64,000 bases of DNA, taken from assembly GCA_937924775.1 (NCBI GenBank), contig CALDUT010000007.1, positions 186,001 to 250,000 of the forward strand, given 5' to 3'. How positions within the stretch are numbered: position 1 is the first letter of the stretch; each line of letters starts with the position of its first letter. Position numbers and translations under genes: made by a program. Positions 1 through 64,000 of this stretch are shown one piece after another. The notes below the pieces were generated by a model that was given only the letters and a program-made list of their open reading frames with translations, did not search any database and had not been told where the DNA came from. The DNA comes from an uncultured Gemmata sp. (lineage in GTDB: Bacteria > Planctomycetota > Planctomycetia > Gemmatales > Gemmataceae).

Positions 1-693
1 CTCGATCAGCTTGCGGCCTTCATTGGCCACATGATAGGCCACTTCCGTGGGGTGGAGGCTACTGTGGATGTGCCGGGCGAAGGCTTCCACTTGCGAGTAG
101 GTCTTCTCGATTCCCGCGGCGACCCGGGCGTTGCTGAAGCTGTGGTATTGGCTGGCATAGCCGGCCATTTGGAAGGTGTAATTCAAGAAAGTGGGGTACA
201 GCCGTGGATCGTGCGTCGCCTCTTGGAAAACTTCGAGGATGCCCAGCGGTTGTTTATCGGGGCTGATAATCGGGGCAAACAGGGCGAAATGGTCGGTGAG
301 GTTGGCCGGCGGAACAGGGCCCGGTTCGCCCGGACCTGCGGGCATGCGGCCGTTGGGCTCCAGCAGCACCGGTCGGGGGGGCGATGTTTGGAACACTTGC
401 CGCAGCACTTCGTTGTGACACTGCCGGGCCCCGCGGCGGTGATCCAGGCCGATTTTATCGAGGTTCTCTTGGCACGCCAGTTGCAGGAACCCTTGGGGCG
501 TCCTCAGCCAAATGGCCCCGGCGGGGGCCTCGATGGCCGCGAGCGTGCGCTGGAGGAACTGCTGATAAAATTCGCCGGGCGGTAAGGCGGAACCGGCAAG
601 TTTTCCAGCCGATTCAAACGCTTCTTCAATTTGCCGCGCGTATTTGGACCGGGCATCGGTCGCAGCGGCATCCACGGTGGGGGGGGTACTCAC
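1..693 (-). CDS. GAF-like domain protein, N-terminal part (runs off the left edge)
   Basis: An open frame on the minus strand is uninterrupted from the window edge to an in-frame stop at 709-711. The first usable start is a GTG at 693, giving at least 231 residues with no stop. The visible part has an amphipathic N-terminus and then a region resembling a divergent GAF sensor fold, with segments such as GAIWLRTPQGFLQLAC and HFALFAPIISPDKQPLGILEVF. In planctomycetes such a domain often precedes an HlyD-like adaptor, but that part would lie outside the window, so the full role cannot be given. GAF-like is an inference from pattern only. Confidence 0.55.
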   Translation of the reverse strand, partial: MSTPPTVDAAATDARSKYARQIEEAFESAGKLAGSALPPGEFYQQFLQRTLAAIEAPAGAIWLRTPQGFLQLACQENLDKIGLDHRRGARQCHNEVLRQVFQTSPPRPVLLEPNGRMPAGPGEPGPVPPANLTDHFALFAPIISPDKQPLGILEVFQEATHDPRLYPTFLNYTFQMAGYASQYHSFSNARVAAGIEKTYSQVEAFARHIHSSLHPTEVAYHVANEGRKLIE

Positions 694-1018
694 GGCATCC
701 TCGGTTGTTCACCCGCCGACAGGTTGGTGGTGGCCATCCTGTCGCGTGGTTCCAGGGTTGGGGTTCGTGGCTGGGGTCCGTGGGTCGCGTTCTTGCGCCG
801 GGGGCGAAGCGTCGTCACGGCGGATTGTCAACGGCTTTTGGCGGAACGGGCCCCGCGGAATTGGGATCTTCGCCAACGCCATCCCGCAAACATTATCCGG
901 TGATGGTACAGCTGTGCTGATTGTAACGCAAACTCCGTTGGTAAGACCAGAGCAGAATCACCCGCGGCGTTTGTCCTGTCCCATCAACCCTTTAGGGAGA
1001 GCATAGAACGCCTTGGCG
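694..1018. other. Gene-free stretch upstream of the GAF-like gene
   Basis: About 325 bp with short overlapping open frames on the plus strand that have no ribosome-binding site and no protein-like composition. It must carry the promoter of the minus-strand gene starting at 693. A TTGACA-like box is present on the minus strand near 826-831, but no convincing -10 box lies at the right distance. No repeat or structured RNA was recognised. Confidence 0.3.
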
Positions 1019-1375
1019 CTACGCGCCGGGATGTTGATTTTCCCATGTGAGAATGTGGTGCATCAGGTCGGCGGGGTCGATTTCGGTGGTGGGCAGGGGC
1101 CAGTCGAAGCGTTCGGCGGCCGCCAATTGAATGGCCGCGCCGCGGTCGAAGGGATCGTTCCACAGTTGCACAAAGCGGGCGATGGCGCGGCCGCGGCGGC
1201 ACAAGCGCTCCACGCACGACCACGCTTCGTCTTCGCTGCGGGCCGCATCGGCCAGTAATTCCGTCCAATTCGCCAGCCATTCCACGAGCATGCGGGCTTC
1301 AATGTCCCCCAGCCCGCGGGTGAGTCCTTCGTTCCGAAGTACCGCCCGAACCATCGTATCAGAGGGTGTCGGCAT
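1019..1375 (-). CDS. Small conserved-looking hypothetical protein (118 aa)
   Basis: The start is taken as the ATG at 1375 (MPTPSDTM), because the frame upstream of it reads through low-complexity, non-protein-like sequence. The protein is soluble, largely helical and rich in Trp, Leu, Ala and Arg (for example MLVEWLANWTELLADAARSE), with no signal peptide, membrane segment or cysteine motif. It does not match a family I recognise. It is divergent from the acyltransferase/ligase gene at 1609, so the 233 bp between them should hold both promoters. Protein-like composition and a clean start and stop support it as a real gene; function unknown. Confidence 0.5.
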   Translation of the reverse strand: MPTPSDTMVRAVLRNEGLTRGLGDIEARMLVEWLANWTELLADAARSEDEAWSCVERLCRRGRAIARFVQLWNDPFDRGAAIQLAAAERFDWPLPTTEIDPADLMHHILTWENQHPGA

Positions 1376-1608
1376 GCATTCCCCCGCCTTAGCATGGTCT
1401 GAGAGGAAATCGGCAAGCCCCCACTTGCCGATTTCGCCTGGGTCCCGATTGTGTGCTTCGTATGAAGTGGCCGCTGTATATCGGCGAGTGTTCAGAACCG
1501 CAAGCGGACATGCCGCGCATGCGATTGCGGGGCCCCACCCCTGGCAAAGACACCCCGATAGCGTAATCTGGGCTGAACAATTCGACGACAACCGACTGGG
1601 AATGCCCC

Positions 1609-3936
1609 ATGACATCGTGGTTGGAAGTGGGATTGGCAATCATCGTCGCCGCCGCGATGGCCACGGCCGCTCTGACGTGGCTGTTTCCGGCACTCTTGCG
1701 GCCCATTTGGGGCCTTCTGGCCCATACGCTCTACCGGTTCACCGTCTATCATCGTCCGCGGATTCCCCCGGCCGGGGGCGTACTGCTGGTGGCCAACCAT
1801 GTCAGTTACATCGATTGGCTGGTGTTCTGGGTGGCCTGCCCGCGGCCGCTGACGTTTGTCTTGTGGGAAAGGTATTACCGCCATCCGCTGTTGCGGTTTT
1901 TCCTCAGCTGGGTCCGGCATCGCACGATCCGCATTCCCGAGCCGCGGTCCGCGATGCATCGGGCCGCCGATTCCTTGCAGCAGATCGCCGCGGCGCTTGA
2001 TGCCGGGCGCGTGGTGCTGATGTTTCCCGAAGGCACCCTGACCCGCACAGGGCAGATGCTTCCGTTTCGCCGGGGTGTAGAGTATGTCTTAAAGCAAGTC
2101 ACGAAAGAAGTTACGGTGATTCCAGCGGCCACAAGCGGATTGTGGTACGGCTTTTTTAGCTACGGTGGCGGACCAGTGCTGCGGAAGCTCCCCAAAGCCT
2201 TCCGGCCCCGGGTCAGTGTCTTCTTCGGTTCCCCCGTGCGAACGCTTCCGCCTGCGCCGATCGCGGCCAATTTGCGGCAGTTGGTCCAAGAGTGCCTGGC
2301 CGATGTGGCGATTCTGGAAAGCGATTACGTCCTTCCGGTCCACCGGCGGTTTGTTCGGGAGGCGGTGAAATTCCGCCGGCTGTTCCGCCCGGCAATCATC
2401 GACCATTCCGCCGAACCGGTCCGCACGCTGACGTGGGGGAAGCTGTTGGTCGCGGCCTGGTGCGTGATGCGTTATCTGCGACCGCGACTGAGCGATGCGC
2501 CGAACGTGGGGGTGTGGCTACCCACCGGCTTGGGCGGGGCCTTAACCAATTTAGCCTTGGCGTTCCTCGGCAAAACCTCGGTGAACCTCAACTATACCGC
2601 CGGCAGCGCCGCGGTTCGCAGTGCCCTTCAGCAAGCGGAGGTTCGCGTCGTCATCACGGCGAAGCGGTTCACCGCGCGGGTGCCGCTGGAGCTGCCCGAG
2701 GATGTGCAGCAAATCGTTCTGGAAGAAGTACTTACGGCTGTTGGCCGCTGGGAACGCCTGTGGACCTTTCTCACCGTGCTGCTGTTGCCCGGCTGGATGA
2801 TTGAACGCTTTCTGCTGGGTTTGCACCGGCATCGGCTGAACGATCCGCTGACGATCATCTTCTCCAGCGGCAGTACGGGAGAACCTAAAGGCGTGGTGCT
2901 GACGCACCGGAACATCGCGGCCAACGCCGATGCCTCGATTCGCACTCTCGAAATCGGCCCGAAGGAGCGGCTGTTCGGGATTCTCCCCTTCTTCCACAGT
3001 TTTGGTTACACCGTCTGTTTGTGGGCTCCCCTGAACGCCCCTTGTCCCGCGGTGTATTTCCCCGATCCGCGACAAGCCAAAGAAGTCGGGGAAATTGCCC
3101 GCACCCGGCAGGTGACCATCATGGCGGCGACGGCCACCTTCTTACGCTTCTACATGCGTCGCTGCGGTCCGGACGACTTCCGCTCCCTGCGGCTGATCAT
3201 CTGCGGGGCCGAGAAACTGCCCATCCAACTCCAAGAGGAATTCCGTGCCAAATTCGGCGTATTGCCGCTCGAAGGCTATGGCTGCACGGAGCTATCGCCG
3301 GTGGTTTCGTGCAGTCTGCCCGATGTGCAGCGCAACGGGTTTTACCAACAGCGGAATCGACCCGGTTGCATTGGGCTACCGATTTTCGGAGTGGTCGTTC
3401 GCGCTCACGATCCCAACACCGAAAAACCCTTACCGGTCGCCGCGGAAGGGGTGCTGTGGGTGAAAGGGCCGAATGTGATGGCCGGTTACTTGCACCAACC
3501 GGAGAAAACTGCCGCGGTTCTCAAAAACGGCTGGTACAATACCGGCGATGCGGGATTAGTCGAACCCGACGGTTTCATCCGCATCACTGGGCGAATCTCC
3601 CGCTTTGCCAAAATCGCTGGCGAAATGGTACCTTTGGAGAAACTCGACGACGAAATGCACGACCTTCTGGCCACCGGCGGAGAACGCGTGTTGGCCGTGG
3701 CCGCGGTGCCCGATGAGAAACGCGGCGAACGCGTCGTGGTTCTGTATCTGCCCGAAATCGAAGCGCGATTAGACCAGCTGTTGGCCACTCTGCCCCAACG
3801 CGGCATTCCCAACCTGTGGATCCCCGATCGCCGCGATTGTTACCCGGTTCAAACCATGCCGGTTCTAGGCAGTGGTAAGCTCGATCTCAAAAAACTGGGC
3901 GATTGGGCCAAAGAACTCGCTGGCCAAAAAGCCTGA
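1609..3936 (+). CDS. Bifunctional PlsC-like acyltransferase / acyl-ACP synthetase (Aas-like)
   Basis: A 775-residue membrane-associated fusion. After an N-terminal hydrophobic segment (residues about 7-30), residues 60-210 form a PlsC-type glycerophospholipid acyltransferase. It has the catalytic NHxSxxD motif at 63-69 and the FPEGT substrate motif at 139-143. Residues about 265-775 form an AMP-binding acyl-activating domain with the phosphate loop FSSGSTGEPKG near 418-428 and a hinge region ending in GSGKLDLKK. This order matches 2-acylglycerophosphoethanolamine acyltransferase/acyl-ACP synthetase (Aas) without its usual N-terminal transporter domain. By family knowledge it would activate a fatty acid and re-acylate lysophospholipids at the inner membrane. 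Substrate specificity is not readable from sequence. Confidence 0.85.
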   Translation: MTSWLEVGLAIIVAAAMATAALTWLFPALLRPIWGLLAHTLYRFTVYHRPRIPPAGGVLLVANHVSYIDWLVFWVACPRPLTFVLWERYYRHPLLRFFLSWVRHRTIRIPEPRSAMHRAADSLQQIAAALDAGRVVLMFPEGTLTRTGQMLPFRRGVEYVLKQVTKEVTVIPAATSGLWYGFFSYGGGPVLRKLPKAFRPRVSVFFGSPVRTLPPAPIAANLRQLVQECLADVAILESDYVLPVHRRFVREAVKFRRLFRPAIIDHSAEPVRTLTWGKLLVAAWCVMRYLRPRLSDAPNVGVWLPTGLGGALTNLALAFLGKTSVNLNYTAGSAAVRSALQQAEVRVVITAKRFTARVPLELPEDVQQIVLEEVLTAVGRWERLWTFLTVLLLPGWMIERFLLGLHRHRLNDPLTIIFSSGSTGEPKGVVLTHRNIAANADASIRTLEIGPKERLFGILPFFHSFGYTVCLWAPLNAPCPAVYFPDPRQAKEVGEIARTRQVTIMAATATFLRFYMRRCGPDDFRSLRLIICGAEKLPIQLQEEFRAKFGVLPLEGYGCTELSPVVSCSLPDVQRNGFYQQRNRPGCIGLPIFGVVVRAHDPNTEKPLPVAAEGVLWVKGPNVMAGYLHQPEKTAAVLKNGWYNTGDAGLVEPDGFIRITGRISRFAKIAGEMVPLEKLDDEMHDLLATGGERVLAVAAVPDEKRGERVVVLYLPEIEARLDQLLATLPQRGIPNLWIPDRRDCYPVQTMPVLGSGKLDLKKLGDWAKELAGQKA

Positions 3937-3948
3937 CCCGCCTCGGCC

Positions 3949-4016
3949 TGTTCAAAATCTGAACAATTGATCCATACGACATGAACAGTCGTTCTGATCT
4001 GTTCAAATTCCGAACA
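3949..4016. repeat. Two copies of a TGTTC-N7-GAACA palindrome between convergent genes
   Basis: TGTTCAAAATCTGAACA at 3949-3965 and TGTTCAAATTCCGAACA at 4000-4016 lie between the ends of the acyltransferase/ligase gene and the histidine kinase gene. An extra TGAACA half-site is at 3982-3987. A third full copy, TGTTCAAAAACTGAACA, is at 7844-7860, in another gap between convergent genes. The arms and much of the spacer (AAA near the start, C near the end) are conserved. The arms could form a weak A/T-rich hairpin, or be a regulator-binding site; no poly-T run follows, so a simple terminator is unlikely. Confidence 0.5.
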
Positions 4017-4079
4017 CCTGATCGCGACATCCGGATCACACCGCCGAAGCCCGGGTCGGAAGGCTATCTCGTCGCCCTT

Positions 4080-6134
4080 TCACAGATGAACACGCCAGCC
4101 AGACCGATTCCCCAGCACGGGCCAATAGATGCGCAGCTGGGTACCCCACCCGGGTTCCGATTCCACGGTGATCTGACCGCCGGCAGCGGTGACCGCCTCT
4201 TTCACGGTGGCCAACCCTAAACCGTGGCCGGCGGAACCTTTGGTGGTGAAGTACGTTTCGAACATCTTCGAGCGAACGTCTGGCGTCATACCACAGCCGG
4301 TATCCGCCACGGTGATGACCACATACCGGCCCGTGGACGGTACGTCGCGGTTGGGCTCCGGCCCTGCGGGTTCGATCCGCGACTGAGCGGTGCGAATGGT
4401 GACGGTCGCGGAACTGTTCAGTTTTTGGTCTTTGGCTTGAATCGCATCGCGGGCATTAAGAACCAGATTCAGAATAACGCGATCGAATTCGATGGCATCC
4501 GCGGCGATCATTGGTAACCCGGGGGTTAGGTCGAGTTGGAGTTGAATCGAGTTGCCCAGCAATCGCCGCAGCAGCGGTTCCAAATTGTGGATAACAGTAT
4601 TGACGTTGAGCGGGGCGATGGTCGAGGGGCCGGGCCGGCCCCAGTCCAGCAGTTTGCGATTCATGCCGCCGAGCGTTTGGGCCGTGCGGGCGATGAGTTC
4701 CGCCGAGGCCCGCCGCGGATCGCTGGCATCGAGGGAATCATACAGCAGATCGGCTGTTCCGGTCACAATACTGAGCAAGTTGTTCCAATCGTGGGCTAAC
4801 CCGGCGGCCATTCGCCCCAAGGCCACCTGCGGAGCGATGGTGCGGAGGGTGGCGTTGTTCTCTTGGAGTTGTCGCTCAATGTGGGCGAGGCGGTGGCGGA
4901 GTTCGGCATCGGTCCGTTGGCGGATCAATTCGGCGGCCAGCCGTGGGGCGAAGGCCTTCAGAAGCGAGCGCAAGTCGTGATCCGCGACGAAGGCGTGGTC
5001 ATCGGCCACCGCGACGAAACCCACGAGCTGCCCATGGGTGTCGAGCAGGGGTTCGGCCGCAAAGGCTTCAGCCTTCAGGGATGTCAGGAACGGATCGGCG
5101 GGATACCGTTCGCGGGCGGCGGTGGGGGCGAAGGCTCGGCCACCGGCAAGCAGATCCCGGACCAGGCGGCTGTCCGGGGGCACCGCAACATCGTTACGGC
5201 TTTCGCCCGCGATCACCGCCGCCACGGTCTGCAGCCCGGCGTCCTGGGCTTCCACAATCCACACGGTGGCTACAGCGCAGGCGGTGGCGAACGCGGCCAC
5301 CCAACGGGTCAAAAAGTCGCTCCCGGTGGCCGTACCGAGAGCCTGAAGAATCTCCAGAACCATCGACCGCAGGCGTGACGAACCGGAACTGTCGCGGGCA
5401 AGGCTGGAAATCCCATCGATCCGCAGCGGGCGGCCCGCGCGATCGCGGATCAACTGGCCCCGGCTGCTGACCCAACAAAAGCCCCCACCGGCATAACCGA
5501 CGCGGTGTTCCAGCCGGAAACGCTCCATCTCGGGCAACCGGGCCAGAAGCGTTCGCAACCGTTCCCGATCCTCCGGCGGAATCACGCCCAGCCACCCCCC
5601 TGGCACCGCCTGCAAATACGCGGGGGGAACCCCATACAACCGCTCCACACCCCCGCCAATGAAGAACAACGATTCACCATCGGGCGAAATCGACCAAATC
5701 ACATCCTCCAGGGAAGCCACGACCGCGGCCGGCGAAAGCATGGGCGATGGTTTCCCCCCCCGGACCAGGGCCGGCGGGACCCGTTCCGTTTCTGCGGTAC
5801 TCAGGGGAAAAGTGGGCGGAGCCCGATCGGTTTCCGTAGCAGCAACTGTGGGGGGTGGGGCCGGGGGTTCTCCCCCGCCCACTTCAGGCAGGGTCGGGGC
5901 TGGCAGGGGATTGTTCTGCCAGAGCATAACGCTGAGCTGGGGATCCTGGAGGGCGGCTTCCAACGCCGCGGTACGCTGTTCTTGAACACGCAGCCGATCC
6001 AGAGTTTCCCGAAGCAACGCCTCCCACAGGGCCGGTGTCCGCATCGAACTTGTGTCTCTCGACCGTTGCAGTTGCTCCGCCGGCGCGGTACTCTCACTCT
6101 GCTTGTGGTCTTTTTCCCGGAAAGGTTCACTCAT
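4080..6134 (-). CDS. PAS-GAF sensor histidine kinase
   Basis: A 684-residue soluble sensor kinase. After a low-complexity, proline-rich N-terminus with one short coiled coil, residues about 141-245 form a PAS domain and about 262-400 a GAF-like domain. The phosphorylated histidine is H448 in [17 protein letters not shown]. The ATPase domain shows the N box around 553-564 ([10 protein letters not shown]), the G1 box DTGCGM at 611-616 and a G2 box [12 protein letters not shown] at 633-644. The HDWNN form of the H box is of the NtrB-like class. No transmembrane segment is seen, so the signal is probably cytoplasmic. No response regulator is adjacent. The ATG at 6134 overlaps the start codon of the divergent esterase gene; an internal ATG at 6044 is an alternative start. 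Confidence 0.9.
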
Positions 6135-7032
6135 GACGCGCGTTGGGTCGTGGCTGGCGTTTGTACTACTTGTGGCGGCTGTCGCTTCATCTCCCCTAGG
6201 AGTGACCGGGGCCGATGATTACACCTTTGGCCCCGATTCGCAGCGGCAGCCGAACGTTCCCAAAGGCCAAGTGACACCATTCAAGTGGAACACCAGCAAA
6301 GTGTTCCCCGGTACCGAACGCGACTGCTGGCTGTACGTTCCCGCCCAATACGATGGTCAAACGCCAGCCTGTGTCATGGTTTTTCAAGACGGCGGCAACT
6401 ACGTCAACGACACGGGGCCGTTTCGCGTGCCGATCGTCTTCGACAATCTCATTCACAAAAAACACATGCCGGTCACCGTGGGTATTTTCATCAACCCCGG
6501 CACGTTCCCTGCAGCCGACGGGAAGGGAAAAGGCCGCTCCAACCGGAGCTTTGAATACGACACCCTTTCTGATCAGTATGCACGCTTCCTCGAACAGGAG
6601 ATTCTCCCAGAAGTGGAGAAAAAGGTGAAACTGCGTTCCGATGCCGCCGGTCGTGCCATCTGCGGAATCAGTTCCGGCGGGATTTGTGCCTTCACCGTGG
6701 CGTGGGAGCGGCCCGACCTGTTTTCCAAAGTTCTGTCCCATGTCGGAAGTTTCACAAACATTCGCGGCGGCGATGTTTACCCCGGTCTGATTCGCAAAAC
6801 GGAACGCAAACCGCTACGTATTTTCCTGCAAGAAGGAACGGGGGACCTGGATAACCTGCACGGAAATTGGCCACTGGCCAACCTCTCAATGGCCGCAGCG
6901 CTCAACTACATGCAGTACGATTACAGATTCGTTATGGGTGACGGCGGGCACAATGGGAAACACGGCGGAGCGATTCTCCCCGAAGCTCTAAGATGGCTGT
7001 GGCGTGATACACCGCCGCCGGCTGCTAAGTAG
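6133..7032 (+). CDS. Secreted alpha/beta-hydrolase esterase (esterase D-like)
   Basis: The ATG at 6133 is preceded by GGAAAGG and opens a clear signal peptide (hydrophobic core [13 protein letters not shown]). The mature part of about 270 residues resembles the putative esterase (Fes/esterase D-like) family. It has an oxyanion-side segment [10 protein letters not shown], a nucleophile elbow GISSGG with Ser as likely nucleophile, and a C-terminal GGHNGKHGG carrying the candidate catalytic His. Planctomycetes encode many such secreted enzymes, often linked to deacylation of polysaccharides, but the substrate cannot be read here. Its start codon (6133-6135) overlaps that of the divergent histidine kinase, so the two promoters must lie inside each other's coding regions or be shared at a distance. 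Confidence 0.8.
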
Positions 7033-7164
7033 CTCGTGGGCGGCTGGAACCATCGCCCCGCCTTCCGGACCTAGAGGCGTTCTTCCCCCCTGAAGACTGC
7101 GATTGATTGTCCAAACCGGTCGTTCGCTCCCAGGCGTTATGTTCCTTGCTGGGAAAAGTGGATC

Positions 7165-7713
7165 ATGGCACGTCTTTTGCATATACTAACGTTCACATTT
7201 CTTGCCGCGGGCCCAGCGCTGGCCCAAGATATGCCGCTATCGCAAATCCTCCTGGCCGGCGAAGAGTGGAAGACGGTGGAAGCCGCGGAAAGGCCCAGCC
7301 CGCCGCCGCCCGTGGTTCTTGATGCGGTCCGCGATGCGCGGCTCCGCCAACCCACATGCACGGTGCGAATCGGGCATACGCTCTACGCGGGCTATCCCCA
7401 AAGCCGGGCCCTCATCGCCTTCACCTTGGGTACGGATAACGTTCCGCAGCACCCGGCCCCTTACTGTCCCCTGCGGCGGAAGCCTGGTTCGCCGGGCGTG
7501 GATGTGACCGCACTGACGGTCGATCGTGAAGGCCGCATCTACGCCGCGACCAGCTTGGGAATTCAAGTTTTCGACCCCACCGGGCGACTGTGCGGGGTTC
7601 TCACCACCCCGCCAGGCCGCGTTGAGCAGATGGCCTTCGAGAACGATCAGCTAACGCTCTGGATCGGTCCTGTGAAGTACAGCCGGCGGCTCAACACCCA
7701 CGCCGCCCCATAA
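7165..7713 (+). CDS. Secreted beta-propeller-like fragment protein (SMP-30/gluconolactonase-like)
   Basis: 182 residues beginning with a signal peptide (LLHILTFTFLAAGPALAQ, cleavage after AQ). The mature protein ends with a segment typical of NHL/SMP-30 propeller blades, VTALTVDREGRIYAATSLG followed by IQVFDPTGRLCGVL. That is only about two blades, much shorter than a full gluconolactonase of about 300 residues. It may be a single-purpose exported domain or a shortened relative. It is 132 bp downstream of the esterase gene in the same direction. The enzymatic metal ligands of full-length gluconolactonases cannot be confirmed. Confidence 0.6.
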   Translation: MARLLHILTFTFLAAGPALAQDMPLSQILLAGEEWKTVEAAERPSPPPPVVLDAVRDARLRQPTCTVRIGHTLYAGYPQSRALIAFTLGTDNVPQHPAPYCPLRRKPGSPGVDVTALTVDREGRIYAATSLGIQVFDPTGRLCGVLTTPPGRVEQMAFENDQLTLWIGPVKYSRRLNTHAAP

Positions 7714-7843
7714 CCCCGGTTCGCTCAAGACAGGACGGAAACGGCGAAGCGGCGATAGGTTGCATCTGGGTAGCATCCGCACAGCCCTCGCCCCTGGTTC
7801 AACATACGCGTGGCTCTAGAATCGTGCGACCCACCGGCTGAGC

Positions 7844-7860
7844 TGTTCAAAAACTGAACA
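7844..7860. repeat. Third copy of the TGTTC-N7-GAACA palindrome
   Basis: TGTTCAAAAACTGAACA followed by ATTTT. It is the same motif as at 3949 and 4000, again between the 3' ends of convergent genes. The shared spacer bases argue for a common origin or a bound protein rather than a chance palindrome. Confidence 0.5.
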
Positions 7861-7865
7861 ATTTT

Positions 7866-7903
7866 GCGCAAAACAAAAGAAACTCCGGAGGCGCTCCCTC
7901 CGG
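7866..7903 (-). terminator. Rho-independent terminator for the lipoprotein/DUF1559 transcript
   Basis: A 7-bp perfect stem (CCGGAGG at 7885-7891, CCTCCGG at 7897-7903) with a 5-base loop. Read on the minus strand it is followed by AGTTTCTTTTGTTTT, a good U-tract. It would end transcripts of the lipoprotein and DUF1559 genes at 8088-9577. Confidence 0.6.
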
Positions 7904-8008
7904 GCTTTGCTGCCCCCCCCGGCTGTCATGGGTCGGTTGGGGCAGCTTCATCCAGCAGGATGATCGCGACCAAGGCGGCGGTAGTCCCGGCACGCGTAAC
8001 GAGGGCTG

Positions 8009-8041
8009 GCGGTTCAGTGGACCAGCACCTCCAGAATGATT
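8009..8041 (-). pseudogene. Partial duplicate of the 3' end of the lipoprotein gene
   Basis: Bases 8009-8041 repeat 8082-8114 with only a few changes. On the minus strand the gene end reads PIILEVPAN-stop and the copy reads GIILEVLVH-stop, including the bases after the stop. The intervening sequence is not recognisably homologous. It looks like the remnant of a tail duplication or of a lost paralogue. Confidence 0.45.
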
Positions 8042-8087
8042 CCCGAAGCGGCCTCACCGGGTATTCGCGGAAATCTTCACAGGCGGT

Positions 8088-8522
8088 TCAGTTGGCCGGC
8101 ACCTCCAGAATGATCGGGCCACCGCCGTCTTTCACTTCCGCGGTCAGGCCGCCGGTGGCTGTTGTGAAGCGGTTGGGAATGCGGGGAGCTTTCTTGGCCA
8201 CCTGACCTTGCGGCGGGCGTTCTTCGTCCAGGTCGGCCAGCACGACCATATGGGCGCCGGGGACGGCTCCATCCCGACCGTCGTAGGTTTTGAGCTGGAA
8301 CTTCCCCTCAGCATTGGTGGTTCCGTAGGAGGTCGGCCCGGTGACGCCTTTGGTCACATCGGGCAGAAACTGGACGGAGACATTGGCCGCCGGTTGGCCG
8401 TTGATCTTCACAACCCCTTCCGCAGGCACCAATTTCACCGAATCCCCACACCCGCTCAGCGCTAGAAATGCCGCGGCGAACAGCACCCCGGCGAACTTCC
8501 GAGGTGCAAGTGCATGTGCCAT
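8088..8522 (-). CDS. Transthyretin-like lipoprotein (carboxypeptidase regulatory-like)
   Basis: 144 residues. The start at 8522 has GGAG seven bases upstream. The N-terminus is a lipoprotein signal peptide with lipobox LSGC, placing the mature protein on a membrane, probably facing the periplasm. The rest is a small beta-sandwich of the carboxypeptidase-regulatory/transthyretin-like class typical of planctomycetes: GVVKINGQPAANVSVQFLPD, then a GTTNAEGKFQL turn. It lies 23 bp downstream of a DUF1559 gene on the same strand, and a paralogous lipoprotein/DUF1559 pair occurs at 26294-27885, so the two families are probably functionally tied. Function unknown. Confidence 0.8.
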   Translation of the reverse strand: MAHALAPRKFAGVLFAAAFLALSGCGDSVKLVPAEGVVKINGQPAANVSVQFLPDVTKGVTGPTSYGTTNAEGKFQLKTYDGRDGAVPGAHMVVLADLDEERPPQGQVAKKAPRIPNRFTTATGGLTAEVKDGGGPIILEVPAN

Positions 8523-8545
8523 AAGTCACTCCGTCACGGATGGTT

Positions 8546-9577
8546 TCAGTTCGGGATCACTTGGCCGTCGGCCCGCATGCAGTAGAGAGCCAGAACCGAT
8601 TGCGGGGTGGCGTCGGTCAAAAACCGCACGCTGCCATCGGCGAACACCACATTGGCCCCACCGCTGTGCTGACTGCCCAAAGCGTTGAGGCGCTGATCCT
8701 GGAAGACGAACCAGGCGCTTTGGGTGGTCGGTGCCCCGGGATCGCCATGACGGAACGGCGTGCGGTAGTTGATCGGGGCGAAAGCGCCGAACATAATGTT
8801 GCCCAAGCCGTTGTCACCACCCGCAGGATACCAGCGCGACCAGGTGCTGATGGTGCTGCCGCTGTTCCAGCCGGCGGCGGTGAAGGTGTTGAAGTTGGGG
8901 TCGACATGCGACGATTCTCCGAACAGCAGCGTGTTGCTGGTACCGTCGGTAATGTCGAGCAGCCGGACGCGAACACCCACCGGGGCCGTTGGGGCGCGTC
9001 GGGCGGCCGTACCGGTCGCCATGAAGACACCGTCGTTGGTCGACGAGGTGGCGAAGATCGGGCGGCTGCCGCCGTTGGCCCGGTAACTGGTTGAACCGTA
9101 CCATTCGTTGGCGTTGAATTGATGTGGATTGCCTTCGGGGAACTGATCCGCCGGGCAAATGAGTGTTTTGATGGCCGCGGCCGCTCGTTCGCCGGGTACC
9201 GCGCTGCGGTTATTCAGCGGAACATTCGGATTCATGCTACGAAAGAGCGGTTCTTGCTCCAGATACGGCAGGAGGAAGTAGAAGACCGAGTGGCCTTGGA
9301 AGCTGAAACCGGTCGTTGGCCCGCTGACATAGATCTGTCCGGCGGCATTGATGCGGTCCTGAGTGAACCCCGAGGGGAAGGTACCAAAGTTGCCTTCAAA
9401 GTTATGGCAGGCCAGCCCCAGTTGTTTGAGGTTGTTTTGGCAGCTCATGCGGGCCGCCGCTTCGCGGACTTTTTGAACCGCGGGCAGCAACAAGCCGATC
9501 AGGATCGCAATAATCGCGATAACAACGAGTAACTCAATGAGAGTAAAGGCTTTACGAACCGTGGTGGCATGAGACAT
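8546..9577 (-). CDS. DUF1559 pseudopilin-like secreted protein
   Basis: 343 residues from the ATG at 9577, which has AGAGGG upstream; longer reading to 9712 is not supported by a ribosome-binding site. A short basic leader precedes the type IV prepilin motif FTLIELLV, followed by a long hydrophobic helix and the DUF1559 core: REAAARMSCQNNLKQLGLACHN, a DITDGTSNTLLFGE motif, and the C-terminal FADGSVRFL box. By family knowledge it is processed by a prepilin peptidase and assembled or exported by a type II/type IV pilus-like machine; GspE and GspF genes lie at the right end of this window. It forms a pair with the downstream lipoprotein. Confidence 0.93.
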   Translation of the reverse strand: MSHATTVRKAFTLIELLVVIAIIAILIGLLLPAVQKVREAAARMSCQNNLKQLGLACHNFEGNFGTFPSGFTQDRINAAGQIYVSGPTTGFSFQGHSVFYFLLPYLEQEPLFRSMNPNVPLNNRSAVPGERAAAAIKTLICPADQFPEGNPHQFNANEWYGSTSYRANGGSRPIFATSSTNDGVFMATGTAARRAPTAPVGVRVRLLDITDGTSNTLLFGESSHVDPNFNTFTAAGWNSGSTISTWSRWYPAGGDNGLGNIMFGAFAPINYRTPFRHGDPGAPTTQSAWFVFQDQRLNALGSQHSGGANVVFADGSVRFLTDATPQSVLALYCMRADGQVIPN

Positions 9578-9724
9578 GGTAACCCTCTGGATGAATCGGT
9601 GATACCCCCCGGCCCGCCCGTTGGGGTCGGGGGGCGGGATCACGTTTCCCCGTCGGGGGTCGAGTGCAGCCCTTGGCACTCGACGGCTTGGCATCGGAGA
9701 GTGTTCCGACAAACCAACGTTGCG

Positions 9725-10855
9725 CTACCGAGCCCCGGCTTCCCGGTCGAATAAGCGGGTGAGCGTGTCGTCGATTTGGCGGACGAATTCCCAATCTTTT
9801 TCGTAGTTCACCGGGGCAAATTGCGTGTGCCCCTGCGCCAGCGCCCGCCGTCCGGCGGGGGTGTTCTCGGTGAAGCGGTAGTCCGTGAAGGCCGTTTTCA
9901 CCTTCGCTTGCAAGGCGGGTGGCAGGTGATGCGGCACGCCAAAACACAGCGGCGGGAACGGTTTGGACTTATAAATGCTGCGGTACTTCGTCGGATCCAG
10001 CTCGCCACTGGCTTCGGCCCGACGCAAAAGATCGTTGGCCACACACACCGCGTCGTATTTCCCGGCGATCAGTTCTTTCACCGAGCGGATGTGATCGCCG
10101 GTGAAGCCGAACTGGTAATCGTGCCCGGGGGACAGCTCGAACTCTTCCCGCAGCACCAGCAGGGGAGCTTTGGCCCCCGAATTCGACGACAGAGCCACAA
10201 AACCGATGCGTTTCCCTCGCAAATCTGCCGGTTTTTGGATCGAGGAGTCGGCCGCGACCAGGATTTCCATCTCGTAGAAATATTTCCCCTGCGGATTGGC
10301 CGGAGCAAACAACGGTACAAAGCCGGCGCTATTGACCGCGGTGGGCACAGCGCCAGTGTTGAAGGCCGTCACATGCAGGCGGCCTTCCCGGACCGCGGCC
10401 AATTGCTCGTCGATCGTCCGCACTGTGTCGAGATACACCACCTTTTTGCCGGTGGCTTTCTCCAACGCTTGCATGAAGTCGTTCCATTGCTCCGCGGCTT
10501 GTACCGGGTCATCGGTGCCCACCACGGTGAAGGTCAGCTCGTCGCCCACGACCACCCATTGATTGGGGTCGGTCGGAGTATCCGCCACAAGATCTTTGGG
10601 GTTGACGTCGGTGTATCCGGGTGCCAACTGCTGCGCGGCCGCCAAGCGGATCAGATATTCCCGCAAGGCTTTGAGTTCATCGACTGGCGGCGGTTCGGGA
10701 TTCTGGGATTTTTCGTAGTAATAGTAACCGACGGCACCGGCCACGAGCAACACAATGACCGCAAGGGTATAGCCCCAGGTGCTGCGTCGCGGTGGCACCG
10801 GCGGGGGAGACGCCACCGGGGGCTGCGAGGAAGGCGTCGAGGGTACTTCGCTCAT
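9725..10855 (-). CDS. PhnD-like phosphate/phosphonate-binding protein with N-terminal membrane anchor
   Basis: 376 residues. A proline-rich cytoplasmic tail of about 28 residues is followed by one membrane segment (YTLAVIVLLVAGAVGYYYY) and a periplasmic binding domain of the PhnD/SsuA-like type II fold. Recognisable blocks are DPVQAAEQWNDFMQALEKAT, the lobe-one segment VTAFNTGAVPTAVN, and LRGKRIGFVALSSNSGAKAP. Proteins of this family capture oxyanions such as phosphite or phosphonate for an ABC transporter. No permease or ATPase gene is next to it, so it may act as an anchored sensor or be served by a distant transporter. Confidence 0.8.
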   Translation of the reverse strand: MSEVPSTPSSQPPVASPPPVPPRRSTWGYTLAVIVLLVAGAVGYYYYEKSQNPEPPPVDELKALREYLIRLAAAQQLAPGYTDVNPKDLVADTPTDPNQWVVVGDELTFTVVGTDDPVQAAEQWNDFMQALEKATGKKVVYLDTVRTIDEQLAAVREGRLHVTAFNTGAVPTAVNSAGFVPLFAPANPQGKYFYEMEILVAADSSIQKPADLRGKRIGFVALSSNSGAKAPLLVLREEFELSPGHDYQFGFTGDHIRSVKELIAGKYDAVCVANDLLRRAEASGELDPTKYRSIYKSKPFPPLCFGVPHHLPPALQAKVKTAFTDYRFTENTPAGRRALAQGHTQFAPVNYEKDWEFVRQIDDTLTRLFDREAGAR

Positions 10856-11431
10856 GGTCCGCCCCGTGGGGGGAAGCTGTTATACACAGACAAAAGTTAT
10901 GAAGAGCAGTACGGGTTCGTCAAAAGAAGAATTGATGAATAATCAGAGTATCTTCCTGTCCGAGAAGATTTTAGGCCTTGGCGAAAATCCCCCCAGAAGC
11001 CATCCCAGCTGTAGCCGGACACCGCCCACGGCCACCGCCCACACCACTTGAGCCCGCGTTTTCGCAGGCTGTTTCTGGGGAACGAACAGCACTGGTGTGC
11101 CAAAATCGCACACGAAGGTGACGGCGGCGATGTCGCTTCATTGGGGTGCTACTCAAAGGGGGCCGGCATCCAGCCGTGGGCTAATAGCCGCCCCCACGGT
11201 CGGGCCCGTGTCCGGTCTCTTGGGCGGCGATTGGCGTTCGGGCCGGGATTGTTACCATCCTGCTCCGAGGAGTATTTTATTGTGTGAAGCGTTCGAACTA
11301 CAGGATGACCGGATCCTCGCCGCGACGCAACGGCGGCTGGCGTGGCTTTTGGCAAACAGCTCCACGGCTCGCTTGCAGCCCCGCTACGGGCCGTTCGTCA
11401 CACCACCGCCGTTGTTGGCTCGGAATTCGCC
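10856..11431. other. Gene-free stretch between the PhnD-like gene and the glycosyltransferase cluster
   Basis: About 576 bp. The first 100 bp are A/T-rich and probably hold the promoter of the minus-strand PhnD-like gene. An inverted repeat, CCGTGGG at 11174-11180 with CCCACGG at 11193-11199, could form a hairpin with a 12-base loop. Short open frames on both strands here lack ribosome-binding sites and protein-like composition. Confidence 0.35.
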
Positions 11432-12259
11432 ATGAAAATCTCGATCTATACCTGTGCCCGCAATGTGTTGTACAACGACTATCACTTCCTCCACATGCTG
11501 CGGCACCATCTGCCGTTGGCAGACGAAATCATTGTCCACGAAGGATTCTCCACCGACGGCACCTACGAAGCGATTGCGAATCTCGATCCGAAGGTGCGGA
11601 TCATCCGTTCGGATTGGGACCGCTATACCGGTTTCGACCTTATCCGCTATGCGAAGGACGAAGCGCGGCGGCATTGCACCGGCGATTGGTGCATCATGTT
11701 AGATGCCGACGAATTCATTCCGGAGTGGTCGTTTGAGGAACTGCGTCACGCGATGGCGACCACCGACCGGCGGACGCTCGCAATGACCGTGACGAACTTC
11801 TATGGCAACTATCGCGTGTGCGTCGCCGAGCCGGCCCGTTTCCGCTGGCCGTGGCTGAAAGTGAACGTGCACCGCAATATCCCGGGCATTCAACTCCACG
11901 GTGGCAACGCCGCCGGTGTGACCGCTGAGGGCGAAGAGCTCGTGATGGACCCGCAGCAGGCCGTCTGCGCGTTGCATCATTTCGGTTACGTCCGCAACCC
12001 CGCTCGTCTCCGGCAGAGGTGGCAGGCGAGGCGCGGCCGGCGCGACAGTGCGCCATCCCCGCGGCTGCGCTGGCCTGGCTGGCTGTTCGATCTGTTCCCG
12101 CACAATTGGCTCGACCCGGCTATTATCCCCGCGTTGGCTCTCTATACCGGTCGCCACACGCACACCGTTCTTGCCGATCCCAACGAATTCACTCGCGACC
12201 GCATGCAACTGTATTACTACCTCCGCTGCCCCATTCCGGCCAAGGTGAGTGGCGAATGA
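11432..12259 (+). CDS. Family 2-like glycosyltransferase
   Basis: 275 residues from the ATG at 11432; an upstream in-frame start at 11342 would add non-conserved sequence. The N-terminus has the nucleotide-sugar fold start ISIYTCARNVL, then DEIIVHEGFSTDGTYEAI typical of GT-A enzymes. The metal-binding LDADEF motif lies near residue 90. A basic C-terminal half carries the aromatic segment FDLFPHNWLDP. It probably adds a sugar to a surface polysaccharide or glycolipid on the cytoplasmic side. It is the first of three genes closely packed with an acetyltransferase and another glycosyltransferase. Confidence 0.8.
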   Translation: MKISIYTCARNVLYNDYHFLHMLRHHLPLADEIIVHEGFSTDGTYEAIANLDPKVRIIRSDWDRYTGFDLIRYAKDEARRHCTGDWCIMLDADEFIPEWSFEELRHAMATTDRRTLAMTVTNFYGNYRVCVAEPARFRWPWLKVNVHRNIPGIQLHGGNAAGVTAEGEELVMDPQQAVCALHHFGYVRNPARLRQRWQARRGRRDSAPSPRLRWPGWLFDLFPHNWLDPAIIPALALYTGRHTHTVLADPNEFTRDRMQLYYYLRCPIPAKVSGE

Positions 12260-12386
12260 ATCCCTCCGCGGCCATGCTACGGCAGATGGCCGAACACGTC
12301 CCCCTTCGCCGCACCCTTGGGGCCGACTACAATCGTTACTGCTCATGGATCAAGGCACCCTGTCAACCTCGGGAACTGCGGAATTC

Positions 12387-13049
12387 ATGAACGACAAGCC
12401 GGTGATGCACGTTCTGCCAGAAGGGGCGACGTCGGATTTGAAGCAAGTGCTGAAGGCGGTGGCCCGATTGGCGGCCCTGGTCGCCGTCGCACCGGTGGTG
12501 TTGGTGTACTGGTTGAATACCCAGATCCTCGGCCGTGGCCGGGCGCTGGAATCGGCCACGCAACTGCTCTCGCTGGTACCGGGGCTTTCGGGGCAGTACC
12601 TGCGGCGGGCGTTTCTGCAATGCGCCCTGGCCCGTTGTCACCCGTCGGCCACCGTGGAGTTCGGCACTTTCTTTTCGCAACCGGGTGCTAGGCTCGATGA
12701 GAACGTCTACGTCGGCCCGCGGTGTATTCTCGGTTGGGTTCATCTCGAACGCGATGTCCTGTTGGCCGCGAACGTGCACATTCCCTCTGGGGGCCACACC
12801 CATTACTTCGACGACCCCACCAAGCCGATCCGCGAACAGGGGGGCGAACGTACTCTGGTCACCATTGGTGAAGGCGCGTGGATCGGCACGGGGGCGATTA
12901 TTCTGGCGGATGTGGGGAAAGGGGCCGTTGTCGCCGCGGGAAGCGTGGTGACCAGGCCGGTGCCGGAGAACGTCATCGTCGCCGGGGTGCCCGCGAAGGT
13001 GCTGCGTCCCCGGTTCGAGGCCGGGACGCCGGAGCAATCCCATGGCTGA
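12387..13049 (+). CDS. Hexapeptide-repeat O-acetyltransferase (WcaF/serine acetyltransferase-like)
   Basis: About 220 residues from the ATG at 12387; an ATG at 12345 is an alternative. A hydrophobic segment (LAALVAVAPVVLVYW) precedes a left-handed beta-helix: ATVEFGTFFSQPGARLDENV, then YVGPRCILGWVHLERDV, then IGEGAWIGTGAIILADV. A conserved HIPSGGHTHYF loop supplies the catalytic-type His. The family transfers acetyl from acetyl-CoA to sugar hydroxyls; with glycosyltransferases on both sides, a polysaccharide substrate is likely. The next gene starts inside its last codons (ATGGCTGA overlap), which indicates translational coupling. Confidence 0.85.
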   Translation: MNDKPVMHVLPEGATSDLKQVLKAVARLAALVAVAPVVLVYWLNTQILGRGRALESATQLLSLVPGLSGQYLRRAFLQCALARCHPSATVEFGTFFSQPGARLDENVYVGPRCILGWVHLERDVLLAANVHIPSGGHTHYFDDPTKPIREQGGERTLVTIGEGAWIGTGAIILADVGKGAVVAAGSVVTRPVPENVIVAGVPAKVLRPRFEAGTPEQSHG

Positions 13050-14226
13050 ACGGGTACCGTTGCTGGTATTCTCGGACGAGTGGGGGCGGCATCCGTCGAG
13101 TTGTCAACATCTCATCCAGCACTTGCTGCCGCGACGGCCCGTAATTTGGGTGAACACTATCGGCACGCGGTCCCTGCGACTCAACTGGAATACCGTCGTT
13201 CGCGGTTGGGACAAACTACGCAGTTGGTGGGGGCTGTCCACGAATCCTGACTCGCCGGAGAATGGGCATCCCACGAATGCGGCCGGGCCGATCTCCGCGC
13301 CGCGCGTTCTCGATCCGAAGATGTGGCCGTCGTTCCGGTCACGCTTCGGGCGATCGCTCAACCGCCGCTTACTTCTCCGGGCACTCCGGCCGGTCGTGGA
13401 TGCGCTCCCGGTGGCCCCGATCGTGGTGACGACCCTTCCCCTCGTTGCCGACTTGGTGGGTGAACTGCGGGCCGCCCGCTGGGTGTACTACTGCGTCGAC
13501 GATTTCTCCGTTTGGCCGGGGCTCGACAGCCGCACGCTCCAACAGATGGAAGCCGAATTGGTTCCCCGGATGGATACGGTGATTGCGGTCAGCGAAACCC
13601 TCCAAGCCCACATCGCTCAGCTCGGCCCATCCGCCCAGTTGCTGACGCACGGTGTCGACGTCGCCTTCTGGCAAGCGGTCCCAAGCGACCTACCGCGTTC
13701 GCTTGCCGCCCTGGAGGCTTGGCCCCGGCCCTTGGTGGTGTATTGGGGTGTGGTCGATCGGCGGCTGGATGTCGCGTTTGTTGCGGCGTTGGCCGCTGCG
13801 ATGACCGAAGGAACGATCCTTTTCGTCGGTCCGCAGGACCAACCCGATCCTGCTCTGCTGCGGCTGCCACGGGTGCGGCGGCTGCCCCCGCTGCCGCTGA
13901 GCGATCTGCCCGCCCTCGCATACCACGCCGGGGCATTGATCGCCCCCTATGCCGATGGCCCCGTGACACGAGCCATTCAACCGCTGAAGTTGAAAGAATA
14001 CCTGGCCACCGGCAAGCCGGTGATCGCCCGGCGGCTGCCCGCCACCGCGGCATGGGCCGACGCCGCCGACATTGTGGATACCGCCGCGGCCTTCGCCCAA
14101 GCGGTGCGGCAACGGCTCAACGCCGGTGTGCCGCAATCGCAACAACACGCCCGCCGTCGCTTAGCCGCGGAAAGCTGGGCCGCCAAAGCCCAGCAGTTCG
14201 AACACTGGCTCGACGGCGCGGCGTGA
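13042..14226 (+). CDS. Glycosyltransferase, GT-B fold (family 1/4-like)
   Basis: 394 residues; the start overlaps the stop of the acetyltransferase gene by 8 bp. The fold is the two-Rossmann GT-B type: N-terminal LLVFSDEWGRHPSSCQHL and the ARWVYYCVDDFSVWPG segment common in exopolysaccharide glycosyltransferases. The central part has VIAVSETLQAHI and LTHGVDVAFW. The C-terminal donor site has IAPYADGPVTRAIQPLKLKEYLATGKPVIA, with the expected acidic/Lys-Glu element. It would act in the cytoplasm on a lipid-linked or growing surface glycan. The donor sugar cannot be told from sequence. Confidence 0.88.
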   Translation: MAERVPLLVFSDEWGRHPSSCQHLIQHLLPRRPVIWVNTIGTRSLRLNWNTVVRGWDKLRSWWGLSTNPDSPENGHPTNAAGPISAPRVLDPKMWPSFRSRFGRSLNRRLLLRALRPVVDALPVAPIVVTTLPLVADLVGELRAARWVYYCVDDFSVWPGLDSRTLQQMEAELVPRMDTVIAVSETLQAHIAQLGPSAQLLTHGVDVAFWQAVPSDLPRSLAALEAWPRPLVVYWGVVDRRLDVAFVAALAAAMTEGTILFVGPQDQPDPALLRLPRVRRLPPLPLSDLPALAYHAGALIAPYADGPVTRAIQPLKLKEYLATGKPVIARRLPATAAWADAADIVDTAAAFAQAVRQRLNAGVPQSQQHARRRLAAESWAAKAQQFEHWLDGAA

Positions 14227-14258
14227 ACCCCTGTTGGGGGACATTCTCCTTTTCCCTG

Positions 14259-16607
14259 TCAGCGGGGATAGTGGAGGTGTTTTTTCAAGAAGGCGAATGT
14301 GCCTTGGGCATGAATTTGATGCCCGCCGACGAAGAATTCGATCTCCGTTCGCTGCGGGATTTTCAAACGATTTGCATACAGATAACGGACTTTGGCATAT
14401 TCATAAGCCACCATTTCATCGGTACCAACCCCGTCGTCATGACCGCGTTCGACCATAAACGGCCGCGGAGCGATCAGATAGGCCATCTCGGCATAGTTGA
14501 ACGTGTGGCCCAGATTGAATTCATACATTTCATATTCACCAGTCCACATATAACTGCGATCCAGATCCACGGAAACATTTTTGCCAATCCATTCGTTGAA
14601 ATCGCCAGAACAGATGGAAAGACAATAGCGCTTCTCGACGGCCGGAACCCGCATGGCGGTTTTACCGCCGTAAGATAGTCCATAGAACGCAATGCGGTCT
14701 TGATCGACGTTGGGCAGCGTTTCGAGCCAATCGAGTGTCCGCTGATGCTGCCGAATAATGAAGCTGAAAAGGGAGAGTTTCAGTGGGTTGGCTTTGCGTT
14801 GCAATTGGCGAAACTCATTGTGGCCGTAGTACGGATTCTGAGGAGCGTAGACGATGTATCCGAGTTCGACCAATCGCCGGGAGAATTGATTGTACACCAC
14901 CCGCTTATTCTCTTCATCAATAGTCTTGCGTGGAGTTCCTTCTAAGCCGTGTTGACACACCACGACGGGGCGTTTTTCGCCGGGTTGAAGATCATTGGGT
15001 AACAACAGAATGCCATAAGCAAAGACATCCTCATAGACATCGAGCATCACTTCATAACCGGTCCATGTTTTTTCCTGATACACACGCCGGGTGCGTGGAT
15101 GCAGCGGCAAGGTCGGTTCGGGAAGTTGGCCAATCACTTCCCTGTGGAAGTAGTCGCGGTAGGTGCCGCAGGACTTGTCCCACGCCTGTGGGGAGGAAGC
15201 ATCCGCTTTTTGCCAGAACTCTTTCCGCACACCCTCGCTGTGCCGCCACAGTTTCTGGGTATACGCGACGAGTTCCTCGAATTGCCGTTGTTGCCGACTG
15301 CGGGGTTGGAAGTTTTTGCGCGAATCGGTGGGCGGCTGGCCCGGGGCCGTGATCGTCAGGGAAATACCGAGAATGTCGAAGAACGCGGCATAGGCTTCTT
15401 GGGAGACTGGGCCACTGAAGGTGCCCGGGGACTTTTCCGGTGGGGAACTGCGGAACAGTGGGAACCGTGTCTCCTTCAGCCAGGCGACCGCCCGCAGTTC
15501 AGCCAGGATCGGCTTCATTTCAGCTTGCATGGCTTCGAACGAGGCGGCCACGCTTCGCCCTGGGGCGGCCCCGCTGCGGCCAGCGCGGCTGGGCGGTCCG
15601 GCTGCGACTGTCCACGGGCTGGCCACGAACACCGCCGAACGCGGCACTAATAAGCGCAGGAGGTCGCCATCACCGAATTCGGTGAGCAAACCCCAGACGT
15701 TGTGGTAGATGGGTTCGTCCGCGATTTTTTCGCGTGGGCCGAAGGCCGCACTGATGAGGGCTGTCGTCAGTCGTTCATCGACCGCGGCCGCGTACAGGGC
15801 GATCAGCCCCCCTTCGCCGTAGCCGACAACCGCCGTCGGGCGTTTTTCCCCGTTCTCCTGCTCGCGGTGGAAGCCATCGACCGCGGCCAGCACTTTTTGC
15901 ACTTCGTAGCCCAACAGCGTGCGGCCCATTTGAAAGGCCATGCGGTGAATGAACTCACGATGCGGTTGGTTGGTGGCCCGTTGCAGTTTCTCGTTGGCCG
16001 AGAATTCGTCGCTGCGGTCGATCAGCATGGGCACTAGTACCCGGCAGTGGTTTTCGGCCAGGTGCCGGGGAAATTGGGCTTCCGGCGGCACCCCCGGGGC
16101 CAGACCCACGGCCATTTCTGGGGTCCAATCGGCATCGGGAAGGGCGATGACGTTCGCGAGCGTCTTCTCCTTTGGTTCCAACAGAAGTCCCTCGCCGGTG
16201 ATACCGGGCAGCACATGCCAACGGACAGCGAAAATCTTGTAGCGTGGAGCTTCCGCGACAAGGGCTGGTTCGTGCGGCCCGCCGACATACTCCAGGCGCG
16301 GCGGGAGGCGCGGATCGACGACGCCTAGAAGAGTTCGCAACCGCTGGCGATGCGCGGCTACCGATTGGCGATATTGTTCGGGGGAGCGGTAATCGGGTTT
16401 CCATTGGGCCGCACGCCGGGCCGGGGATTCGGCCAGCGCTCGGTCGAGGTATTTGTGCATGCCCGCGACCATTTGGGTGGCGAGGTCGCCTTCTGTTGTC
16501 AGGGGCTGCGTGTTGGGTAGCGGTTCAGCCCGTGCTGGGCCCACAGTCCACCCAAGACCGACAATCCAACTTCCGATCACGCGTGCCAGGGGACTTGAGG
16601 AAATCAC
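14259..16607 (-). CDS. Large secreted alpha/beta-hydrolase (dienelactone hydrolase/acetyl xylan esterase-like)
   Basis: I chose a GTG start at 16607 because GAGGAG sits at ideal distance upstream and a signal peptide follows at once (VIGSWIVGLGWTVGPARA); an earlier in-frame start at 16682 has neither. The product is about 782 residues. The C-terminal 300 residues hold the hydrolase core: VVVCQHGLEGTPRK, the nucleophile elbow FYGLSYGGKTAMRVPAVE with Ser, and HDDGVG plus GGHQIHAQG with the likely acid and His. The N-terminal half repeats a weaker hydrolase-like pattern (AVVGYGEGGLIALYAA), suggesting an internal duplication with a degenerate first domain. Substrate unknown; secreted planctomycete enzymes of this type are usually carbohydrate-ester directed. 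Confidence 0.75.
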   Translation of the reverse strand: MISSSPLARVIGSWIVGLGWTVGPARAEPLPNTQPLTTEGDLATQMVAGMHKYLDRALAESPARRAAQWKPDYRSPEQYRQSVAAHRQRLRTLLGVVDPRLPPRLEYVGGPHEPALVAEAPRYKIFAVRWHVLPGITGEGLLLEPKEKTLANVIALPDADWTPEMAVGLAPGVPPEAQFPRHLAENHCRVLVPMLIDRSDEFSANEKLQRATNQPHREFIHRMAFQMGRTLLGYEVQKVLAAVDGFHREQENGEKRPTAVVGYGEGGLIALYAAAVDERLTTALISAAFGPREKIADEPIYHNVWGLLTEFGDGDLLRLLVPRSAVFVASPWTVAAGPPSRAGRSGAAPGRSVAASFEAMQAEMKPILAELRAVAWLKETRFPLFRSSPPEKSPGTFSGPVSQEAYAAFFDILGISLTITAPGQPPTDSRKNFQPRSRQQRQFEELVAYTQKLWRHSEGVRKEFWQKADASSPQAWDKSCGTYRDYFHREVIGQLPEPTLPLHPRTRRVYQEKTWTGYEVMLDVYEDVFAYGILLLPNDLQPGEKRPVVVCQHGLEGTPRKTIDEENKRVVYNQFSRRLVELGYIVYAPQNPYYGHNEFRQLQRKANPLKLSLFSFIIRQHQRTLDWLETLPNVDQDRIAFYGLSYGGKTAMRVPAVEKRYCLSICSGDFNEWIGKNVSVDLDRSYMWTGEYEMYEFNLGHTFNYAEMAYLIAPRPFMVERGHDDGVGTDEMVAYEYAKVRYLYANRLKIPQRTEIEFFVGGHQIHAQGTFAFLKKHLHYPR

Positions 16608-16749
16608 GACTTCGCTCCTCGGCTTGAGGCCAATTTGGGATTCCGCAGCGTTAGCCAATCGCGGTCCGTACTTCCCTTCCATCCGCGAGCGGTTCGTTGG
16701 TACTTTATCCGCAATGTTTGGCCGGATCGACCTTTTCTCGACGAACGCT

Positions 16750-17076
16750 ATGCACTGGTTTTATCTGATCGCCGCGGGTTTCTTTGAGTGCGCCTTCACC
16801 ACCTGTCTGAAACTTTCCGACGGGTTGACTAAACTGGGTTGGTCGGTGGCGTTTGTGCTGTTGTCGATAGTCAGCTTTGGTTTACTGACGCTGGCCGTGC
16901 AGAAAATTCCCTTGGGCACCGCTTACGCCGTCTGGACCGGCATTGGGGCGGCGGGCACAGCCACGATCGGGATTGTGTTCTTCAAAGACCCGGCCACGTT
17001 CTGGCGGTTGTTTTTTCTCACCATTTTGATTGGCAGTCTCATCGGTTTGAAGCTGGTTTCCCCCGACTCAGAGTGA
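16750..17076 (+). CDS. gdx: Small multidrug resistance family exporter of the Gdx/SugE type
   Basis: 108 residues with four membrane helices, the standard SMR length. The ATG at 16750 gives the usual short N-terminus MHWFYLIAAGFFECAF with the conserved membrane glutamate of helix 1. The block LPLGTAYAVWTGIGA-like segment (here IPLGTAYAVWTGIGAAG) is the signature of the SugE/Gdx subgroup rather than EmrE. Characterised Gdx proteins export guanidinium as antiparallel dimers in exchange for protons. No guanidine riboswitch could be recognised in the 142 bp upstream, so regulation is unclear. It is a single gene, divergent from the large hydrolase. Confidence 0.85.
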   Translation: MHWFYLIAAGFFECAFTTCLKLSDGLTKLGWSVAFVLLSIVSFGLLTLAVQKIPLGTAYAVWTGIGAAGTATIGIVFFKDPATFWRLFFLTILIGSLIGLKLVSPDSE

Positions 17077-17139
17077 GTGAAGCTGTGAAAAAGCCTGCGC
17101 GGCCCGGTGTGAGTGGCTCATGTTTTTTTCATATTTTTC

Positions 17140-17168
17140 TTGACGATAGCAGAGTTTTGTGGATATTG
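17140..17168 (+). promoter_or_regulatory. Possible sigma-70-like promoter for the short DUF1559 gene
   Basis: TTGACG at 17140-17145 and ATATTG at 17163-17168 are separated by 17 bases, in an A/T-rich patch about 110 bp upstream of the gene at 17279. The -10 match is partial. This is a pattern match only. Confidence 0.3.
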
Positions 17169-17278
17169 GATGAATTATCCTCTCGACTCGCAGTGATCCT
17201 TTCAGGGTGTTGTTGGAAACCGGCCGATGCCGCGCCACATCGCCGGGGCCGAAGAAGTGGCGGTAAGGGCCGTTCGTT

Positions 17279-18142
17279 ATGTCGGCGGCGGATCAATCGC
17301 GCAGGGGGGTAGCCCTCGGGGAAGCCCTGCTTTTAGTGGCGATGGTGTTGATTGTGGGGGCGTTGTTGGTGCCGGCGATTCAGCGGATGCGCTGTACCGC
17401 GGCGCGGGTCAACTGTCAGAATTATCTGAAAACACTCGGGCTGGGCATTCACGGTTATCACCATTTGCACGGGCACTTTCCGCCAGGGGGAATGCACGTT
17501 TACCCTCAGGAATCGCCGCACATGGCCGACCCGTTCGCCACAACGCCCCAAGAGCGGGCGGCGAGCTGGAGCTGGGCCTATCACATTTTGCCGCACCTGG
17601 AGCGGATCGAGTTATACCATCACCACGATCCGAACGTGATTCGTTCAACCCCGGTGAAGGTTTACTATTGTCCGGCCCGTCGGCCTGCGACAACTTATAT
17701 GGGATTGGCGAAGATCGACTTCGCGGCCAACGCTGGCACGCTTGACACCGGGGTAGATGGCGTGATCCGGCCAACGCCATTGGGTACTCTTCGTATGGCC
17801 GACATCACCGATGCTCTCAGTGGAACGGCTCTGGCCGGGGAGAAGCAGTTGAATTCCTTGGCCTGGGGTCGCAGTCTGGACGATAACGAGGCCTATTGTA
17901 CGCCGGGTTGGAATGGCGATGGGGAGGTGTATCGGAGTGGGGCCGTGGCCCCGGCGATGGATTTTCGCGCAGCGATGGAATTGTCTCCGTCGCGGGCGTT
18001 CGGTTCTGCGCATCCGCTGGGCTTCAATGTGGTTTTCTGTGATGGCTCGATCCGCCACGTTCGTTACACTGTCCATCCGCTGATTTGGATGCGGACGTGC
18101 ATCCGTAACGACCATGCCGAATACCAGCAGAACAATTTCTAG
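17279..18142 (+). CDS. Atypical DUF1559 protein without a canonical prepilin motif
   Basis: 287 residues. The core DUF1559 elements are present: MRCTAARVNCQNYLKTLGLG, MADITDALSGTALAGE and the C-terminal FCDGSIRHVRY. The N-terminal leader, however, reads GVALGEALLLVAMVLIVGA instead of FTLIELLV. A glutamate remains at the place of prepilin E5, but the Phe-Thr-Leu-Ile consensus is lost. It is also shorter than the other copies here (343 and 373 aa) and unusually rich in His (HGYHHLHGH, YHHHDPN). It may use a looser peptidase site or an ordinary signal anchor. No lipoprotein partner follows. Confidence 0.8.
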   Translation: MSAADQSRRGVALGEALLLVAMVLIVGALLVPAIQRMRCTAARVNCQNYLKTLGLGIHGYHHLHGHFPPGGMHVYPQESPHMADPFATTPQERAASWSWAYHILPHLERIELYHHHDPNVIRSTPVKVYYCPARRPATTYMGLAKIDFAANAGTLDTGVDGVIRPTPLGTLRMADITDALSGTALAGEKQLNSLAWGRSLDDNEAYCTPGWNGDGEVYRSGAVAPAMDFRAAMELSPSRAFGSAHPLGFNVVFCDGSIRHVRYTVHPLIWMRTCIRNDHAEYQQNNF

Positions 18143-18188
18143 CGTTCCTTTCAGGATCGATTCCCAGGCGAAGCTCGACCCGCGACAT

Positions 18189-18959
18189 TCAGCCGGCGCG
18201 ACCGAGAATATAGCGGCCCGGATCGACTTGGGTCCGCAAAATGGCGAGTTCTTCGGGTGTTGGTTCGGCCGTGGTGTCCAGCGGATCGGCCACTTCCACC
18301 GCGAAGCTGGTCGCGGCTTGCACCTGTTCGAGGGTTTTTCCGGGGTGAAGGCTTTTCACACGCATCCGCCGGGTTGTGGGAGCAAAATCGAACACGCATA
18401 AGTCGGTGATGACGCGATGAGGCCCGGTGTTTGCGGGCAGCCCGACGGCTTCGCGGGCGCCAGGCCCGGTCAGATAACCCGGCGTGGTGAGGAAATCGAG
18501 CTGTTCGACGAACTTTTTGGGATCGTGCTTCATCACAATCAGGGTGCGCCAGCAGAAGCTGGCCAAATCGTTGGCCCCGCCACTGCCAGGCAGGCGTACC
18601 TTGGGTTTGGCATGCGGGCCAATGACGGTGGAGTTGAGATTGCCGTAAGGGTCGATCTGCGCTCCGGAGAGAAAAGTGTAATCGACCATACCGCGTTGGC
18701 AGAATTGCATCACGTCGGTCATGGACGTCGCCAGTACGGCTCGGTAGAAGGTGGTGCTATCACCGACGCTGACCGGCATCGTCGGCAGTTGGGGGGCCAA
18801 GCCACCGGCTTCGAACAGGACGATAAGCCGGGGGGCATGCGTTCGTTGCGCCAGCATGGCTGCAGCGCACGGCAGCCCGGTGCCAACGGCGACCGTCTTG
18901 CCGTCGTCTAATTCGCGGGCGGCACAGCAGATCATCAGTTCCATTGCGCTATAGGGCAT
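18189..18959 (-). CDS. CoA-transferase beta subunit (glutaconate CoA-transferase B-like), without adjacent alpha subunit
   Basis: 256 residues, the normal length for the B subunit of class I CoA-transferases of the glutaconate/3-oxoadipate type. Seen blocks: MICCAARELDDGKTVAVGTG at the N-terminus, LIVLFEAGGLAPQLPTMP with the candidate catalytic Glu, and QIDPYGNLNSTVIG. Such enzymes move CoA between carboxylic acids and act as A2B2 or A4B4 complexes. The A subunit normally sits directly upstream, but the gene upstream here is the divergent desaturase, so the partner must be elsewhere or lost. Confidence 0.85.
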   Translation of the reverse strand: MPYSAMELMICCAARELDDGKTVAVGTGLPCAAAMLAQRTHAPRLIVLFEAGGLAPQLPTMPVSVGDSTTFYRAVLATSMTDVMQFCQRGMVDYTFLSGAQIDPYGNLNSTVIGPHAKPKVRLPGSGGANDLASFCWRTLIVMKHDPKKFVEQLDFLTTPGYLTGPGAREAVGLPANTGPHRVITDLCVFDFAPTTRRMRVKSLHPGKTLEQVQAATSFAVEVADPLDTTAEPTPEELAILRTQVDPGRYILGRAG

Positions 18960-19175
18960 GCCCGTTTCTCCATGGTTTCACCGTGAGCCAATCCGGTTTG
19001 ACGCGGACAGCCACCGCTGCGCTTCTTATTCTGATGGATAGTGGGAATGCCTGCAACAGAGCGAACGCCAGGTTCTGGGGGCCTGTTGGGATTGGCGGCC
19101 CCCGCTAGAGTTCAACCGGCTTTCGTTCGCCCGACCCCACAGGCTCGACTTCCGCTGCCAGACGAGGATTTCTCC

Positions 19176-20177
19176 GTGACTACGGTTCCGGCGCCGCTAT
19201 CCGCCTCGGCCCCACTCGACAACTCTACTGTACCCAGCCCTTCGGCCAACAAGAAACGCATCTTCTGGTTTTACGCCACGATCATACTGATCCACGCTTT
19301 GGCGCTGTTGGCCTTCATCCCGGGTTACACGTTGGTGTGGTGGGGTCTTCCGCTGGTGTTGGTGGGCAATTTCATTTTTGGTTCGTTGGGCATCAATTTG
19401 GGCTACCACCGGATGCTGACGCACGCCGCGGCCAAGTTCCCCCAACCGCTGGAGCGGCTGTGGGTGCTGTTGGGTGTCTGTAGTATGGAGGGCTCGCCCT
19501 TGTGGTGGGTGTGTACGCACCGGATGCACCATCAACACAGCGACGAAGACGGCGACCCGCACAGCCCGCAGGAGCGGTTCTTCTGGGGTCACATGGAATG
19601 GATTTACACGGCCGATCCGCGGCGACAAAAGCTCGATACCTATGCCAAGTACGTCCCGGATTTGATGGGGGATAAGTTCCTCCGTTGGCTGCACAAAGGG
19701 GAGAAGTGGCTGTGGGTCTGGGCGGGGCATGTCGTACTTCTGACCGCGCTGGGTTTCGGAGCGGGGTTTCTCGTCTTCGACACGAATTCTGCCGCGCTAC
19801 TCTTCGGCGTGCAGTGGTTTCTGTGGGCGGTTGTTGTTCGCACCGTGTATGTCTGGCACATCACCTGGCTGGTGAATTCCGCCGCGCACCGCTGGGGGTA
19901 CCGGAACTACAACACCAACGATGCCAGCCGGAACAATTGGTTTGTGGCATTGTTAACTAATGGCGAAGGTTGGCACAACAACCACCACGCGGCCCCCCGG
20001 GCGTGTTCCCAAGGTCACCGCTGGTGGGAAATCGACCTCACCTTCACGTTTGTCCGTTTGTTGCAACGGCTCGGCTTGGCGTGGGATGTTGTGGAAGTGA
20101 AAGTCCCCAAACACATCGCCACCAGCTCTGCCGCGGCTGGCGCAATGACGTTGCCTTCCCACACCCCAGAGCCTTGA
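19176..20177 (+). CDS. Acyl-CoA/acyl-lipid desaturase (delta-9 type)
   Basis: I prefer the GTG at 19176, preceded by GAGGA, giving 333 residues; an ATG at 19041 would add a proline-rich tail. The integral-membrane desaturase fold is clear: hydrophobic pairs and the three histidine boxes HRMLTH, HRMHH and HNNHH, which bind the di-iron centre. The surrounding NLGYHRMLTH and WHNNHHAAPR blocks match the stearoyl/acyl-CoA desaturase family. It introduces a double bond in acyl chains with O2 and an electron donor, adjusting membrane fluidity. It is a lone gene, divergent from the CoA-transferase subunit. Confidence 0.9.
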   Translation: MTTVPAPLSASAPLDNSTVPSPSANKKRIFWFYATIILIHALALLAFIPGYTLVWWGLPLVLVGNFIFGSLGINLGYHRMLTHAAAKFPQPLERLWVLLGVCSMEGSPLWWVCTHRMHHQHSDEDGDPHSPQERFFWGHMEWIYTADPRRQKLDTYAKYVPDLMGDKFLRWLHKGEKWLWVWAGHVVLLTALGFGAGFLVFDTNSAALLFGVQWFLWAVVVRTVYVWHITWLVNSAAHRWGYRNYNTNDASRNNWFVALLTNGEGWHNNHHAAPRACSQGHRWWEIDLTFTFVRLLQRLGLAWDVVEVKVPKHIATSSAAAGAMTLPSHTPEP

Positions 20178-20425
20178 CGTGTTACGCCACGATGGAAGAG
20201 CCGTTGTGGAAGTTTCATTCTGGATGACAACTGCATTAACCAGCCTCATAGCAGACGCGTTTTCTCACGATCCAAGAGCCGTTGGGTGCGTTCGCAGGGG
20301 TTGCCGTAACACACACCTAGGAGAATAACGCGAAACCCGGCTTCACCAAACTCCCGACGCTTGATGCAGCGAGGCGGAAGCCCCAAGCCTATCCGTTGTG
20401 GTACGCACCGGCCTTTCCCCGGTGA

Positions 20426-20615
20426 GGATGTCTATTTTTGGCGAAGTGTTCCACGTGGAACGTCGGCGAATGTTAGAATGTCGCGCCGAAAGGCTTGAAA
20501 ATACTGGACATAAGAATAATATCGTATTTTCACAATTTTCAGGACCCGTAGAAATTGGCCAAAAATGGCCATTAAAACTATACAAAAATATAAAAAAATC
20601 GACAAAAATGGACAT
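20426..20615 (+). repeat. Element A: parS-containing inverted long repeat
   Basis: This 190-bp element has three parts. Block 1 (20426-20484) contains the parS-like palindrome and matches element B at 57 of 59 positions. A 47-bp spacer (20485-20531) is diverged. Block 2 (20532-20615) is an A/T-rich 84-bp block aligned without gaps to element B. It includes ACAATTTTCAGG, a pair of TGGCCA palindromes and ATACAAAAATATAAAAAA. The copy in element B is in opposite orientation 31.7 kb away. Retention of both blocks and the spacing argues for function beyond a bare ParB site. Confidence 0.85.
20447..20462. promoter_or_regulatory. parS-like ParB-binding site (copy A)
   Basis: TGTTCCACGTGGAACG. The bacterial parS consensus is TGTTTCACGTGAAACA, and variants with CCACGTGG in the centre are known from other phyla. 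The 14-bp core GTTCCACGTGGAAC is a perfect palindrome. ParB bound here would nucleate the partition complex. No parA or parB gene is in the window, so this rests on the motif and on its conservation in element B. Confidence 0.7.
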
Positions 20616-20772
20616 CACACTTCGCACAGGTTGCGGAACAATCCCGGTCCATCACGGGCGATTTCTCCGCGGCTGACGTGGGCGAGTTGGCCAAAGGACA
20701 AGCCTTCATGGCACACCAATAGCATCCGCGGCTGGCCTCAGCCCGGCTTACTTTCATGAGAACGAGCCATTT

Positions 20773-20890
20773 GGTGGCGGTCGCGGCTTTGTTGAAACAA
20801 AGACACAAGCCACCTCGCCCTTGTCTGAGTCGCGGCTTGCTCGAAGTTGTGGGTCCTTTCGGCTTTGTCTGAGTCGCGGCTTGCTCGAAG
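20773..20890. repeat. Nested stem-loop followed by a tandem 26-bp direct repeat
   Basis: GGTGGC (20773-20778) pairs with GCCACC (20809-20814) around an inner hairpin CTTTGTT/AACAAAG (20787-20802). Directly after it, a 26-bp sequence starting TTGTCTGAGTCGCGGC occurs at 20821-20846 and again, identical, at 20865-20890, 44 bp apart. The segment lies 230-350 bp beyond the end of the SOD gene. It could be a small structured RNA or a repeat relic; no promoter was identified. Confidence 0.5.
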
Positions 20891-21119
20891 CTGGGAGTTG
20901 TTTGGGTTTGGCAGTTACTGTGTGTAGAAAGACGCAAGTCTCTTATTGCCAAGCAGTTGCGGCTTGGCCTGAGGCGTTGGCTGAGCGGGGCGCGTGGTGA
21001 GCCGCGCCGCTTCCTCCTCGAACGGTCGCGACGCGGACCATGGTTGTTGGCGATTCTGAAGGCGTTGCGTTCTGCATGATGGCCCCGGTGGGGGCCCGAG
21101 CAAGCCCCGTTTACCCCCC

Positions 21120-21821
21120 TTATTTCTTTGCAAACAAATCGGCGACAAAATCCCAATTCACCACGTTGAACCATGCGGTGACGTAGTCGGCCCGTTTGTT
21201 TTGATACTTCAGGTAGTAGGCGTGTTCCCACACGTCGCAACCCAGCAGCACCGTCAGGCCGTCGGTGATGGGGTTGTCTTGGTTGGGGGTTTTGACCACG
21301 GCCAGCGGTTTATCCTGGCCTTTCACCAACCACGCCCAACCGCTGCCAAACTGCCCCAGAGCCGCGTTGAGGAATTCCTTTTTGAAACCGTCAAAATTGC
21401 CGAAACTGGCGTCGATGGCCTTGAGCAATTCGCCCTTGGGTGTGCCACCCTCTTTTTTCATCATCTGCCAGAACCACAGGTGGTTGAGGTGGCCGCCACC
21501 GTTGTTACGTACCGCAGTTTGCACCTCGGCGGGCAGTTTCTTGTAATCGCGGACGACGTCCTCAATCGGTTTTTGCAGCCAATCGGGGTATTTCGCCAAA
21601 GCGGCATTGAGGTTGGTCACATAGGCCTGGTGGTGCCGGCCATGGTGAATCTCCATGGTTTTCGCGTCGATGTGTGGTTCGAGGGCATCGACGGGGTAAG
21701 GCAGTTTCGGCAGGGTGAAGCCAGCGGTTTGCGCGGCGTGGCTGAAAAGCGGGAAAGCCGGAACGCTCCCAACAGCAGCTCCGGCCACAGCAGAACGCAG
21801 AAGTTCGCGACGCGTTAGCAT
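21120..21821 (-). CDS. sodA: Superoxide dismutase, Mn-type, with Tat signal peptide
   Basis: 233 residues from the ATG at 21821, which opens a twin-arginine signal ([17 protein letters not shown]); an ATG at 21854 is possible but leaves the Tat motif further inside. The mature enzyme carries the metal ligands in [23 protein letters not shown] and the [12 protein letters not shown] signature. GGGHLNH, together with [10 protein letters not shown] and the absence of the Fe-type AQxWNH motif, points to manganese. It converts superoxide to H2O2 and O2, here apparently outside the cytoplasm. Exported Mn/Fe-SOD is uncommon but fits the clear Tat leader. Confidence 0.92.
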
Positions 21822-21940
21822 GGTGAAAGACTCGCGAAGAACATTGGGCGACACAGTTTGAACCCAAAACGCACAGACATGCTAACCGCGGACCGGTCCT
21901 CAGGCCACCAGCTTCTGGTCAAGACTTCTGGGCAGACGGC

Positions 21941-22732
21941 TCACCGTCCAGATGAGGATTCCGTGGGCCAGTGGGTTGGCAAGGGGGCTTCAATCGCAAG
22001 TTCCTGTTTGGTAAAGGGATGCGTGATTGTTAACTGGCGGGCATGGAGCGCGATGACCCGCTCCCGCGCACTGATGGCCGGCGGGCCGAAGGTTTGCGTG
22101 CTGCCGTATTCAACGTCGCCCAAGACCGGATGGCCTCGCCATGCCGCTTGTACCCGCAGTTGATGCATGCGGCCAGTCAGGGGTCGCAATTCCAGATGTG
22201 TGAAGGCGGGGAATCGTCGCAGGACGCGATACTCTAGCAACGCGAGTTTGGCCCCCCTCTCTCCTTCGGCCGCTCGTTCCACCCGCGACTGCTCCGGGAG
22301 TTTGCGAATCCAATCGTCCCACACGCCGCCCTCAGGCTCCACGAGACCTTCGACCAAGGCCCAATAGACTTTACGAACCCGGTGTTCGGCAAATTGAGCG
22401 TGCAGCCGTTGCGCGGCCTTGGTGTTGCGAGCAAAGCACACCACCCCGCTGACGGGTCGATCGAGCCGGTGCGGAATGCCCAAATACACCCCCCCCGGCT
22501 TGGCGTACTTCACTTTGATATAGGCCTTCACCAACCCCTCGAGGCTCGCTACCCCCGGCGGGGCTTGTGTCAGCAGCGGAGCTGGCTTATTGACCATCAC
22601 CAGATGGTGATCTTCGTAGAGAATCTGCAGTGCCGGCGGGGAGACGCCCCCCCCCCTTTCCGGCAGTGGACTGTTCGCTGCGCTCACGGCCGACCTTTCA
22701 TAACCAACGTTTGCCACGGGGGGATTGCCCAC
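21941..22732 (-). CDS. RluA-family pseudouridine synthase
   Basis: 263 residues from a GTG at 22732, four bases after the stop of the protease gene, so the two form an operon. The catalytic Asp is in HRLDRPVSGVVC, the RluA/RluC/RluD-class motif; other family blocks are LVMVNKPAPLL at the front and ELRPLTGRMHQLRVQ near the end. No S4 domain is present, so it resembles the short RluA-like class modifying rRNA or tRNA. The coding sequence contains a run of ten G (22647-22656, C on the plus strand) just before the catalytic domain, a possible slippage site. The target uridine cannot be assigned. Confidence 0.88.
   Translation of the reverse strand: MGNPPVANVGYERSAVSAANSPLPERGGGVSPPALQILYEDHHLVMVNKPAPLLTQAPPGVASLEGLVKAYIKVKYAKPGGVYLGIPHRLDRPVSGVVCFARNTKAAQRLHAQFAEHRVRKVYWALVEGLVEPEGGVWDDWIRKLPEQSRVERAAEGERGAKLALLEYRVLRRFPAFTHLELRPLTGRMHQLRVQAAWRGHPVLGDVEYGSTQTFGPPAISARERVIALHARQLTITHPFTKQELAIEAPLPTHWPTESSSGR
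22647..22656 (-). repeat. Ten-base G homopolymer inside the RluA-family gene
   Basis: Ten consecutive C on the plus strand encode part of ERGGGV near residue 28, before the catalytic domain. A one-base change would abolish the product from the GTG start, so it is a possible phase-variation tract, but chance in a GC-rich genome is also plausible. Confidence 0.4.
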
Positions 22733-22736
22733 ACAA

Positions 22737-24164
22737 TCAGTGCCCCCGGAGTTTGTTCTTCAGCAGCTCGACAGCGGTGGTCAGTTGCCGATCTTCGAAA
22801 CGGCCGTTGCTGGGGCTTTGCGCGTCGGGGTGGATGAATTCGCGCAGCCCGGCGAGGAATGAACCGGGTGGTTTCAGAGGGGGAGAAGGGGGATTGGGGC
22901 CCACGACCGCCGGTTTGCCCGCCACCCACATCGCTTTGTAGAATTCCCAGCTCACCTGGTCCTTCTCGATGGCGGTCAAAGGCACTTCAATATCCGGACG
23001 TACGCCCCATTCGTCGGGCCGGTCTTTCGGTGCCAAGCGGCGATCCATGTTTTGGCCGTTGGGCCGCCAATAGGTTTCGGTCGTGAGCTTCACCCCCGCT
23101 TTTTCTTGGCCAAATTGCAAACGGAGCAGCTTTTGCACACTGCCTTTGCCATACGACCGCTCACCGACAATCGTCGCCCGTTTGTTGTCTTGGAGAGCGG
23201 AAGCGACAATTTCGCTGGCGCTGGCGCTTTGATCGTTGATGAGAACGACTATCGGGCGTTGTTCCGCCGGTTGGAAGATTTCCCGACCCCCTTCGGCCAC
23301 GAAGTTCCGTCCTTTCTCCGCATCGCGGCCACGGGTGCTGACAATCGGAGCCCCCGCCGGCAGAAACAGATTCGCCACCTCGATCGCCTGATTCAGCAAA
23401 CCGCCGGGGTTGTCGCGTAAATCGAGAATCACGGCCCGGCCGCCGTCGCGGACAATGTCTTCCACCGCGGCTTTCAGTTCCTTAGATGTCAGATCGTTGA
23501 AAGCGATGATGCGAATGTAGCCGATGCGATGGGTCCGATCGACGAACCACTCCCATTGGTTCGGGTCGTTGGGCAGACGGCGAATCCCGGAGATCGGATG
23601 TTGCGGGATGCGCGCCCGGGTGAGTACCACGGGCTGATCGGCCGGGTTACGGCCAGCGCGGCGAATGGTCAGCGTCACCTGGGTGCCCGGTTCACCGGTG
23701 ATGAGTTTACGGGCCTCGTTGACACTCATTCCTTCGGTGGACAGTTCACCGACTTGGGTGATGAGGTCGTTGGCGATGATCCCGGCTTCGTAAGCGGGCG
23801 ACCCCGGAAAGAGCGAATCGACCCGCAGCCGGCGCGAAACCGGATCGGCCGTCATGATGATCCCAACCCCGCCGTAGCTGCCTTCGTTCTCGGCTTCAAA
23901 CTGTTTGAGCTGTTCCTCATTGAAGTATTCGGAGTGGGGATCGAGCCGGCGCAGGCCGCCGTTGATCATGTCTTCGGTGAACTGCCTCCACTCCTCAGGC
24001 GTCAGTTTCCGGTAGAAGCTGACATCGACTTCCGCCATCACCTCGACGACCCGCCGCACGCGGTCGTAGTCGGCATCCGGGGGCGGGGCACTGGCGCAGA
24101 GAACCAGGCCCAGCGCCACCAACCCGGGCACAATCAACAACCACGCCAAATTCCGCAGCGGCAT
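22737..24164 (-). CDS. ctpA: C-terminal processing protease, S41 family
   Basis: 475 residues from the ATG at 24164, preceded by AAGGAGAG. An N-terminal signal/anchor (LLIVPGLVALGLVLC) sends it to the periplasm. Residues about 100-190 hold a PDZ domain (GGVGIIMTADPVSRRLRVDS, FPGSPAYEAGIIANDLI). The protease core shows the catalytic Ser in NDQSASASEIVASALQD and the Lys in GERSYGKGSVQ. Family members trim or degrade envelope proteins at their C-termini. It is followed at four bases by the RluA-family gene. The proline-rich stretch near the C-terminus (PNPPSPPLKPPG) is a linker. Confidence 0.92.
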   Translation of the reverse strand: MPLRNLAWLLIVPGLVALGLVLCASAPPPDADYDRVRRVVEVMAEVDVSFYRKLTPEEWRQFTEDMINGGLRRLDPHSEYFNEEQLKQFEAENEGSYGGVGIIMTADPVSRRLRVDSLFPGSPAYEAGIIANDLITQVGELSTEGMSVNEARKLITGEPGTQVTLTIRRAGRNPADQPVVLTRARIPQHPISGIRRLPNDPNQWEWFVDRTHRIGYIRIIAFNDLTSKELKAAVEDIVRDGGRAVILDLRDNPGGLLNQAIEVANLFLPAGAPIVSTRGRDAEKGRNFVAEGGREIFQPAEQRPIVVLINDQSASASEIVASALQDNKRATIVGERSYGKGSVQKLLRLQFGQEKAGVKLTTETYWRPNGQNMDRRLAPKDRPDEWGVRPDIEVPLTAIEKDQVSWEFYKAMWVAGKPAVVGPNPPSPPLKPPGSFLAGLREFIHPDAQSPSNGRFEDRQLTTAVELLKNKLRGH

Positions 24165-24278
24165 GTTCTCTCCTTGGCCTGCGCACGTCGTCGGTTTTCC
24201 ACGAGGTAGAGGATCGTTGAGGTTGTTGTAAGCAAATCCGCGGGCTGGCCGCAACCGCACTTCGCGCAGATTCCTCTC

Positions 24279-24288
24279 GGGGGGGGGG
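24279..24288. repeat. Ten-base G homopolymer in the ctpA-flippase gap
   Basis: A G10 run lies in the 242-bp divergent gap between the protease and flippase genes. GCAGATTCCTCTCGG just before it is echoed by GCAGATTCCCCTCGA about 65 bp further. Tract-length change here could shift promoter spacing, though no promoter was identified. Confidence 0.35.
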
Positions 24289-24406
24289 CGGCACTGGCCG
24301 GCGGTGCTGGGCCTTGGCGGCAGCACGCCGGGGGGGCAGATTCCCCTCGACGGCCTGGCGGCGGGTGTGTTAGCATCGCCTGTGGCGTAGCAAGGAGGCT
24401 GGTGCC

Positions 24407-25948
24407 GTGGGCGAGGATCGTTCCGCTTCGCAGTCGCTGGTGGTCGGAGCCGCTACCAATTGGGCGGCGTTCGCGGCGACGTTGGCTGTCAGCTTTTTTC
24501 TCGCACCGTATCTGGTCCGCAGCCTGGGCGATGCCCGCTATGGGGTGTGGTGCGTCGTTGAGAGTATTTTGGCCTATTTCACGCTCTTTGACCTGGGCAT
24601 TGCCGCTTGCCTGGTGCGATTTGTGGCCAAGTATCATGCCGTGGGGGGCCGGGCCGAGTTGAACCGGATCATCTCTTCGGCCGTGGGTTTATTCACCCTC
24701 GCCGCCTTCGTGGTGATGGTGCTGGGTGCGGCGCTCACCCCCTGGATCGCACCGCGATTAGAACGTCAGCTCGACGAACCTGGCGATGTGCTACCGTTTA
24801 TGCTGTTGATGGTGGTGAATGGGGCGATCACATTGCCGCTGAGTGCCTTTCCCAGCATTCTGGATGGCTTGCAACGATTCGGCACGAAAAGTGCTATACG
24901 GCTCGTGAGCCTGGCATTCCGCGTCGGGGCGATAGTGGGAGTGATGGAAACACGGCCCGGGTTGTTACCCCTGGCGTTGGTCTTCACGGGGGTCAATCTG
25001 CTGGAACACGGTGTGCTAGCGTTGGTGTGCTTCCGGTGTCTACCCGGTTTGCAGCTTTCACCCCGCTGGATCAACCGCGCGACCGTACGGGAAATCCGAG
25101 GTTACAGCCTCGATGCATTTCTCGCGATGCTCGCAGGCCGCATCACGGTGCAATCCGGGGCGATTATTGTTGGCGGCTTTTTGAGCATGGCTGCCGCGGC
25201 TCACTATGCGATCGCCGCCCGGCTTGTGGATATGGCGAGAACACTGCTCCGGTCCGCGACCACCACCCTGACACCGGCCGTCAGCCACCGCGAAGCCACG
25301 GGCGACCTCGACGGGGTTCGTCGGGTGCTGCTCGATGGTACCCGTTGGATGTTGTACTTCGTATTACCCATTCAGGGAGGATTGCTGGCCTTTGGGGCCC
25401 CGTTTCTCGCTCGGTGGCTGGGTCATGCGGACTACGCCACTTGGTGTTTCCCACCCGCGGCTATCCTGAGCGCAACACTGACGATGAGTGTGGCGCAATC
25501 GGTGGCGTCACGCATCCTTTATGGCATGGGCCAGTTAAAGCTCTTCGCCCGTTTGGCGTTGGTGGAAGCCGCAGTGAATATGGGGCTGAGTCTCCTGTTG
25601 GTTGGCCCGCTGGGAGTGGTGGGCGTGGCTATAGGGGTAGCGCTGCCGCATGTGGGGTTTTGTATCGTGGTGATCGTTTACACCTGTTATCGGCTTGGTA
25701 TTGACGTAAAGTCTTATTTCATCAGGAGTTGTTTGAAGCCGCTGGCTACAGTGGCGATACCGGTGGGCGTGTGGGGGCTGTTGGGGTCGGCAGAAGCGAC
25801 GTGGCCGAGCATCGCGTTGGGGATCGTCGCGGGGTTGGGGCCGTATGCGTGTGCGGTGCTGGCGGCCGAATGGCCTGGCCTTGTTGGCTCCGGTGGCGTC
25901 CGCGGTCGCGGGTTTGTGCCAGTCGGGGTGAGTGGGCGGGGGCGATGA
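24407..25948 (+). CDS. Polysaccharide/oligosaccharide flippase (MOP/Wzx-like)
   Basis: 513 residues with about 12-14 predicted membrane helices. The GTG at 24407 has a strong AAGGAGG at 24392-24398. The N-terminal helix pair reads GAATNWAAFAATLAVSFFLAPYLV with the family-typical LGDARYGVWCVV. The second half restarts with GYSLDAFLAMLAGRITVQSGAIIVGGF, as in MATE/MOP flippases of the RfbX/Wzx branch. It would turn lipid-linked glycans across the inner membrane. The glycosyltransferase cluster at 11.4-14.2 kb may supply a substrate, but they are not linked in an operon. The C-terminus ends in a Gly/Arg-rich tail. Confidence 0.85.
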   Translation: MGEDRSASQSLVVGAATNWAAFAATLAVSFFLAPYLVRSLGDARYGVWCVVESILAYFTLFDLGIAACLVRFVAKYHAVGGRAELNRIISSAVGLFTLAAFVVMVLGAALTPWIAPRLERQLDEPGDVLPFMLLMVVNGAITLPLSAFPSILDGLQRFGTKSAIRLVSLAFRVGAIVGVMETRPGLLPLALVFTGVNLLEHGVLALVCFRCLPGLQLSPRWINRATVREIRGYSLDAFLAMLAGRITVQSGAIIVGGFLSMAAAAHYAIAARLVDMARTLLRSATTTLTPAVSHREATGDLDGVRRVLLDGTRWMLYFVLPIQGGLLAFGAPFLARWLGHADYATWCFPPAAILSATLTMSVAQSVASRILYGMGQLKLFARLALVEAAVNMGLSLLLVGPLGVVGVAIGVALPHVGFCIVVIVYTCYRLGIDVKSYFIRSCLKPLATVAIPVGVWGLLGSAEATWPSIALGIVAGLGPYACAVLAAEWPGLVGSGGVRGRGFVPVGVSGRGR

Positions 25949-26077
25949 ACCCGCGGCCACGAGAACGGTCCTCGATCGTAAATGCCGAAACTGTAACTTG
26001 TTATAGCTTGCTGGAGGGTCTGCGGGAAGTCGTTTCGACCGGAACCACCGTTTCGAACATAAGAGTTAGTGCAGTAA

Positions 26078-26225
26078 AGAGTTGCGGCGAGTCCTACCGT
26101 CGGCGAGGGGGCAGTTCAATCTTCAATCGGAAAAGTCGATCGGGGCAAGAGTTGTGGCGAGCTCTACCGCGTCGCGGAATCATTTCGATCGCACATCCGG
26201 AGGAATAAAAAGATTCGCGGCGAGC
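26078..26225. repeat. Three spaced copies of AGA(G/T)T(T/C)G(C/T)GGCGAG
   Basis: Copies at 26078-26100, 26148-26170 (19 of 23 matched) and 26211-26224 are 70 and 63 bp apart. The last overlaps the terminator stem. They look like decayed tandem units, possibly of an older terminator/attenuator repeat. Confidence 0.4.
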
Positions 26226-26239
26226 AATTTCGGCTCGCC
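26203..26239 (-). terminator. Rho-independent terminator of the second lipoprotein/DUF1559 pair
   Basis: GGCGAGC at 26219-26225 pairs with GCTCGCC at 26233-26239 around a 7-base loop. On the minus strand the stem is followed by GCGAATCTTTTTATT, a U-rich tail. It sits 55 bp beyond the stop of the lipoprotein gene. Confidence 0.6.
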
Positions 26240-26293
26240 ACGGCAACGCCCCCAGGGGCCGGTTTGTACTTCCTGAGCCACCCGCGTGGGTGG

Positions 26294-26734
26294 TCACTTC
26301 TTTTTCTTCGATTCGAGCTTGATCTCGATCGGTTTACCGTCACCGGTGACGGTGTAAGCCAACACAGTTTGGGCCGGGTTGCTGTAGTACGGCGGGAAAT
26401 CGTCTTTGATGTCCACTCCTTCAACGATTGCGCCGGCACCCTGTTCGCTATCCCCGGCTTGGATGTTAGCCGCTTTGCTCACGGTGACTTTGTAGCGACC
26501 GGCTATCAATCCTTTTTTGCCTTTAGCACTGTTGACGACGAACTTTCCATCAGTGCCAGTGACCGCATAGCCACCGGAAGTGGGGTCCGTGTCGCCATCC
26601 GGGAAGAAGCGAACTGTGGCATCGGCCACGGGTTTATCGTCGAGGGTGACGATACCGGAAACGGGAAGTTCCGGCCCGCCATTACCTCCACAACCGGCCA
26701 GAACAATCAGCGACACACACAACACCAATCGCAT
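26294..26734 (-). CDS. Transthyretin-like lipoprotein, paralogue of the one at 8088
   Basis: 146 residues from the ATG at 26734, chosen because TGAGGA lies six bases upstream and the lipoprotein signal then has normal length (MRLVLCVSLIVLAGC, lipobox LAGC). The mature part is a beta-sandwich, with SGIVTLDDKPVADATVRFFP and YAVTGTDGKFVV, closely like the 8088 lipoprotein. It ends in a basic KLESKKKK tail. The DUF1559 gene directly upstream on the same strand stops 30 bp before, repeating the arrangement at 8088-9577. An earlier in-frame TTG overlaps that stop and is less likely. Confidence 0.78.
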   Translation of the reverse strand: MRLVLCVSLIVLAGCGGNGGPELPVSGIVTLDDKPVADATVRFFPDGDTDPTSGGYAVTGTDGKFVVNSAKGKKGLIAGRYKVTVSKAANIQAGDSEQGAGAIVEGVDIKDDFPPYYSNPAQTVLAYTVTGDGKPIEIKLESKKKK

Positions 26735-26763
26735 AAGAATCCTCATACCCATGGATGTGGGGA

Positions 26764-27885
26764 TCAAGGTAGGTTGACAACAGAGCCGTCGGACATCAAC
26801 GCCACCATTTCCAGTGTGAGCGCCGGAACCGTTTCGCGGACAAAGCGAATGGAGCCGTCGCCCATCGCGAACATCGCGCCACCGGCGTGGAGGCTACCCA
26901 CACGGCCCCAGTCGCCCAAGCGGCCCGGTCGCGGGGGGTCGGTGGTACTTGTCGGGTTGCATCGTGTGGTCCAGGTGGCGATCAGAGACCAATTGTTAAT
27001 GCCTTGGGTCGGGTCCGCACTACTGGCCACCCGGGCCCGGCCCGGATCCAGACCGGTTTGCACCCAGCCGCGATACGCCCACACTTCCCCCCAACCGTTG
27101 CACCGCGGTTCGACAAGGGTTTCACCCAGCAAAAAGGTGTTGCTCGAGCCGTCCATGGCATCTTCAATCTTGCTAGTGCTGTTTTCCCCGAAGTAGTAGC
27201 GGGTACCCGGGGTACCGCTATTGCGCCACCAGTTGCAGGTGCTGAAGTCGTTGGCTGTGCGGGTGATGAAGTCGTAATTGGTGCGTTGACCCGGCAGACC
27301 GGCACCGGCACCGTAGCGGTTGGGGTGAGCTTGAGCATTGCTTTGACGCGGGCCGGGGTCGGTCGGGCAAATGAACATGGGAATGGGCGTGTTGGCCAGC
27401 CGCATGTTCACGGTGGCTGCGGTGCTGACAGCCCCGGTGTTGCCCATCCATGGCGGACCCGAGTAATTCCCCCGTTGATTGCGGATCGCCCCCGCATTAT
27501 CCCAAATCACATCGCTGAAGGGCAAATTCAGGTCCATTTGCCGGAACAACGCGTCCTGTTCAATGTACGGCAAGACCAACACCCATCCGCTCATGTTCAG
27601 GACCTGGACTTCGCCGGCACCGGTGGTGGTACTGAAACAGAAGCCATAATTGCGACCGGCCGGCGGCAATGTTCCATTGGCGCTTTGATAGTTGTGACAG
27701 GCCAACGCGAGTTGTTTGAGATTGTTCGAACAACGCATCCGGGCCGCCGCTTCCCGGACTTTCTGGACTGCGGGCAATAGAAGCCCAATCAGAATCGCGA
27801 TAATCGCGATGACGACAAGAAGTTCAATCAGCGTGAAACCACGCCCGACGAACCGTGAACGAGAACGTGCAAGACAAGACATCAT
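26764..27885 (-). CDS. DUF1559 pseudopilin-like secreted protein
   Basis: 373 residues from the ATG at 27885, with GAGGAG seven bases upstream. A basic leader (CLARSRSRFVGRG) precedes the full prepilin motif FTLIELLV and a hydrophobic helix, then the DUF1559 core: REAAARMRCSNNLKQLALACHN and a mid-region SCNWWRNSGTPG-like insertion (here TCNWWRNSGTPGTRYYFGEN). A DAMDGSSNTFLLGE box and FAMGDGSIRFVRE follow near the end. It is expected to be cleaved by prepilin peptidase and exported by a type II/IV pilus-like system. It is paired with the lipoprotein downstream. Confidence 0.93.
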   Translation of the reverse strand: MMSCLARSRSRFVGRGFTLIELLVVIAIIAILIGLLLPAVQKVREAAARMRCSNNLKQLALACHNYQSANGTLPPAGRNYGFCFSTTTGAGEVQVLNMSGWVLVLPYIEQDALFRQMDLNLPFSDVIWDNAGAIRNQRGNYSGPPWMGNTGAVSTAATVNMRLANTPIPMFICPTDPGPRQSNAQAHPNRYGAGAGLPGQRTNYDFITRTANDFSTCNWWRNSGTPGTRYYFGENSTSKIEDAMDGSSNTFLLGETLVEPRCNGWGEVWAYRGWVQTGLDPGRARVASSADPTQGINNWSLIATWTTRCNPTSTTDPPRPGRLGDWGRVGSLHAGGAMFAMGDGSIRFVRETVPALTLEMVALMSDGSVVNLP

Positions 27886-28064
27886 TTCTCCACTCCTCAC
27901 CCAGACAGAATTAGGAAGTGATAGAGGGTCCATAGACCTCAAGAATAGAGGGAGTGTCCTGAGTATACATAGAACTTTCACACGCTGTAAAGTGCCTGTT
28001 TTTCATTTTTGTCACTTTTGGCGGCACCGCTCCGCCGTGATTGTGGCCCGCCACGAAAGCCCGA

Positions 28065-29141
28065 TTAGCGCGCCCATTCGATCCCCGGTTCGCCCTCACA
28101 CACTTCCCCGATTCGCCACGCGGCGATGCCTTCATCAACTAGGTGTTGGAGGATAGCCGCGGCCGCTGCGGCTTGCGCGATCACGACAAAGCCGATGCCC
28201 ATGTTGAACACGCGGAACATCTCGGCTTCGGCGATATTCCCCAGCGTTTGCAACCATGTGAACACTGGGGGGCACGTCCACGCCTGCCGCTGGAGAGTTA
28301 CGCGGCAGCCAGGGGGGAGAATGCGGCGGAGGTTGTCGGGCAGTCCGCCCCCGGTGATATGGGCCAGGCCGTGGATGGCCGCGCGGTGCGTGGCGAGCAG
28401 CCGGCGAATCGGCTGAACATACAACCGCGTGGGGGTCAGCAGTTCGTCGCCGACAGTTCGGCCTAGTTCTGGCACGCGATCGGCGATGTGTAACCGGGCC
28501 ACCTCAAAGACGACTTTCCGCACCAGACTGAAACCGTTGGAGTGCAGCCCACTGGAGGCCAGACCAATGACCGCGTCACCCGGTTGGATGGCGCGGCCAT
28601 CGATAATCTGATCCCGTTCGACGATTCCTGCCGCAAATCCGGCCAAATCGAAGTCGCCCGGTTGGTAGAAGTCGGGCAGAATGGCGGTTTCGCCCCCCCC
28701 GAGGGCACAGCCGGAGTCGCGGCAACCGTCGGCGATTCCTTGGATCAGTTGTTCGGTGAGGCCGGGATTGTCGCTGGCCATCGCGAGATAATCGAGGAAG
28801 ACCAGCGGCTCGCCCCCGGTGCAGATGAGATCGTTGACCGACATCGCGACCAGGTCAATGCCAACGGTGTCGAACGTTTGCATCATCTGGGCAATTTTGA
28901 GCTTACTGCCAACACCGTCGGTACAAGTGACCAAGACCGGGTGGGTGTAGTTTCCAGCGGCGGCCAAATCGAAGAGGCTGGCGAACCCGCCGACGCCCTT
29001 GCCCCCGCGGCGAGGCGGGAACGGCGGTGGCATCACCCCGGCGCGATGCGTACGGGCCAGATGCGTTTGAATGCCGGCGATGGTTTGCTCGTATTGCTCG
29101 AGGTCTAAGCCGGCTTTTTTGTAATCCCACTGTTCGGGCAT
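28065..29141 (-). CDS. purM: Phosphoribosylformylglycinamidine cyclo-ligase
   Basis: 358 residues, normal for PurM. The start MPEQWDYKKAGLDLEQYEQ at 29141 has AGGA upstream and carries the family N-terminal YKxAGVD-type motif. Diagnostic segments: VTCTDGVGSKLKIA, MSVNDLICTGGEPLVFLDYL, GCALGGGETAILPDFY, and HITGGGLPDNLRRILP in the C-terminal domain. It closes the imidazole ring in step five of purine synthesis, using ATP to make aminoimidazole ribonucleotide. It stands alone rather than in a pur operon; the next gene upstream is divergent. Confidence 0.96.
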   Translation of the reverse strand: MPEQWDYKKAGLDLEQYEQTIAGIQTHLARTHRAGVMPPPFPPRRGGKGVGGFASLFDLAAAGNYTHPVLVTCTDGVGSKLKIAQMMQTFDTVGIDLVAMSVNDLICTGGEPLVFLDYLAMASDNPGLTEQLIQGIADGCRDSGCALGGGETAILPDFYQPGDFDLAGFAAGIVERDQIIDGRAIQPGDAVIGLASSGLHSNGFSLVRKVVFEVARLHIADRVPELGRTVGDELLTPTRLYVQPIRRLLATHRAAIHGLAHITGGGLPDNLRRILPPGCRVTLQRQAWTCPPVFTWLQTLGNIAEAEMFRVFNMGIGFVVIAQAAAAAAILQHLVDEGIAAWRIGEVCEGEPGIEWAR

Positions 29142-29286
29142 GGTCCTGTTCCTTGAGAGAAAGTTACGCTCCGGTGTTGGGAGGCCGAGTCGGCGAGGGG
29201 GCCGCAGCACCCGGCATTGACCGCGATTCCCCCCTCGGGCTATAGTCCCCGCCCCGTGGCCGGCTATCAGTGGGCCGCGTGTACAA

Positions 29287-30855
29287 ATGCTGTACAACCA
29301 TCGGGATGGGTGGGGAATGGCGTTAACGCTTTGGGCCACTGCCGTAGTGCCCGCCGCAGAACCGGCCTTTGAATCCGGGTGGGCGTATTTCCGCTGGCTG
29401 CACGAGCTGTTGCCAGCCCCTTTCTTTCATACGCAACCGTTTCTGGTATTTTTTGCGGGGGTGCTGGTCGCGTACTGGATGATCCCGCGGCGCTGGCTGA
29501 TGGCCCGCATTTGGTTGCTGGTGGTCGCCAGTTTCCACTTTTACGCGGCGTGGAGCTACGAACTGGCATTCCTGGTGACCGGCACCACCATCGCCGATTA
29601 CCTGTTTGGCCGATTCATGGGGCTCACCAACCGGCAGAAGCTCCGCCGGGCGATTCTGTTCTCCAGTATCGGTATGAACCTCGGCATTCTCTGCTACTTC
29701 AAATATCGGGGATTCTTCCTCAACGAACTGTACGCAGTCTTGGTCAAACTCGGCTATCAACCGGGTTTTGCTCCGCTGGATCCGCTGTCGATCATCATTC
29801 CGTTTGGTATTTCGTTTTACACCTTCGAAGCGATCAGCTACGCGGTGGACGTTTACACCCGCAAGATTGAACCGGAGAAGAGCCTACCACGGTTTCTGCT
29901 GTTCATTTTGTTTTTCCCGCATCTGGTGGCCGGGCCAATTGTCCGGGCCGGCGATTTTCTCCGCCAAACCCGGCGGCCCAAGCGGTGGAACTGGCTCCGG
30001 GTGCAGGTGGGGGTTCAACTCTTCCTGATCGGGGCGTTCAAGAAAATGGCCATTGCCGACCGCATGGCGATGTTCTGCGACCCGGTGTTGAGCAACCCGG
30101 AAGCCTACAACTCGGTGGCGATGTGGTTTGCGGTGCTGGCCTATGCCGTGCGCATCTACTGCGACTTTTCGGGCTATTCCGATATGGCCATCGGAGCCGC
30201 CCACCTGCTCGGTTACAAGCTGACGATGAACTTCAACATGCCCTATTTGGCAGTGAACGTTTCTGATTTTTGGCGCCGCTGGCACATTTCGCTCTCGACG
30301 TGGCTGCGTGACTATGTGTTTATTCCGCTGGGCGGCAGTCGCGGTTCGCGCTGGCAGAATTATCGCAACCTGATGATCACCATGACACTCGGCGGGTTGT
30401 GGCACGGGGCCGCGTGGGGCTACGTCGTGTGGGGGATCGCCCACGGGGCGTTGTTGGTGATCCACAAACAGTTCCAGTATTACTGCGACGATAAACCGCG
30501 GCTGACCGCGTTCCTCGAAACCGCTGGGGGCACCGGCCTGCGGATGTTCGTGACGTTCTTTTGTGTGAGTATGTGTTGGGTGTTGTTCCAACCGGAGTTG
30601 GGCCAGGCCCTGACGGTATTCCACAAGCTCTTCTTCATCCAACCGGGCTTGCGATTGGAGTTGAGTAACCAGAGTCTGTGGGCGACGGTGATCTTCTTAT
30701 TCGCTTGCCAATGGCTGGTCCGGAGTGGGCTGTGGGCGCGAATCTACCCGCGATTGCCAGCCCCGGTGCTGGGGGGGGGCTATGCGATCTGCTTGTGTAC
30801 CGCGTTGGTGCTGGCTCCGGCCAACAGCAGCACGTTCATTTACTTCCAGTTCTAA
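29287..30855 (+). CDS. MBOAT-family O-acyltransferase (AlgI-like)
   Basis: 522 residues with about 10-12 membrane helices. The MBOAT fold is marked by PFGISFYTFEAISYAVDVY, FPHLVAGPIVRAGDFL, VSDFWRRWHISLSTWLRDYVF, and the catalytic His in LGGLWHGAAWGYVVWG. AlgI-type proteins move acyl groups across the membrane to an extracytoplasmic acceptor, working with SGNH-fold partners; two such genes follow at once, so this is a surface-glycan O-acetylation module. The start may be the ATG at 29287 or 29317. A run of nine G (30771-30779) lies near the 3' end. Confidence 0.92.
   Translation: MLYNHRDGWGMALTLWATAVVPAAEPAFESGWAYFRWLHELLPAPFFHTQPFLVFFAGVLVAYWMIPRRWLMARIWLLVVASFHFYAAWSYELAFLVTGTTIADYLFGRFMGLTNRQKLRRAILFSSIGMNLGILCYFKYRGFFLNELYAVLVKLGYQPGFAPLDPLSIIIPFGISFYTFEAISYAVDVYTRKIEPEKSLPRFLLFILFFPHLVAGPIVRAGDFLRQTRRPKRWNWLRVQVGVQLFLIGAFKKMAIADRMAMFCDPVLSNPEAYNSVAMWFAVLAYAVRIYCDFSGYSDMAIGAAHLLGYKLTMNFNMPYLAVNVSDFWRRWHISLSTWLRDYVFIPLGGSRGSRWQNYRNLMITMTLGGLWHGAAWGYVVWGIAHGALLVIHKQFQYYCDDKPRLTAFLETAGGTGLRMFVTFFCVSMCWVLFQPELGQALTVFHKLFFIQPGLRLELSNQSLWATVIFLFACQWLVRSGLWARIYPRLPAPVLGGGYAICLCTALVLAPANSSTFIYFQF
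30771..30779 (+). repeat. Nine-base G homopolymer inside the MBOAT gene
   Basis: The run encodes part of VLGGGY in the last membrane segment. Slippage would change only the C-terminal 25 residues. A C9 run lies in the third gene of the same cluster (32991-32999). Confidence 0.35.
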
Positions 30856-30880
30856 CCCCTTTTCGCGCCGGAGGTGAATT

Positions 30881-32041
30881 GTGCGTTCCGCGGGAACCAC
30901 CAGGCCAACGCGACTGTTCCGCCGACTGTCGGTACGTTTGCGGGTGGTGAAGACACCGACGACACCCCCCGTCCCACTACGGCCACGGATGCAACGCTGC
31001 CAGGCGGCGCGGGCCGTGGTTGTCAGCTTCCTTGTGGCCGTGGTACTGTTGCATCTGGCCGTGGTGCTGATGATGGATGCCGTGTGGCCGCGGTTGCGTG
31101 ATCCCGAATATGGCTTGCGTGTCGCGGCCCTGCGCCAACGCCTGCGCGAACACCCAAACCGCCCCCTGGTTCTGGCGATTGGCAATTCACGAACCGCGAT
31201 GGGGGTTCGTCCGGAAGTGTGGGAAGTGGTTCGCCCCGGCACTGAGCGCGATCCGCTGCTTTTCAACATGGCGATCGTGGGCAGCGGCCCCATCCTGGAG
31301 CTACTCACCCTGCGGCGGGTGTATGCCGATGGTTTCCGCCCCGCTTTGGTCCTTTTGGAGTACTGGCCGCCACTTTTGCGCCAAGATGGCGAATTCGGTG
31401 AAGCGGCGCGCTTCGATCCACGCCGCTTGCGTTGGGGCGACCGGGCCACGATCCGCAGCTACTATCCCAATGCCGCGGCGGTCGAACGCCGGATGTGGCT
31501 GACGCGGTTCAACGCCATCAGCGACAACCGCCAAAGCCTCTTGATTCAAACCGACGACAATTGGTTTCCCCGGCCCTGGCGGCTCAATGGCCATTGGGTC
31601 GATCTGGATGAGTGGGGATGGCTGCCGGGGATGGACCCCGCGCCACACGATGACGCCGCCCGTCGCCGCCTGATCGAACATCAGCGCCCCCTCGCCCTCG
31701 ACCGCTTTCGCGGCCACACGATTCACCCGGATTCCGACCGGGCCCTCCGGGAAGCTGTGGCCCTTGTGCGAACGCAAGGAGCCGCGGTGGCCTTGGTGTA
31801 TTTGCCCGAATCGGCAGAGTATCAAACCTGGTATCCACCAGAGGTAGAACACGCGGCCCGCGAACATCTCGCGACGCTGTGCCGGGAGTTGCGCGTGCCG
31901 CTGATCAACACCCGCGATTGGATCGACGAATGTTATCTAGCCGATGGTTTTCATCTGTCGCGAATCGGGGCTACCCTATTCACCGCCAGGCTCGGCCCGA
32001 TGATGGCCGACTTGTTGGTGCCAAGTGGAAAGCGACGGTAA
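30881..32041 (+). CDS. SGNH-like membrane-anchored protein, partner of the MBOAT (copy 1)
   Basis: 386 residues from a GTG at 30881, preceded by GGAGG. It starts 25 bp after the MBOAT stop. A basic N-terminus and one membrane segment (VVVSFLVAVVLLHLAVVLMM) anchor a periplasmic domain. Its first block, LVLAIGNSRTAMGVRP, resembles SGNH block I (with GNSR at 101-104), and the C-terminal DGFHLS gives the Asp-x-x-His pair of block V. The family (AlgJ/AlgX/DltD-like) transfers acyl groups delivered by the MBOAT. The order MBOAT then two SGNH-like genes supports this; specificity unknown. The stop overlaps the presumed translation region of copy 2. Confidence 0.75.
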   Translation: MRSAGTTRPTRLFRRLSVRLRVVKTPTTPPVPLRPRMQRCQAARAVVVSFLVAVVLLHLAVVLMMDAVWPRLRDPEYGLRVAALRQRLREHPNRPLVLAIGNSRTAMGVRPEVWEVVRPGTERDPLLFNMAIVGSGPILELLTLRRVYADGFRPALVLLEYWPPLLRQDGEFGEAARFDPRRLRWGDRATIRSYYPNAAAVERRMWLTRFNAISDNRQSLLIQTDDNWFPRPWRLNGHWVDLDEWGWLPGMDPAPHDDAARRRLIEHQRPLALDRFRGHTIHPDSDRALREAVALVRTQGAAVALVYLPESAEYQTWYPPEVEHAAREHLATLCRELRVPLINTRDWIDECYLADGFHLSRIGATLFTARLGPMMADLLVPSGKRR

Positions 32042-33117
32042 TTGTCGCCACACCGCCTCCGGTTCCTGCAACGGTCCAGGGAGGATCGCGCTGGCACGCC
32101 GCCCGGCGGGCGATCGTTTGGGGATTGGTGGCGATTGTGGTCGCCAACGTGGGTCTGGCCGTGGCCGTGGAAACGGTGTGGCCGCAATTGCGTGATCCAG
32201 AGTACGGCTACCGCATCGTGCGGCTGCGTGAACGCCAGCGGCAGTGGCCCGAGCGCCCCTTGGTGCTGGTTTTGGGTTCCTCGCGCACGCAGAATGCGAT
32301 TCATCCCCAAGCCATGGAGTTCCCGGAAGACGCCAGCGCCCCTTGGGTGTTCAACTTTGGGATGGCCGGAGCCGGACCGGTGCACCAACGCATTCTGTTG
32401 CAAAAGCTGCTGGGCCAAGGCGTACAGCCGGCGGCCGTGCTGGTGGAACTCTTACCCGTGACGCTCGCCACCCACCACAATGTCGATCCGATTTTCACCC
32501 AAAAAGTGTCGCGGTTGAGTTACGACGACGTCAAACGGCTCGAACCGTATTTGGTTCACCCGGGTGAACTGCGTCGCCGCTGGCTGCAGGAGCGGCTCGC
32601 TACCTGGAGTTCGCAGCAGCCGGTGTTGCTCAGCCACATAGCCCCGTCGTGGCAGGCCTGGTCGCAGCGGATCGATCACCAATGGGAAAGCCTCGACGAT
32701 TTCGGGTATACGCCCTACCCCGCACATAACGCGGCCCAGAAGCGGGCCCAGCGGCAGGAAGTGGCCCGGTCGGAATATGCCGCTTACCTCCAGGATCTTT
32801 TCATCAGCACGCTGGCCACCCGAGCGATTCGCGATCTGGTGGCCGAGTGCCGCGCAGCTGCAATCCCGGTTGCGTTTTTCATCACCCCGGAATCGCCGGT
32901 GTTTCGCAGTTGGTACTCCCCCCGCACGCAGGAAGCCCTCCGTGGCTACATCGACCATTTGACCACGGAACTGGGCTGCCCGGTGTTTCTCCCCCCCCCG
33001 GATTTCACGGAAGACGACTTTGCCGATGGTCACCACATTCTGCCGGCCGCGGCCGACCGCTACAGCCGCTGGCTGGCCCAAACGCATCTGCAACCGTGGT
33101 TGAACGTCCACCGCTGA
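31930..33117 (+). CDS. SGNH-like membrane-anchored protein, partner of the MBOAT (copy 2)
   Basis: A paralogue of the preceding gene. Both share an anchor helix followed by VWPxLRDPEYGxR, and the block I motif (LVLVLGSSRTQNAI, GSSR). The C-terminal catalytic pair is in DGHHILP. The true start is unclear. The ATG at 31930 lies 112 bp inside copy 1, and between it and the anchor there is no other ATG, GTG or TTG in frame. An ATT at 32041, overlapping the stop of copy 1, would fit the gene architecture better. The C9 run at 32991-32999 encodes LPPPDF. Tandem duplication with divergence suggests two acetylation sites or acceptors. Confidence 0.72.
   Translation: MLSSRWFSSVANRGYPIHRQARPDDGRLVGAKWKATVIVATPPPVPATVQGGSRWHAARRAIVWGLVAIVVANVGLAVAVETVWPQLRDPEYGYRIVRLRERQRQWPERPLVLVLGSSRTQNAIHPQAMEFPEDASAPWVFNFGMAGAGPVHQRILLQKLLGQGVQPAAVLVELLPVTLATHHNVDPIFTQKVSRLSYDDVKRLEPYLVHPGELRRRWLQERLATWSSQQPVLLSHIAPSWQAWSQRIDHQWESLDDFGYTPYPAHNAAQKRAQRQEVARSEYAAYLQDLFISTLATRAIRDLVAECRAAAIPVAFFITPESPVFRSWYSPRTQEALRGYIDHLTTELGCPVFLPPPDFTEDDFADGHHILPAAADRYSRWLAQTHLQPWLNVHR
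32991..32999 (+). repeat. Nine-base C homopolymer inside SGNH-like copy 2
   Basis: Encodes Pro residues just before the catalytic Asp-His block. A frameshift here would remove the DGHH motif and inactivate the protein, so this is the most consequential of the homopolymer tracts in the acetylation cluster. Confidence 0.4.
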
Positions 33118-33227
33118 TGGGGCAGCCCACGCGGCGCCGCAGGCGCGTGTTCGTCGCCGTTGAACAGTAGGAATTGTCCCGCCGAATTGGTACACTTGTA
33201 AGAGTGAATGAGTTGATGGAGTGGACC

Positions 33228-35441
33228 ATGATGCGGGGAATGCTTGTCGCGCTGGTGGCACTGCTGGCCGCAAATCAGCCGGTATCGGCTGCGGATGCGG
33301 TTTCGTTCCAACGCGATGTGTTGCCGGTGCTGACCCGGGCCGGTTGCAACATGGGAGCTTGCCACGGCAATTTGAACGGCAAAGGCGGAATGAAGCTATC
33401 GCTTAAGGGGGAAGACCCTGCCGCCGATCTGGCGGTCCTGACCCGCGACATGCTGGCCCGCCGCACCGAGCCGATCCGCCCGGACGACAGCCTTCTTCTT
33501 CAGAAGGCCACAGGGCGAATTCCACACGAAGGGGGCATCCGCTTCAGTCCGTCGAGCCATGAATACGCGATTCTACGCCAATGGATCGCCCGCGGTGCCC
33601 GCTTCGACCCACCAGGATTGGCGCCGCTGAAACGGTTGATCGTCACGCCGACCTATCAGATTCTCCTTGACCCCGCGGATCGCTTTCGCATTTCGGCTAT
33701 AGCGGAGTTTGCCGACGGTAGCCGTCGCGACGTGACAGCCCTGATCGCCACGGAGTTCACCACCGTCGACGTGGCCCGGATCACTCCCACGGGAGACGTC
33801 ATTTGTGAACAGCCGGGGGAAACGGTGCTGCTGGTCCGCTACATGAACAAAGTGGTGCCTGTGCGGATTGTGTTTCTGCCCAACCGCGTCATTCCCGACT
33901 TCCGCGGCATCTCCCCCCACAATACCATCGACGAACTCGTTTTCGCCCAACTGCAACGCCTGCGCATCCCCCCGGCGGAAGTCGCATCCGATTCGGTCTT
34001 CCTCCGCCGCGTGTATCTCGACACCATTGGGTTACTGCCCACCGCCGAGGAAACGCAAGCATTTCTCGCCAGTACCGATCCCCACAAACGCGAGAAAGTG
34101 ATTGATACGCTATTGACCCGGCCAGAGTTTGCCGAATTTTGGGCCCAGAAATGGTCGGATTTGCTCCGCAATGAAGAGAAAGCCCTCGACCGCAAGGGTG
34201 TGGCCGTCTTCTACCGGTGGATCGCAGCGCAACTGGCCGCGGATCGGCCGTTGAACGAATTCGCCCGCGACATCCTCGCGGCCAGCGGCAGCACCTACGC
34301 CCACCCGCCGGCGAACTTCTGGCGGGCCATTCGCGACCCCTTGCAACGGGCCGAATCCGTGGCGCAGGTGTTCCTTGGCGTGCGGATCAGCTGCGCCCGT
34401 TGCCATAACCACCCGTTCGATCGCTGGACGATGGATGATTACTACAGTTTCGCGGCGTTGTTTGCTCGGATCGACTACCGCGTATTAGCCAACGACCGAC
34501 GCGACCAACTCGATAAGCACGAATTTGTTGGCGAGCAGATTGTCTGGCAGAACCGCACCGGTGAACTGCCACACCCGCGAACGAAGAAGCCGGCGATCCC
34601 GCGCTTCCTGGGTAGTGATGCCCCCGTCGGTGACGACCGGTTGGCGGCCGTCGCCGATTGGGTCGCCGCCCCTGACAATCCCTTCTTCGCCAAAACCCAA
34701 GTGAACCGCATCTGGCTGCACCTGATGGGCCGCGGCCTGGTCGATCCCAACGACGACTTCCGGGACACCAATCCCGCAACCCATCCTGAACTGCTCGACT
34801 GGCTCACCCACGATTTCATCGCCGGTGGTTTCCGGCTCAAGCGCATGGTCAAGACCATCCTCATGAGCCGCACCTATCAGTTGGCCGCCACCGCCCGCGA
34901 CAGTGTCACCCAAAACGACGAACGGCACTATGCCCGCGCTCTGATCAAACCTCTGAACGCGGAACAACTCCTCGACGCACTCTCCCAAGTGACCGGTGTT
35001 CCCGTCCGGTTCAAAGGTTACCCGCTGGGGTTGCGGGCCCATCAGATCCCCGCGCCGCCACAAAGCGGCCGCCGCGGCGCTTTCGATGGCAGGGGGGAAC
35101 ACTTCCTGAAAATGTTCGGCAAACCGGAGCGTCTGCTGACGTGTGAATGCGAGCGCAACGACGACCCCGGCCTGCTGCAGGCCTTCCAACTGATCACCGG
35201 CGAGTTGATGAATTCGCTCATCAAGACCCCCTCCAATCGCGTGGGGCAAATGCTCGCCGCTGGGGCCACCGATACGCAGATTCTCGACGAATTGTACCTC
35301 GCCGCCCTCTGCCGCCGGCCCAACGCTACTGAGACGAAACGATTGCTGGCCTACGTCCGCGACGCCCGCGACCGCCGCGCGGCGTGGGAAGATGTGCTGT
35401 GGGCTCTCCTCAACAGTAAGGAATTCTTGCTGCGACACTAA
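33228..35441 (+). CDS. Secreted DUF1549/DUF1553 protein (planctomycete cytochrome-like family)
   Basis: 737 residues from the ATG at 33228 (GGAG six bases upstream), starting with a signal peptide (LVALVALLAANQPVSA). An N-terminal cytochrome-like part carries CNMGACHG, a CxxxCH variant of a haem site. An immunoglobulin-like (Big-type) segment around AEFADGSRRDVTALI follows. DUF1549 comes next (ELVFAQLQRLRIPPAEV, VRISCARCHNHPFDRW with a CxxCH), then DUF1553 (NRIWLHLMGRGLVDPNDDF, RTYQLAATARDSVTQNDERH). Usually a DUF1501 gene is adjacent; here it is absent. The role is unknown, presumed extracytoplasmic and redox-related. A good terminator lies about 180 bp downstream. Confidence 0.9.
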   Translation: MMRGMLVALVALLAANQPVSAADAVSFQRDVLPVLTRAGCNMGACHGNLNGKGGMKLSLKGEDPAADLAVLTRDMLARRTEPIRPDDSLLLQKATGRIPHEGGIRFSPSSHEYAILRQWIARGARFDPPGLAPLKRLIVTPTYQILLDPADRFRISAIAEFADGSRRDVTALIATEFTTVDVARITPTGDVICEQPGETVLLVRYMNKVVPVRIVFLPNRVIPDFRGISPHNTIDELVFAQLQRLRIPPAEVASDSVFLRRVYLDTIGLLPTAEETQAFLASTDPHKREKVIDTLLTRPEFAEFWAQKWSDLLRNEEKALDRKGVAVFYRWIAAQLAADRPLNEFARDILAASGSTYAHPPANFWRAIRDPLQRAESVAQVFLGVRISCARCHNHPFDRWTMDDYYSFAALFARIDYRVLANDRRDQLDKHEFVGEQIVWQNRTGELPHPRTKKPAIPRFLGSDAPVGDDRLAAVADWVAAPDNPFFAKTQVNRIWLHLMGRGLVDPNDDFRDTNPATHPELLDWLTHDFIAGGFRLKRMVKTILMSRTYQLAATARDSVTQNDERHYARALIKPLNAEQLLDALSQVTGVPVRFKGYPLGLRAHQIPAPPQSGRRGAFDGRGEHFLKMFGKPERLLTCECERNDDPGLLQAFQLITGELMNSLIKTPSNRVGQMLAAGATDTQILDELYLAALCRRPNATETKRLLAYVRDARDRRAAWEDVLWALLNSKEFLLRH

Positions 35442-35456
35442 TAAGGGGCTAGCAAC

Positions 35457-35550
35457 AAGCCGTGGCCGCTGGCCGTGGGAAGAATTCCTGCGAAAACATC
35501 AACAAGCGGTCCAATGAGAAGCTGTGACCGCTGGCCGTAAGAGGCCCGGT
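35457..35550. repeat. Imperfect direct repeat AAGC(C/T)GTG(G/A)CCGCTGGCCGT
   Basis: Two copies about 63 bp apart. Each contains GGCC elements that could pair locally. Short, degenerate and of unknown role. Confidence 0.35.
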
Positions 35551-35623
35551 AGCCAGCCTCTGAGCGAGTGACGACCCGAACTCTGGGGAAACACCCACGA
35601 ATTCCTCCGATCTTCAGGGAATC

Positions 35624-35650
35624 GCCCCCGGTAGGGCCGCGGGGGCTTTT
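35624..35650 (+). terminator. Rho-independent terminator after the DUF1549/DUF1553 gene
   Basis: GCCCCCG at 35624-35630 pairs with CGGGGGC at 35640-35646 and is followed by TTTTG. The stem is very stable; distance from the stop codon is about 180 bp. Confidence 0.6.
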
Positions 35651-35805
35651 GTGCCGATCAGCACTTCGGCGCGATGTTCGCGCCTTCGCCGTCGTTCCAC
35701 GGGGAGCATTTCAACACAAAAACAACGGCCGATCCCCCGCTTTCGCCATCACGGCAACGTCTCTGCGGTCGCGAACGCAACTCAGTGTAAGGCGTTACCC
35801 AGACC

Positions 35806-35835
35806 CGTTCAGTCTTCGTAGCTCGTGATCGCAGG
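35806..35835 (-). pseudogene. Possible duplicate of the 3' tail of the TadE-like gene
   Basis: Bases 35806-35835 match 35848-35877, the end of the TadE-like gene, at about 23 of 30 positions, offset 42 bp. On the minus strand the gene ends TAIMGSEG-stop and the copy reads PAITSYED-stop. The match is weaker than the analogous one at 8009 and could be chance. Confidence 0.25.
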
Positions 35836-35850
35836 GCGTGTTGGTCGCGT

Positions 35851-36429
35851 TCAGCCTTCGCTGCCCATGATCGCGGTGGTTCGTACCGAAATGGTGCTGG
35901 GCATGAACAGAAAGCTGGGAAGAATGGGGCGGTAGGTTCCGTCGATGGTGACGGCGATTTTCTCGGTGAAGGTGGCACTATTCCACGGCACAGCCCATGG
36001 ATCCGACGGATTGAACGGGTCCGGGTAAACCCCCGCCGGGGCCCCAGGCGCCGCCTTCGGGCGAATCACCGGCGGGATCAGCGTCAACCCCACCGGATCA
36101 ACGGCATAACTCGTGACCCGGAACCCTTGGATATTCCGCTCCAAACCGCCCATGCGTGTGGTGACATACTGTTGAATCGAGGGATGAACTGTTCCGCCGG
36201 CATCGGTGAAGTTGGTGGTCACGAAGTTACTGGGCTTATCGACGTTGACCACAGCATAACGGGCTCCATCGCGGGCCGCGTTGTTGGTGACGTGCAGCAC
36301 CATCAGGAACCGGCAATATTCGAACATCCCGAAAAGCAACAGCAAAAACACGCTCATCACCAGCGCGCCTTCCACCACGGTCATACCGCGGCGAACCGGG
36401 CGACGACCTTGAAACCGAACGCTACGCAT
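35851..36429 (-). CDS. TadE/TadG-like pilus protein
   Basis: 192 residues. A basic leader ends in RRGMTVVEGALVMSVFLLLLFG, the TadE-type N-terminal pseudopilin helix with conserved Glu. It is followed by NNAARDGARYAVV, the family hallmark. The rest is a small extracytoplasmic beta-rich domain (IAVTIDGTYRPILPSF). TadE-family proteins are minor pilins or assembly factors of Flp/Tad pili. It lies 35 bp downstream of another TadE-like gene in the same direction, so both are co-transcribed. No Tad ATPase, platform or flp gene is adjacent. Confidence 0.85.
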   Translation of the reverse strand: MRSVRFQGRRPVRRGMTVVEGALVMSVFLLLLFGMFEYCRFLMVLHVTNNAARDGARYAVVNVDKPSNFVTTNFTDAGGTVHPSIQQYVTTRMGGLERNIQGFRVTSYAVDPVGLTLIPPVIRPKAAPGAPAGVYPDPFNPSDPWAVPWNSATFTEKIAVTIDGTYRPILPSFLFMPSTISVRTTAIMGSEG

Positions 36430-36464
36430 AATGTCTACTCACTGGGATTCGCCGCGAGGTGTTC

Positions 36465-37043
36465 TCACCACGTCGGCATGGTGTCGTTGAGGTTGAATCG
36501 TTCGTCGATCAGCATCTGCCAGGTGACGGTGAACGTGACGTGCTTGGGGTTCACCAGCCCCAAGTTGACCCAGCGAACTTTTTCCCACGGGATGGTCACC
36601 CGCACGGTGAAGATCATACCCTTCTCGCCATAGCACGGTTCCGGCGGCAGACTTCCCGCCGGATAGTTCGTTCCTGGTGGATCAATCGCAATAGGGACGT
36701 AATCGGTGGTGCGTGGCGTCAAGAATGCAAAGTCCACTTGAATATCGGATAATTCCAGCCGGGTCAGGCCGGCCCCGTGGAGGTAGTCGTAGACCGCGTG
36801 CCGCACGTTGACTGAACCCGTGTTGACTTTGATTTGCGTGGGGACGCCGGCTGTGTTGATGGTGAAGGCTTGGGCGGAAAGTCGGGCCCCCTCGCGAGCC
36901 GCGTTGCTGACAATCTGTTGAACCTGGACCAATCGGCCCACTTCCCAAATGCCGATCAAAAGCGGTACCACCAATAATGCGGTGACGAAGGCCAATTCAA
37001 TTGCCGCGACACCACGGCGCGGACAGGTATAGCACGGTCGCAT
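36465..37043 (-). CDS. TadE/TadG-like pilus protein
   Basis: 192 residues, the first gene of a two-gene TadE-like operon. The N-terminus CPRRGVAAIELAFVTALLVV and the block QQIVSNAAREGARLSAQ are the TadE domain. The C-terminal part shows beta-rich extracytoplasmic sequence (GMIFTVRVTIPWEKVRWV). It resembles its neighbour only in the N-terminal 60 residues. Probably exported by a Tad-like system whose core genes are elsewhere. The promoter must lie in the gap upstream of 37043. Confidence 0.85.
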   Translation of the reverse strand: MRPCYTCPRRGVAAIELAFVTALLVVPLLIGIWEVGRLVQVQQIVSNAAREGARLSAQAFTINTAGVPTQIKVNTGSVNVRHAVYDYLHGAGLTRLELSDIQVDFAFLTPRTTDYVPIAIDPPGTNYPAGSLPPEPCYGEKGMIFTVRVTIPWEKVRWVNLGLVNPKHVTFTVTWQMLIDERFNLNDTMPTW

Positions 37044-37552
37044 CGTTCACCCATGCAACAAAAGGGACATCGCGCGCCGTTATAATCGGCACAACCGCGA
37101 GAATCCGCTATAACAGGCCACATAACTCTAGAACGCATTCCCCCCCAGGGCAAGCGTGCAGGTGAGAAATCGGTCATGATCAGGGATTGTGTACTATTCT
37201 TGGGAGGCCTGAGAATCCGCAGGGCCGATAGAGTTGCCGGTGCTGCAGGTATGCCCCGTTCCCCCGGCGACGGTCGGTGATCTTCCCACGATCCTTGGCC
37301 AGTGTCGGTGGGCTGAGAACATCAACACCCGCCAGATGGTGCGGAAAGCGGGGGTGCAGAGGCGGGGAGAACTCGGGGCGTTGGCCGTGTCGCTCCTCAT
37401 CCGGTTGTGGTAATTTAGGTAAGGCAGAAAGTGGTGTAATGCATTGTGCCCGGACAGATGTTTTGAACCCTGCCGCGTCGAATTCTGAGACCGGTAACGG
37501 AAGGTGTGTCGTAGCGGGTGTCGTAGTTGGTGGAAACTGAGTCGGATTGGTT
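37044..37552. other. Divergent gap between the TadE pair and the Ser/Thr kinase
   Basis: About 509 bp that must hold promoters for both directions. On the plus strand a frame ending at 37413 (AENINTRQMVRKAGVQ and following) has protein-like composition but no clear start, so it may be a gene relic. TATAAT-like boxes occur near 37081 and 37112. Nothing else was recognised. Confidence 0.3.
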
Positions 37553-39010
37553 ATGCCTGCCCCCAGCACAACTCCTGAGTTGCTCGAACGGCTGCGGAAA
37601 AGCCGGCTGATTCCGGTGGCCCGGCTGGAAAGCTTTTTGGCCGCGCTGCCGCCGTCGTTGCAGCAAACGCCCGAAACCGTGCTGGCACAATTGGTTGCTG
37701 AAGGGTTGCTGACCCCGTTCCACGCCAACAAGCTCGCCCAAGGGAAGTACAAGGGCTTTCTGCTTGGTGGCGACCGCTATTTGATTCTCGATCAACTCGG
37801 TAGCGGCGGCATGGGCCACGTTTACCTCGCCGAGCAGATTCAAATGCGGCGCTTGGTCGCGTTGAAAGTCCTTTTGCCACAAGTGTTCGAGAACGACGCG
37901 GTGGCCCGGGAGCGGTTCTTTCGCGAAGCGCGCGCCGCGGGTACGCTCGATCATCCCAACATCGTTCGCGTCTTCGATCTGTGTCAGGATGGCAAGATTC
38001 TCTTTTTGGTGATGGAGTACGTTGAGGGGCTGAGCCTCAGCGCGCTGGTGGTGCGGCGTGGGCCTTTGCCCGTGACGGCAGCCTGTCACTACATTCGCCA
38101 AGTGGCTTTCGGGCTTCAACATGCTCACGGCATGGGTTTCATCCACCGCGACATCAAACCCGCGAATCTGCTGTTAGACCGTACCGGCTTGGTGAAGATT
38201 CTCGATCTGGGTTTGGTCCGCTCAGAAGCGGAGGCCGACAGCGGGCTGACCAAACAGCTAGAAAACCGCCGCATACTGGGTACCGCGGATTATCTGGCAC
38301 CCGAACAAGCGGTGGATAGTTCGAAGGTCGATGCTCGGGCCGATATCTATTCGTTGGGGGCCACGCTGTACTTTTTGCTCGCCGGGCGGCCCCTGTTTCC
38401 TGAAGGGCGAGCCGCCCAGAAACTCGTCTGGCAGCAAGTTCGTGATCCGGTGCCCATCACGCAATTGCGACCCGAGGTTCCACGCGAACTGGCGTTGGTC
38501 GTTCACACCATGTTGCAAAAGCGGCCGGCCGATCGCTATGGTAGTGCGGCCGAGGTCTTTGAAGCGTTGGCTCCTTTTGATAGCGACGCGGTACCGCCTC
38601 CGGATCCGTCATTGTTGCCGGAACTTCCCACGCGAGTGGCTATTGCGCGCGGCATTCCGGCTATGGCTGCGCTTTCAACGGCGGGTTCCACCTCGCAAAT
38701 TCTCGTGGCGGCGATGCGCACTGGGAGTGGTTCGTCGTCCGCGAATATTCGCCGGGAACGCACGCCCACGCCAGATTGGCCCAAACCCAACGGCCTCGAT
38801 TCCGACCCGCACGGGCTTCGCCCCACACCGCCGGCCAGCCGTGCTTTGGAAGACGACACTCCGGTGGATTATCACCACCGCCCGCTTCATGCGGTTCCGT
38901 CGCTGCCACCGTCCCCGGCTTCCTCCGGCCCTACAACGCTGCTTGTTATCCTCTCCGTCGCCTTGGTTCTATCCCTGGCGGGGATTGTGATTTTGCTGGT
39001 GGTGAAATGA
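37553..39010 (+). CDS. Membrane-anchored Ser/Thr protein kinase (PknB-like)
   Basis: 485 residues. The kinase domain spans about residues 68-335: glycine loop LGSGGMGHVYLAEQ, catalytic Lys in LVALKVLLPQ, HRDIKPANLLLD, a DLG in place of DFG (ILDLGLVRSE), and GTADYLAPEQA. A proline/serine-rich linker follows and the protein ends in one membrane helix (LLVILSVALVLSLAGIVILL). There is no extracytoplasmic sensor domain after the helix, so input must come through the N-terminal 60 residues or a partner. Such kinases are very numerous in planctomycetes. DLG occurs in many active members, so activity is expected. Confidence 0.93.
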   Translation: MPAPSTTPELLERLRKSRLIPVARLESFLAALPPSLQQTPETVLAQLVAEGLLTPFHANKLAQGKYKGFLLGGDRYLILDQLGSGGMGHVYLAEQIQMRRLVALKVLLPQVFENDAVARERFFREARAAGTLDHPNIVRVFDLCQDGKILFLVMEYVEGLSLSALVVRRGPLPVTAACHYIRQVAFGLQHAHGMGFIHRDIKPANLLLDRTGLVKILDLGLVRSEAEADSGLTKQLENRRILGTADYLAPEQAVDSSKVDARADIYSLGATLYFLLAGRPLFPEGRAAQKLVWQQVRDPVPITQLRPEVPRELALVVHTMLQKRPADRYGSAAEVFEALAPFDSDAVPPPDPSLLPELPTRVAIARGIPAMAALSTAGSTSQILVAAMRTGSGSSSANIRRERTPTPDWPKPNGLDSDPHGLRPTPPASRALEDDTPVDYHHRPLHAVPSLPPSPASSGPTTLLVILSVALVLSLAGIVILLVVK

Positions 39011-39043
39011 ACCGCGGGCGGGGTCGCCGCGGCACGGCCTGGG

Positions 39044-39925
39044 TCACTTCACCGCCAGTTGCACTACCACCACGGCGAGCAGGCCCAAACTGATCACACC
39101 ATTCACATGAAAGAAAGCCCGATTCACCCGCGTCAGATCGTCAGCGCGAACAAGGCGGTGTTCGTATATCAGCAACCCCCCGACCAATACCAAACCCGTG
39201 GTAAACACACTTCCCAAGTGGGGGGAAGCCCAGAGCAGCGCGACCAGAAGTCCGAACATCACTGCATGGCACGCCGCGGCGATCCGTAAACTCCGAGCTA
39301 TCCCAAAGCGAGCCGGAATACTGTGCAGCCCCGCTTGCTTGTCGAAGGCGTAGTCTTGGCAAGCGTAGAGAATGTCGAATCCGGCGACCCAGAACGCAAC
39401 CGCTCCACCAAGCAAAAGTGGAACCGCCATCTCGGTAAAGCCCCGAATCGCTACCCATGCGCCGACCGGAGCGAGTGTCAACGCGATGCCCAGCCAGAAG
39501 TGGGACAGGCTCGTGAATCGCTTGGCGAATGAATAACCCAGGATGAAAAGCAGAGTCGGTCCACTGAGGTACAGGGGCCAGGGGTTCGCCGGTTCGCGGA
39601 GGTAGAATAGCAGCGTTGCCCCGATAAAGCCGACACAGCATACCAGCGTGAACAACCACACCACCTCCACCGAGAGCGTTCCGGCGGGTAAGTGCCGCAT
39701 CGCAGTACGCGGATTGGCGGCATCAAACCGCCGATCGACGAGCCGATTGAAGGCCATGGCCGCACTGCGGGCGAACACCATACACAGCAGGATGCCGCCA
39801 AGGTCTTGCCAGCGGACCGGTTCGTCCATCCACGCCAGTGCCGCGGCCAGAAGTGCGAACGGCAACGCAAAAATCGTATGGCTGAAACGGATCAACTCCA
39901 ACAACTGGCGAACAATACGCAGCAT
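39044..39925 (-). CDS. UbiA-family prenyltransferase (MqnP/4-hydroxybenzoate prenyltransferase-like)
   Basis: 293 residues with about eight to nine membrane helices. The first prenyl-diphosphate site reads FNRLVDRRFDAANPRTAMR, an N-x3-D-x3-D motif in the form used by the MqnP/UbiA_other group. The second aspartate-rich site is in YACQDYAFDKQAGLHSIPAR. It attaches a polyprenyl chain to an aromatic acid during quinone synthesis. Planctomycetes often make menaquinone by the futalosine route, where MqnP does this step, but the choice between MqnP and UbiA cannot be settled here. Confidence 0.85.
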   Translation of the reverse strand: MLRIVRQLLELIRFSHTIFALPFALLAAALAWMDEPVRWQDLGGILLCMVFARSAAMAFNRLVDRRFDAANPRTAMRHLPAGTLSVEVVWLFTLVCCVGFIGATLLFYLREPANPWPLYLSGPTLLFILGYSFAKRFTSLSHFWLGIALTLAPVGAWVAIRGFTEMAVPLLLGGAVAFWVAGFDILYACQDYAFDKQAGLHSIPARFGIARSLRIAAACHAVMFGLLVALLWASPHLGSVFTTGLVLVGGLLIYEHRLVRADDLTRVNRAFFHVNGVISLGLLAVVVVQLAVK

Positions 39926-40102
39926 GGCGATATTCCGGTTTTGTTAGCGAATGGGGGGTTCGTCGTTGCGTAATGTAGGAAAACAACCGACAATAAGTTG
40001 GACCTAGCAACGCATGTGAAAGAACCGATTCACGTTGCGGTTTATCCCAGTGTCCACGGAAGACCTCCATATAGAATCGTTGTACTATCACGAAAGTTGC
40101 TT

Positions 40103-40840
40103 ATGCGTGTTCTCATCGCAATTCCGGTTTACAACGAAGCCAAGCACGTTCGCCGTGTGCTGGCCGAGGTGCGCCGCTATAGCCCGCACATTCTCGTGGT
40201 CAACGATGGTTCCACCGATGGCACCGCGGAACTGCTGGATCGCGAACCGGGATTGTTACGCATCGATCACCCGACCAACGGGGGCTATGGGGCCGCGCTC
40301 ATCTCCGCGTTTCGCTTCCTGCTCAGTAGCGACTTCGACGTATTGGTCACCATGGATTGCGACGGACAGCATCAGCCCGAGCGTATCCCGGTACTGCTCG
40401 AAGCGATTCACGATTGTGATATTGTGTCTGGGTCGCGCTATCTGCGCGACTTCCGGCAGGACACCCCCGCACCCAGCGATCGTCGCTTCATCAACGCCAC
40501 GATCACCCGCGAAATCAACACCCGGTACGGATTGAACCTCACCGATGCGTTTTGTGGCTTCAAAGCCTATCGCCGCAAGGCGATTGAGAAACTCAATATC
40601 ACCGAACGCGGGTGGGGTATGCCGCTGCAACTGTGGGTGCAAGCGGCCCGGCAGGGTTTACGCATCAAGGAAATCGGTGTGCCACGATTGTATCTGGACC
40701 CGAACCGGGCCTTCGGGGGCGTTCTGAACGATCCTGAGCAACGGCTGGCGTATTACCGGGCCGTTCTGGCTTCGGCAGAGCATGACGAACTGCCGGCCGT
40801 TCGCCCGGCGGTTTGTGTGGCGCCAGGGTCGTGTGGATGA
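40103..40840 (+). CDS. Family 2 glycosyltransferase (dolichol-phosphate-mannose synthase-like)
   Basis: 245 residues from the ATG at 40103 (MRVLIAIPVYNEAKHV). The GT-A fold shows VVNDGSTDGTAELLDRE, the metal-binding VTMDCDGQHQPE and the DIVSGSRYLRDF block. It resembles polyprenyl-phosphate sugar transferases but lacks the C-terminal membrane helices of longer members. It probably loads a sugar onto a lipid carrier or glycan in the cytoplasm. Its stop overlaps the ATG of the next gene (ATGA), so the two are coupled. Confidence 0.88.
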   Translation: MRVLIAIPVYNEAKHVRRVLAEVRRYSPHILVVNDGSTDGTAELLDREPGLLRIDHPTNGGYGAALISAFRFLLSSDFDVLVTMDCDGQHQPERIPVLLEAIHDCDIVSGSRYLRDFRQDTPAPSDRRFINATITREINTRYGLNLTDAFCGFKAYRRKAIEKLNITERGWGMPLQLWVQAARQGLRIKEIGVPRLYLDPNRAFGGVLNDPEQRLAYYRAVLASAEHDELPAVRPAVCVAPGSCG

Positions 40841-42324
40841 GCCGCGTTTATCGCGCTCCGACCGCGAATCGCGCGGTGCTGAGCGAACCGCCCACTGAAG
40901 CTGTGCCGGCGTTGGTCGCTTGCAATCAACGCCGCCTGAAAACCCGCGAAGTCCGCATCGCGGGGCGACCCTTAGACGAATTACGAACCGCGGCACGTCG
41001 CGAAATTCTCGCCCTCGCCGGCGAATTTTCGAATCTCTCGGATCATCAACGGCTCCCTCTGCTCGATGACGATACTCCGCTACTGGTGAGTGGGCATCAG
41101 CCGGAATTGGCTCACCCCGGGGTGTGGGTCAAGAACTTCGCCCTCAACGGCCTGGCGAAGAAACTCGCTGGTGTTCCGCTGTACCTAATTGTCGATAACG
41201 ATACGCTCAAGCATACCACGTTGCGGCTGCCCGTGTTTCGCCCCGGTGACGCAAACTCCGTGCGCTTGGAAAGCCTCGCGTTCGATTCCTTCAAGGGCGA
41301 TGTTCCTTACGAAGATCGCGGTGTGCTCAACGACGAACTGTTCCGCACCTTTCCGGAGCGAGCGGCAAAGCTGTGGGCAAATTGGGGCTATGAGCCGCTG
41401 CTGGCTACTTGCTGGGGCCACGGCGCGCGGATTGGCGAAGTGTTCACCGCCCTGCGACGCCGCTGCGAAACCGCGTGGGGTTGCCACAATTGGGAATTGC
41501 CCGTCAGCCGCCTATCGCAGACCGCGGCGTTCGTGGGCTTTGCGCAACACATTCTCGCCGACCTGCCACGCTTTCGCACCGTCTACAACGCGGCCATTCG
41601 TGCCTACCGTGCGGTCAACGGTATCCGCAGTGCGAATCACCCAGCTCCCGAGCTGGCCGAAGGTGAAGCACCGTTTTGGGTGCGGCAGGCCGGGGGGGGC
41701 CGCCAGCGCGCCGATTGCACAGCGGACGTACACACACTGCGTCCGCGCGCCCTCACCCTAACGCTTTTCGTGCGGCTGTGTGTCGGGGATTTCTTCATTC
41801 ACGGCATCGGTGGCGGTAAATACGACGAAGTGACCGACGCGATCATCCGCGACTACTTCGGCCTCGAACCGCCGGCCTACCAAGTGTTATCCGCGACACT
41901 GCACCTGCCACTGCCCAGCTTTGCTTCTACAGCGGCCGACTTACACCATGCCCTCCGCCGGCTTCGCGATCTCCAGTGGAACCCCCAACGGTATTTGACC
42001 ACCGAACAACGAGCCGATCCGCAGGTTCAGGCGCAGTTGGAACGGCATGCGCAGTTGGTGGCGAGTGAACCGCCGTGGGCCGAGCATGCCGCGCGGCGGA
42101 AGTGGTTTCAAGCGTTGCGGCAGGTGAACGAACACTTGCGGCCGTTGGTCGCGGATCAGTGGTCGGTAGCGGAAACCGAGTTTGCGAAGGTGCGTAGTGA
42201 GGTCGCGGCCAATGCGATTCTCCGCCGCCGCGACTATGCCTGGGTACTCTACCCGGAGGAACTGCTGCGCGAGTTCCTGCAGTCGTTCCAATCGAATCAC
42301 TGGCCCGCGCTGAACTCAGGGTAG
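40837..42324 (+). CDS. Uncharacterised protein with weak resemblance to BshC
   Basis: 495 residues, starting at the ATGA overlap with the glycosyltransferase. Near residue 82 it reads VSGHQPELAHPGVWVKNFAL followed by LYLIVDNDTLKHTTLRL. The spacing recalls the nucleotide-binding start of BshC, the putative cysteine-adding enzyme of bacillithiol synthesis, where a VTGQQ-type motif precedes a D/E-D/H-D element. The block FFIHGIGGGKYDEVTDAII also has a counterpart in BshC. This is a remote, by-eye similarity. No bshA or bshB gene is nearby unless the coupled glycosyltransferase has that role, for which there is no evidence. Its last 28 bp overlap the end of the convergent PVC haem protein gene. 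Confidence 0.5.
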   Translation: MSRVYRAPTANRAVLSEPPTEAVPALVACNQRRLKTREVRIAGRPLDELRTAARREILALAGEFSNLSDHQRLPLLDDDTPLLVSGHQPELAHPGVWVKNFALNGLAKKLAGVPLYLIVDNDTLKHTTLRLPVFRPGDANSVRLESLAFDSFKGDVPYEDRGVLNDELFRTFPERAAKLWANWGYEPLLATCWGHGARIGEVFTALRRRCETAWGCHNWELPVSRLSQTAAFVGFAQHILADLPRFRTVYNAAIRAYRAVNGIRSANHPAPELAEGEAPFWVRQAGGGRQRADCTADVHTLRPRALTLTLFVRLCVGDFFIHGIGGGKYDEVTDAIIRDYFGLEPPAYQVLSATLHLPLPSFASTAADLHHALRRLRDLQWNPQRYLTTEQRADPQVQAQLERHAQLVASEPPWAEHAARRKWFQALRQVNEHLRPLVADQWSVAETEFAKVRSEVAANAILRRRDYAWVLYPEELLREFLQSFQSNHWPALNSG

Positions 42325-45300
42325 CTGAGCTGGCGCTCAGGATCGAGGAAGCGGGCGTAGAGGGCGTGCGAACCGCCGCCCTTCAGGACGATCGTGAGAC
42401 GATGCCGACCAGGGGTGATCGCCACGTCGAAGCTGTCGCGGTCGGGGCGGAGGTCTTTGCCGGCACCAGTTCCGGTTCCGATCGCCTGGCCGTCGATACG
42501 CACTTCGTAATTGGCGCTGGAACCGATCAAGAGTTTCGTCGTCAAGGCGCTGGCCGCGGTGAATTCGGCTTCCACCACGATCGGCTCGCCGCCAGAATCG
42601 GGGAAGACCATACGCCCCGGTACGCCGAAGGCGGCCGGCTCGCCGTTGATCCGAACATCGGTCACAAACGGGTGCGCCATCAGGTAACGGACCAGATCGC
42701 GGAAATCCTGTGCCGTCATGTTGTACCCGAGCCCTTCGGGCATCAGCGATTTCTCGGCTACGCGAACAGGCTCTGCAAGGTCTTCCTTTTTGATCTTCTT
42801 CAGCACGTTGTTTTCGAGCTTGAGGGTGATGGTGTGTTCATCTTCTTCAGCCAAAATCCCTTGGACGACGGTATCGTCGAGCAGCCGTGCGGTCCGGACG
42901 AAATACGGGGCCCCGATGACACGGTTGGGATCCAGCACGTTGATAAGGATGTACTCGATATCGCGGCCGGCACCGTCGAGTGCGGGCCCCACCTCGGCTC
43001 CTTGCCCTTCGAATTTGTGGCATTTGGCGCAGTTGGTTTCAAACACTTTGCGGCCGCGGGTGAATGATGCCGGCGCATCGGAGAGCGACTCGCGGGTTTT
43101 GTCGATGAGCTTTTGCAACTCGGCGGGTGTGGTACGCGTCCGGCCCCATGCCTTTTCGATGAGTGCATTGAGTTCCTTATCGTTGAACGCTTGAATACGA
43201 AGAATGGTATTGTCCGTCACGTCGCCGCGGTCGATGGTTTTATCGAGCAACGCTTGCAGAAGGGCTTTCACCCAATCTTTTCGCGAGGCAAGAGTGTTAA
43301 CGACATCCGGCCGGACCGCGGCGGGGTAGTTCTTCCAACCGGCGAGCAGCTGCCCAGGAATGGTGTTGTCGTCGAAGGCGGCCAAGGCCCGTGCGGCTTC
43401 AGCACGCACAGGGGCCGGGCCCTCGCTGCGTAAAAGCCCCAACAACACCTTCACCCCTTCGGCCGGTTTGAGTAACGCGATTTGTCGAATGGCTTCTGCG
43501 CGAACCTCGGGTGTCAGTCCGGCTTGCTGCGCGGTGGCGAGGGCCCGCTGAATCGCCGACGCTTCCCGGAAACTGACGGCTAACTTGTTCGCCAAGGCCA
43601 CTGGCTTCGGCTGATTGTCCTTGAGGATTTCCGCATAAAGAGCTGCCCACTGGTCTGGTGGCACAACTGTTTGCTTGTCCAGTGCGGTGGCCAGGCCCTC
43701 CAGGGCTTTTTCGCGGGTGGCCGGGTCTTGGGTTTTCGCGATGAAGTCGATGCACAAAGCAAGGTCGGAGGCAAGCCCGGTGGCGGCCAGTCGCCGCATC
43801 GTCCGCGGTACAATCTGTTCGCGCACGAAACTGTTGCTGGGCGCTTGTTTGGCCAGCCAGGCCAGCTCTTGGGCTTTGTGCGGAGCTTTCCGCTCGTCGG
43901 TTAGCAGCTTTTCATATCCCTGCCAGACGAGCTGAGGAATGACAGGATCGCGGGCATCAGCCTGGTGACCCAGTAGGGAGCGCAACAGCGGGGCCACTTC
44001 GTTGGCACTACTGAGTCGCAACGCCGCCGAGGCGATTTCCCGGCGTACCGCCGGTTCGGTTTCGCTCGTTGCGAGTTGATTGAGCCCTGCGACAAGTGAT
44101 GGGCAGGGCCCGCCGACATCCCCTAGCGTGCGAGCAATGAAGGCCCGTTGTACCGCGTTCTGCGGGTAAAGATCGAACATTCGCAAGTAGAAACGGGCCG
44201 CATCTTCATCGAGTTGCCCATCACGATAACGGGCCAAAATGAGCATCTCGAGCGTGCGTTCGCGGGGGATGTGGGGCACGCGCAGGTTGTCGGTTCGTTC
44301 GGCGAGAAGGCGTAACGCGGTTCGCCGTTCCCAAGGATTGGTGCTGTGGATGGCTCGTTCGCCGAGTTGGGCGGTGGTCAGGCGGCTGAGGTCGTCGGCT
44401 TTTTTCGTTGTCGTTCCTTTCAATTGAATGCGGTACACACGGCCGTGGTCGTAGTCCCACGCATCCGGCGGTGTTTGATGGCAGGGGTATTGATCGTGCC
44501 AGTCGATGAGGAAGATGTCGCCGTTGGGGCCCCATTTCATATTGATGGGGCGGAAGTTCTTATCGCCGCTGACGAGGAAATCGTCGCCGCGGCGGGCCGT
44601 GAAGGTGCTCCCGTGGGGTTGGAGAATATTCTGTTTGATACTACAACCGTGGATGCTACCAAAGATGACGCTATTGCGGAACCGCGCCGGTATGTGCGGC
44701 ACATCGAGCGAAATCAGCCCGGCGTGCGCCCAACCGCTTTCTTTGTGGAAGGTGTGGTCGCAGATTTCGTTGAGATAACCGTACACATACGGGTTGAAAC
44801 TCGCCCCGGCTTGCCGTTTGTAGATGCCGCCGGGCACAATGTGGTACAAGTGCGGGATAACGCAACAACACAGGATGAATTGCCCATCAGTATTGCGCCA
44901 ATCCATGCCCCACGGATTACTGGTGCCTTCGGCAAAGACTTCGAACTTCTTCAACTTCGGATGATACCGCCACACCGCGGCGTTCATACGCACCGCCGGG
45001 CCATCGAGAGAATCGGCCGGCCGCACCGCGGAGTTGGTGAAGATGCCGTGCAGGCCGTACAGCCAACCGTCGGGGCCCCATTGGAACGTGTTGAGGGTTT
45101 CGTGCGTATCCTGACTGCCAAAACCTTTGAGGAGAATTTCGAACTTGCCGGGTTGGTCGTTGTTGTTCTCGATGAACCACAAGTAGGGCGCTGCTCCCAC
45201 GAAGACCCCGCCGTGGCCCACTTCAATTCCCGTACATAAGTCGAAAGCTCCGAGTTGGGCTTTTCTCCGCTCTTCGGGAATGGGAAAGTCTTTGCCTTCG

Positions 45301-45680
45301 GCAAACACGGTGCGTTTATCGCACACACCGTCGCCGTTAGTATCTTCGAGAATCACAATGCGGTCGCGGGGTTGTTTGCCGGGGGGTGTGCGTTTGGGAT
45401 ACTCGAAGCACTCGACCACCCACACCCGGCCTTTCTCGTCGATGGTGAAGGCCACCGGATTTGTCACCATCGGTTCGCCGGCGAAGAGCCGGACCTCGAA
45501 TTCCTCGGCCACCTGGAAGCGGGCGACCGTTTCCTCGGGCTTCAGATAAGGCTGCCCCGAGGATTTGCGGTTATCGAAGCCGTATTCCCGCTGCGCCCAC
45601 AACTGGGTGGAGGGAACCCACCCGGGCAGCGATACCACGATCAATAGCGCCAAAACGGGAATCAGGACATTGCGGAACAT
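42297..45680 (-). CDS. PVC-type haem-binding CxxCH protein with propeller and HEAT-like repeats
   Basis: 1127 residues with a signal peptide (LIPVLALLIVVSLPGWV). The first 450 residues form a membrane-bound-dehydrogenase-like beta-propeller (FEVRLFAGEPMVTNPVAFTI, ILEDTNGDGVCDKRTVF, GLHGIFTNSAVRP). The middle has HEAT-like helical repeats (VRAEAARALAAFDD, VRAEAIRQIALLK). A c-type haem domain follows with CAKCHKFEG, and the C-terminus is a carbohydrate-binding-like beta domain (FDVAITPGRHRLTIVLKGGG). This architecture is characteristic of planctomycetes; the proteins are presumed extracytoplasmic oxidoreductases acting on sugars. The gene ends within the 3' end of the convergent BshC-like gene. 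Confidence 0.92.
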   Translation of the reverse strand: MFRNVLIPVLALLIVVSLPGWVPSTQLWAQREYGFDNRKSSGQPYLKPEETVARFQVAEEFEVRLFAGEPMVTNPVAFTIDEKGRVWVVECFEYPKRTPPGKQPRDRIVILEDTNGDGVCDKRTVFAEGKDFPIPEERRKAQLGAFDLCTGIEVGHGGVFVGAAPYLWFIENNNDQPGKFEILLKGFGSQDTHETLNTFQWGPDGWLYGLHGIFTNSAVRPADSLDGPAVRMNAAVWRYHPKLKKFEVFAEGTSNPWGMDWRNTDGQFILCCCVIPHLYHIVPGGIYKRQAGASFNPYVYGYLNEICDHTFHKESGWAHAGLISLDVPHIPARFRNSVIFGSIHGCSIKQNILQPHGSTFTARRGDDFLVSGDKNFRPINMKWGPNGDIFLIDWHDQYPCHQTPPDAWDYDHGRVYRIQLKGTTTKKADDLSRLTTAQLGERAIHSTNPWERRTALRLLAERTDNLRVPHIPRERTLEMLILARYRDGQLDEDAARFYLRMFDLYPQNAVQRAFIARTLGDVGGPCPSLVAGLNQLATSETEPAVRREIASAALRLSSANEVAPLLRSLLGHQADARDPVIPQLVWQGYEKLLTDERKAPHKAQELAWLAKQAPSNSFVREQIVPRTMRRLAATGLASDLALCIDFIAKTQDPATREKALEGLATALDKQTVVPPDQWAALYAEILKDNQPKPVALANKLAVSFREASAIQRALATAQQAGLTPEVRAEAIRQIALLKPAEGVKVLLGLLRSEGPAPVRAEAARALAAFDDNTIPGQLLAGWKNYPAAVRPDVVNTLASRKDWVKALLQALLDKTIDRGDVTDNTILRIQAFNDKELNALIEKAWGRTRTTPAELQKLIDKTRESLSDAPASFTRGRKVFETNCAKCHKFEGQGAEVGPALDGAGRDIEYILINVLDPNRVIGAPYFVRTARLLDDTVVQGILAEEDEHTITLKLENNVLKKIKKEDLAEPVRVAEKSLMPEGLGYNMTAQDFRDLVRYLMAHPFVTDVRINGEPAAFGVPGRMVFPDSGGEPIVVEAEFTAASALTTKLLIGSSANYEVRIDGQAIGTGTGAGKDLRPDRDSFDVAITPGRHRLTIVLKGGGSHALYARFLDPERQLSYPEFSAGQ

Positions 45681-45864
45681 AGCACAAAAATTCCGGAGAG
45701 AGTGCGGAAACTATCTGTACGAATTTTGATGGTACGCGCAGCAGGAAAAAGTTGCAAACGCGCAAACCCCAGATCAACTGATCGCAGAGTGAACCAATTC
45801 GTTACGACCGATTCCTTCCGAACAGGGGTACCAACGGTAGGAGGGCAAAGCTCTTCTGATTTCG

Positions 45865-45902
45865 CCCGGATAGTCATACTGTACAATTATTAGCTATCCG
45901 GG
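45865..45902. promoter_or_regulatory. 9-bp perfect inverted repeat around an A/T-rich core
   Basis: CCCGGATAG at 45865-45873 and CTATCCGGG at 45894-45902 flank 20 bases rich in A/T (containing GTACAATTATTA). It lies in the gap between the end of dapL and the start of the PVC haem protein gene, 185 bp upstream of the latter. No U-tract follows, so it looks more like an operator or an RNA hairpin near a promoter than a terminator. Confidence 0.4.
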
Positions 45903-45943
45903 ATGGAAAAGCAAATCGGAATTGGCGAAAAAAGTCGAAATTG

Positions 45944-47191
45944 TCAAAATTGCAGATTCATCGCCTGGAGCCGGGCGACGGTTTCGGCCATCAACGCGTC
46001 TTCTTCGGCTTCGTTTTGAGCCATGTAGGTGACCGAGAAGCGGAGATACGGTCCCGCGTCGTCCCACGGCACGCAACAGACGCTCTGTTCGTGGATGAGG
46101 TATTGTGAAGCTTCTTCCGCGGTGGCGAAGGTGCGGTCGCCGGCGGCCTTGGGGGCTTTCGTGTACAGGAAGTAGGTTCCCCCCGGCATTTCGCATTGGA
46201 AACCGACTGTCTTCAGGGCTGCGACCAGTTTCTCCAAGCGCCGCTGGTATTTGGCACGAATCCGCTGTGGAATGTCCGGGGTTCGCAAAGCCAGTGCCGC
46301 GGCATGCTGAATCGCCATGAACTGACCGGAATCGGTGTTGTCCTTCACGTCGGCGTAGGCCTGCACGATCTTTGGGTGACCGCAGACGAAGCCAAGCCGC
46401 CAGCCGATCATGTCGAAACCTTTGGACATCGAATGCACTTCGACGCCAACTTCTTTCGCACCATCGACTTGTAAAAAGCTGAACGGTTCGCCGCGGTAAG
46501 TCAGCAGAATGTGGGCCGCGTCCTGCACGATGATGATGCGGTTGGCGTGAGCAAATTCGATGACGCGTTTGTAGAAGTCGGGTGTGGCGACGGCCCCGGT
46601 GGGTGAATTCGGGTAATTCAGGACCATCATCTTGGCGCGTTGGCGCACTTCGGCGGGAATCGCGTCGAGATCGGGGAAAAACCCGTTTTTTTCCAGTAGC
46701 GGCAATTTGACGACTTCGCCACCCAAATACCGGGTCCAGGTGCCGGCCACTGGATAGCCGGGAACGGTCATCAGTGTGATGTCGCCGGGGTTGATGAAGA
46801 CCGCCGGTAACATCGCGTAAGCGGGTTTGCTACCGATGCAGTGGCAGATTTCCGTGACCGGGTCGAGCCGGACACCGAATTGCCGCAGCATGAATTCCGC
46901 CGCGGCGTCTTTGTAATTCTGAATGCCGTTGTCGGCGTAGCCGCGATTTTCGATTTTGTTGGCTTCGCGGGCCAAGGCCAGGCGGATTCGTTCATCGGCC
47001 ATGTCGTCGTTTTCGCCGATGCCGAAGTCGAGCAGTTTGCGTTCGGGGTGTTCGGCGAGTGCTTTCCGCTTGGCCCGTTTGATCTTCTCGAACTTATAAA
47101 TTTCGGTTCCTTTGCCGTAGTTGGCACCGCCGATGCGGTCGGCGAAGAGGGACTGGAACCACGGATCGGGCAGGGCGGCAGAGTCGGCCAT
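45944..47191 (-). CDS. dapL: LL-diaminopimelate aminotransferase
   Basis: 415 residues from the ATG at 47191 (MADSAALPDPWFQSLFADRI). Class I/II aminotransferase fold: N-terminal GIGENDDMADERIRLAL, pyridoxal phosphate site NYPNSPTGAVATPDFY, catalytic Lys in SMSKGFDMIGWRLGFV, and Arg in LRFSVTY for the carboxylate. These blocks match the DapL family, which makes LL-diaminopimelate directly from tetrahydrodipicolinate and glutamate, bypassing the succinylase steps. Planctomycetes use this route for lysine; in many the product also serves the cell wall. It is a single gene with DUF1559 remnants directly upstream. Confidence 0.93.
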   Translation of the reverse strand: MADSAALPDPWFQSLFADRIGGANYGKGTEIYKFEKIKRAKRKALAEHPERKLLDFGIGENDDMADERIRLALAREANKIENRGYADNGIQNYKDAAAEFMLRQFGVRLDPVTEICHCIGSKPAYAMLPAVFINPGDITLMTVPGYPVAGTWTRYLGGEVVKLPLLEKNGFFPDLDAIPAEVRQRAKMMVLNYPNSPTGAVATPDFYKRVIEFAHANRIIIVQDAAHILLTYRGEPFSFLQVDGAKEVGVEVHSMSKGFDMIGWRLGFVCGHPKIVQAYADVKDNTDSGQFMAIQHAAALALRTPDIPQRIRAKYQRRLEKLVAALKTVGFQCEMPGGTYFLYTKAPKAAGDRTFATAEEASQYLIHEQSVCCVPWDDAGPYLRFSVTYMAQNEAEEDALMAETVARLQAMNLQF

Positions 47192-47251
47192 GATGCGGAA
47201 CTCCAATACAGGGAGGACTTCCGATGTTTTAGCGAGGTCCAAGGGCAAAGC

Positions 47252-47590
47252 CTACCGGCCGAAGTCACTCTGTGAGGTGAGGGAAGCCGCGTCGCTGCCG
47301 CTGCGGGTGGCGAGTGCTGGCAGGATGTCGTGAGCTGAGTAACGCAGGAAACGGAGACCGCCGTCGGCCAGGGCGAAATTCGCACTACCATATCACTAGC
47401 CGAACGCGAAATTGGCACGGGGCGGCCATTCATCCAGAAGGAGTGTCTGGCTGGTGCCATCCGTGATGTCGAGCCAGCGGATGATCAGTTGCTTGAGCGT
47501 GTTCTGACACCGTACTTGCGCCTGTTCTGACACTGTATTTGTACGACCGCCACCCGGACCTTCCGCACCGCGGACGACAGCGATCCTAAT
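47252..47590 (-). pseudogene. DUF1559 pseudogene remnant
   Basis: Read on the minus strand, this stretch contains scattered DUF1559 pieces. They are RKVRVAVVQIQCQN and VRCQNTLKQL (the QKVREAAARMQCQNNLKQL block, apparently present twice), LDITDGTSQTLLLDEWPP (the DITDGTSNTLLFGE box), and after two adjacent stops ANFALADGGLRFLRY (the FADGSVRFL box). The tail runs to a TAG at 47252. The prepilin leader and some 200 central residues are missing. It is a decayed copy wedged between dapL and the Hsp70 operon. Confidence 0.75.
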
Positions 47591-48478
47591 CTACGCATCA
47601 GATTTCATCCACGAAAAATTATCATGGCTTGTACGCGGTGAACCGTAGTGGGTGTGCCAGGTCCCGAGGAGTTGGCACAGTTGCGGTGTGGTGAGTGATT
47701 GGCCGAAGTAGGCGTTGAAGTCTGAGGCTTTGCGCCCGGTGGCGAAGTGGGTGAAGTAGCGAGCCAGAACGGCTCGCGAGATACCGGTGAGAGTGTGGAT
47801 TTCCTCCGGTGTGCGGCCATCACAATAGAGGGCGAGGGCCAGGTGAACCTGGCTTGTGGTGAGGAGCGTCGGTTCTGTGAGATACCGGTAGCGTCGCCCA
47901 ACGAATCGCGCCGCGTGTTCTTTTACCTGTTTGAGCGATAACCCCACGCGGGCAGTGCTGTATACGGGTGCGGTGCGGGGGCTGACGGCTTCCGCCAGGT
48001 GCAGGGGGGATGTGGGGTCGGCAATGGTGCGATCCGCGATACGATCATCGAGTTCCGCCACACGCCGGGTCTGTGTCTTTTCTAATAGATGCTTGACCGT
48101 TCTCGCGGGACCGACGATCGCGGCTCCTTCCGGGGTGAGGATGGTGCGGATGAGACAGCCGCAGTAGGCGGTGCCGTCGCCGAGGGTGAGGTCGAGGCCC
48201 TGGAAGGAGCCGCCGCGATAACCACCCCGGTTGCGGTGGAAGTACCAGCGGCCGAATTCGCGTTGCCGGGGGTCACGGTGGGGGAACGGGTCAGGGTGTC
48301 GCGGCGAGCTGTAGTACACTTCCACTTCGGCCAGGCGATAGCGTTGCCCGACGACCATGAAATCGGTACGGTTGAGCAAATGCTCAGCGATGGCGGCAAA
48401 CCACGGGGCGAAATCCGCCTCCGCGACGACATCCACCGGCCGTTGAGCGACCAACAGGAAGGATAGCTTCCGCTTCAT
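47591..48478 (-). CDS. Uncharacterised protein coupled to Hsp70; possible alkyladenine-glycosylase fold
   Basis: 295 residues, translated from the ATG at 48478 that overlaps the Hsp70 stop (ATGA). The N-terminal two thirds follow the order of motifs in alkyladenine DNA glycosylases: YRLAEVEVYYSSPRHPDPFPH (Glu and His in the positions of the catalytic VETEAYL-x-H region), then a tryptophan/aromatic WYFHRNRGGYRGG loop and LTLGDGTAYCGCLIRTI. The C-terminal part looks like a helix-turn-helix (GRTPEEIHTLTGISRAVLARYF). The glycosylase relation is inferred from motif order only; a binding or regulatory role is equally possible. Confidence 0.5.
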   Translation of the reverse strand: MKRKLSFLLVAQRPVDVVAEADFAPWFAAIAEHLLNRTDFMVVGQRYRLAEVEVYYSSPRHPDPFPHRDPRQREFGRWYFHRNRGGYRGGSFQGLDLTLGDGTAYCGCLIRTILTPEGAAIVGPARTVKHLLEKTQTRRVAELDDRIADRTIADPTSPLHLAEAVSPRTAPVYSTARVGLSLKQVKEHAARFVGRRYRYLTEPTLLTTSQVHLALALYCDGRTPEEIHTLTGISRAVLARYFTHFATGRKASDFNAYFGQSLTTPQLCQLLGTWHTHYGSPRTSHDNFSWMKSDA

Positions 48479-50007
48479 TGCACCTCCAGCGAGCGGAGCC
48501 ATTGCGCGGCCTGGGCCAATTCGTCCTCGGACAAGCCCCCGGGCCGGTGGATGGTGACGCTGGCCGCGCGACCACTGGTTTGGTCGGTGGCGGTCACTTC
48601 GATACGGCCATTGGCCGCGACAGCGCATTGCACGCGCACGGGGGAACCTCTGGGTAAATCCGGCGGCAACCCTTCGATCCAACATTCACCAACGGGGATA
48701 CATGCTTCGGCCTGCAGACCTTCCCCTTGCAGAATCTGCACCCGCACGCGGGATTGGTTATCGGTCAGAGTGTAGTAGATCCGCTCCGCTGCCGCGGGAA
48801 GTGGCGTATTTTTGGGAATGAGGGGGTCGTTGATGCGTTCCCGGCCGCGACGAACCGCCACACCCAGACTGTGGGCATTCACATTGATTGCGATCACCTC
48901 GGCCAAATGCGGCCCGATAGCCGAGCGGAGCTTCTCCGTGGGGGTGGTTTCGATGCGGATGCCAGCATGCAGGGCGGCGCCGCGAGCGACCACTTCGCTG
49001 ACGGCGAGGCTGTGGTCGGCCCGTCGGCCGGTCAGTTCGTACAGCATCCGGGCGCAGGCGGGCATATGGGTGCTACCGCCGACGAGTAGCACTTTGCTCA
49101 CATCGTCCCATGTTAGTTTTGTTTGCTTGAGCAGTTGCTGAGTTGTCAGTCGGGTGCGGGTCATAAGGTCGCGGGTGATCGCCTCAAATTCGGGGCGCGG
49201 AATGGGGTAAGTTGATTTGTGCCCGGCGTGGGCGACAGTGAGCGTGGCGTGTTCGAGTTTGCTCAGGGCCCGCTTGGTTCGTTCTGCAGCCGCGTACAAA
49301 CCGGCCAGCGATTGCGGGTCGTTGCGCGGATCGTCCCCGTATTCTTGCAGGAATTTCTCGGCCCCCCAGTTGACCAGCCGTTCGTCCCAATCCCGGCCGC
49401 CCAAGCGAACATCCCCCTCGATCGCCAGTACCTGAAACCGCTTGGGGCTGAGCTTCACCAAGGTGACGTCGAAAGTTCCGCCGCCCAGATCGTAAACCAG
49501 AACGGTTTCTGTCTGCATGATGCGGTCGCCGCCGTGCATGGCGTAAGCCAACGCCGCCGCCGAGGGTTCATCGAGAATGTCGATGACATTCAGACCGGCG
49601 ATCCGGCCTGCGTCCATGGTGGCTTTGCGGCGTGTGTCGTCGAAGTACGCCGGCACTGTGATGACACAACCACTGATGGGGCCGAGCTGGGCTTCGGCAT
49701 CCTGAGCCAGTTTTTTAAGAATGATCGCAGATAACACCTCAGGCCGGAAAGTGCGGCCAGCGACCGGCCGGCCATAATTAGGCAGCCCCATCCGCCGTTT
49801 CACCAGCGTAGCGACGCGGTCGGGCTGTTCGAGTTCCAGATCGAGGGCGGCTTGCCCCACCACCGCGGAGCCATCGGGGGCCAGATACACCGCCGAGGGT
49901 GTCAGGATTTCGCCATCGCGGTTGGGGACGGTGAAGGGGCGACCGCGATCGTCCAGTGCGGCCACCGCGCTGTAGGTTGTACCCAAATCGATACCGATGA
50001 TCGCCAT
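48475..50007 (-). CDS. Hsp70-family chaperone (short DnaK-like)
   Basis: 510 residues from the ATG at 50007 (MAIIGIDLGTTYSAVAAL). The nucleotide-binding domain is complete: phosphate 1 loop IGIDLGTTYS, VITVPAYFDDTRRKATMDA, connect/phosphate 2 VLVYDLGGGTFDVTLVK, and adenosine loop VLLVGGSTHMPACARML. The substrate-binding part is a short beta domain (SRVRVQILQGEG), and the usual alpha-helical lid of about 100 residues is nearly absent. It is therefore a client-specific Hsp70-like protein rather than the main DnaK. It is translationally coupled to the downstream gene at 47591, suggesting that product as partner or client. Confidence 0.9.
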   Translation of the reverse strand: MAIIGIDLGTTYSAVAALDDRGRPFTVPNRDGEILTPSAVYLAPDGSAVVGQAALDLELEQPDRVATLVKRRMGLPNYGRPVAGRTFRPEVLSAIILKKLAQDAEAQLGPISGCVITVPAYFDDTRRKATMDAGRIAGLNVIDILDEPSAAALAYAMHGGDRIMQTETVLVYDLGGGTFDVTLVKLSPKRFQVLAIEGDVRLGGRDWDERLVNWGAEKFLQEYGDDPRNDPQSLAGLYAAAERTKRALSKLEHATLTVAHAGHKSTYPIPRPEFEAITRDLMTRTRLTTQQLLKQTKLTWDDVSKVLLVGGSTHMPACARMLYELTGRRADHSLAVSEVVARGAALHAGIRIETTPTEKLRSAIGPHLAEVIAINVNAHSLGVAVRRGRERINDPLIPKNTPLPAAAERIYYTLTDNQSRVRVQILQGEGLQAEACIPVGECWIEGLPPDLPRGSPVRVQCAVAANGRIEVTATDQTSGRAASVTIHRPGGLSEDELAQAAQWLRSLEVQ

Positions 50008-50160
50008 AAGGAACGCGGGAGGTTCGGGGAACTTGTGGCCCAATCCGGGGGGTTCTCACCCTGATTGTATGGTGTCGGCCTGCGGCCGCGGTAATCAATA
50101 CGATAAGCTCCGTTTGTTCGCAAAGAGCTTCGCAAACGCGGTCTTCCCAGGGATGACGGT

Positions 50161-50970
50161 ATGCGTGTGGTAGTCTTCCCGTTTGATCTGTTCGGTAGTG
50201 GGGGTACCGGGGCCGGGGCGAAGCTCTTGGCCGACACGGTTCACGAAATTCTCGACGACACCGAACAGGAAACCCGCCCCTGCCGCGCCGATGTCCTCCG
50301 CGGCCAGGTACAACTGAAGGAACTTGCGTTCGATACACCCGCCGCAGTGGCCAAGTGGCGACAACGCGGCCGTGCGGCAGCCCGGCAAGCCCTCGACAGT
50401 CGCGAATTCGTGCTGTGGCTGGGCGGCAATCACCTCGCCGTGCTCCCGCTTCTGGAAGAACTCGGCGACGAAACGCTCGTTATCCAATTCGACGCGCATC
50501 TGGATGTTTATCGCTTCCACGATACCACCGCGGAACTCTCACACGGCAACTACCTCAAACACTTCGACGGCCCTCGGCCTCGGTTAGTGAATGTCGGTCA
50601 TCGCGACTTGTTCCTGACCCCTCCCGAGATTCACGAGACGTTTGAAATGGTATACCCCGCGTGGGACGTCGCGAACGATCCGCACCGTGTGGCCTACGAA
50701 CTGAAGGCCGAAGCCTCTTCCGCCACCCGGGTGTGGATCGACCTCGATTGCGATGCCTTCGATCCCAGTGTGCTTCCTGCGGTGACCCAACCGCTTCCTT
50801 TCGGCTTGCTGCCGCCGGTATTTCTCACACTCTACGAAGCGATTTGGCATGGCCCCGTGATGGGCCTTTCCATCAGCGAGTTTGACCCGGGGCGGGATTG
50901 GCGCCAGACCAGCCTGAATCTTCTCGGTTGGCTTGTGGAATACACCTTGCTGAAAGCCGCGAACCGCTGA
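50161..50970 (+). CDS. Arginase/agmatinase-fold protein
   Basis: 269 residues. It contains the ureohydrolase metal-binding motifs in order: LGGNHLAVLPLL (GGDHS position, with N for D), QFDAHLDVY (DAHxD), and WIDLDCDAFDPSVLP (SxDxDxxDP-type), followed by SEFDPGRD. These supply four Asp and one His for a binuclear Mn site. The Asn in GGNH and the short N-terminus set it apart from canonical arginases. It may hydrolyse an agmatine-, formiminoglutamate- or other guanidino-like substrate, or act on an acylated amine. No neighbours indicate the pathway; the adjacent Hsp70 is divergent. Confidence 0.82.
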   Translation: MRVVVFPFDLFGSGGTGAGAKLLADTVHEILDDTEQETRPCRADVLRGQVQLKELAFDTPAAVAKWRQRGRAAARQALDSREFVLWLGGNHLAVLPLLEELGDETLVIQFDAHLDVYRFHDTTAELSHGNYLKHFDGPRPRLVNVGHRDLFLTPPEIHETFEMVYPAWDVANDPHRVAYELKAEASSATRVWIDLDCDAFDPSVLPAVTQPLPFGLLPPVFLTLYEAIWHGPVMGLSISEFDPGRDWRQTSLNLLGWLVEYTLLKAANR

Positions 50971-51142
50971 GAGGGGGCCCTGCTCTCACGGCGAGTAGAC
51001 GCCGTCCAGGCGCGGGTAGGGATCTGCCCCTTGCCGCCAACAAACGCCTTTCAACCGCTCACTCACGGCTTCACCACAACTTTCGACCCACTTCGTTCGT
51101 CGGATAATCAGAAGCGATACACTCCGATCGAGGGAGAATGTC

Positions 51143-51700
51143 ATGCGCCTCGCGATGATTCTCACTCTGCTGTGGGTTATTTCGGCCGAAGCTGCGGACA
51201 GCGACCGGCAACTGCAAGTGCTGACCTATCGCGGCCTGCCGCCTCTGGAGAAAGTCGTTGTTTATCAGACGAAGAACAACCAACGGGCCACCGTAGCGGA
51301 ATCCAGCACATTCGATGAACCTCTGGTTTTGCGGAAAGAAGGCCCGTTCGAGGTGTGGGTGAAGCCAAAAGGCGGTATTGCGGTGCCAGTGGCCGACAAA
51401 CTCATCATTGGCTCCGGAACTACTTACGACCTGAAACTCGCGGATCGGCTGGGGACAATCGAAGTCATCGGCGACGATTTTCCGCGAGCCGAGCGGATTG
51501 TCATTACGGCTCTGCGCGATCCTGGCCCCGGTGAGAGAGGCCATACGCCCCTTCAGATTGCGACCGCGTATCGCGTGCCGATGTGCGTTCCGCCGGGCAT
51601 GTATGAGGTGTGGGTCGTCCCAGCTAATGGGGCCAAAGCGCAGCGAGTAGAAGATAACGTCCGCGTGCAGGCCGGACGGAGTGTCAAGGTCGGCGGTTGA
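51143..51700 (+). CDS. Secreted hypothetical protein (185 aa)
   Basis: The ATG at 51143 has AGGGAG upstream and begins a signal peptide (LAMILTLLWVISAEA). The mature protein is beta-rich, with alternating hydrophobic strands (EVWVKPKGGIAVPVADKLII, YEVWVVPANGAKA), suggesting two similar beta-sandwich repeats, each containing an xEVWV motif near residues 69 and 153. It has one Cys and no metal motif. It matches no family I recognise; secretion is the only firm statement. Confidence 0.65.
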   Translation: MRLAMILTLLWVISAEAADSDRQLQVLTYRGLPPLEKVVVYQTKNNQRATVAESSTFDEPLVLRKEGPFEVWVKPKGGIAVPVADKLIIGSGTTYDLKLADRLGTIEVIGDDFPRAERIVITALRDPGPGERGHTPLQIATAYRVPMCVPPGMYEVWVVPANGAKAQRVEDNVRVQAGRSVKVGG

Positions 51701-51788
51701 AGTCCACAGGGGATTGGTTTGCGACAACCACGGGCCGACCGCAGAGGCGTTTGAACGCATCCCCAACGGAGACCCAGTGTAAGGAGTT

Positions 51789-52013
51789 ATGCTACCTGAA
51801 CCAAGAAGGTGGTTCAGGCCGGCGTTCGAACGTTCACCGTTCCGGCGGGCCGTAAGTCTGTACCTGGGCCTGATGCTTCACTTCATCAGCGCCTCACTTT
51901 TTCTTTACATCTTCATTTCCTTACATTATGGCCGTGTGGCTGCCTTTCAGGTGGATTATGGCTGCGGTGAGACTGTGAAAATCACATCGAATAGCATGTC
52001 CACTTTTGTCTAA
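51789..52013 (+). CDS. Possible small membrane protein ending inside element B
   Basis: 74 codons starting with an ATG perfectly spaced from AAGGAG (51781-51786). The product has a basic N-terminus and one hydrophobic segment (LGLMLHFISASLFLYIFISL). Its last 6 codons run into conserved block 2 of element B. An 8-bp perfect hairpin, CCTGAACC/GGTTCAGG (51795-51818), lies within the first ten codons. The good ribosome-binding site favours translation, while overlap with a repeat and lack of family argue for a truncated or spurious gene. Confidence 0.35.
   Translation: MLPEPRRWFRPAFERSPFRRAVSLYLGLMLHFISASLFLYIFISLHYGRVAAFQVDYGCGETVKITSNSMSTFV
51795..51818. promoter_or_regulatory. Hairpin at the start of the small membrane-protein frame
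   Basis: CCTGAACC (51795-51802) pairs perfectly with GGTTCAGG (51811-51818) over an 8-base loop. It starts three bases after the ATG codon, so in RNA it could block or tune initiation. Confidence 0.4.
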
Positions 52014-52186
52014 TTTTTTATATTTTTGTATATTTGTGATGGCCAATTATGGCCAATTCCAGTATGGCCTGAAAATTGTTGGTATAAGTTAAATTTTCAT
52101 AAATTCAATGTCCATAAAAACTTTGATGCGACATTCTAACAATCGCCGACGTTCCACGTGGAACACTTCGCCAAAAGTAGACATCC
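51996..52186 (-). repeat. Element B: parS-containing inverted long repeat
   Basis: Inverted partner of element A. On the minus strand, block 1 (52128-52186) holds the parS-like palindrome with two mismatches in 59 bp against A. The 48-bp spacer (52080-52127) is diverged, keeping a TGGACAT. Block 2 (51996-52079) aligns over 84 bp without gaps, including ACAATTTTCAGG, paired TGGCCA palindromes and ATACAAAAATATAAAAAA. Both blocks end near TGGACAT. The element lies between the small membrane-protein frame and the large Hsp70 gene. Confidence 0.85.
52150..52165. promoter_or_regulatory. parS-like ParB-binding site (copy B)
   Basis: CGTTCCACGTGGAACA on the plus strand, the exact reverse complement of the 16-bp site in element A. 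It has the central CACGTG and the GTT/AAC arms of bacterial parS sites. No other copy was noticed in the window. Confidence 0.7.
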
Positions 52187-52359
52187 CTCGGGGTGCGAGA
52201 CAAAACGCAGACCGCGGGATCGCCAGAGCACATGGAGGGCACGAAAAATGTTCGCATATTGCCACATCTGCCGGAGAATGAACGGCATTCCAATGGTTCG
52301 CCGGAGGGGATGATCGCGCAGGCCGGCGAAATGCCAACGGTTCGCCGGGGATCAGGGAA
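52187..52359. other. Short gap with inverted repeat after the large Hsp70 gene
   Basis: No gene. CCGGCGAA (52323-52330) and TTCGCCGG (52341-52348) form a perfect 8-bp stem with a 10-base loop, 12 bp beyond the stop of the minus-strand Hsp70 gene. A related sequence, CCAATGGTTCGCCGGAGGG, occurs about 50 bp away at 52290-52308. No U-tract follows, so termination would need Rho or be inefficient. Confidence 0.4.
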
Positions 52360-55227
52360 TCATCCCGCGGACAGGCGAAGCCCGATGGGTAAACTCTCAC
52401 CGAACAGACGCGATTGTTCCTCACTCTCTGGAGCCACCACTTCTTCGACCATCCGTTTCCACGCGCCAGGACACAAATGACTGCGCAGTACGCCTAGCAC
52501 GCGATTGCGTGTTGAATCGCTGACATCGACCGCGCGCAAACCGCTGAGCCGGGCCAGTTGTGAAAGGCAAAATAACCAGCCGTTCTTTTCGCTATCATTG
52601 CCCGGGACAAACGGCAGCAGTTCGGCGATCCACTGTTCCACGATCTCCGGGTGAATGACGGCATTCAACGGGCCGTAAAGTTGCACTCGCGCGCCCAGCC
52701 GGGTGAGCGACCAGAAGGCGTAGGTTGGCACAGGAGATTGCTTGCAGTCGCGCAAGACGGCATGGCCGAGCGCTTCTTTGGTTTTGGCATCGAGCCGCTC
52801 CAAACTGGCCGCGGCCCGCCACATCTCAGCGAATTCATTGGCGGGGGGCCGCGAATATTGCTTCCCTTTCACTGGCAGAAGCACTGGCTTGAGCCGTGTG
52901 AACAATTGCTGCTGTAACGCCGTGTTCAACCCGCCGCTGACGCGTCGCCACATAATCCAATAGTCGGCTCCACCCTCGGGAACCACGGGTCCCTTCTTCG
53001 TCCCCGTGGTGCTGCTGGCCGCCGCAGTGATCAGCTTCCACAACGATTCGACGCGGTAACGATCTAGTGGATCGCCAAAGCCGGGCCGCAGCACAAACCC
53101 CGTGAGGTTGTACCAGCGGGCCAGGTGCTGCGGCGATTTCCCCCGCCCGGCGGCATGGTCTTCGAGAAACTCCCACAAACGACGGCACAAACCCGTGGGC
53201 CACTCCGTTCGGGCCGCTTCCAATACCGTTTCGAGCTGTTTGGGCAACTGGGAAGGTGTGGGAGGCGTTTCACCAGTGGGTGGATTGGCAGAACCGAAGA
53301 CCTGCCGGATCAATTCCCCGGCCGCTTGCACTTTCTCTTCAGGGAATACATCGATGACCGAAGCAGCAGCGGTCTCCCGGGGCTCCTCTGGCGTCGGTTC
53401 GCGCAGCACATCGCGGACGTTGAATTCCAGCCGCCACCGGTTGCCTTCCTTCGATTCACAATACAATTCGAGCGTTCCAATCTCAGTGCATTTGGCTGCC
53501 AGCGTGACCGGAACATGCTTCACACCGGTTCGCTTACCGCCCCGCAAGATCGTGTGCAACGGCGGTAGCCGCAATAGCGATTGCTCTGGCAGCCGTAATA
53601 CCTGGCCCGGCTTATCGTCGCCGCGGACCGTGGAGCTGTACAGCGGAAAGAGGACCGGTTGCCCGAGGGCGAGTTGCAGTACCGGTTCCGGCATGCGTAC
53701 TTCCTCACCCTCTTGCATCCGCCGGGGCACCACACATAACAGCGGAATGCTGTGGGCATGGATGCCGCGGCCTGGGGTGTCGGTTTCAATCGCGATGTAG
53801 TAGGACCGGGGAATCCCACCGCCGATGCGGCGGCCCCCTGAGTGCTTCAACCACGCGAAGTATGCCGCCCCCCACGACACTGCCAGATCAAGCGACGGGC
53901 TGGTCAGAATCAGCGGCTCCCAACTTTTTTCGACTGTGGTGAACCAGGGCCGCATTACCTCGATCACACGTTGCCGTAACACTTCTGGCTGAAAGACTCC
54001 TCCGTTGAAAAGAATGGCATCGATGATGTCGGACCGTGGAGCCGCCGTGGCCACGGTGGTATCGTTTTGAAAGTCGTGCAAATGCTGACGAACGAACGCC
54101 GCCAGATGCTTCGTGATGGCCGGATCGGTCACATAGGGTAACCCCATCTCTTGCAGCCCCAAGCGGACCCCGCGGTTGGGTTGGGCGTCGAGGGGCACCT
54201 GGGGGAAAAAACCTTCAAAAATCGTTTGGCGAACATCGTCGGGTTTGATGTTGACCGACACGGTTCCCCCGACGACCGACCGGCCCTTACCCATCACCGT
54301 GACCGGGTAACTCGGCGGCGACGGATGGGCCAGCAACGCTTCCTTCGCCCCGCGGCAAGCTTGCACCAAGGCCCCGAACTGTGCAGCATCAAGCCGTGAA
54401 CCAGGCAGTTTCGCTTCCACCGCCTTCGCTAATGCGAGGTCCATATTATCGCCGCCCAATAGCAAGTGATCACCGACGGCGTCGCGAAGGAACGTGAGGT
54501 CACCTTTCTCTTCGCCGGCGCGAATCAGGCTGAAGTCGCTGGTGCCACCGCCCACATCGACCACCAAACAACGCATCCCGGGCTTCAGCCGTGCAGCTTC
54601 TTCGGGCGAGTGCGTACCCAACCAGGCGTAGAACGCTGCCTGCGGCTCTTCCAACAGAGTGACGTTGTTCAGCCCTGCAAGCTTGGCCGCTTCGGCCGTC
54701 AGATTCCGGGCCACGTCGTCAAACGACGCCGGGACAGTGACCACCACCTCCTGCGACTCTAGACAATCCGCTGGCTTACGGCCCGGCGTATGATTCCACG
54801 CCTGCACAATGTGCTTGAGGAACTTCGCACTCACTTCTAACGGCGATAAACGCGGTACATCCGGCGGCGCGGCCCAAGGCAGTAACGGTGCCGTGCGATC
54901 GACCCCGGGGTGACACAGCCACGATTTGGCACTCGCAACTTGCCGACCCGGTACTTTCGCGCCATGGTTGCGAGCGAACATCCCGACTGTGTCAGGCGGG
55001 TTCTTCTCCCACGGCAAATCGATCGATCCAGGGGCTAGATCGTGCGGCCCAGGGATATACAGAAATGAGGGAAGCAAGTCGAGTTCTTGCACCTGCCCGG
55101 CAGCGACGACTTGCGGAATCTTGAAGGTATGAAGTTTGGGACCACCGGTGCTGGAACTTGCGGTATCCACATAGGCCACGGCAATGTTGGTGGTTCCCAA
55201 ATCAATGCCAACAAGGTAGCGGGACAT
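52360..55227 (-). CDS. Large Hsp70-family protein with DUF3731-like C-terminus
   Basis: 955 residues. The N-terminal actin-like ATPase shows VGIDLGTTNIAVAYVD, VVVTVPASFDDVARNLTAEA, CLVVDVGGGTSDFSLIR and GGDNMDLALA. It carries insertions, so the ATPase is about 500 residues. The C-terminal 350 residues match the DUF3731 type found in bacterial Hsp70-like pairs (YIAIETDTPGRGIHAHSIPL, WRRVSGGLNTALQQQLF). Such proteins are not general DnaK chaperones; in other bacteria they occur next to a DUF2760 gene and a second Hsp70, neither of which is adjacent here. The role is unknown. It is divergent, with a 28-bp gap, from mfnF. Confidence 0.9.
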   Translation of the reverse strand: MSRYLVGIDLGTTNIAVAYVDTASSSTGGPKLHTFKIPQVVAAGQVQELDLLPSFLYIPGPHDLAPGSIDLPWEKNPPDTVGMFARNHGAKVPGRQVASAKSWLCHPGVDRTAPLLPWAAPPDVPRLSPLEVSAKFLKHIVQAWNHTPGRKPADCLESQEVVVTVPASFDDVARNLTAEAAKLAGLNNVTLLEEPQAAFYAWLGTHSPEEAARLKPGMRCLVVDVGGGTSDFSLIRAGEEKGDLTFLRDAVGDHLLLGGDNMDLALAKAVEAKLPGSRLDAAQFGALVQACRGAKEALLAHPSPPSYPVTVMGKGRSVVGGTVSVNIKPDDVRQTIFEGFFPQVPLDAQPNRGVRLGLQEMGLPYVTDPAITKHLAAFVRQHLHDFQNDTTVATAAPRSDIIDAILFNGGVFQPEVLRQRVIEVMRPWFTTVEKSWEPLILTSPSLDLAVSWGAAYFAWLKHSGGRRIGGGIPRSYYIAIETDTPGRGIHAHSIPLLCVVPRRMQEGEEVRMPEPVLQLALGQPVLFPLYSSTVRGDDKPGQVLRLPEQSLLRLPPLHTILRGGKRTGVKHVPVTLAAKCTEIGTLELYCESKEGNRWRLEFNVRDVLREPTPEEPRETAAASVIDVFPEEKVQAAGELIRQVFGSANPPTGETPPTPSQLPKQLETVLEAARTEWPTGLCRRLWEFLEDHAAGRGKSPQHLARWYNLTGFVLRPGFGDPLDRYRVESLWKLITAAASSTTGTKKGPVVPEGGADYWIMWRRVSGGLNTALQQQLFTRLKPVLLPVKGKQYSRPPANEFAEMWRAAASLERLDAKTKEALGHAVLRDCKQSPVPTYAFWSLTRLGARVQLYGPLNAVIHPEIVEQWIAELLPFVPGNDSEKNGWLFCLSQLARLSGLRAVDVSDSTRNRVLGVLRSHLCPGAWKRMVEEVVAPESEEQSRLFGESLPIGLRLSAG

Positions 55228-55255
55228 TGGGCTAACCTGTATCTATCGTGCGGGA

Positions 55256-56329
55256 ATGATCGCATCCACCATCTTAGGACTGGACATCGGCGGGGCGAAT
55301 CTGAAGGCCGCAAACGCAACCCGGCAGGCTCGTTCCGTTTCGTTTCCGCTATGGAAACAACCCGAGCTACTGCCCACCGCTTTGGCTGGATTGGTCGCCG
55401 CTTTTCCGACTACCGAAGAATTCGCCGTCACCATGACCGGTGAACTGTGCGACTGCTTCCCCACTAAACAGGACGGCGTTCGGGCGATTCTCGCCGCTGT
55501 GGAGGCCGTAGCCCACGGACGACCTGTCCGCATCTGGAGTACTCACGGTGTGTTCCTCAACCGTGCCGACGCCCAGCGGCAACCCCTGACAGTGGCCGCG
55601 GCCAATTGGCACGCCCTGGCCACCTTCGCCGGCCGCTTCGCCCCGCAGGCGGGCGCTCTGCTTCTGGACATCGGCAGTACCACCACCGACATCATTCCGC
55701 TCCATCAGGGTATTCCGTCAACGCATGGCACCACAGATTGGGGTCGCTTGCAGTCCCGGGAATTGGTGTACGTCGGCGTGCGGCGCACACCGATATGCGC
55801 ATTATGGCCCGATCGCGTCTGTGCGGAATTGTTTGCGACCACCCAAGATATTTACACGCTTCTCGGACTATTGCCGGAAGAGCCCACCAATTGCGACACA
55901 GCCGACGGCCGCCCACTCACCACCGCCTACGCTCTGGCCCGGTTGGCCCGCATGCTCGGGGCCGACCGGGACCAACTCTCCGACGATCAAGTGATTCATT
56001 TCGCCACCCGCATTCATACCCGGTTGCTTCAACAACTTGTGGAAGCGGCCCGGCAGGTATATGAGGGTCAGCGTGGCCGGCCGGAATTGAAAACCATCGT
56101 CATCGCGGGAGCCGGAGAATTCCTGGCTCGCCGGGTAGCGGAGAACGCATTCCCCGCGCTATCACCAGAAGCGATCATTTCGCTGACGCAGGAATTGGGG
56201 GCGAGCGTGTCGGCCTGCGCTGCGGCATATGCGGTTGCGATGTTGGCCGTAGAACGTGCCCGCGAGGCGGAGACAGCGGGCCTGTCAATCGTTCCCTCGG
56301 ACGGTGGTGCTAGTCGCAACGAGGGCTAA
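55256..56329 (+). CDS. mfnF: MfnF-like enzyme of methanofuran-type cofactor biosynthesis
   Basis: 357 residues of the hydantoinase/oxoprolinase-like ASKHA fold, TIGR03123 type. The start ILGLDIGGANLKAANA is the phosphate loop; other landmarks are FAVTMTGELCDCFPTKQDGV, ALLLDIGSTTTDIIPL and the C-terminal VIAGAGEFLA. In archaea MfnF couples aminomethylfuran phosphate to tyramine to build the methanofuran core; in bacteria with the tetrahydromethanopterin C1 pathway its homologue makes the related carrier. The next gene encodes the amino-acid-kinase-like MfnE, which makes the diphosphate substrate, supporting the assignment. Start context is weak (GGGA). Confidence 0.85.
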   Translation: MIASTILGLDIGGANLKAANATRQARSVSFPLWKQPELLPTALAGLVAAFPTTEEFAVTMTGELCDCFPTKQDGVRAILAAVEAVAHGRPVRIWSTHGVFLNRADAQRQPLTVAAANWHALATFAGRFAPQAGALLLDIGSTTTDIIPLHQGIPSTHGTTDWGRLQSRELVYVGVRRTPICALWPDRVCAELFATTQDIYTLLGLLPEEPTNCDTADGRPLTTAYALARLARMLGADRDQLSDDQVIHFATRIHTRLLQQLVEAARQVYEGQRGRPELKTIVIAGAGEFLARRVAENAFPALSPEAIISLTQELGASVSACAAAYAVAMLAVERAREAETAGLSIVPSDGGASRNEG

Positions 56330-56354
56330 TGGCAGTGCATATGGGTAACTTCTG

Positions 56355-56990
56355 ATGATTGTAGTAAAAGTCGGTGGCAGTCTGTTCGATCACCCGGCGT
56401 TGGCCCGAGGGCTGCGGGCCTATCTCCGATCACTCCTCGCAGCGTCGCCGGGTTGCCATTCCGTTTCTTCGCCTGATGTGGTCACGGCGGCGGGTCGAGC
56501 CGCCGTGAGCGTTTCTCCTCAAGTGCTGCTTGTGCCCGGGGGCGGGCCTGTCGTCGATGCAGTGCGGCTCTTCGATCGCATCCATCAGCTCGGAGAAGAA
56601 GCGGCGCATTGGCTGGCGTTGCGAGCGCTAACGGTCACCGCGGAATTGCTCCAGCGGCTGCTGGCCGCCGAACCAACGGAAGCGGGGATTGAGCCGTGGC
56701 CGGTTCGCGTCGTCGATGTGTTCGCGTTTGCGCGTGAGGATGAAGAGCGGCCCGATCGGTTGCCGCATGCGTGGCAAGTCACGACCGATTCGCTCGCAGC
56801 TCGGATCGCAGGGGTTTACGGTGCGTCGCAGTTGATCTTGCTGAAATCGATCGACATTCCCCCGGCCACGCCGTGGTCGGAAGCCGCGGCCCGCGGCTGG
56901 GTGGATGAATACTTCCCCCTCATCGCCGCTCAACTCCCCAGCCCCATCGAGACGATCAATTTCCGATCGTGGTTAGAGCGTTTCGCCTAA
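56355..56990 (+). CDS. mfnE: MfnE-like aminomethylfuran phosphate kinase
   Basis: 211 residues with the amino-acid kinase fold: MIVVKVGGSLFDHPALA at the N-terminus (phosphate-binding VVKVGGS), VLLVPGGGPVVDAVRLFD, and the ATP-site segment VTTDSLAARIAGVYGASQLILLKSID. MfnE phosphorylates aminomethylfuran phosphate to the diphosphate used by MfnF. It sits 25 bp after mfnF, an operon order consistent with sequential steps. Planctomycetes are known to hold formaldehyde-oxidation genes of the tetrahydromethanopterin pathway; the rest of the pathway is not in the window. Confidence 0.85.
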   Translation: MIVVKVGGSLFDHPALARGLRAYLRSLLAASPGCHSVSSPDVVTAAGRAAVSVSPQVLLVPGGGPVVDAVRLFDRIHQLGEEAAHWLALRALTVTAELLQRLLAAEPTEAGIEPWPVRVVDVFAFAREDEERPDRLPHAWQVTTDSLAARIAGVYGASQLILLKSIDIPPATPWSEAAARGWVDEYFPLIAAQLPSPIETINFRSWLERFA

Positions 56991-57068
56991 GGCCGCAGGA
57001 TGTTCTATGCTTGGCGCGAACCTTGCCATTCGCTTGTGAAGCTCGCTTCGGGGGAGACGACACGCGCC

Positions 57069-58727
57069 ATGCGCTTCATCATCGCCAACGAATTCTACCA
57101 TCAGATGCAGCAGATGACCGATCACACCCCGGATTGCTACGTTCGCCCGGGGGAGTATTTGCACCATATGTACATCGATGGCGTGAAGTACGTCGTGGCT
57201 CCGGCTGTTCTCGATTGTTTGGCCGAAGCCGAAGCCAAAGGCGACCGCGAAGCCATCGACCATCTGCAATTGCACAAATTGCACTACGAGATGCTGCTGG
57301 CCGATGCCCACCGGGCGGGCACACTCACCGACGAAGTGACGCTCCTCGGCGATGCTCCTCCAACCGATGACGAAGCCATGCCCGTCACCGGCAATGCCTA
57401 TGTGCCCCGGGTGCCCACCTGCTGGGAAGACTTGGGCCTGGATTTGCCCTTGCTTTTTGATCTGGCATTGCGCACAATATATACGCGTGGACACATTACC
57501 GGGGCGGAACTGGCCGAGTCGATGGCGGTTCCCTTCGCGGTGATCAATCCCGTCTTTCAGGCGATGCGGAAGCAATCGCTCGTCGATATTGTGGCCCAGA
57601 AGGGCAACAGCGGCGATGCGAGCTTTGTTTACGCGATCAAACCGCCCAAAGGAGAAGACGCTCTCCGCGACGCCTTGGAGAAAACCAGTTACATCGGTCC
57701 GGTGCCGGTGCCGTTTAGCGATTATGTTGAAGCGGTGATGGCCCAGACAGTGCGCCGGCTGGTGGTGACGCGGCGCAGTATTCGCCGTGCCTTTGAAGAC
57801 CTCATCATCACTGATGAAGTTTTCAACGAAATTGGCCCCGCGATCAACTCGGCGCAGTCGATCTTCTTCTTTGGTTACCCGGGCAATGGCAAAACCAGCA
57901 TCGCTGAACGCATCACCCGGTTGATGGGCGATGCCATCTACGTTCCTTATGCGGTGGAAGCCAATGGGCAGATTATCAAGGTTTACGATCCGATTCAGCA
58001 TACGCTGCTGCCCCACGACGATTTCGCAACGCAGGCGTCGATCACCGAAACGCTGTTGAAACGCGGCCCGCAGTACGATACCCGCTTTGTGCGCGTCAAA
58101 CGGCCGACGATTGTCGTGGGGGGAGAACTGACCCTGCCGATGCTGGACCTCAAATACAACGCGGTCGGTAAGTATTACGAAGCCCCGTTGCAGATGAAAG
58201 CCAACGGCGGCATCTTCATGATCGACGACTTCGGCCGTCAGCAAGTGCGGCCCATGGATTTGCTCAACCGCTGGATTGTTCCCCTGGAGAAGAAATATGA
58301 CTATTTGAACACTATCACAGGAACGAAAATCGAAGTGCCCTTCGATCAGTTGCTGATTTTCAGTACCAATCTCGACCCCAGCCAATTGGCTGACGAAGCC
58401 TTCCTTCGCCGTATCAAGTTCAAGATTGAGATTCGCGACCCCGACGAAGCCCAGTACCGGCGGATTTGGGAGTTGGTCTGTCAGAGTCGCCGCGTGGAAT
58501 ACGACGTCCGCGGCATCGACTATCTGATTCAGAAGTGGTACAAGCCGCACAATCGGCCGTTCCGTATGTGCCAGCCCCGCGACATTCTCGACCAGATGAT
58601 GAGTATTGCCAAGTACAATATGGAACGTGTGAACTTCAGCCCCGACTTGATCGACGCGGCCTGCTCCACCTACTTCATCAACACCAATAACAAGAAGGAC
58701 TTTGGTGCGAAGGTACAAATGCAGTAG
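57069..58727 (+). CDS. AAA-type ATPase of unknown role
   Basis: About 552 residues from the ATG at 57069; an ATG at 57000 would add 23 residues. N-terminal 200 residues are a soluble, helical and winged-helix-like region (GVKYVVAPAVLDCLAEAEAK, HITGAELAESMAVPFAVINP). The ATPase follows: Walker A GYPGNGKTSIAERI, Walker B GIFMIDDFGRQQVRP, and a sensor-like FSTNLDPSQLADEAFLRRIK. Family resemblance is to bacterial MoxR/RuvB-like ATPases with an IDDFGR signature. A helical segment DPDEAQYRRIWELVCQ lies at the lid. It follows mfnE by 78 bp in the same direction. Partner unknown. Confidence 0.8.
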   Translation: MRFIIANEFYHQMQQMTDHTPDCYVRPGEYLHHMYIDGVKYVVAPAVLDCLAEAEAKGDREAIDHLQLHKLHYEMLLADAHRAGTLTDEVTLLGDAPPTDDEAMPVTGNAYVPRVPTCWEDLGLDLPLLFDLALRTIYTRGHITGAELAESMAVPFAVINPVFQAMRKQSLVDIVAQKGNSGDASFVYAIKPPKGEDALRDALEKTSYIGPVPVPFSDYVEAVMAQTVRRLVVTRRSIRRAFEDLIITDEVFNEIGPAINSAQSIFFFGYPGNGKTSIAERITRLMGDAIYVPYAVEANGQIIKVYDPIQHTLLPHDDFATQASITETLLKRGPQYDTRFVRVKRPTIVVGGELTLPMLDLKYNAVGKYYEAPLQMKANGGIFMIDDFGRQQVRPMDLLNRWIVPLEKKYDYLNTITGTKIEVPFDQLLIFSTNLDPSQLADEAFLRRIKFKIEIRDPDEAQYRRIWELVCQSRRVEYDVRGIDYLIQKWYKPHNRPFRMCQPRDILDQMMSIAKYNMERVNFSPDLIDAACSTYFINTNNKKDFGAKVQMQ

Positions 58728-58953
58728 CGGCCGGTCGTCGTGAATGAGGGCTTCGGAAACGCCTCCCCGTTCTGCCGGCCTGTTGTCGAGGGGTCGCCCC
58801 TTCCGGTTCGTCATTGCGGGCACGGTATTCGTTGCCTTCGACACACCGATTCGATGTGGAAACACCGCCGGCTTGAGCGGCCGGCTGTCGCGGCTGGCTT
58901 CCCTCTTCTCCGCGCTACCGGGCTGTAGCATGATGGCGAAGGGAGGCTTCGCT

Positions 58954-60135
58954 TTGCCAACACCGACACCAGCATCATCGGCGTTAGCCACCCGCTTGAA
59001 AGCCCAAGCGGTGCAATGTGGCTTTGCCCTCGTCGGTATTGCCCCGGCGACCGAAGCCGATGGTTTTGCTCATTTTCGCGAATGGCTCGATCGCGGGTAT
59101 GCCGGCGAGATGGCTTACTTGCACAAGCGGGCAGAAGCCCGTCGTCACCCTCAGAGCATTTTGGCGGGGGTGCGGAGCGTGGTGATGGTGGCCATGGAGT
59201 ACCGCGGCTCAAGGAGGCCAGAAGAGCCGGCCACTGCGGCGGGGGATTCTGCAGCCCTGGCCACTGTTTCTTCCGCTGCGCCGGTGCGTGCGCGGGTGGC
59301 GAAATACGCGCAAGGACCGGACTATCACCCGGTGATGTGGGGCCGCCTCAAAACCTTGGCGGCGTGGCTGGAAGGCGAAGTGCCGGGGTGCCATACCGCC
59401 GCCGTCACCGATACGGCCCCCCTCCTGGAACGCGACTTCGCCCGCCGCGCAGGGCTGGGTTGGATGGGCAAAAACACGATGCTCATTCATCCCCGTCGCG
59501 GCAGCTTCTTTTTTCTGGGAGCGTTGCTGACCGATTGCGAGCTGCCGCCCGACGAACCGTTTCGGCCCGTCCACTGCGGCACTTGTACTGCTTGTTTACA
59601 GGCCTGTCCGACCCAGGCGTTCCCCGAACCGTTCATCCTTGATGCGACCAAGTGCATCAGCTATCTGACCATCGAATTACGATCGTCGATTCCCCCTCAG
59701 TACCGGGAAGCGATGGGCGATTGGCTGTTCGGGTGCGACATCTGCCAGGATGTATGCCCGTGGAACCGCCGCCGCTTTTGGCGCGACGAATCGCAACAAC
59801 CTTCGCACCCTGAAACGCGCCGGGAGGAAGTCCCGTTTCCCCACGACCCGGACTTGGAATGGCTCGACCCGATCGAGTTACTGAACTACGATGCAGACAA
59901 CTTTCGCCAACGTTTCAAGAAAACGTCCTTGTGGCGAAGCCGTCGCACCGGACTTCTCCGCAATGCCGCGATTGTGTTGGGGAATATCGGCGATGAACGG
60001 GCCCTGCCAGCGTTGGAAAAGGCTGTGCGTGACGAAGACGAAGTGATCCGCGAAGCCGCAGCTTGGGCCATCGAACGCATCCGTCAGCGAACCTCGAGCG
60101 TGTACTCGGGGTTGCCGTCGGCTCCGGTGGATTGA
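58954..60135 (+). CDS. queG: Epoxyqueuosine reductase
   Basis: About 393 residues from a TTG at 58954, which has AAGGGAGG ideally spaced and gives the normal N-terminus (LPTPTPASSALATRLKAQA). ATGs at 58930 and 58933 are alternatives. The cobalamin-binding reductase core includes RDFARRAGLGWMGKNTMLI. The two [4Fe-4S] clusters are in CGTCTACLQACPTQAF and CDICQDVCPWN. The C-terminus has HEAT-like repeats (ALPALEKAVRDEDEVIREAA) that bind tRNA. QueG performs the last step of queuosine synthesis in tRNA. The 3' end overlaps the tail of the convergent Uma2 pseudogene by 52 bp. Confidence 0.92.
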   Translation: MPTPTPASSALATRLKAQAVQCGFALVGIAPATEADGFAHFREWLDRGYAGEMAYLHKRAEARRHPQSILAGVRSVVMVAMEYRGSRRPEEPATAAGDSAALATVSSAAPVRARVAKYAQGPDYHPVMWGRLKTLAAWLEGEVPGCHTAAVTDTAPLLERDFARRAGLGWMGKNTMLIHPRRGSFFFLGALLTDCELPPDEPFRPVHCGTCTACLQACPTQAFPEPFILDATKCISYLTIELRSSIPPQYREAMGDWLFGCDICQDVCPWNRRRFWRDESQQPSHPETRREEVPFPHDPDLEWLDPIELLNYDADNFRQRFKKTSLWRSRRTGLLRNAAIVLGNIGDERALPALEKAVRDEDEVIREAAAWAIERIRQRTSSVYSGLPSAPVD

Positions 60136-60754
60136 GTGAAACGAAACGATCGACTCAACACGGCCGATTTCGCCCATCCCCCCGACTTACGCACTGACAC
60201 GAACTCTTTTGGACCCCGTTTATCGATGTGAAACTCCACCGCGGACCGGCGGCGGGCATTGAAGAGCCAATATTCGCTAATCCCGGCATCGTAGTAGGCC
60301 GCCAGCGCCCACTCACAATCCGCGATTTCGGAACGTTCGCTGACGATTTCAATGATAATGTCGGCAGAACCAATCAGTTTGGTTTTGCGGCCTTCGCCGC
60401 CGCCAACCAACCGCACCCGCTCCTCGCGAAAGGCCTGATGCGAAACCACCATGCCATCGGGTTTAGTGGACAGCTCCGTTGCCGGGTGATTGTAGCGTAT
60501 ACATACCGTCAGGGATATAGCGACCGAATTGGGTTTGCTTCATGAGAAAGAACTGCGCCAATTTCCGCTTGGACCACATTATGGCTGAAGAAATCTTCGA
60601 TGCTCAGGTCCACCCAAACGTGGCGATTGATGAAGCAGATTTTTCCTTCGTCGGGGAAGCTGTCGGAATGAAACCAACGGCGAGAGGAAGGAAAATCGGT
60701 GACCCACGCGGGAATCGTGATCGGACCTTTGCTGGTTGCGGAAATCGTCGCCAC
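60084..60754 (-). pseudogene. Frameshifted Uma2-family (DUF820) nuclease-like gene
   Basis: The Uma2 pattern is spread over three frames. The N-terminus from 60754 ends VVQAEIGAVLSHEA before a shift. KQTQFGRYIPDGMYT lies in a second frame, and NHPATELSTKPDGMVVSHQAF in the third, continuing to the end with DIIIEIVSERSEIADCEWAL and YYDAGISEYWLF. Two frameshifts (about 60535 and 60485) therefore break a gene of about 215 codons. Uma2 proteins have a PD-(D/E)xK nuclease-like fold and are abundant in planctomycetes. A sequencing error is possible, but two in 60 bp is unlikely. Confidence 0.8.
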
Positions 60755-61001
60755 AGGAATCCTCGTGCTGCGGTCGCAGACGATCAGACGGGGCCGTTTT
60801 AGGAATTAACGAATGATACTTGTTCGCCGCAACAGAATCTGCGCCAGCGGGTTGCGGCGGTTGTAAATACCAATGGCCACTTGGGTTTCAGTAGATTCTC
60901 ATAATTTCATCCCTAAAATCAGGTACGTCCGAAACACATCCGGCCTCCCAACGGTAACGACTGGAGAAACCCACCGACCACCCGGAGGCACTGGGGTAGC
61001 C

Positions 61002-62774
61002 ATGCAATTGTTGCAAACACTCACTGAACGCGGCTTACTGTCCGAAAGCGACCGGGCCCGGGCGGCCGAAGCCATCAAGGCGGCCCCGGAGTATCCCCCC
61101 CACCAAGTGTTGGTTGATAAAGGATTTGTGAAGGAAGAAGTCCTACTCCCGGTCTTGGCTCAAGAATTCGGTCTCGAACAGATCGACCTGACGCAAACCA
61201 CCATCGAAAAGGACGTGCAGGCGATCGTGCCGCAGAAGCTGGTTCACCGCAAGAATCTGCTCCCCATTGCCCGGCACAACGGGACTTTGGTTGTCGCCAT
61301 CGGCAACCCCTTCGACGCCTACGCTATCGACGAGGTGCAAACGATCACCGGGCTGCACGTTATCCCGGTGCTGGCCCCGCCGCGGGAGATCACCCGGCTG
61401 ATCAAGCAACATTACGGTGTCGGCGGCGATACGGTCGCGGCGCTGGCGCAGGAACGCAAAGCGGAAGAAGAGGATATCGAATTTCTCGAAGCTCTCGAAG
61501 CCGACGACAGCGAGATGGCCAAAGCGGCGCAGGAAGCGTCGGTCGTGCGGTTGGTGAACCAGATTCTCATTGAAGCGGCCAATGAACGCGCTTCAGACAT
61601 TCACATAGAGTGCGAAGAGACCGGCCTGCGGATTCGCTACCGGATCGACGGGCTACTGCAAGAACAGAAACTGCCGCCGGAGATCAACCGGTTCTCCGCA
61701 GCGATCATCAGCCGCCTGAAAATCATGGCCCGGCTGAATATCGCGGAGAAACGCCTGCCGCAAGACGGCCGCATCAAGATGAAGGTGCAAGGGCGGGAAA
61801 TTGATGTCCGCGTCTCGATCATTCCGATGATCCATGGCGAAGGCGTGGTGATGCGGTTGCTCGACAAAGGCCGCATGACCTTCGACCTGAAGATGTGCGG
61901 CATGCTCCCGGACATCTACAGCACCTTCAAACAACTGATCGACCGGCCCCACGGGATTGTTTTGGTCACCGGGCCGACCGGCTCGGGGAAATCCACCACC
62001 CTGTACTCGGCCCTCAACGAGATCAAAGACGAAACCACCAAAATTATCACCGTCGAAGACCCGGTCGAGTACAACCAACCGGGCATCTGCCAGATCCAAA
62101 CGCATGCTAAAATCGGCCTGACTTTTGCCAATGCCCTACGGTCGATTCTCCGGCACGACCCCGATGTGATTCTCGTGGGCGAAATCCGCGACCTCGAAAC
62201 GGCCGAAATGGCCATCCACGCCTCGCTGACCGGACACATGGTCTTCAGCACGCTGCACACCAACGACGCCCCCAGCGCCTTCACGCGGATGATCGATATG
62301 GGCGTGGAGCCGTTTTTGGTGTCTAGTACCGTGGAAGGGGTGATGGCGCAGCGGTTGGTGCGGACCATCTGTCCAGATTGTAAGACTACCTACGTTCCTA
62401 CTCTGGACGAGATGCCACTCGATTTTCCCCTTCGCAAAGGCCACCCGAAAACGGCTCCGGATGTGGCGATCCAGCGAAGTATTCTGGAAATGATGAATAG
62501 TGGCCCGGTCGCCGAAGGCAAACTCTGGAAAGGCACCGGCTGCCGGTCGTGCCGACAAACCGGCTTCCGCGGCCGCACTGGTATTCATGAATTGCTCATC
62601 ACCAACGATGTGATCAAGGATTTGGTGGTGCAGCGGGTCAACGCGGGGGTTATCCGCCTGGAAGCCCTCAAAGCCGGGATGATCACCCTGCGGCAAGACG
62701 GCTGGCGAAAGGTTCTCAACGGTACGACCACCATCGAAGAAGTGGCTCGAACTACCGCTGGTGACATCAGTTAG
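61002..62774 (+). CDS. GspE/PilB-type secretion or pilus ATPase
   Basis: 590 residues from the ATG at 61002. An N-terminal MshEN/GspE-N domain (about 1-140, VLVDKGFVKEEVLLPVLAQE) precedes the hexameric ATPase: Walker A TGPTGSGKSTTLYS, Asp box IITVEDPVEYN, Walker B VILVGEIRDLETAEMA, His box STLHTNDAPSAF. The zinc-binding tetra-cysteine CPDC and GCRSCRQTGFRGRTGIHEL completes a PilB/GspE type. It powers a type II secretion or type IV pilus assembly platform; the next gene encodes the platform protein. The DUF1559 proteins here are candidate pseudopilin cargo. GGAGG lies 14 bases upstream of the start. Confidence 0.95.
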   Translation: MQLLQTLTERGLLSESDRARAAEAIKAAPEYPPHQVLVDKGFVKEEVLLPVLAQEFGLEQIDLTQTTIEKDVQAIVPQKLVHRKNLLPIARHNGTLVVAIGNPFDAYAIDEVQTITGLHVIPVLAPPREITRLIKQHYGVGGDTVAALAQERKAEEEDIEFLEALEADDSEMAKAAQEASVVRLVNQILIEAANERASDIHIECEETGLRIRYRIDGLLQEQKLPPEINRFSAAIISRLKIMARLNIAEKRLPQDGRIKMKVQGREIDVRVSIIPMIHGEGVVMRLLDKGRMTFDLKMCGMLPDIYSTFKQLIDRPHGIVLVTGPTGSGKSTTLYSALNEIKDETTKIITVEDPVEYNQPGICQIQTHAKIGLTFANALRSILRHDPDVILVGEIRDLETAEMAIHASLTGHMVFSTLHTNDAPSAFTRMIDMGVEPFLVSSTVEGVMAQRLVRTICPDCKTTYVPTLDEMPLDFPLRKGHPKTAPDVAIQRSILEMMNSGPVAEGKLWKGTGCRSCRQTGFRGRTGIHELLITNDVIKDLVVQRVNAGVIRLEALKAGMITLRQDGWRKVLNGTTTIEEVARTTAGDIS

Positions 62775-62957
62775 GTAAAATGATAACCACGAGCCGACCC
62801 ATCGTGGGGCGACCCGGGAGCATCACCCCTCCAGGCTCACCCGGACAACGGCTCACCGCAGTCCACCGAATAGGCACTCGGCTGCCAGAGACGATCGCCA
62901 TTTGTTAGATTCGTAGGCAATTGCCCCCGGTACTGTCCGTTTTCATCAGAAGAAGCC

Positions 62958-64000
62958 ATGCCGGACTTTACGTTTGAAGCCCTCGGACGTACCGGGACGA
63001 AATCCACCGGTACGGTGACCGCCAACAGCGAACGGGAAGCCGCCCAGATTCTGGACGGCCGCGGGTTATTCCCCATCAAAATCGCACTCGCCAAAACTCA
63101 AGCCTCCAATGCCGGGGGCTTTTTCGGCGGGCGTGTCAGTGGTCGGCAGATCGCGGTTTTCTACACCCAATTGGCCGATTTGCTCCAATCGGGGGTGCCG
63201 CTGTTGCGGTCTTTGGAAATTCTGGAGCGGCAAAGCACCAACCGGACCCTGCAAGCCGTGGTCCGCGACGTGCGCGCCCGCGTGGCCGATGGCGCCGGCC
63301 TGGCCCAGGCGATGGCTCAGCACCCCAAGGTGTTCAGCGAACTGGCCGTGGGTATGGTGCGGGCCGGTCAAGAAGGCGGCTTCCTCGAAGATGTGTTAAA
63401 ACGCATTGCCGCGTTCGTTGAACATCAGGAAGACCTGAAATCGAAAGTGGTCGGGTCGCTGGCGTACCCGGTGTTCTTGGCATTTGCCGGCTTCGCGGTC
63501 GTCACCGTGCTGATGGTGTTCTTCGTTCCGAAGTTTCAATCGATCTTCGAGAAACTCGAAGAAAAGAACCAGATGCCGACGATCACCGCGGGGCTTCTGT
63601 GGGCGAGTAACTTTTTATCGTCGTGGACCGGGATTGCTACCGCCGCCGGGCTGGCTTTGGCGGTCGGCCTCTTCATCATGTGGACCCGCGGTTCTGGCCG
63701 CATGTGGGCCGACCGGATGCGTCTGCGGCTACCCTTGTTTGGCCCGATCTTCCTCGGTTTGGCCCTCTCCCGCTTCTGCCGCATCCTGGGAACGATGCTC
63801 CACAACGGCATTCCCATTTTGAAAGCTCTGAATATCGCCAAAGATTCCACAGGTAACAAAGTGCTGGGGGAAGCGATCGAAAAAAGTGCCGAAAACGTGA
63901 CCGCAGGGCAAAAACTGGCCGACCCGCTGCGCAAAAGCGGCTACTTCCCCCCGGATATTGTGGAAATGATCACGATCGCCGAAGAAGCCAACACCCTCGA
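62958..64000 (+). CDS. GspF/PilC-type platform protein (runs off the right edge)
   Basis: The ATG at 62958 opens MPDFTFEALGRTGTKSTGTV, the usual GspF start. The first cytoplasmic four-helix domain (FYTQLADLLQSGVPLLRSLE, LAVGMVRAGQEGGFLEDVL) is followed by a membrane helix near VVGSLAYPVFLAFAGFAVV and a second hydrophobic pair. The second F domain begins at LSRFCRILGTMLHNGIPIL and is cut at the window end after 347 residues of an expected 400. Together with the GspE gene 183 bp upstream it forms the inner-membrane engine of a type II secretion/type IV pilus system. Further genes must lie beyond the window. Confidence 0.95.
   Translation, partial: MPDFTFEALGRTGTKSTGTVTANSEREAAQILDGRGLFPIKIALAKTQASNAGGFFGGRVSGRQIAVFYTQLADLLQSGVPLLRSLEILERQSTNRTLQAVVRDVRARVADGAGLAQAMAQHPKVFSELAVGMVRAGQEGGFLEDVLKRIAAFVEHQEDLKSKVVGSLAYPVFLAFAGFAVVTVLMVFFVPKFQSIFEKLEEKNQMPTITAGLLWASNFLSSWTGIATAAGLALAVGLFIMWTRGSGRMWADRMRLRLPLFGPIFLGLALSRFCRILGTMLHNGIPILKALNIAKDSTGNKVLGEAIEKSAENVTAGQKLADPLRKSGYFPPDIVEMITIAEEANTL

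What the first reader, a model, noticed from the sequence alone, without database searches (positions are those of the whole stretch)
55256..56990. mfnF-mfnE pair: methanofuran-type C1 carrier synthesis in a planctomycete
Both genes show the family signatures and are adjacent in the same direction. They make the aminomethylfuran part of methanofuran-like carriers. This points to a tetrahydromethanopterin-linked formaldehyde pathway, known in some planctomycetes, but the physiological use is poorly understood. An AAA ATPase follows in the same direction and may be co-transcribed.
Basis: partly seen in the sequence, partly recalled or inferred. Interest (0 to 1): 0.55.

Follow-up and report, generated by a model that had tools for sequence, protein, structure and literature searches.

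The report
Methylofuran coenzyme genes mfnF and mfnE
Two neighbouring genes of a planctomycete bacterium look like the enzymes that activate and join the furan part of a one-carbon carrier coenzyme; much of that formaldehyde-oxidation pathway is in the same genome, so the pair is real but of a known kind.

Summary
mfnF (55256-56329, +) scores 282.9 bits against TIGR03123 (cut-off 244.1). mfnE (56355-56990, +) is weak by profile (38.5 bits; NF040622 cut-off 300), but its closest solved relative, by sequence and by predicted fold, is MfnE of Methanococcus vannielii (7qrh, Z 18.8).

Among 195 genomes of the phylum, mch occurs in 33; full-length mfnF occurs in those 33 only. One near-complete relative, G040, lacks every gene sought. 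In some planctomycetes mfnF-mfnE clusters with mch, fhcD and mfnB.

So the pair most likely does the last two core steps of methylofuran synthesis for H4MPT-linked formaldehyde oxidation, already reported for planctomycetes. Corrections: the pair activates and couples the aminomethylfuran rather than making it; the dehydrogenase is probably MtdC; the AAA ATPase is not a conserved neighbour. One oddity: palindromic repeats have entered mfnE in Gemmata relatives and interrupt its frame in two.

The parts
55256..56329 (+). mfnF (TIGR03123 family): probable ligase that joins F1-PP to the Glu-tyrosine/tyramine part of methylofuran
   Evidence: 282.9 bits to TIGR03123 (cut-off 244.1); nearest solved chain 3c0b/3cet, E 9.2e-38; most residues of its nucleotide-binding motifs invariant in 16 aligned sequences
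56355..56990 (+). mfnE-like kinase (amino-acid-kinase fold): probable [5-(aminomethyl)furan-3-yl]methyl phosphate kinase
   Evidence: NF040622 38.5 bits, below cut-off; model pLDDT 91.1; best solved match M. vannielii MfnE 7qrh, Z 18.8, rmsd 2.4 over 167 residues; 15 positions invariant in 36 sequences, among them K5, G62-G64, D145, K164
56445..56522 (+). stretch of mfnE (aa 31-56) that holds a 25-residue insert, shared in full only with the nearest relative; low-confidence loop in the model
   Evidence: alignments A1 and A3; pLDDT 58 and 51 for residues 31-40 and 41-50

Best explanation
The pair encodes the last two core-assembly steps of methylofuran, the formyl-carrying coenzyme of the H4MPT pathway. 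MfnE uses ATP to turn the aminomethylfuran phosphate (F1-P) into the pyrophosphate F1-PP; MfnF then displaces the pyrophosphate with the phenol of Glu-tyramine or Glu-tyrosine. The carrier is then glutamylated by ligases and used by the formyltransferase/hydrolase complex to release formate from formyl-H4MPT, completing formaldehyde oxidation begun by Fae, Mtd(C) and Mch. Shown here: the genes, their families, their conserved adjacency, other pathway genes in the same genome and strict co-occurrence of mfnF with mch in a sample of the phylum. Inferred: the chemical activities (from work on archaeal enzymes and on M. extorquens/M. flagellatus; the details of the two reactions are partly recalled), that methylofuran is made, and that the role is formaldehyde oxidation or detoxification.
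For: mfnF over the TIGR03123 cut-off; mfnE's closest solved structure is MfnE itself, Z 18.8 against 15.6 for the next. Pathway genes in G000: mch C4, fae on C1 with an Mtd-type gene beside it, fhcD on C1 and C4, fhcA C11 at 693.8 bits, mfnB C19 at 183.3 bits, beta-RFAP-synthase relative C13 at 80.9 bits. Own mch neighbours: an ATP-grasp ligase (MptN/RimK type), CitG-like, PTPS and ATP-grasp_3 genes. Co-occurrence: full-length mfnF in 33 of 33 genomes with mch and 0 of 162 without. G040 (99% complete) has no match to mfnF, mfnE, mch, fae, fhcD, mfnB, Mtd or beta-RFAPS and no over-cut-off fhcA. mfnB lies directly beside mfnE in 6 of 41 genomes. Clusters: fhcD-mch-ligase-CitG-mfnF-mfnE-mfnB in L117; mch-ligase-CitG-PTPS and, about 1.8 kb on, mfnF-mfnE in L136; mfnF-mfnE facing CitG-ligase-mch in L075. 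Controls: TIGR03123 rings in 2 of 14 named control genomes, both methanogens; mch in 3, all archaea.
Against: mfnE and mfnF are both below the cut-offs of the NCBI equivalogs NF040622 and NF040623, so substrate identity is not guaranteed by profile. The beta-RFAP-synthase match in G000 is below the family cut-off (80.9 of 113.5), and only 11 of 41 genomes pass it. Invariant K164-S165 of the planctomycete kinases faces T-D in 7qrh. In G000 the other pathway genes found lie on other contigs, not beside the pair. In 9 of 39 genomes the two genes are apart. Some relatives lack single genes, mostly in incomplete bins, but G028 (93% complete) has no match to fae or Mtd. fhcB, fhcC, MfnC, MfnD and MyfA were not sought, and Orf21/Orf9 of M. 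extorquens were not compared by sequence.
Confidence: 0.93

Rival explanations
1. The pair belongs to another pathway: MfnF would be a hydantoinase-type ATPase of unknown substrate and MfnE a kinase of another small phosphate (for example of the UMP-kinase type).
For: Both proteins fall below the NCBI equivalog cut-offs; Pfam sees only Hydantoinase_A and AA_kinase. UMP kinases are the next structural matches of MfnE, Z 15.6.
Against: Co-occurrence with mch (33 of 33 against 0 of 162), clusters with mfnB, mch and fhcD, joint absence in G040, and MfnE itself as the best solved match.
Confidence: 0.04
2. mfnF-mfnE-AAA is a three-gene functional unit, with the AAA ATPase acting on the coenzyme or its enzymes.
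For: In the window the AAA ORF as listed starts 9 nt after mfnE on the same strand, and no terminator-like site was found between them; the order recurs in 8 loci of the genus (L014, L017, L024, L025, L026, L032, L038, L039).
Against: In 80 named loci the AAA gene follows in only 3 (L060, L065, L066; a few loci end too soon to tell); four loci of the same genus with more than 800 nt after mfnE show no match (L016, L020, L029, L033). Its weak family matches are to IetA-type ATPases.
Confidence: 0.03

Closest known systems
Archaeal MfnE / MfnF of methanofuran synthesis (M. vannielii MfnE 7qrh; 3c0b/3cet for the MfnF family)
   Same: Best sequence and structural match of MfnE; only solved relative of MfnF found by sequence
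   Different: Below the NF040622/NF040623 cut-offs; the genes are adjacent in a bacterium; 25-aa insert in MfnE; K164-S165 in place of T-D
Orf21 (MfnE) and Orf9 (MfnF) of the 'archaeal-like' cluster of Methylorubrum extorquens (PMC8141765, passages)
   Same: Same pathway role proposed; the genome here also holds mch, fae and fhc genes
   Different: Not compared by sequence here; in the window genome the pathway genes found lie on six contigs (C1, C4, C7, C11, C13, C19) rather than in one cluster
H4MPT/methanofuran C1 genes of Planctomycetes (PMC5020050, part 1 of 3 of the text; PMC3505017, passages)
   Same: The pathway is already reported in planctomycetes
   Different: Nothing essential; this genome is one more member

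Membership tests
TIGR03123 (MfnF / Orf9 family) | Score over curated cut-off, full-length | tested here: met
   282.9 bits against a cut-off of 244.1, positions 1-326 of 327
NF040623 MfnF equivalog | Score over curated cut-off | tested here: not met
   193.4 of 520 bits; so filed under TIGR03123, not under this equivalog
NF040622 MfnE equivalog | Score over curated cut-off | tested here: not met
   38.5 of 300 bits, residues 53-97; so described as an MfnE-like kinase, not filed under this equivalog
MfnE by fold | Amino-acid-kinase fold closest to solved MfnE | tested here: met
   7qrh first by Foldseek and by VIA-align 2, Z 18.8, 167 residues, 2.4 A; next Z 15.6
MfnE / MfnF enzymes | F1-P kinase and F1-PP:Glu-tyramine/tyrosine ligase activities | not testable with these tools
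   needs assays
H4MPT/methylofuran formaldehyde pathway | fae, mtd, mch, fhcA, fhcD in the same genome | tested here: met
H4MPT/methylofuran formaldehyde pathway | fhcB and fhcC | not tested
   genome searches (12 of 12) were used for other families
Methylofuran synthesis | mfnB (4-HFC-P synthase) in the genome | tested here: met
   G000:C19:81265-81930, 183.3 bits, cut-off 22.4
Methylofuran synthesis | transaminase MfnC, MfnD or tyrosine ligase, MyfA | not tested
   no specific search made; ATP-grasp genes beside mch are candidates only

The most novel reading that the evidence does not exclude
In Gemmata, palindromic GTAG-type repeats (REP-like) settle in one loop of mfnE, between what I take to be its acceptor-side half and its ATP-binding half. 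In several carriers they are read in frame; in Gemmata sp. IIL30 the frame holds stop codons, and in G002 the two halves are in different frames around an insert with an 11-base C run. The bold reading is that MfnE is there made as two separately translated halves, or switched on and off by slippage, so that a kinase of a core coenzyme pathway tolerates repeat invasion. Sequencing or assembly error, or a decayed gene, is the plainer account.
Probability: 0.1. Interest if true: 0.45.

Novelty: new member of a known kind. Interest (0 to 1): 0.22.

Why it matters
The strict link of mfnF with mch in a sample of the phylum makes mfnF a usable marker for the pathway in planctomycetes, and the joint absence in one near-complete genome suggests loss as a unit. 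What the planctomycetes use the pathway for is still open and needs experiments.

Tried and rejected
Rejected: an orphan pair with another substrate (pathway genes present). Rejected: the AAA ATPase as a conserved third member. Looked at and left: weak matches of the AAA protein to IetA-type defence ATPases and phage families and to spastin, all over short stretches. The sub-threshold TIGR03123 match in G130 (67 residues, 21.6 bits) was not counted as mfnF; that in G086 (positions 1-325, 235.6 bits, just under the cut-off) was counted. The promoter and terminator scan of 55000-60500 stayed within the spread of its shuffles (1 against 2.1, sd 1.6; 6 against 5.0, sd 2.4). TIGR03121 (fhcA) rings in 11 of 14 control genomes but passes its cut-off in 2 only, so only over-cut-off matches were counted (36 of 41 genomes). 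Paper listings on planctomycetes or Gemmata with H4MPT terms served to find earlier reports of the pathway; one listing on palindromic repeats with Gemmata showed no title on repeats in genes of the bacterium Gemmata among the 10 listed of 1,617. PMC4807772 was searched for pathway terms and gave a reference-list passage only.

Rows dropped before counts or alignments: L025 left out of alignment A2 because my coordinates ran through a stop (redone); a fae fragment left out of the Pfam scan for the same reason (redone). Alignment A1 used 18 of the 24 mfnE loci (L021, L032, L034, L036, L038, L039, cut off, interrupted or with long inserts, were left out). Alignment A3 used 35 of the 44 loci with adjacent mfnE: L061 and L065 matched in two pieces, L068 and L112 were partial, L085 lies in the same arrangement as L083, and L069, L070, L072 and L098 were left out for no special reason. 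L060 and L025 are the same DNA, and L136 holds the same DNA as L040, so they are not independent.

Full report
What is there. The window (64 kb) is G000:C7:186001-250000 of a 4.79 Mb genome in 27 contigs (97% complete). The nearest named relative of its mfnF in the scan is from a Gemmata sp. metagenome bin (L060, 73% identity; records of the window's own genome may be left out there), so a planctomycete of the family Gemmataceae is likely. Two + strand ORFs sit at 55256-56329 and 56355-56990. Upstream and divergent is a DnaK-related DUF3731 gene with 28 nt between the two start codons as listed. Downstream follow an ATPase and queG.

mfnF. TIGR03123 282.9 bits (cut-off 244.1), NF040623 193.4 bits (cut-off 520). 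The only solved relative found by sequence is the archaeal protein 3c0b/3cet, aligned over query residues 6-331. In 16 aligned planctomycete proteins most residues of the DIGGAN, DIGSTTTD and TADG motifs are invariant or nearly so.

mfnE. The profile match alone is weak: NF040622 38.5 of 300 bits, AA_kinase 28.1 bits. I therefore modelled it from 36 aligned sequences: mean pLDDT 91.1, pTM 0.87, with one loose loop at residues 31-50 and a milder dip at 101-120. Foldseek and VIA-align 2 both rank the solved MfnE of Methanococcus vannielii first (E 2.8e-9; Z 18.8, 2.4 A over 167 residues), ahead of UMP kinases at Z 15.6. Fifteen positions are invariant across the 36 sequences, among them K5, G62-G63-G64, D145 and K164. 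K164-S165 replace T-D of the archaeal protein, a difference whose meaning I cannot judge. A 25-residue insert within aa 31-56 is shared in full only with the nearest relative (L025 in A1 and L060 in A3, which are the same DNA); L073 has 10 residues there, the other rows of A1 and A3 one to three.

The rest of the pathway. In the window's genome I found mch, fae with an Mtd-type dehydrogenase gene beside it, two fhcD, fhcA, mfnB and a beta-RFAP-synthase relative below its cut-off. The own mch sits with an ATP-grasp ligase (best match MptN_Meth, 232.4 of 350 bits; Pfam RimK), a CitG-like gene, a PTPS gene and an ATP-grasp_3 gene. By PMC8141765 (passages) Orf22, Orf21 and Orf9 of M. extorquens are homologues of MfnB, MfnE and MfnF, and Orf5 (MyfB) elongates the glutamate chain; that Orf5 is RimK-like and that Orf5 and a CitG-like Orf7 follow mch there is recalled, not looked up. 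fhcB, fhcC, MfnC, MfnD, MyfA and methanol dehydrogenase were not searched.

Counts among 41 genomes (own included): mch 39, mfnF 39, mfnE 39, the same 39 as mfnF, fae 38, fhcD 40, mfnB 40, Mtd 37, fhcA over cut-off 36, beta-RFAP synthase 38, of which 11 over cut-off. Some of these matches are fragments at contig ends. Single absences fall mostly in bins under 90% complete; exceptions are G028 (93%; no fae, no Mtd) and, for fhcA, G003 and G030. G040 (99% complete, one contig) has no match to any of them and no over-cut-off fhcA. In a sample of 195 genomes of the phylum (drawn with a completeness of 90% or more), mch is in 33 and full-length mfnF in exactly those 33, 32 of them over the cut-off. 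Twenty-six of the 33 belong to the window's class, so they are not independent events; 7 lie outside it. In G158 and G143 mfnF and mch are about 2.8 and 6.4 kb apart on one contig.

Neighbourhoods. mfnE directly follows mfnF in 30 of 39 genomes (not in G014, G020, G024, G028, G029, G033, G034, G038, G039) and in 44 of 80 named loci. mfnB lies convergently beside mfnE in 6 of 41 genomes (G019, G020, G024, G025, G026, G027) and in 7 of 80 named loci (L071, L074, L078, L087, L102, L117, L132). L117, L136 and L075 join mfnF-mfnE to mch and its ligase neighbours, and L113 joins mfnF to the ligase and CitG-like genes. The DUF3731 gene is divergent and upstream in 16 of the 80; the AAA gene follows in 3.

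Mechanism. From the cited pathway (PMC8141765, passages): MfnB, a transaminase and MfnE give F1-PP; MfnF ligates it to the Glu-tyrosine/tyramine part; MyfA and MyfB add glutamates. The carrier serves the formyltransferase/hydrolase complex, which generates formate. Present and co-inherited genes are shown here; the enzyme activities and the coenzyme are inferred.

Known or new. H4MPT/methanofuran genes in planctomycetes are already reported (PMC5020050, part 1 of 3 of the text; PMC3505017, passages, which also names the planctomycete dehydrogenase MtdC). This is a new member of a known kind.

Side result. In congeners, mfnE carries inserts in one loop (window aa about 104-117) made of inverted C/G-rich repeats: L014, L016, L017, L021, L032, L034, L038, L039. 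In L017, L021, L032, L034, L038 and L039 at least one end reads GTAG (or its complement); L014 and L016 have close variants. The frame runs through the insert in L014, L016, L017, L021 and L038; L034 ends within it. The L032 insert folds far better than its shuffles (z -11.3), L016 and L017 less so (z -2.8 and -1.7). GTAG-tagged REPs, some inside genes, and REP families in planctomycetes are described in PMC3733652 (passages). In Gemmata sp. IIL30 (L065, identical to L039 over 846 bases) the mfnE frame holds stop codons within the insert; in L032 (G002) the two halves are in different frames. The window's mfnE has no such insert, and the repeat core I searched for occurs 0 times in the window.

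Noticed in passing
L014, L016, L017, L021, L032, L034, L038, L039 (mfnE of congeners): GTAG-type palindromic repeats (or close variants) inserted in one loop of mfnE; read in frame as proline/glycine-rich segments in five of the eight.
   Followed up: partly
L065:7110-7949 (Gemmata sp. IIL30) and L032:2577-3260 (G002): mfnE interrupted inside the repeat insert: stop codons in the first, different frames for the two halves in the second; no other mfnE copy was found in G010 (same DNA as L065 here) and G002.
   Followed up: partly
G000:C1:314792-315655 and G000:C4:176332-177246: Two divergent fhcD paralogues in the window's genome; 20 of 41 genomes show two matches. Why two formyltransferases are kept is unexplained.
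   Followed up: no
L008:10327-11511 (-): ATP-grasp_3 protein directly upstream of mch, seen also in 3 of the 12 other genomes whose mch locus was fetched (37-53% identity); a candidate glutamate ligase of coenzyme synthesis.
   Followed up: partly
mfnF of the window's genus: mfnF of the 16 congener loci compared falls in two identity groups to the window (6 at 63-73%, 10 at 48-54%) at the same place in the genome, as if replaced by recombination in part of the genus.
   Followed up: no
52360-55256: DUF3731/DnaK-related gene divergent from mfnF with 28 nt between start codons, an order kept in 16 of 80 named loci.
   Followed up: partly
57000-58727: ATPase of 575 aa with no Pfam match at E 0.001; weak short matches to IetA-type anti-phage ATPases.
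   Followed up: partly
G040 (unnamed relative, 99% complete): A planctomycete of the same class without a match to any of the H4MPT/methylofuran genes sought (fhcA: none over cut-off).
   Followed up: partly
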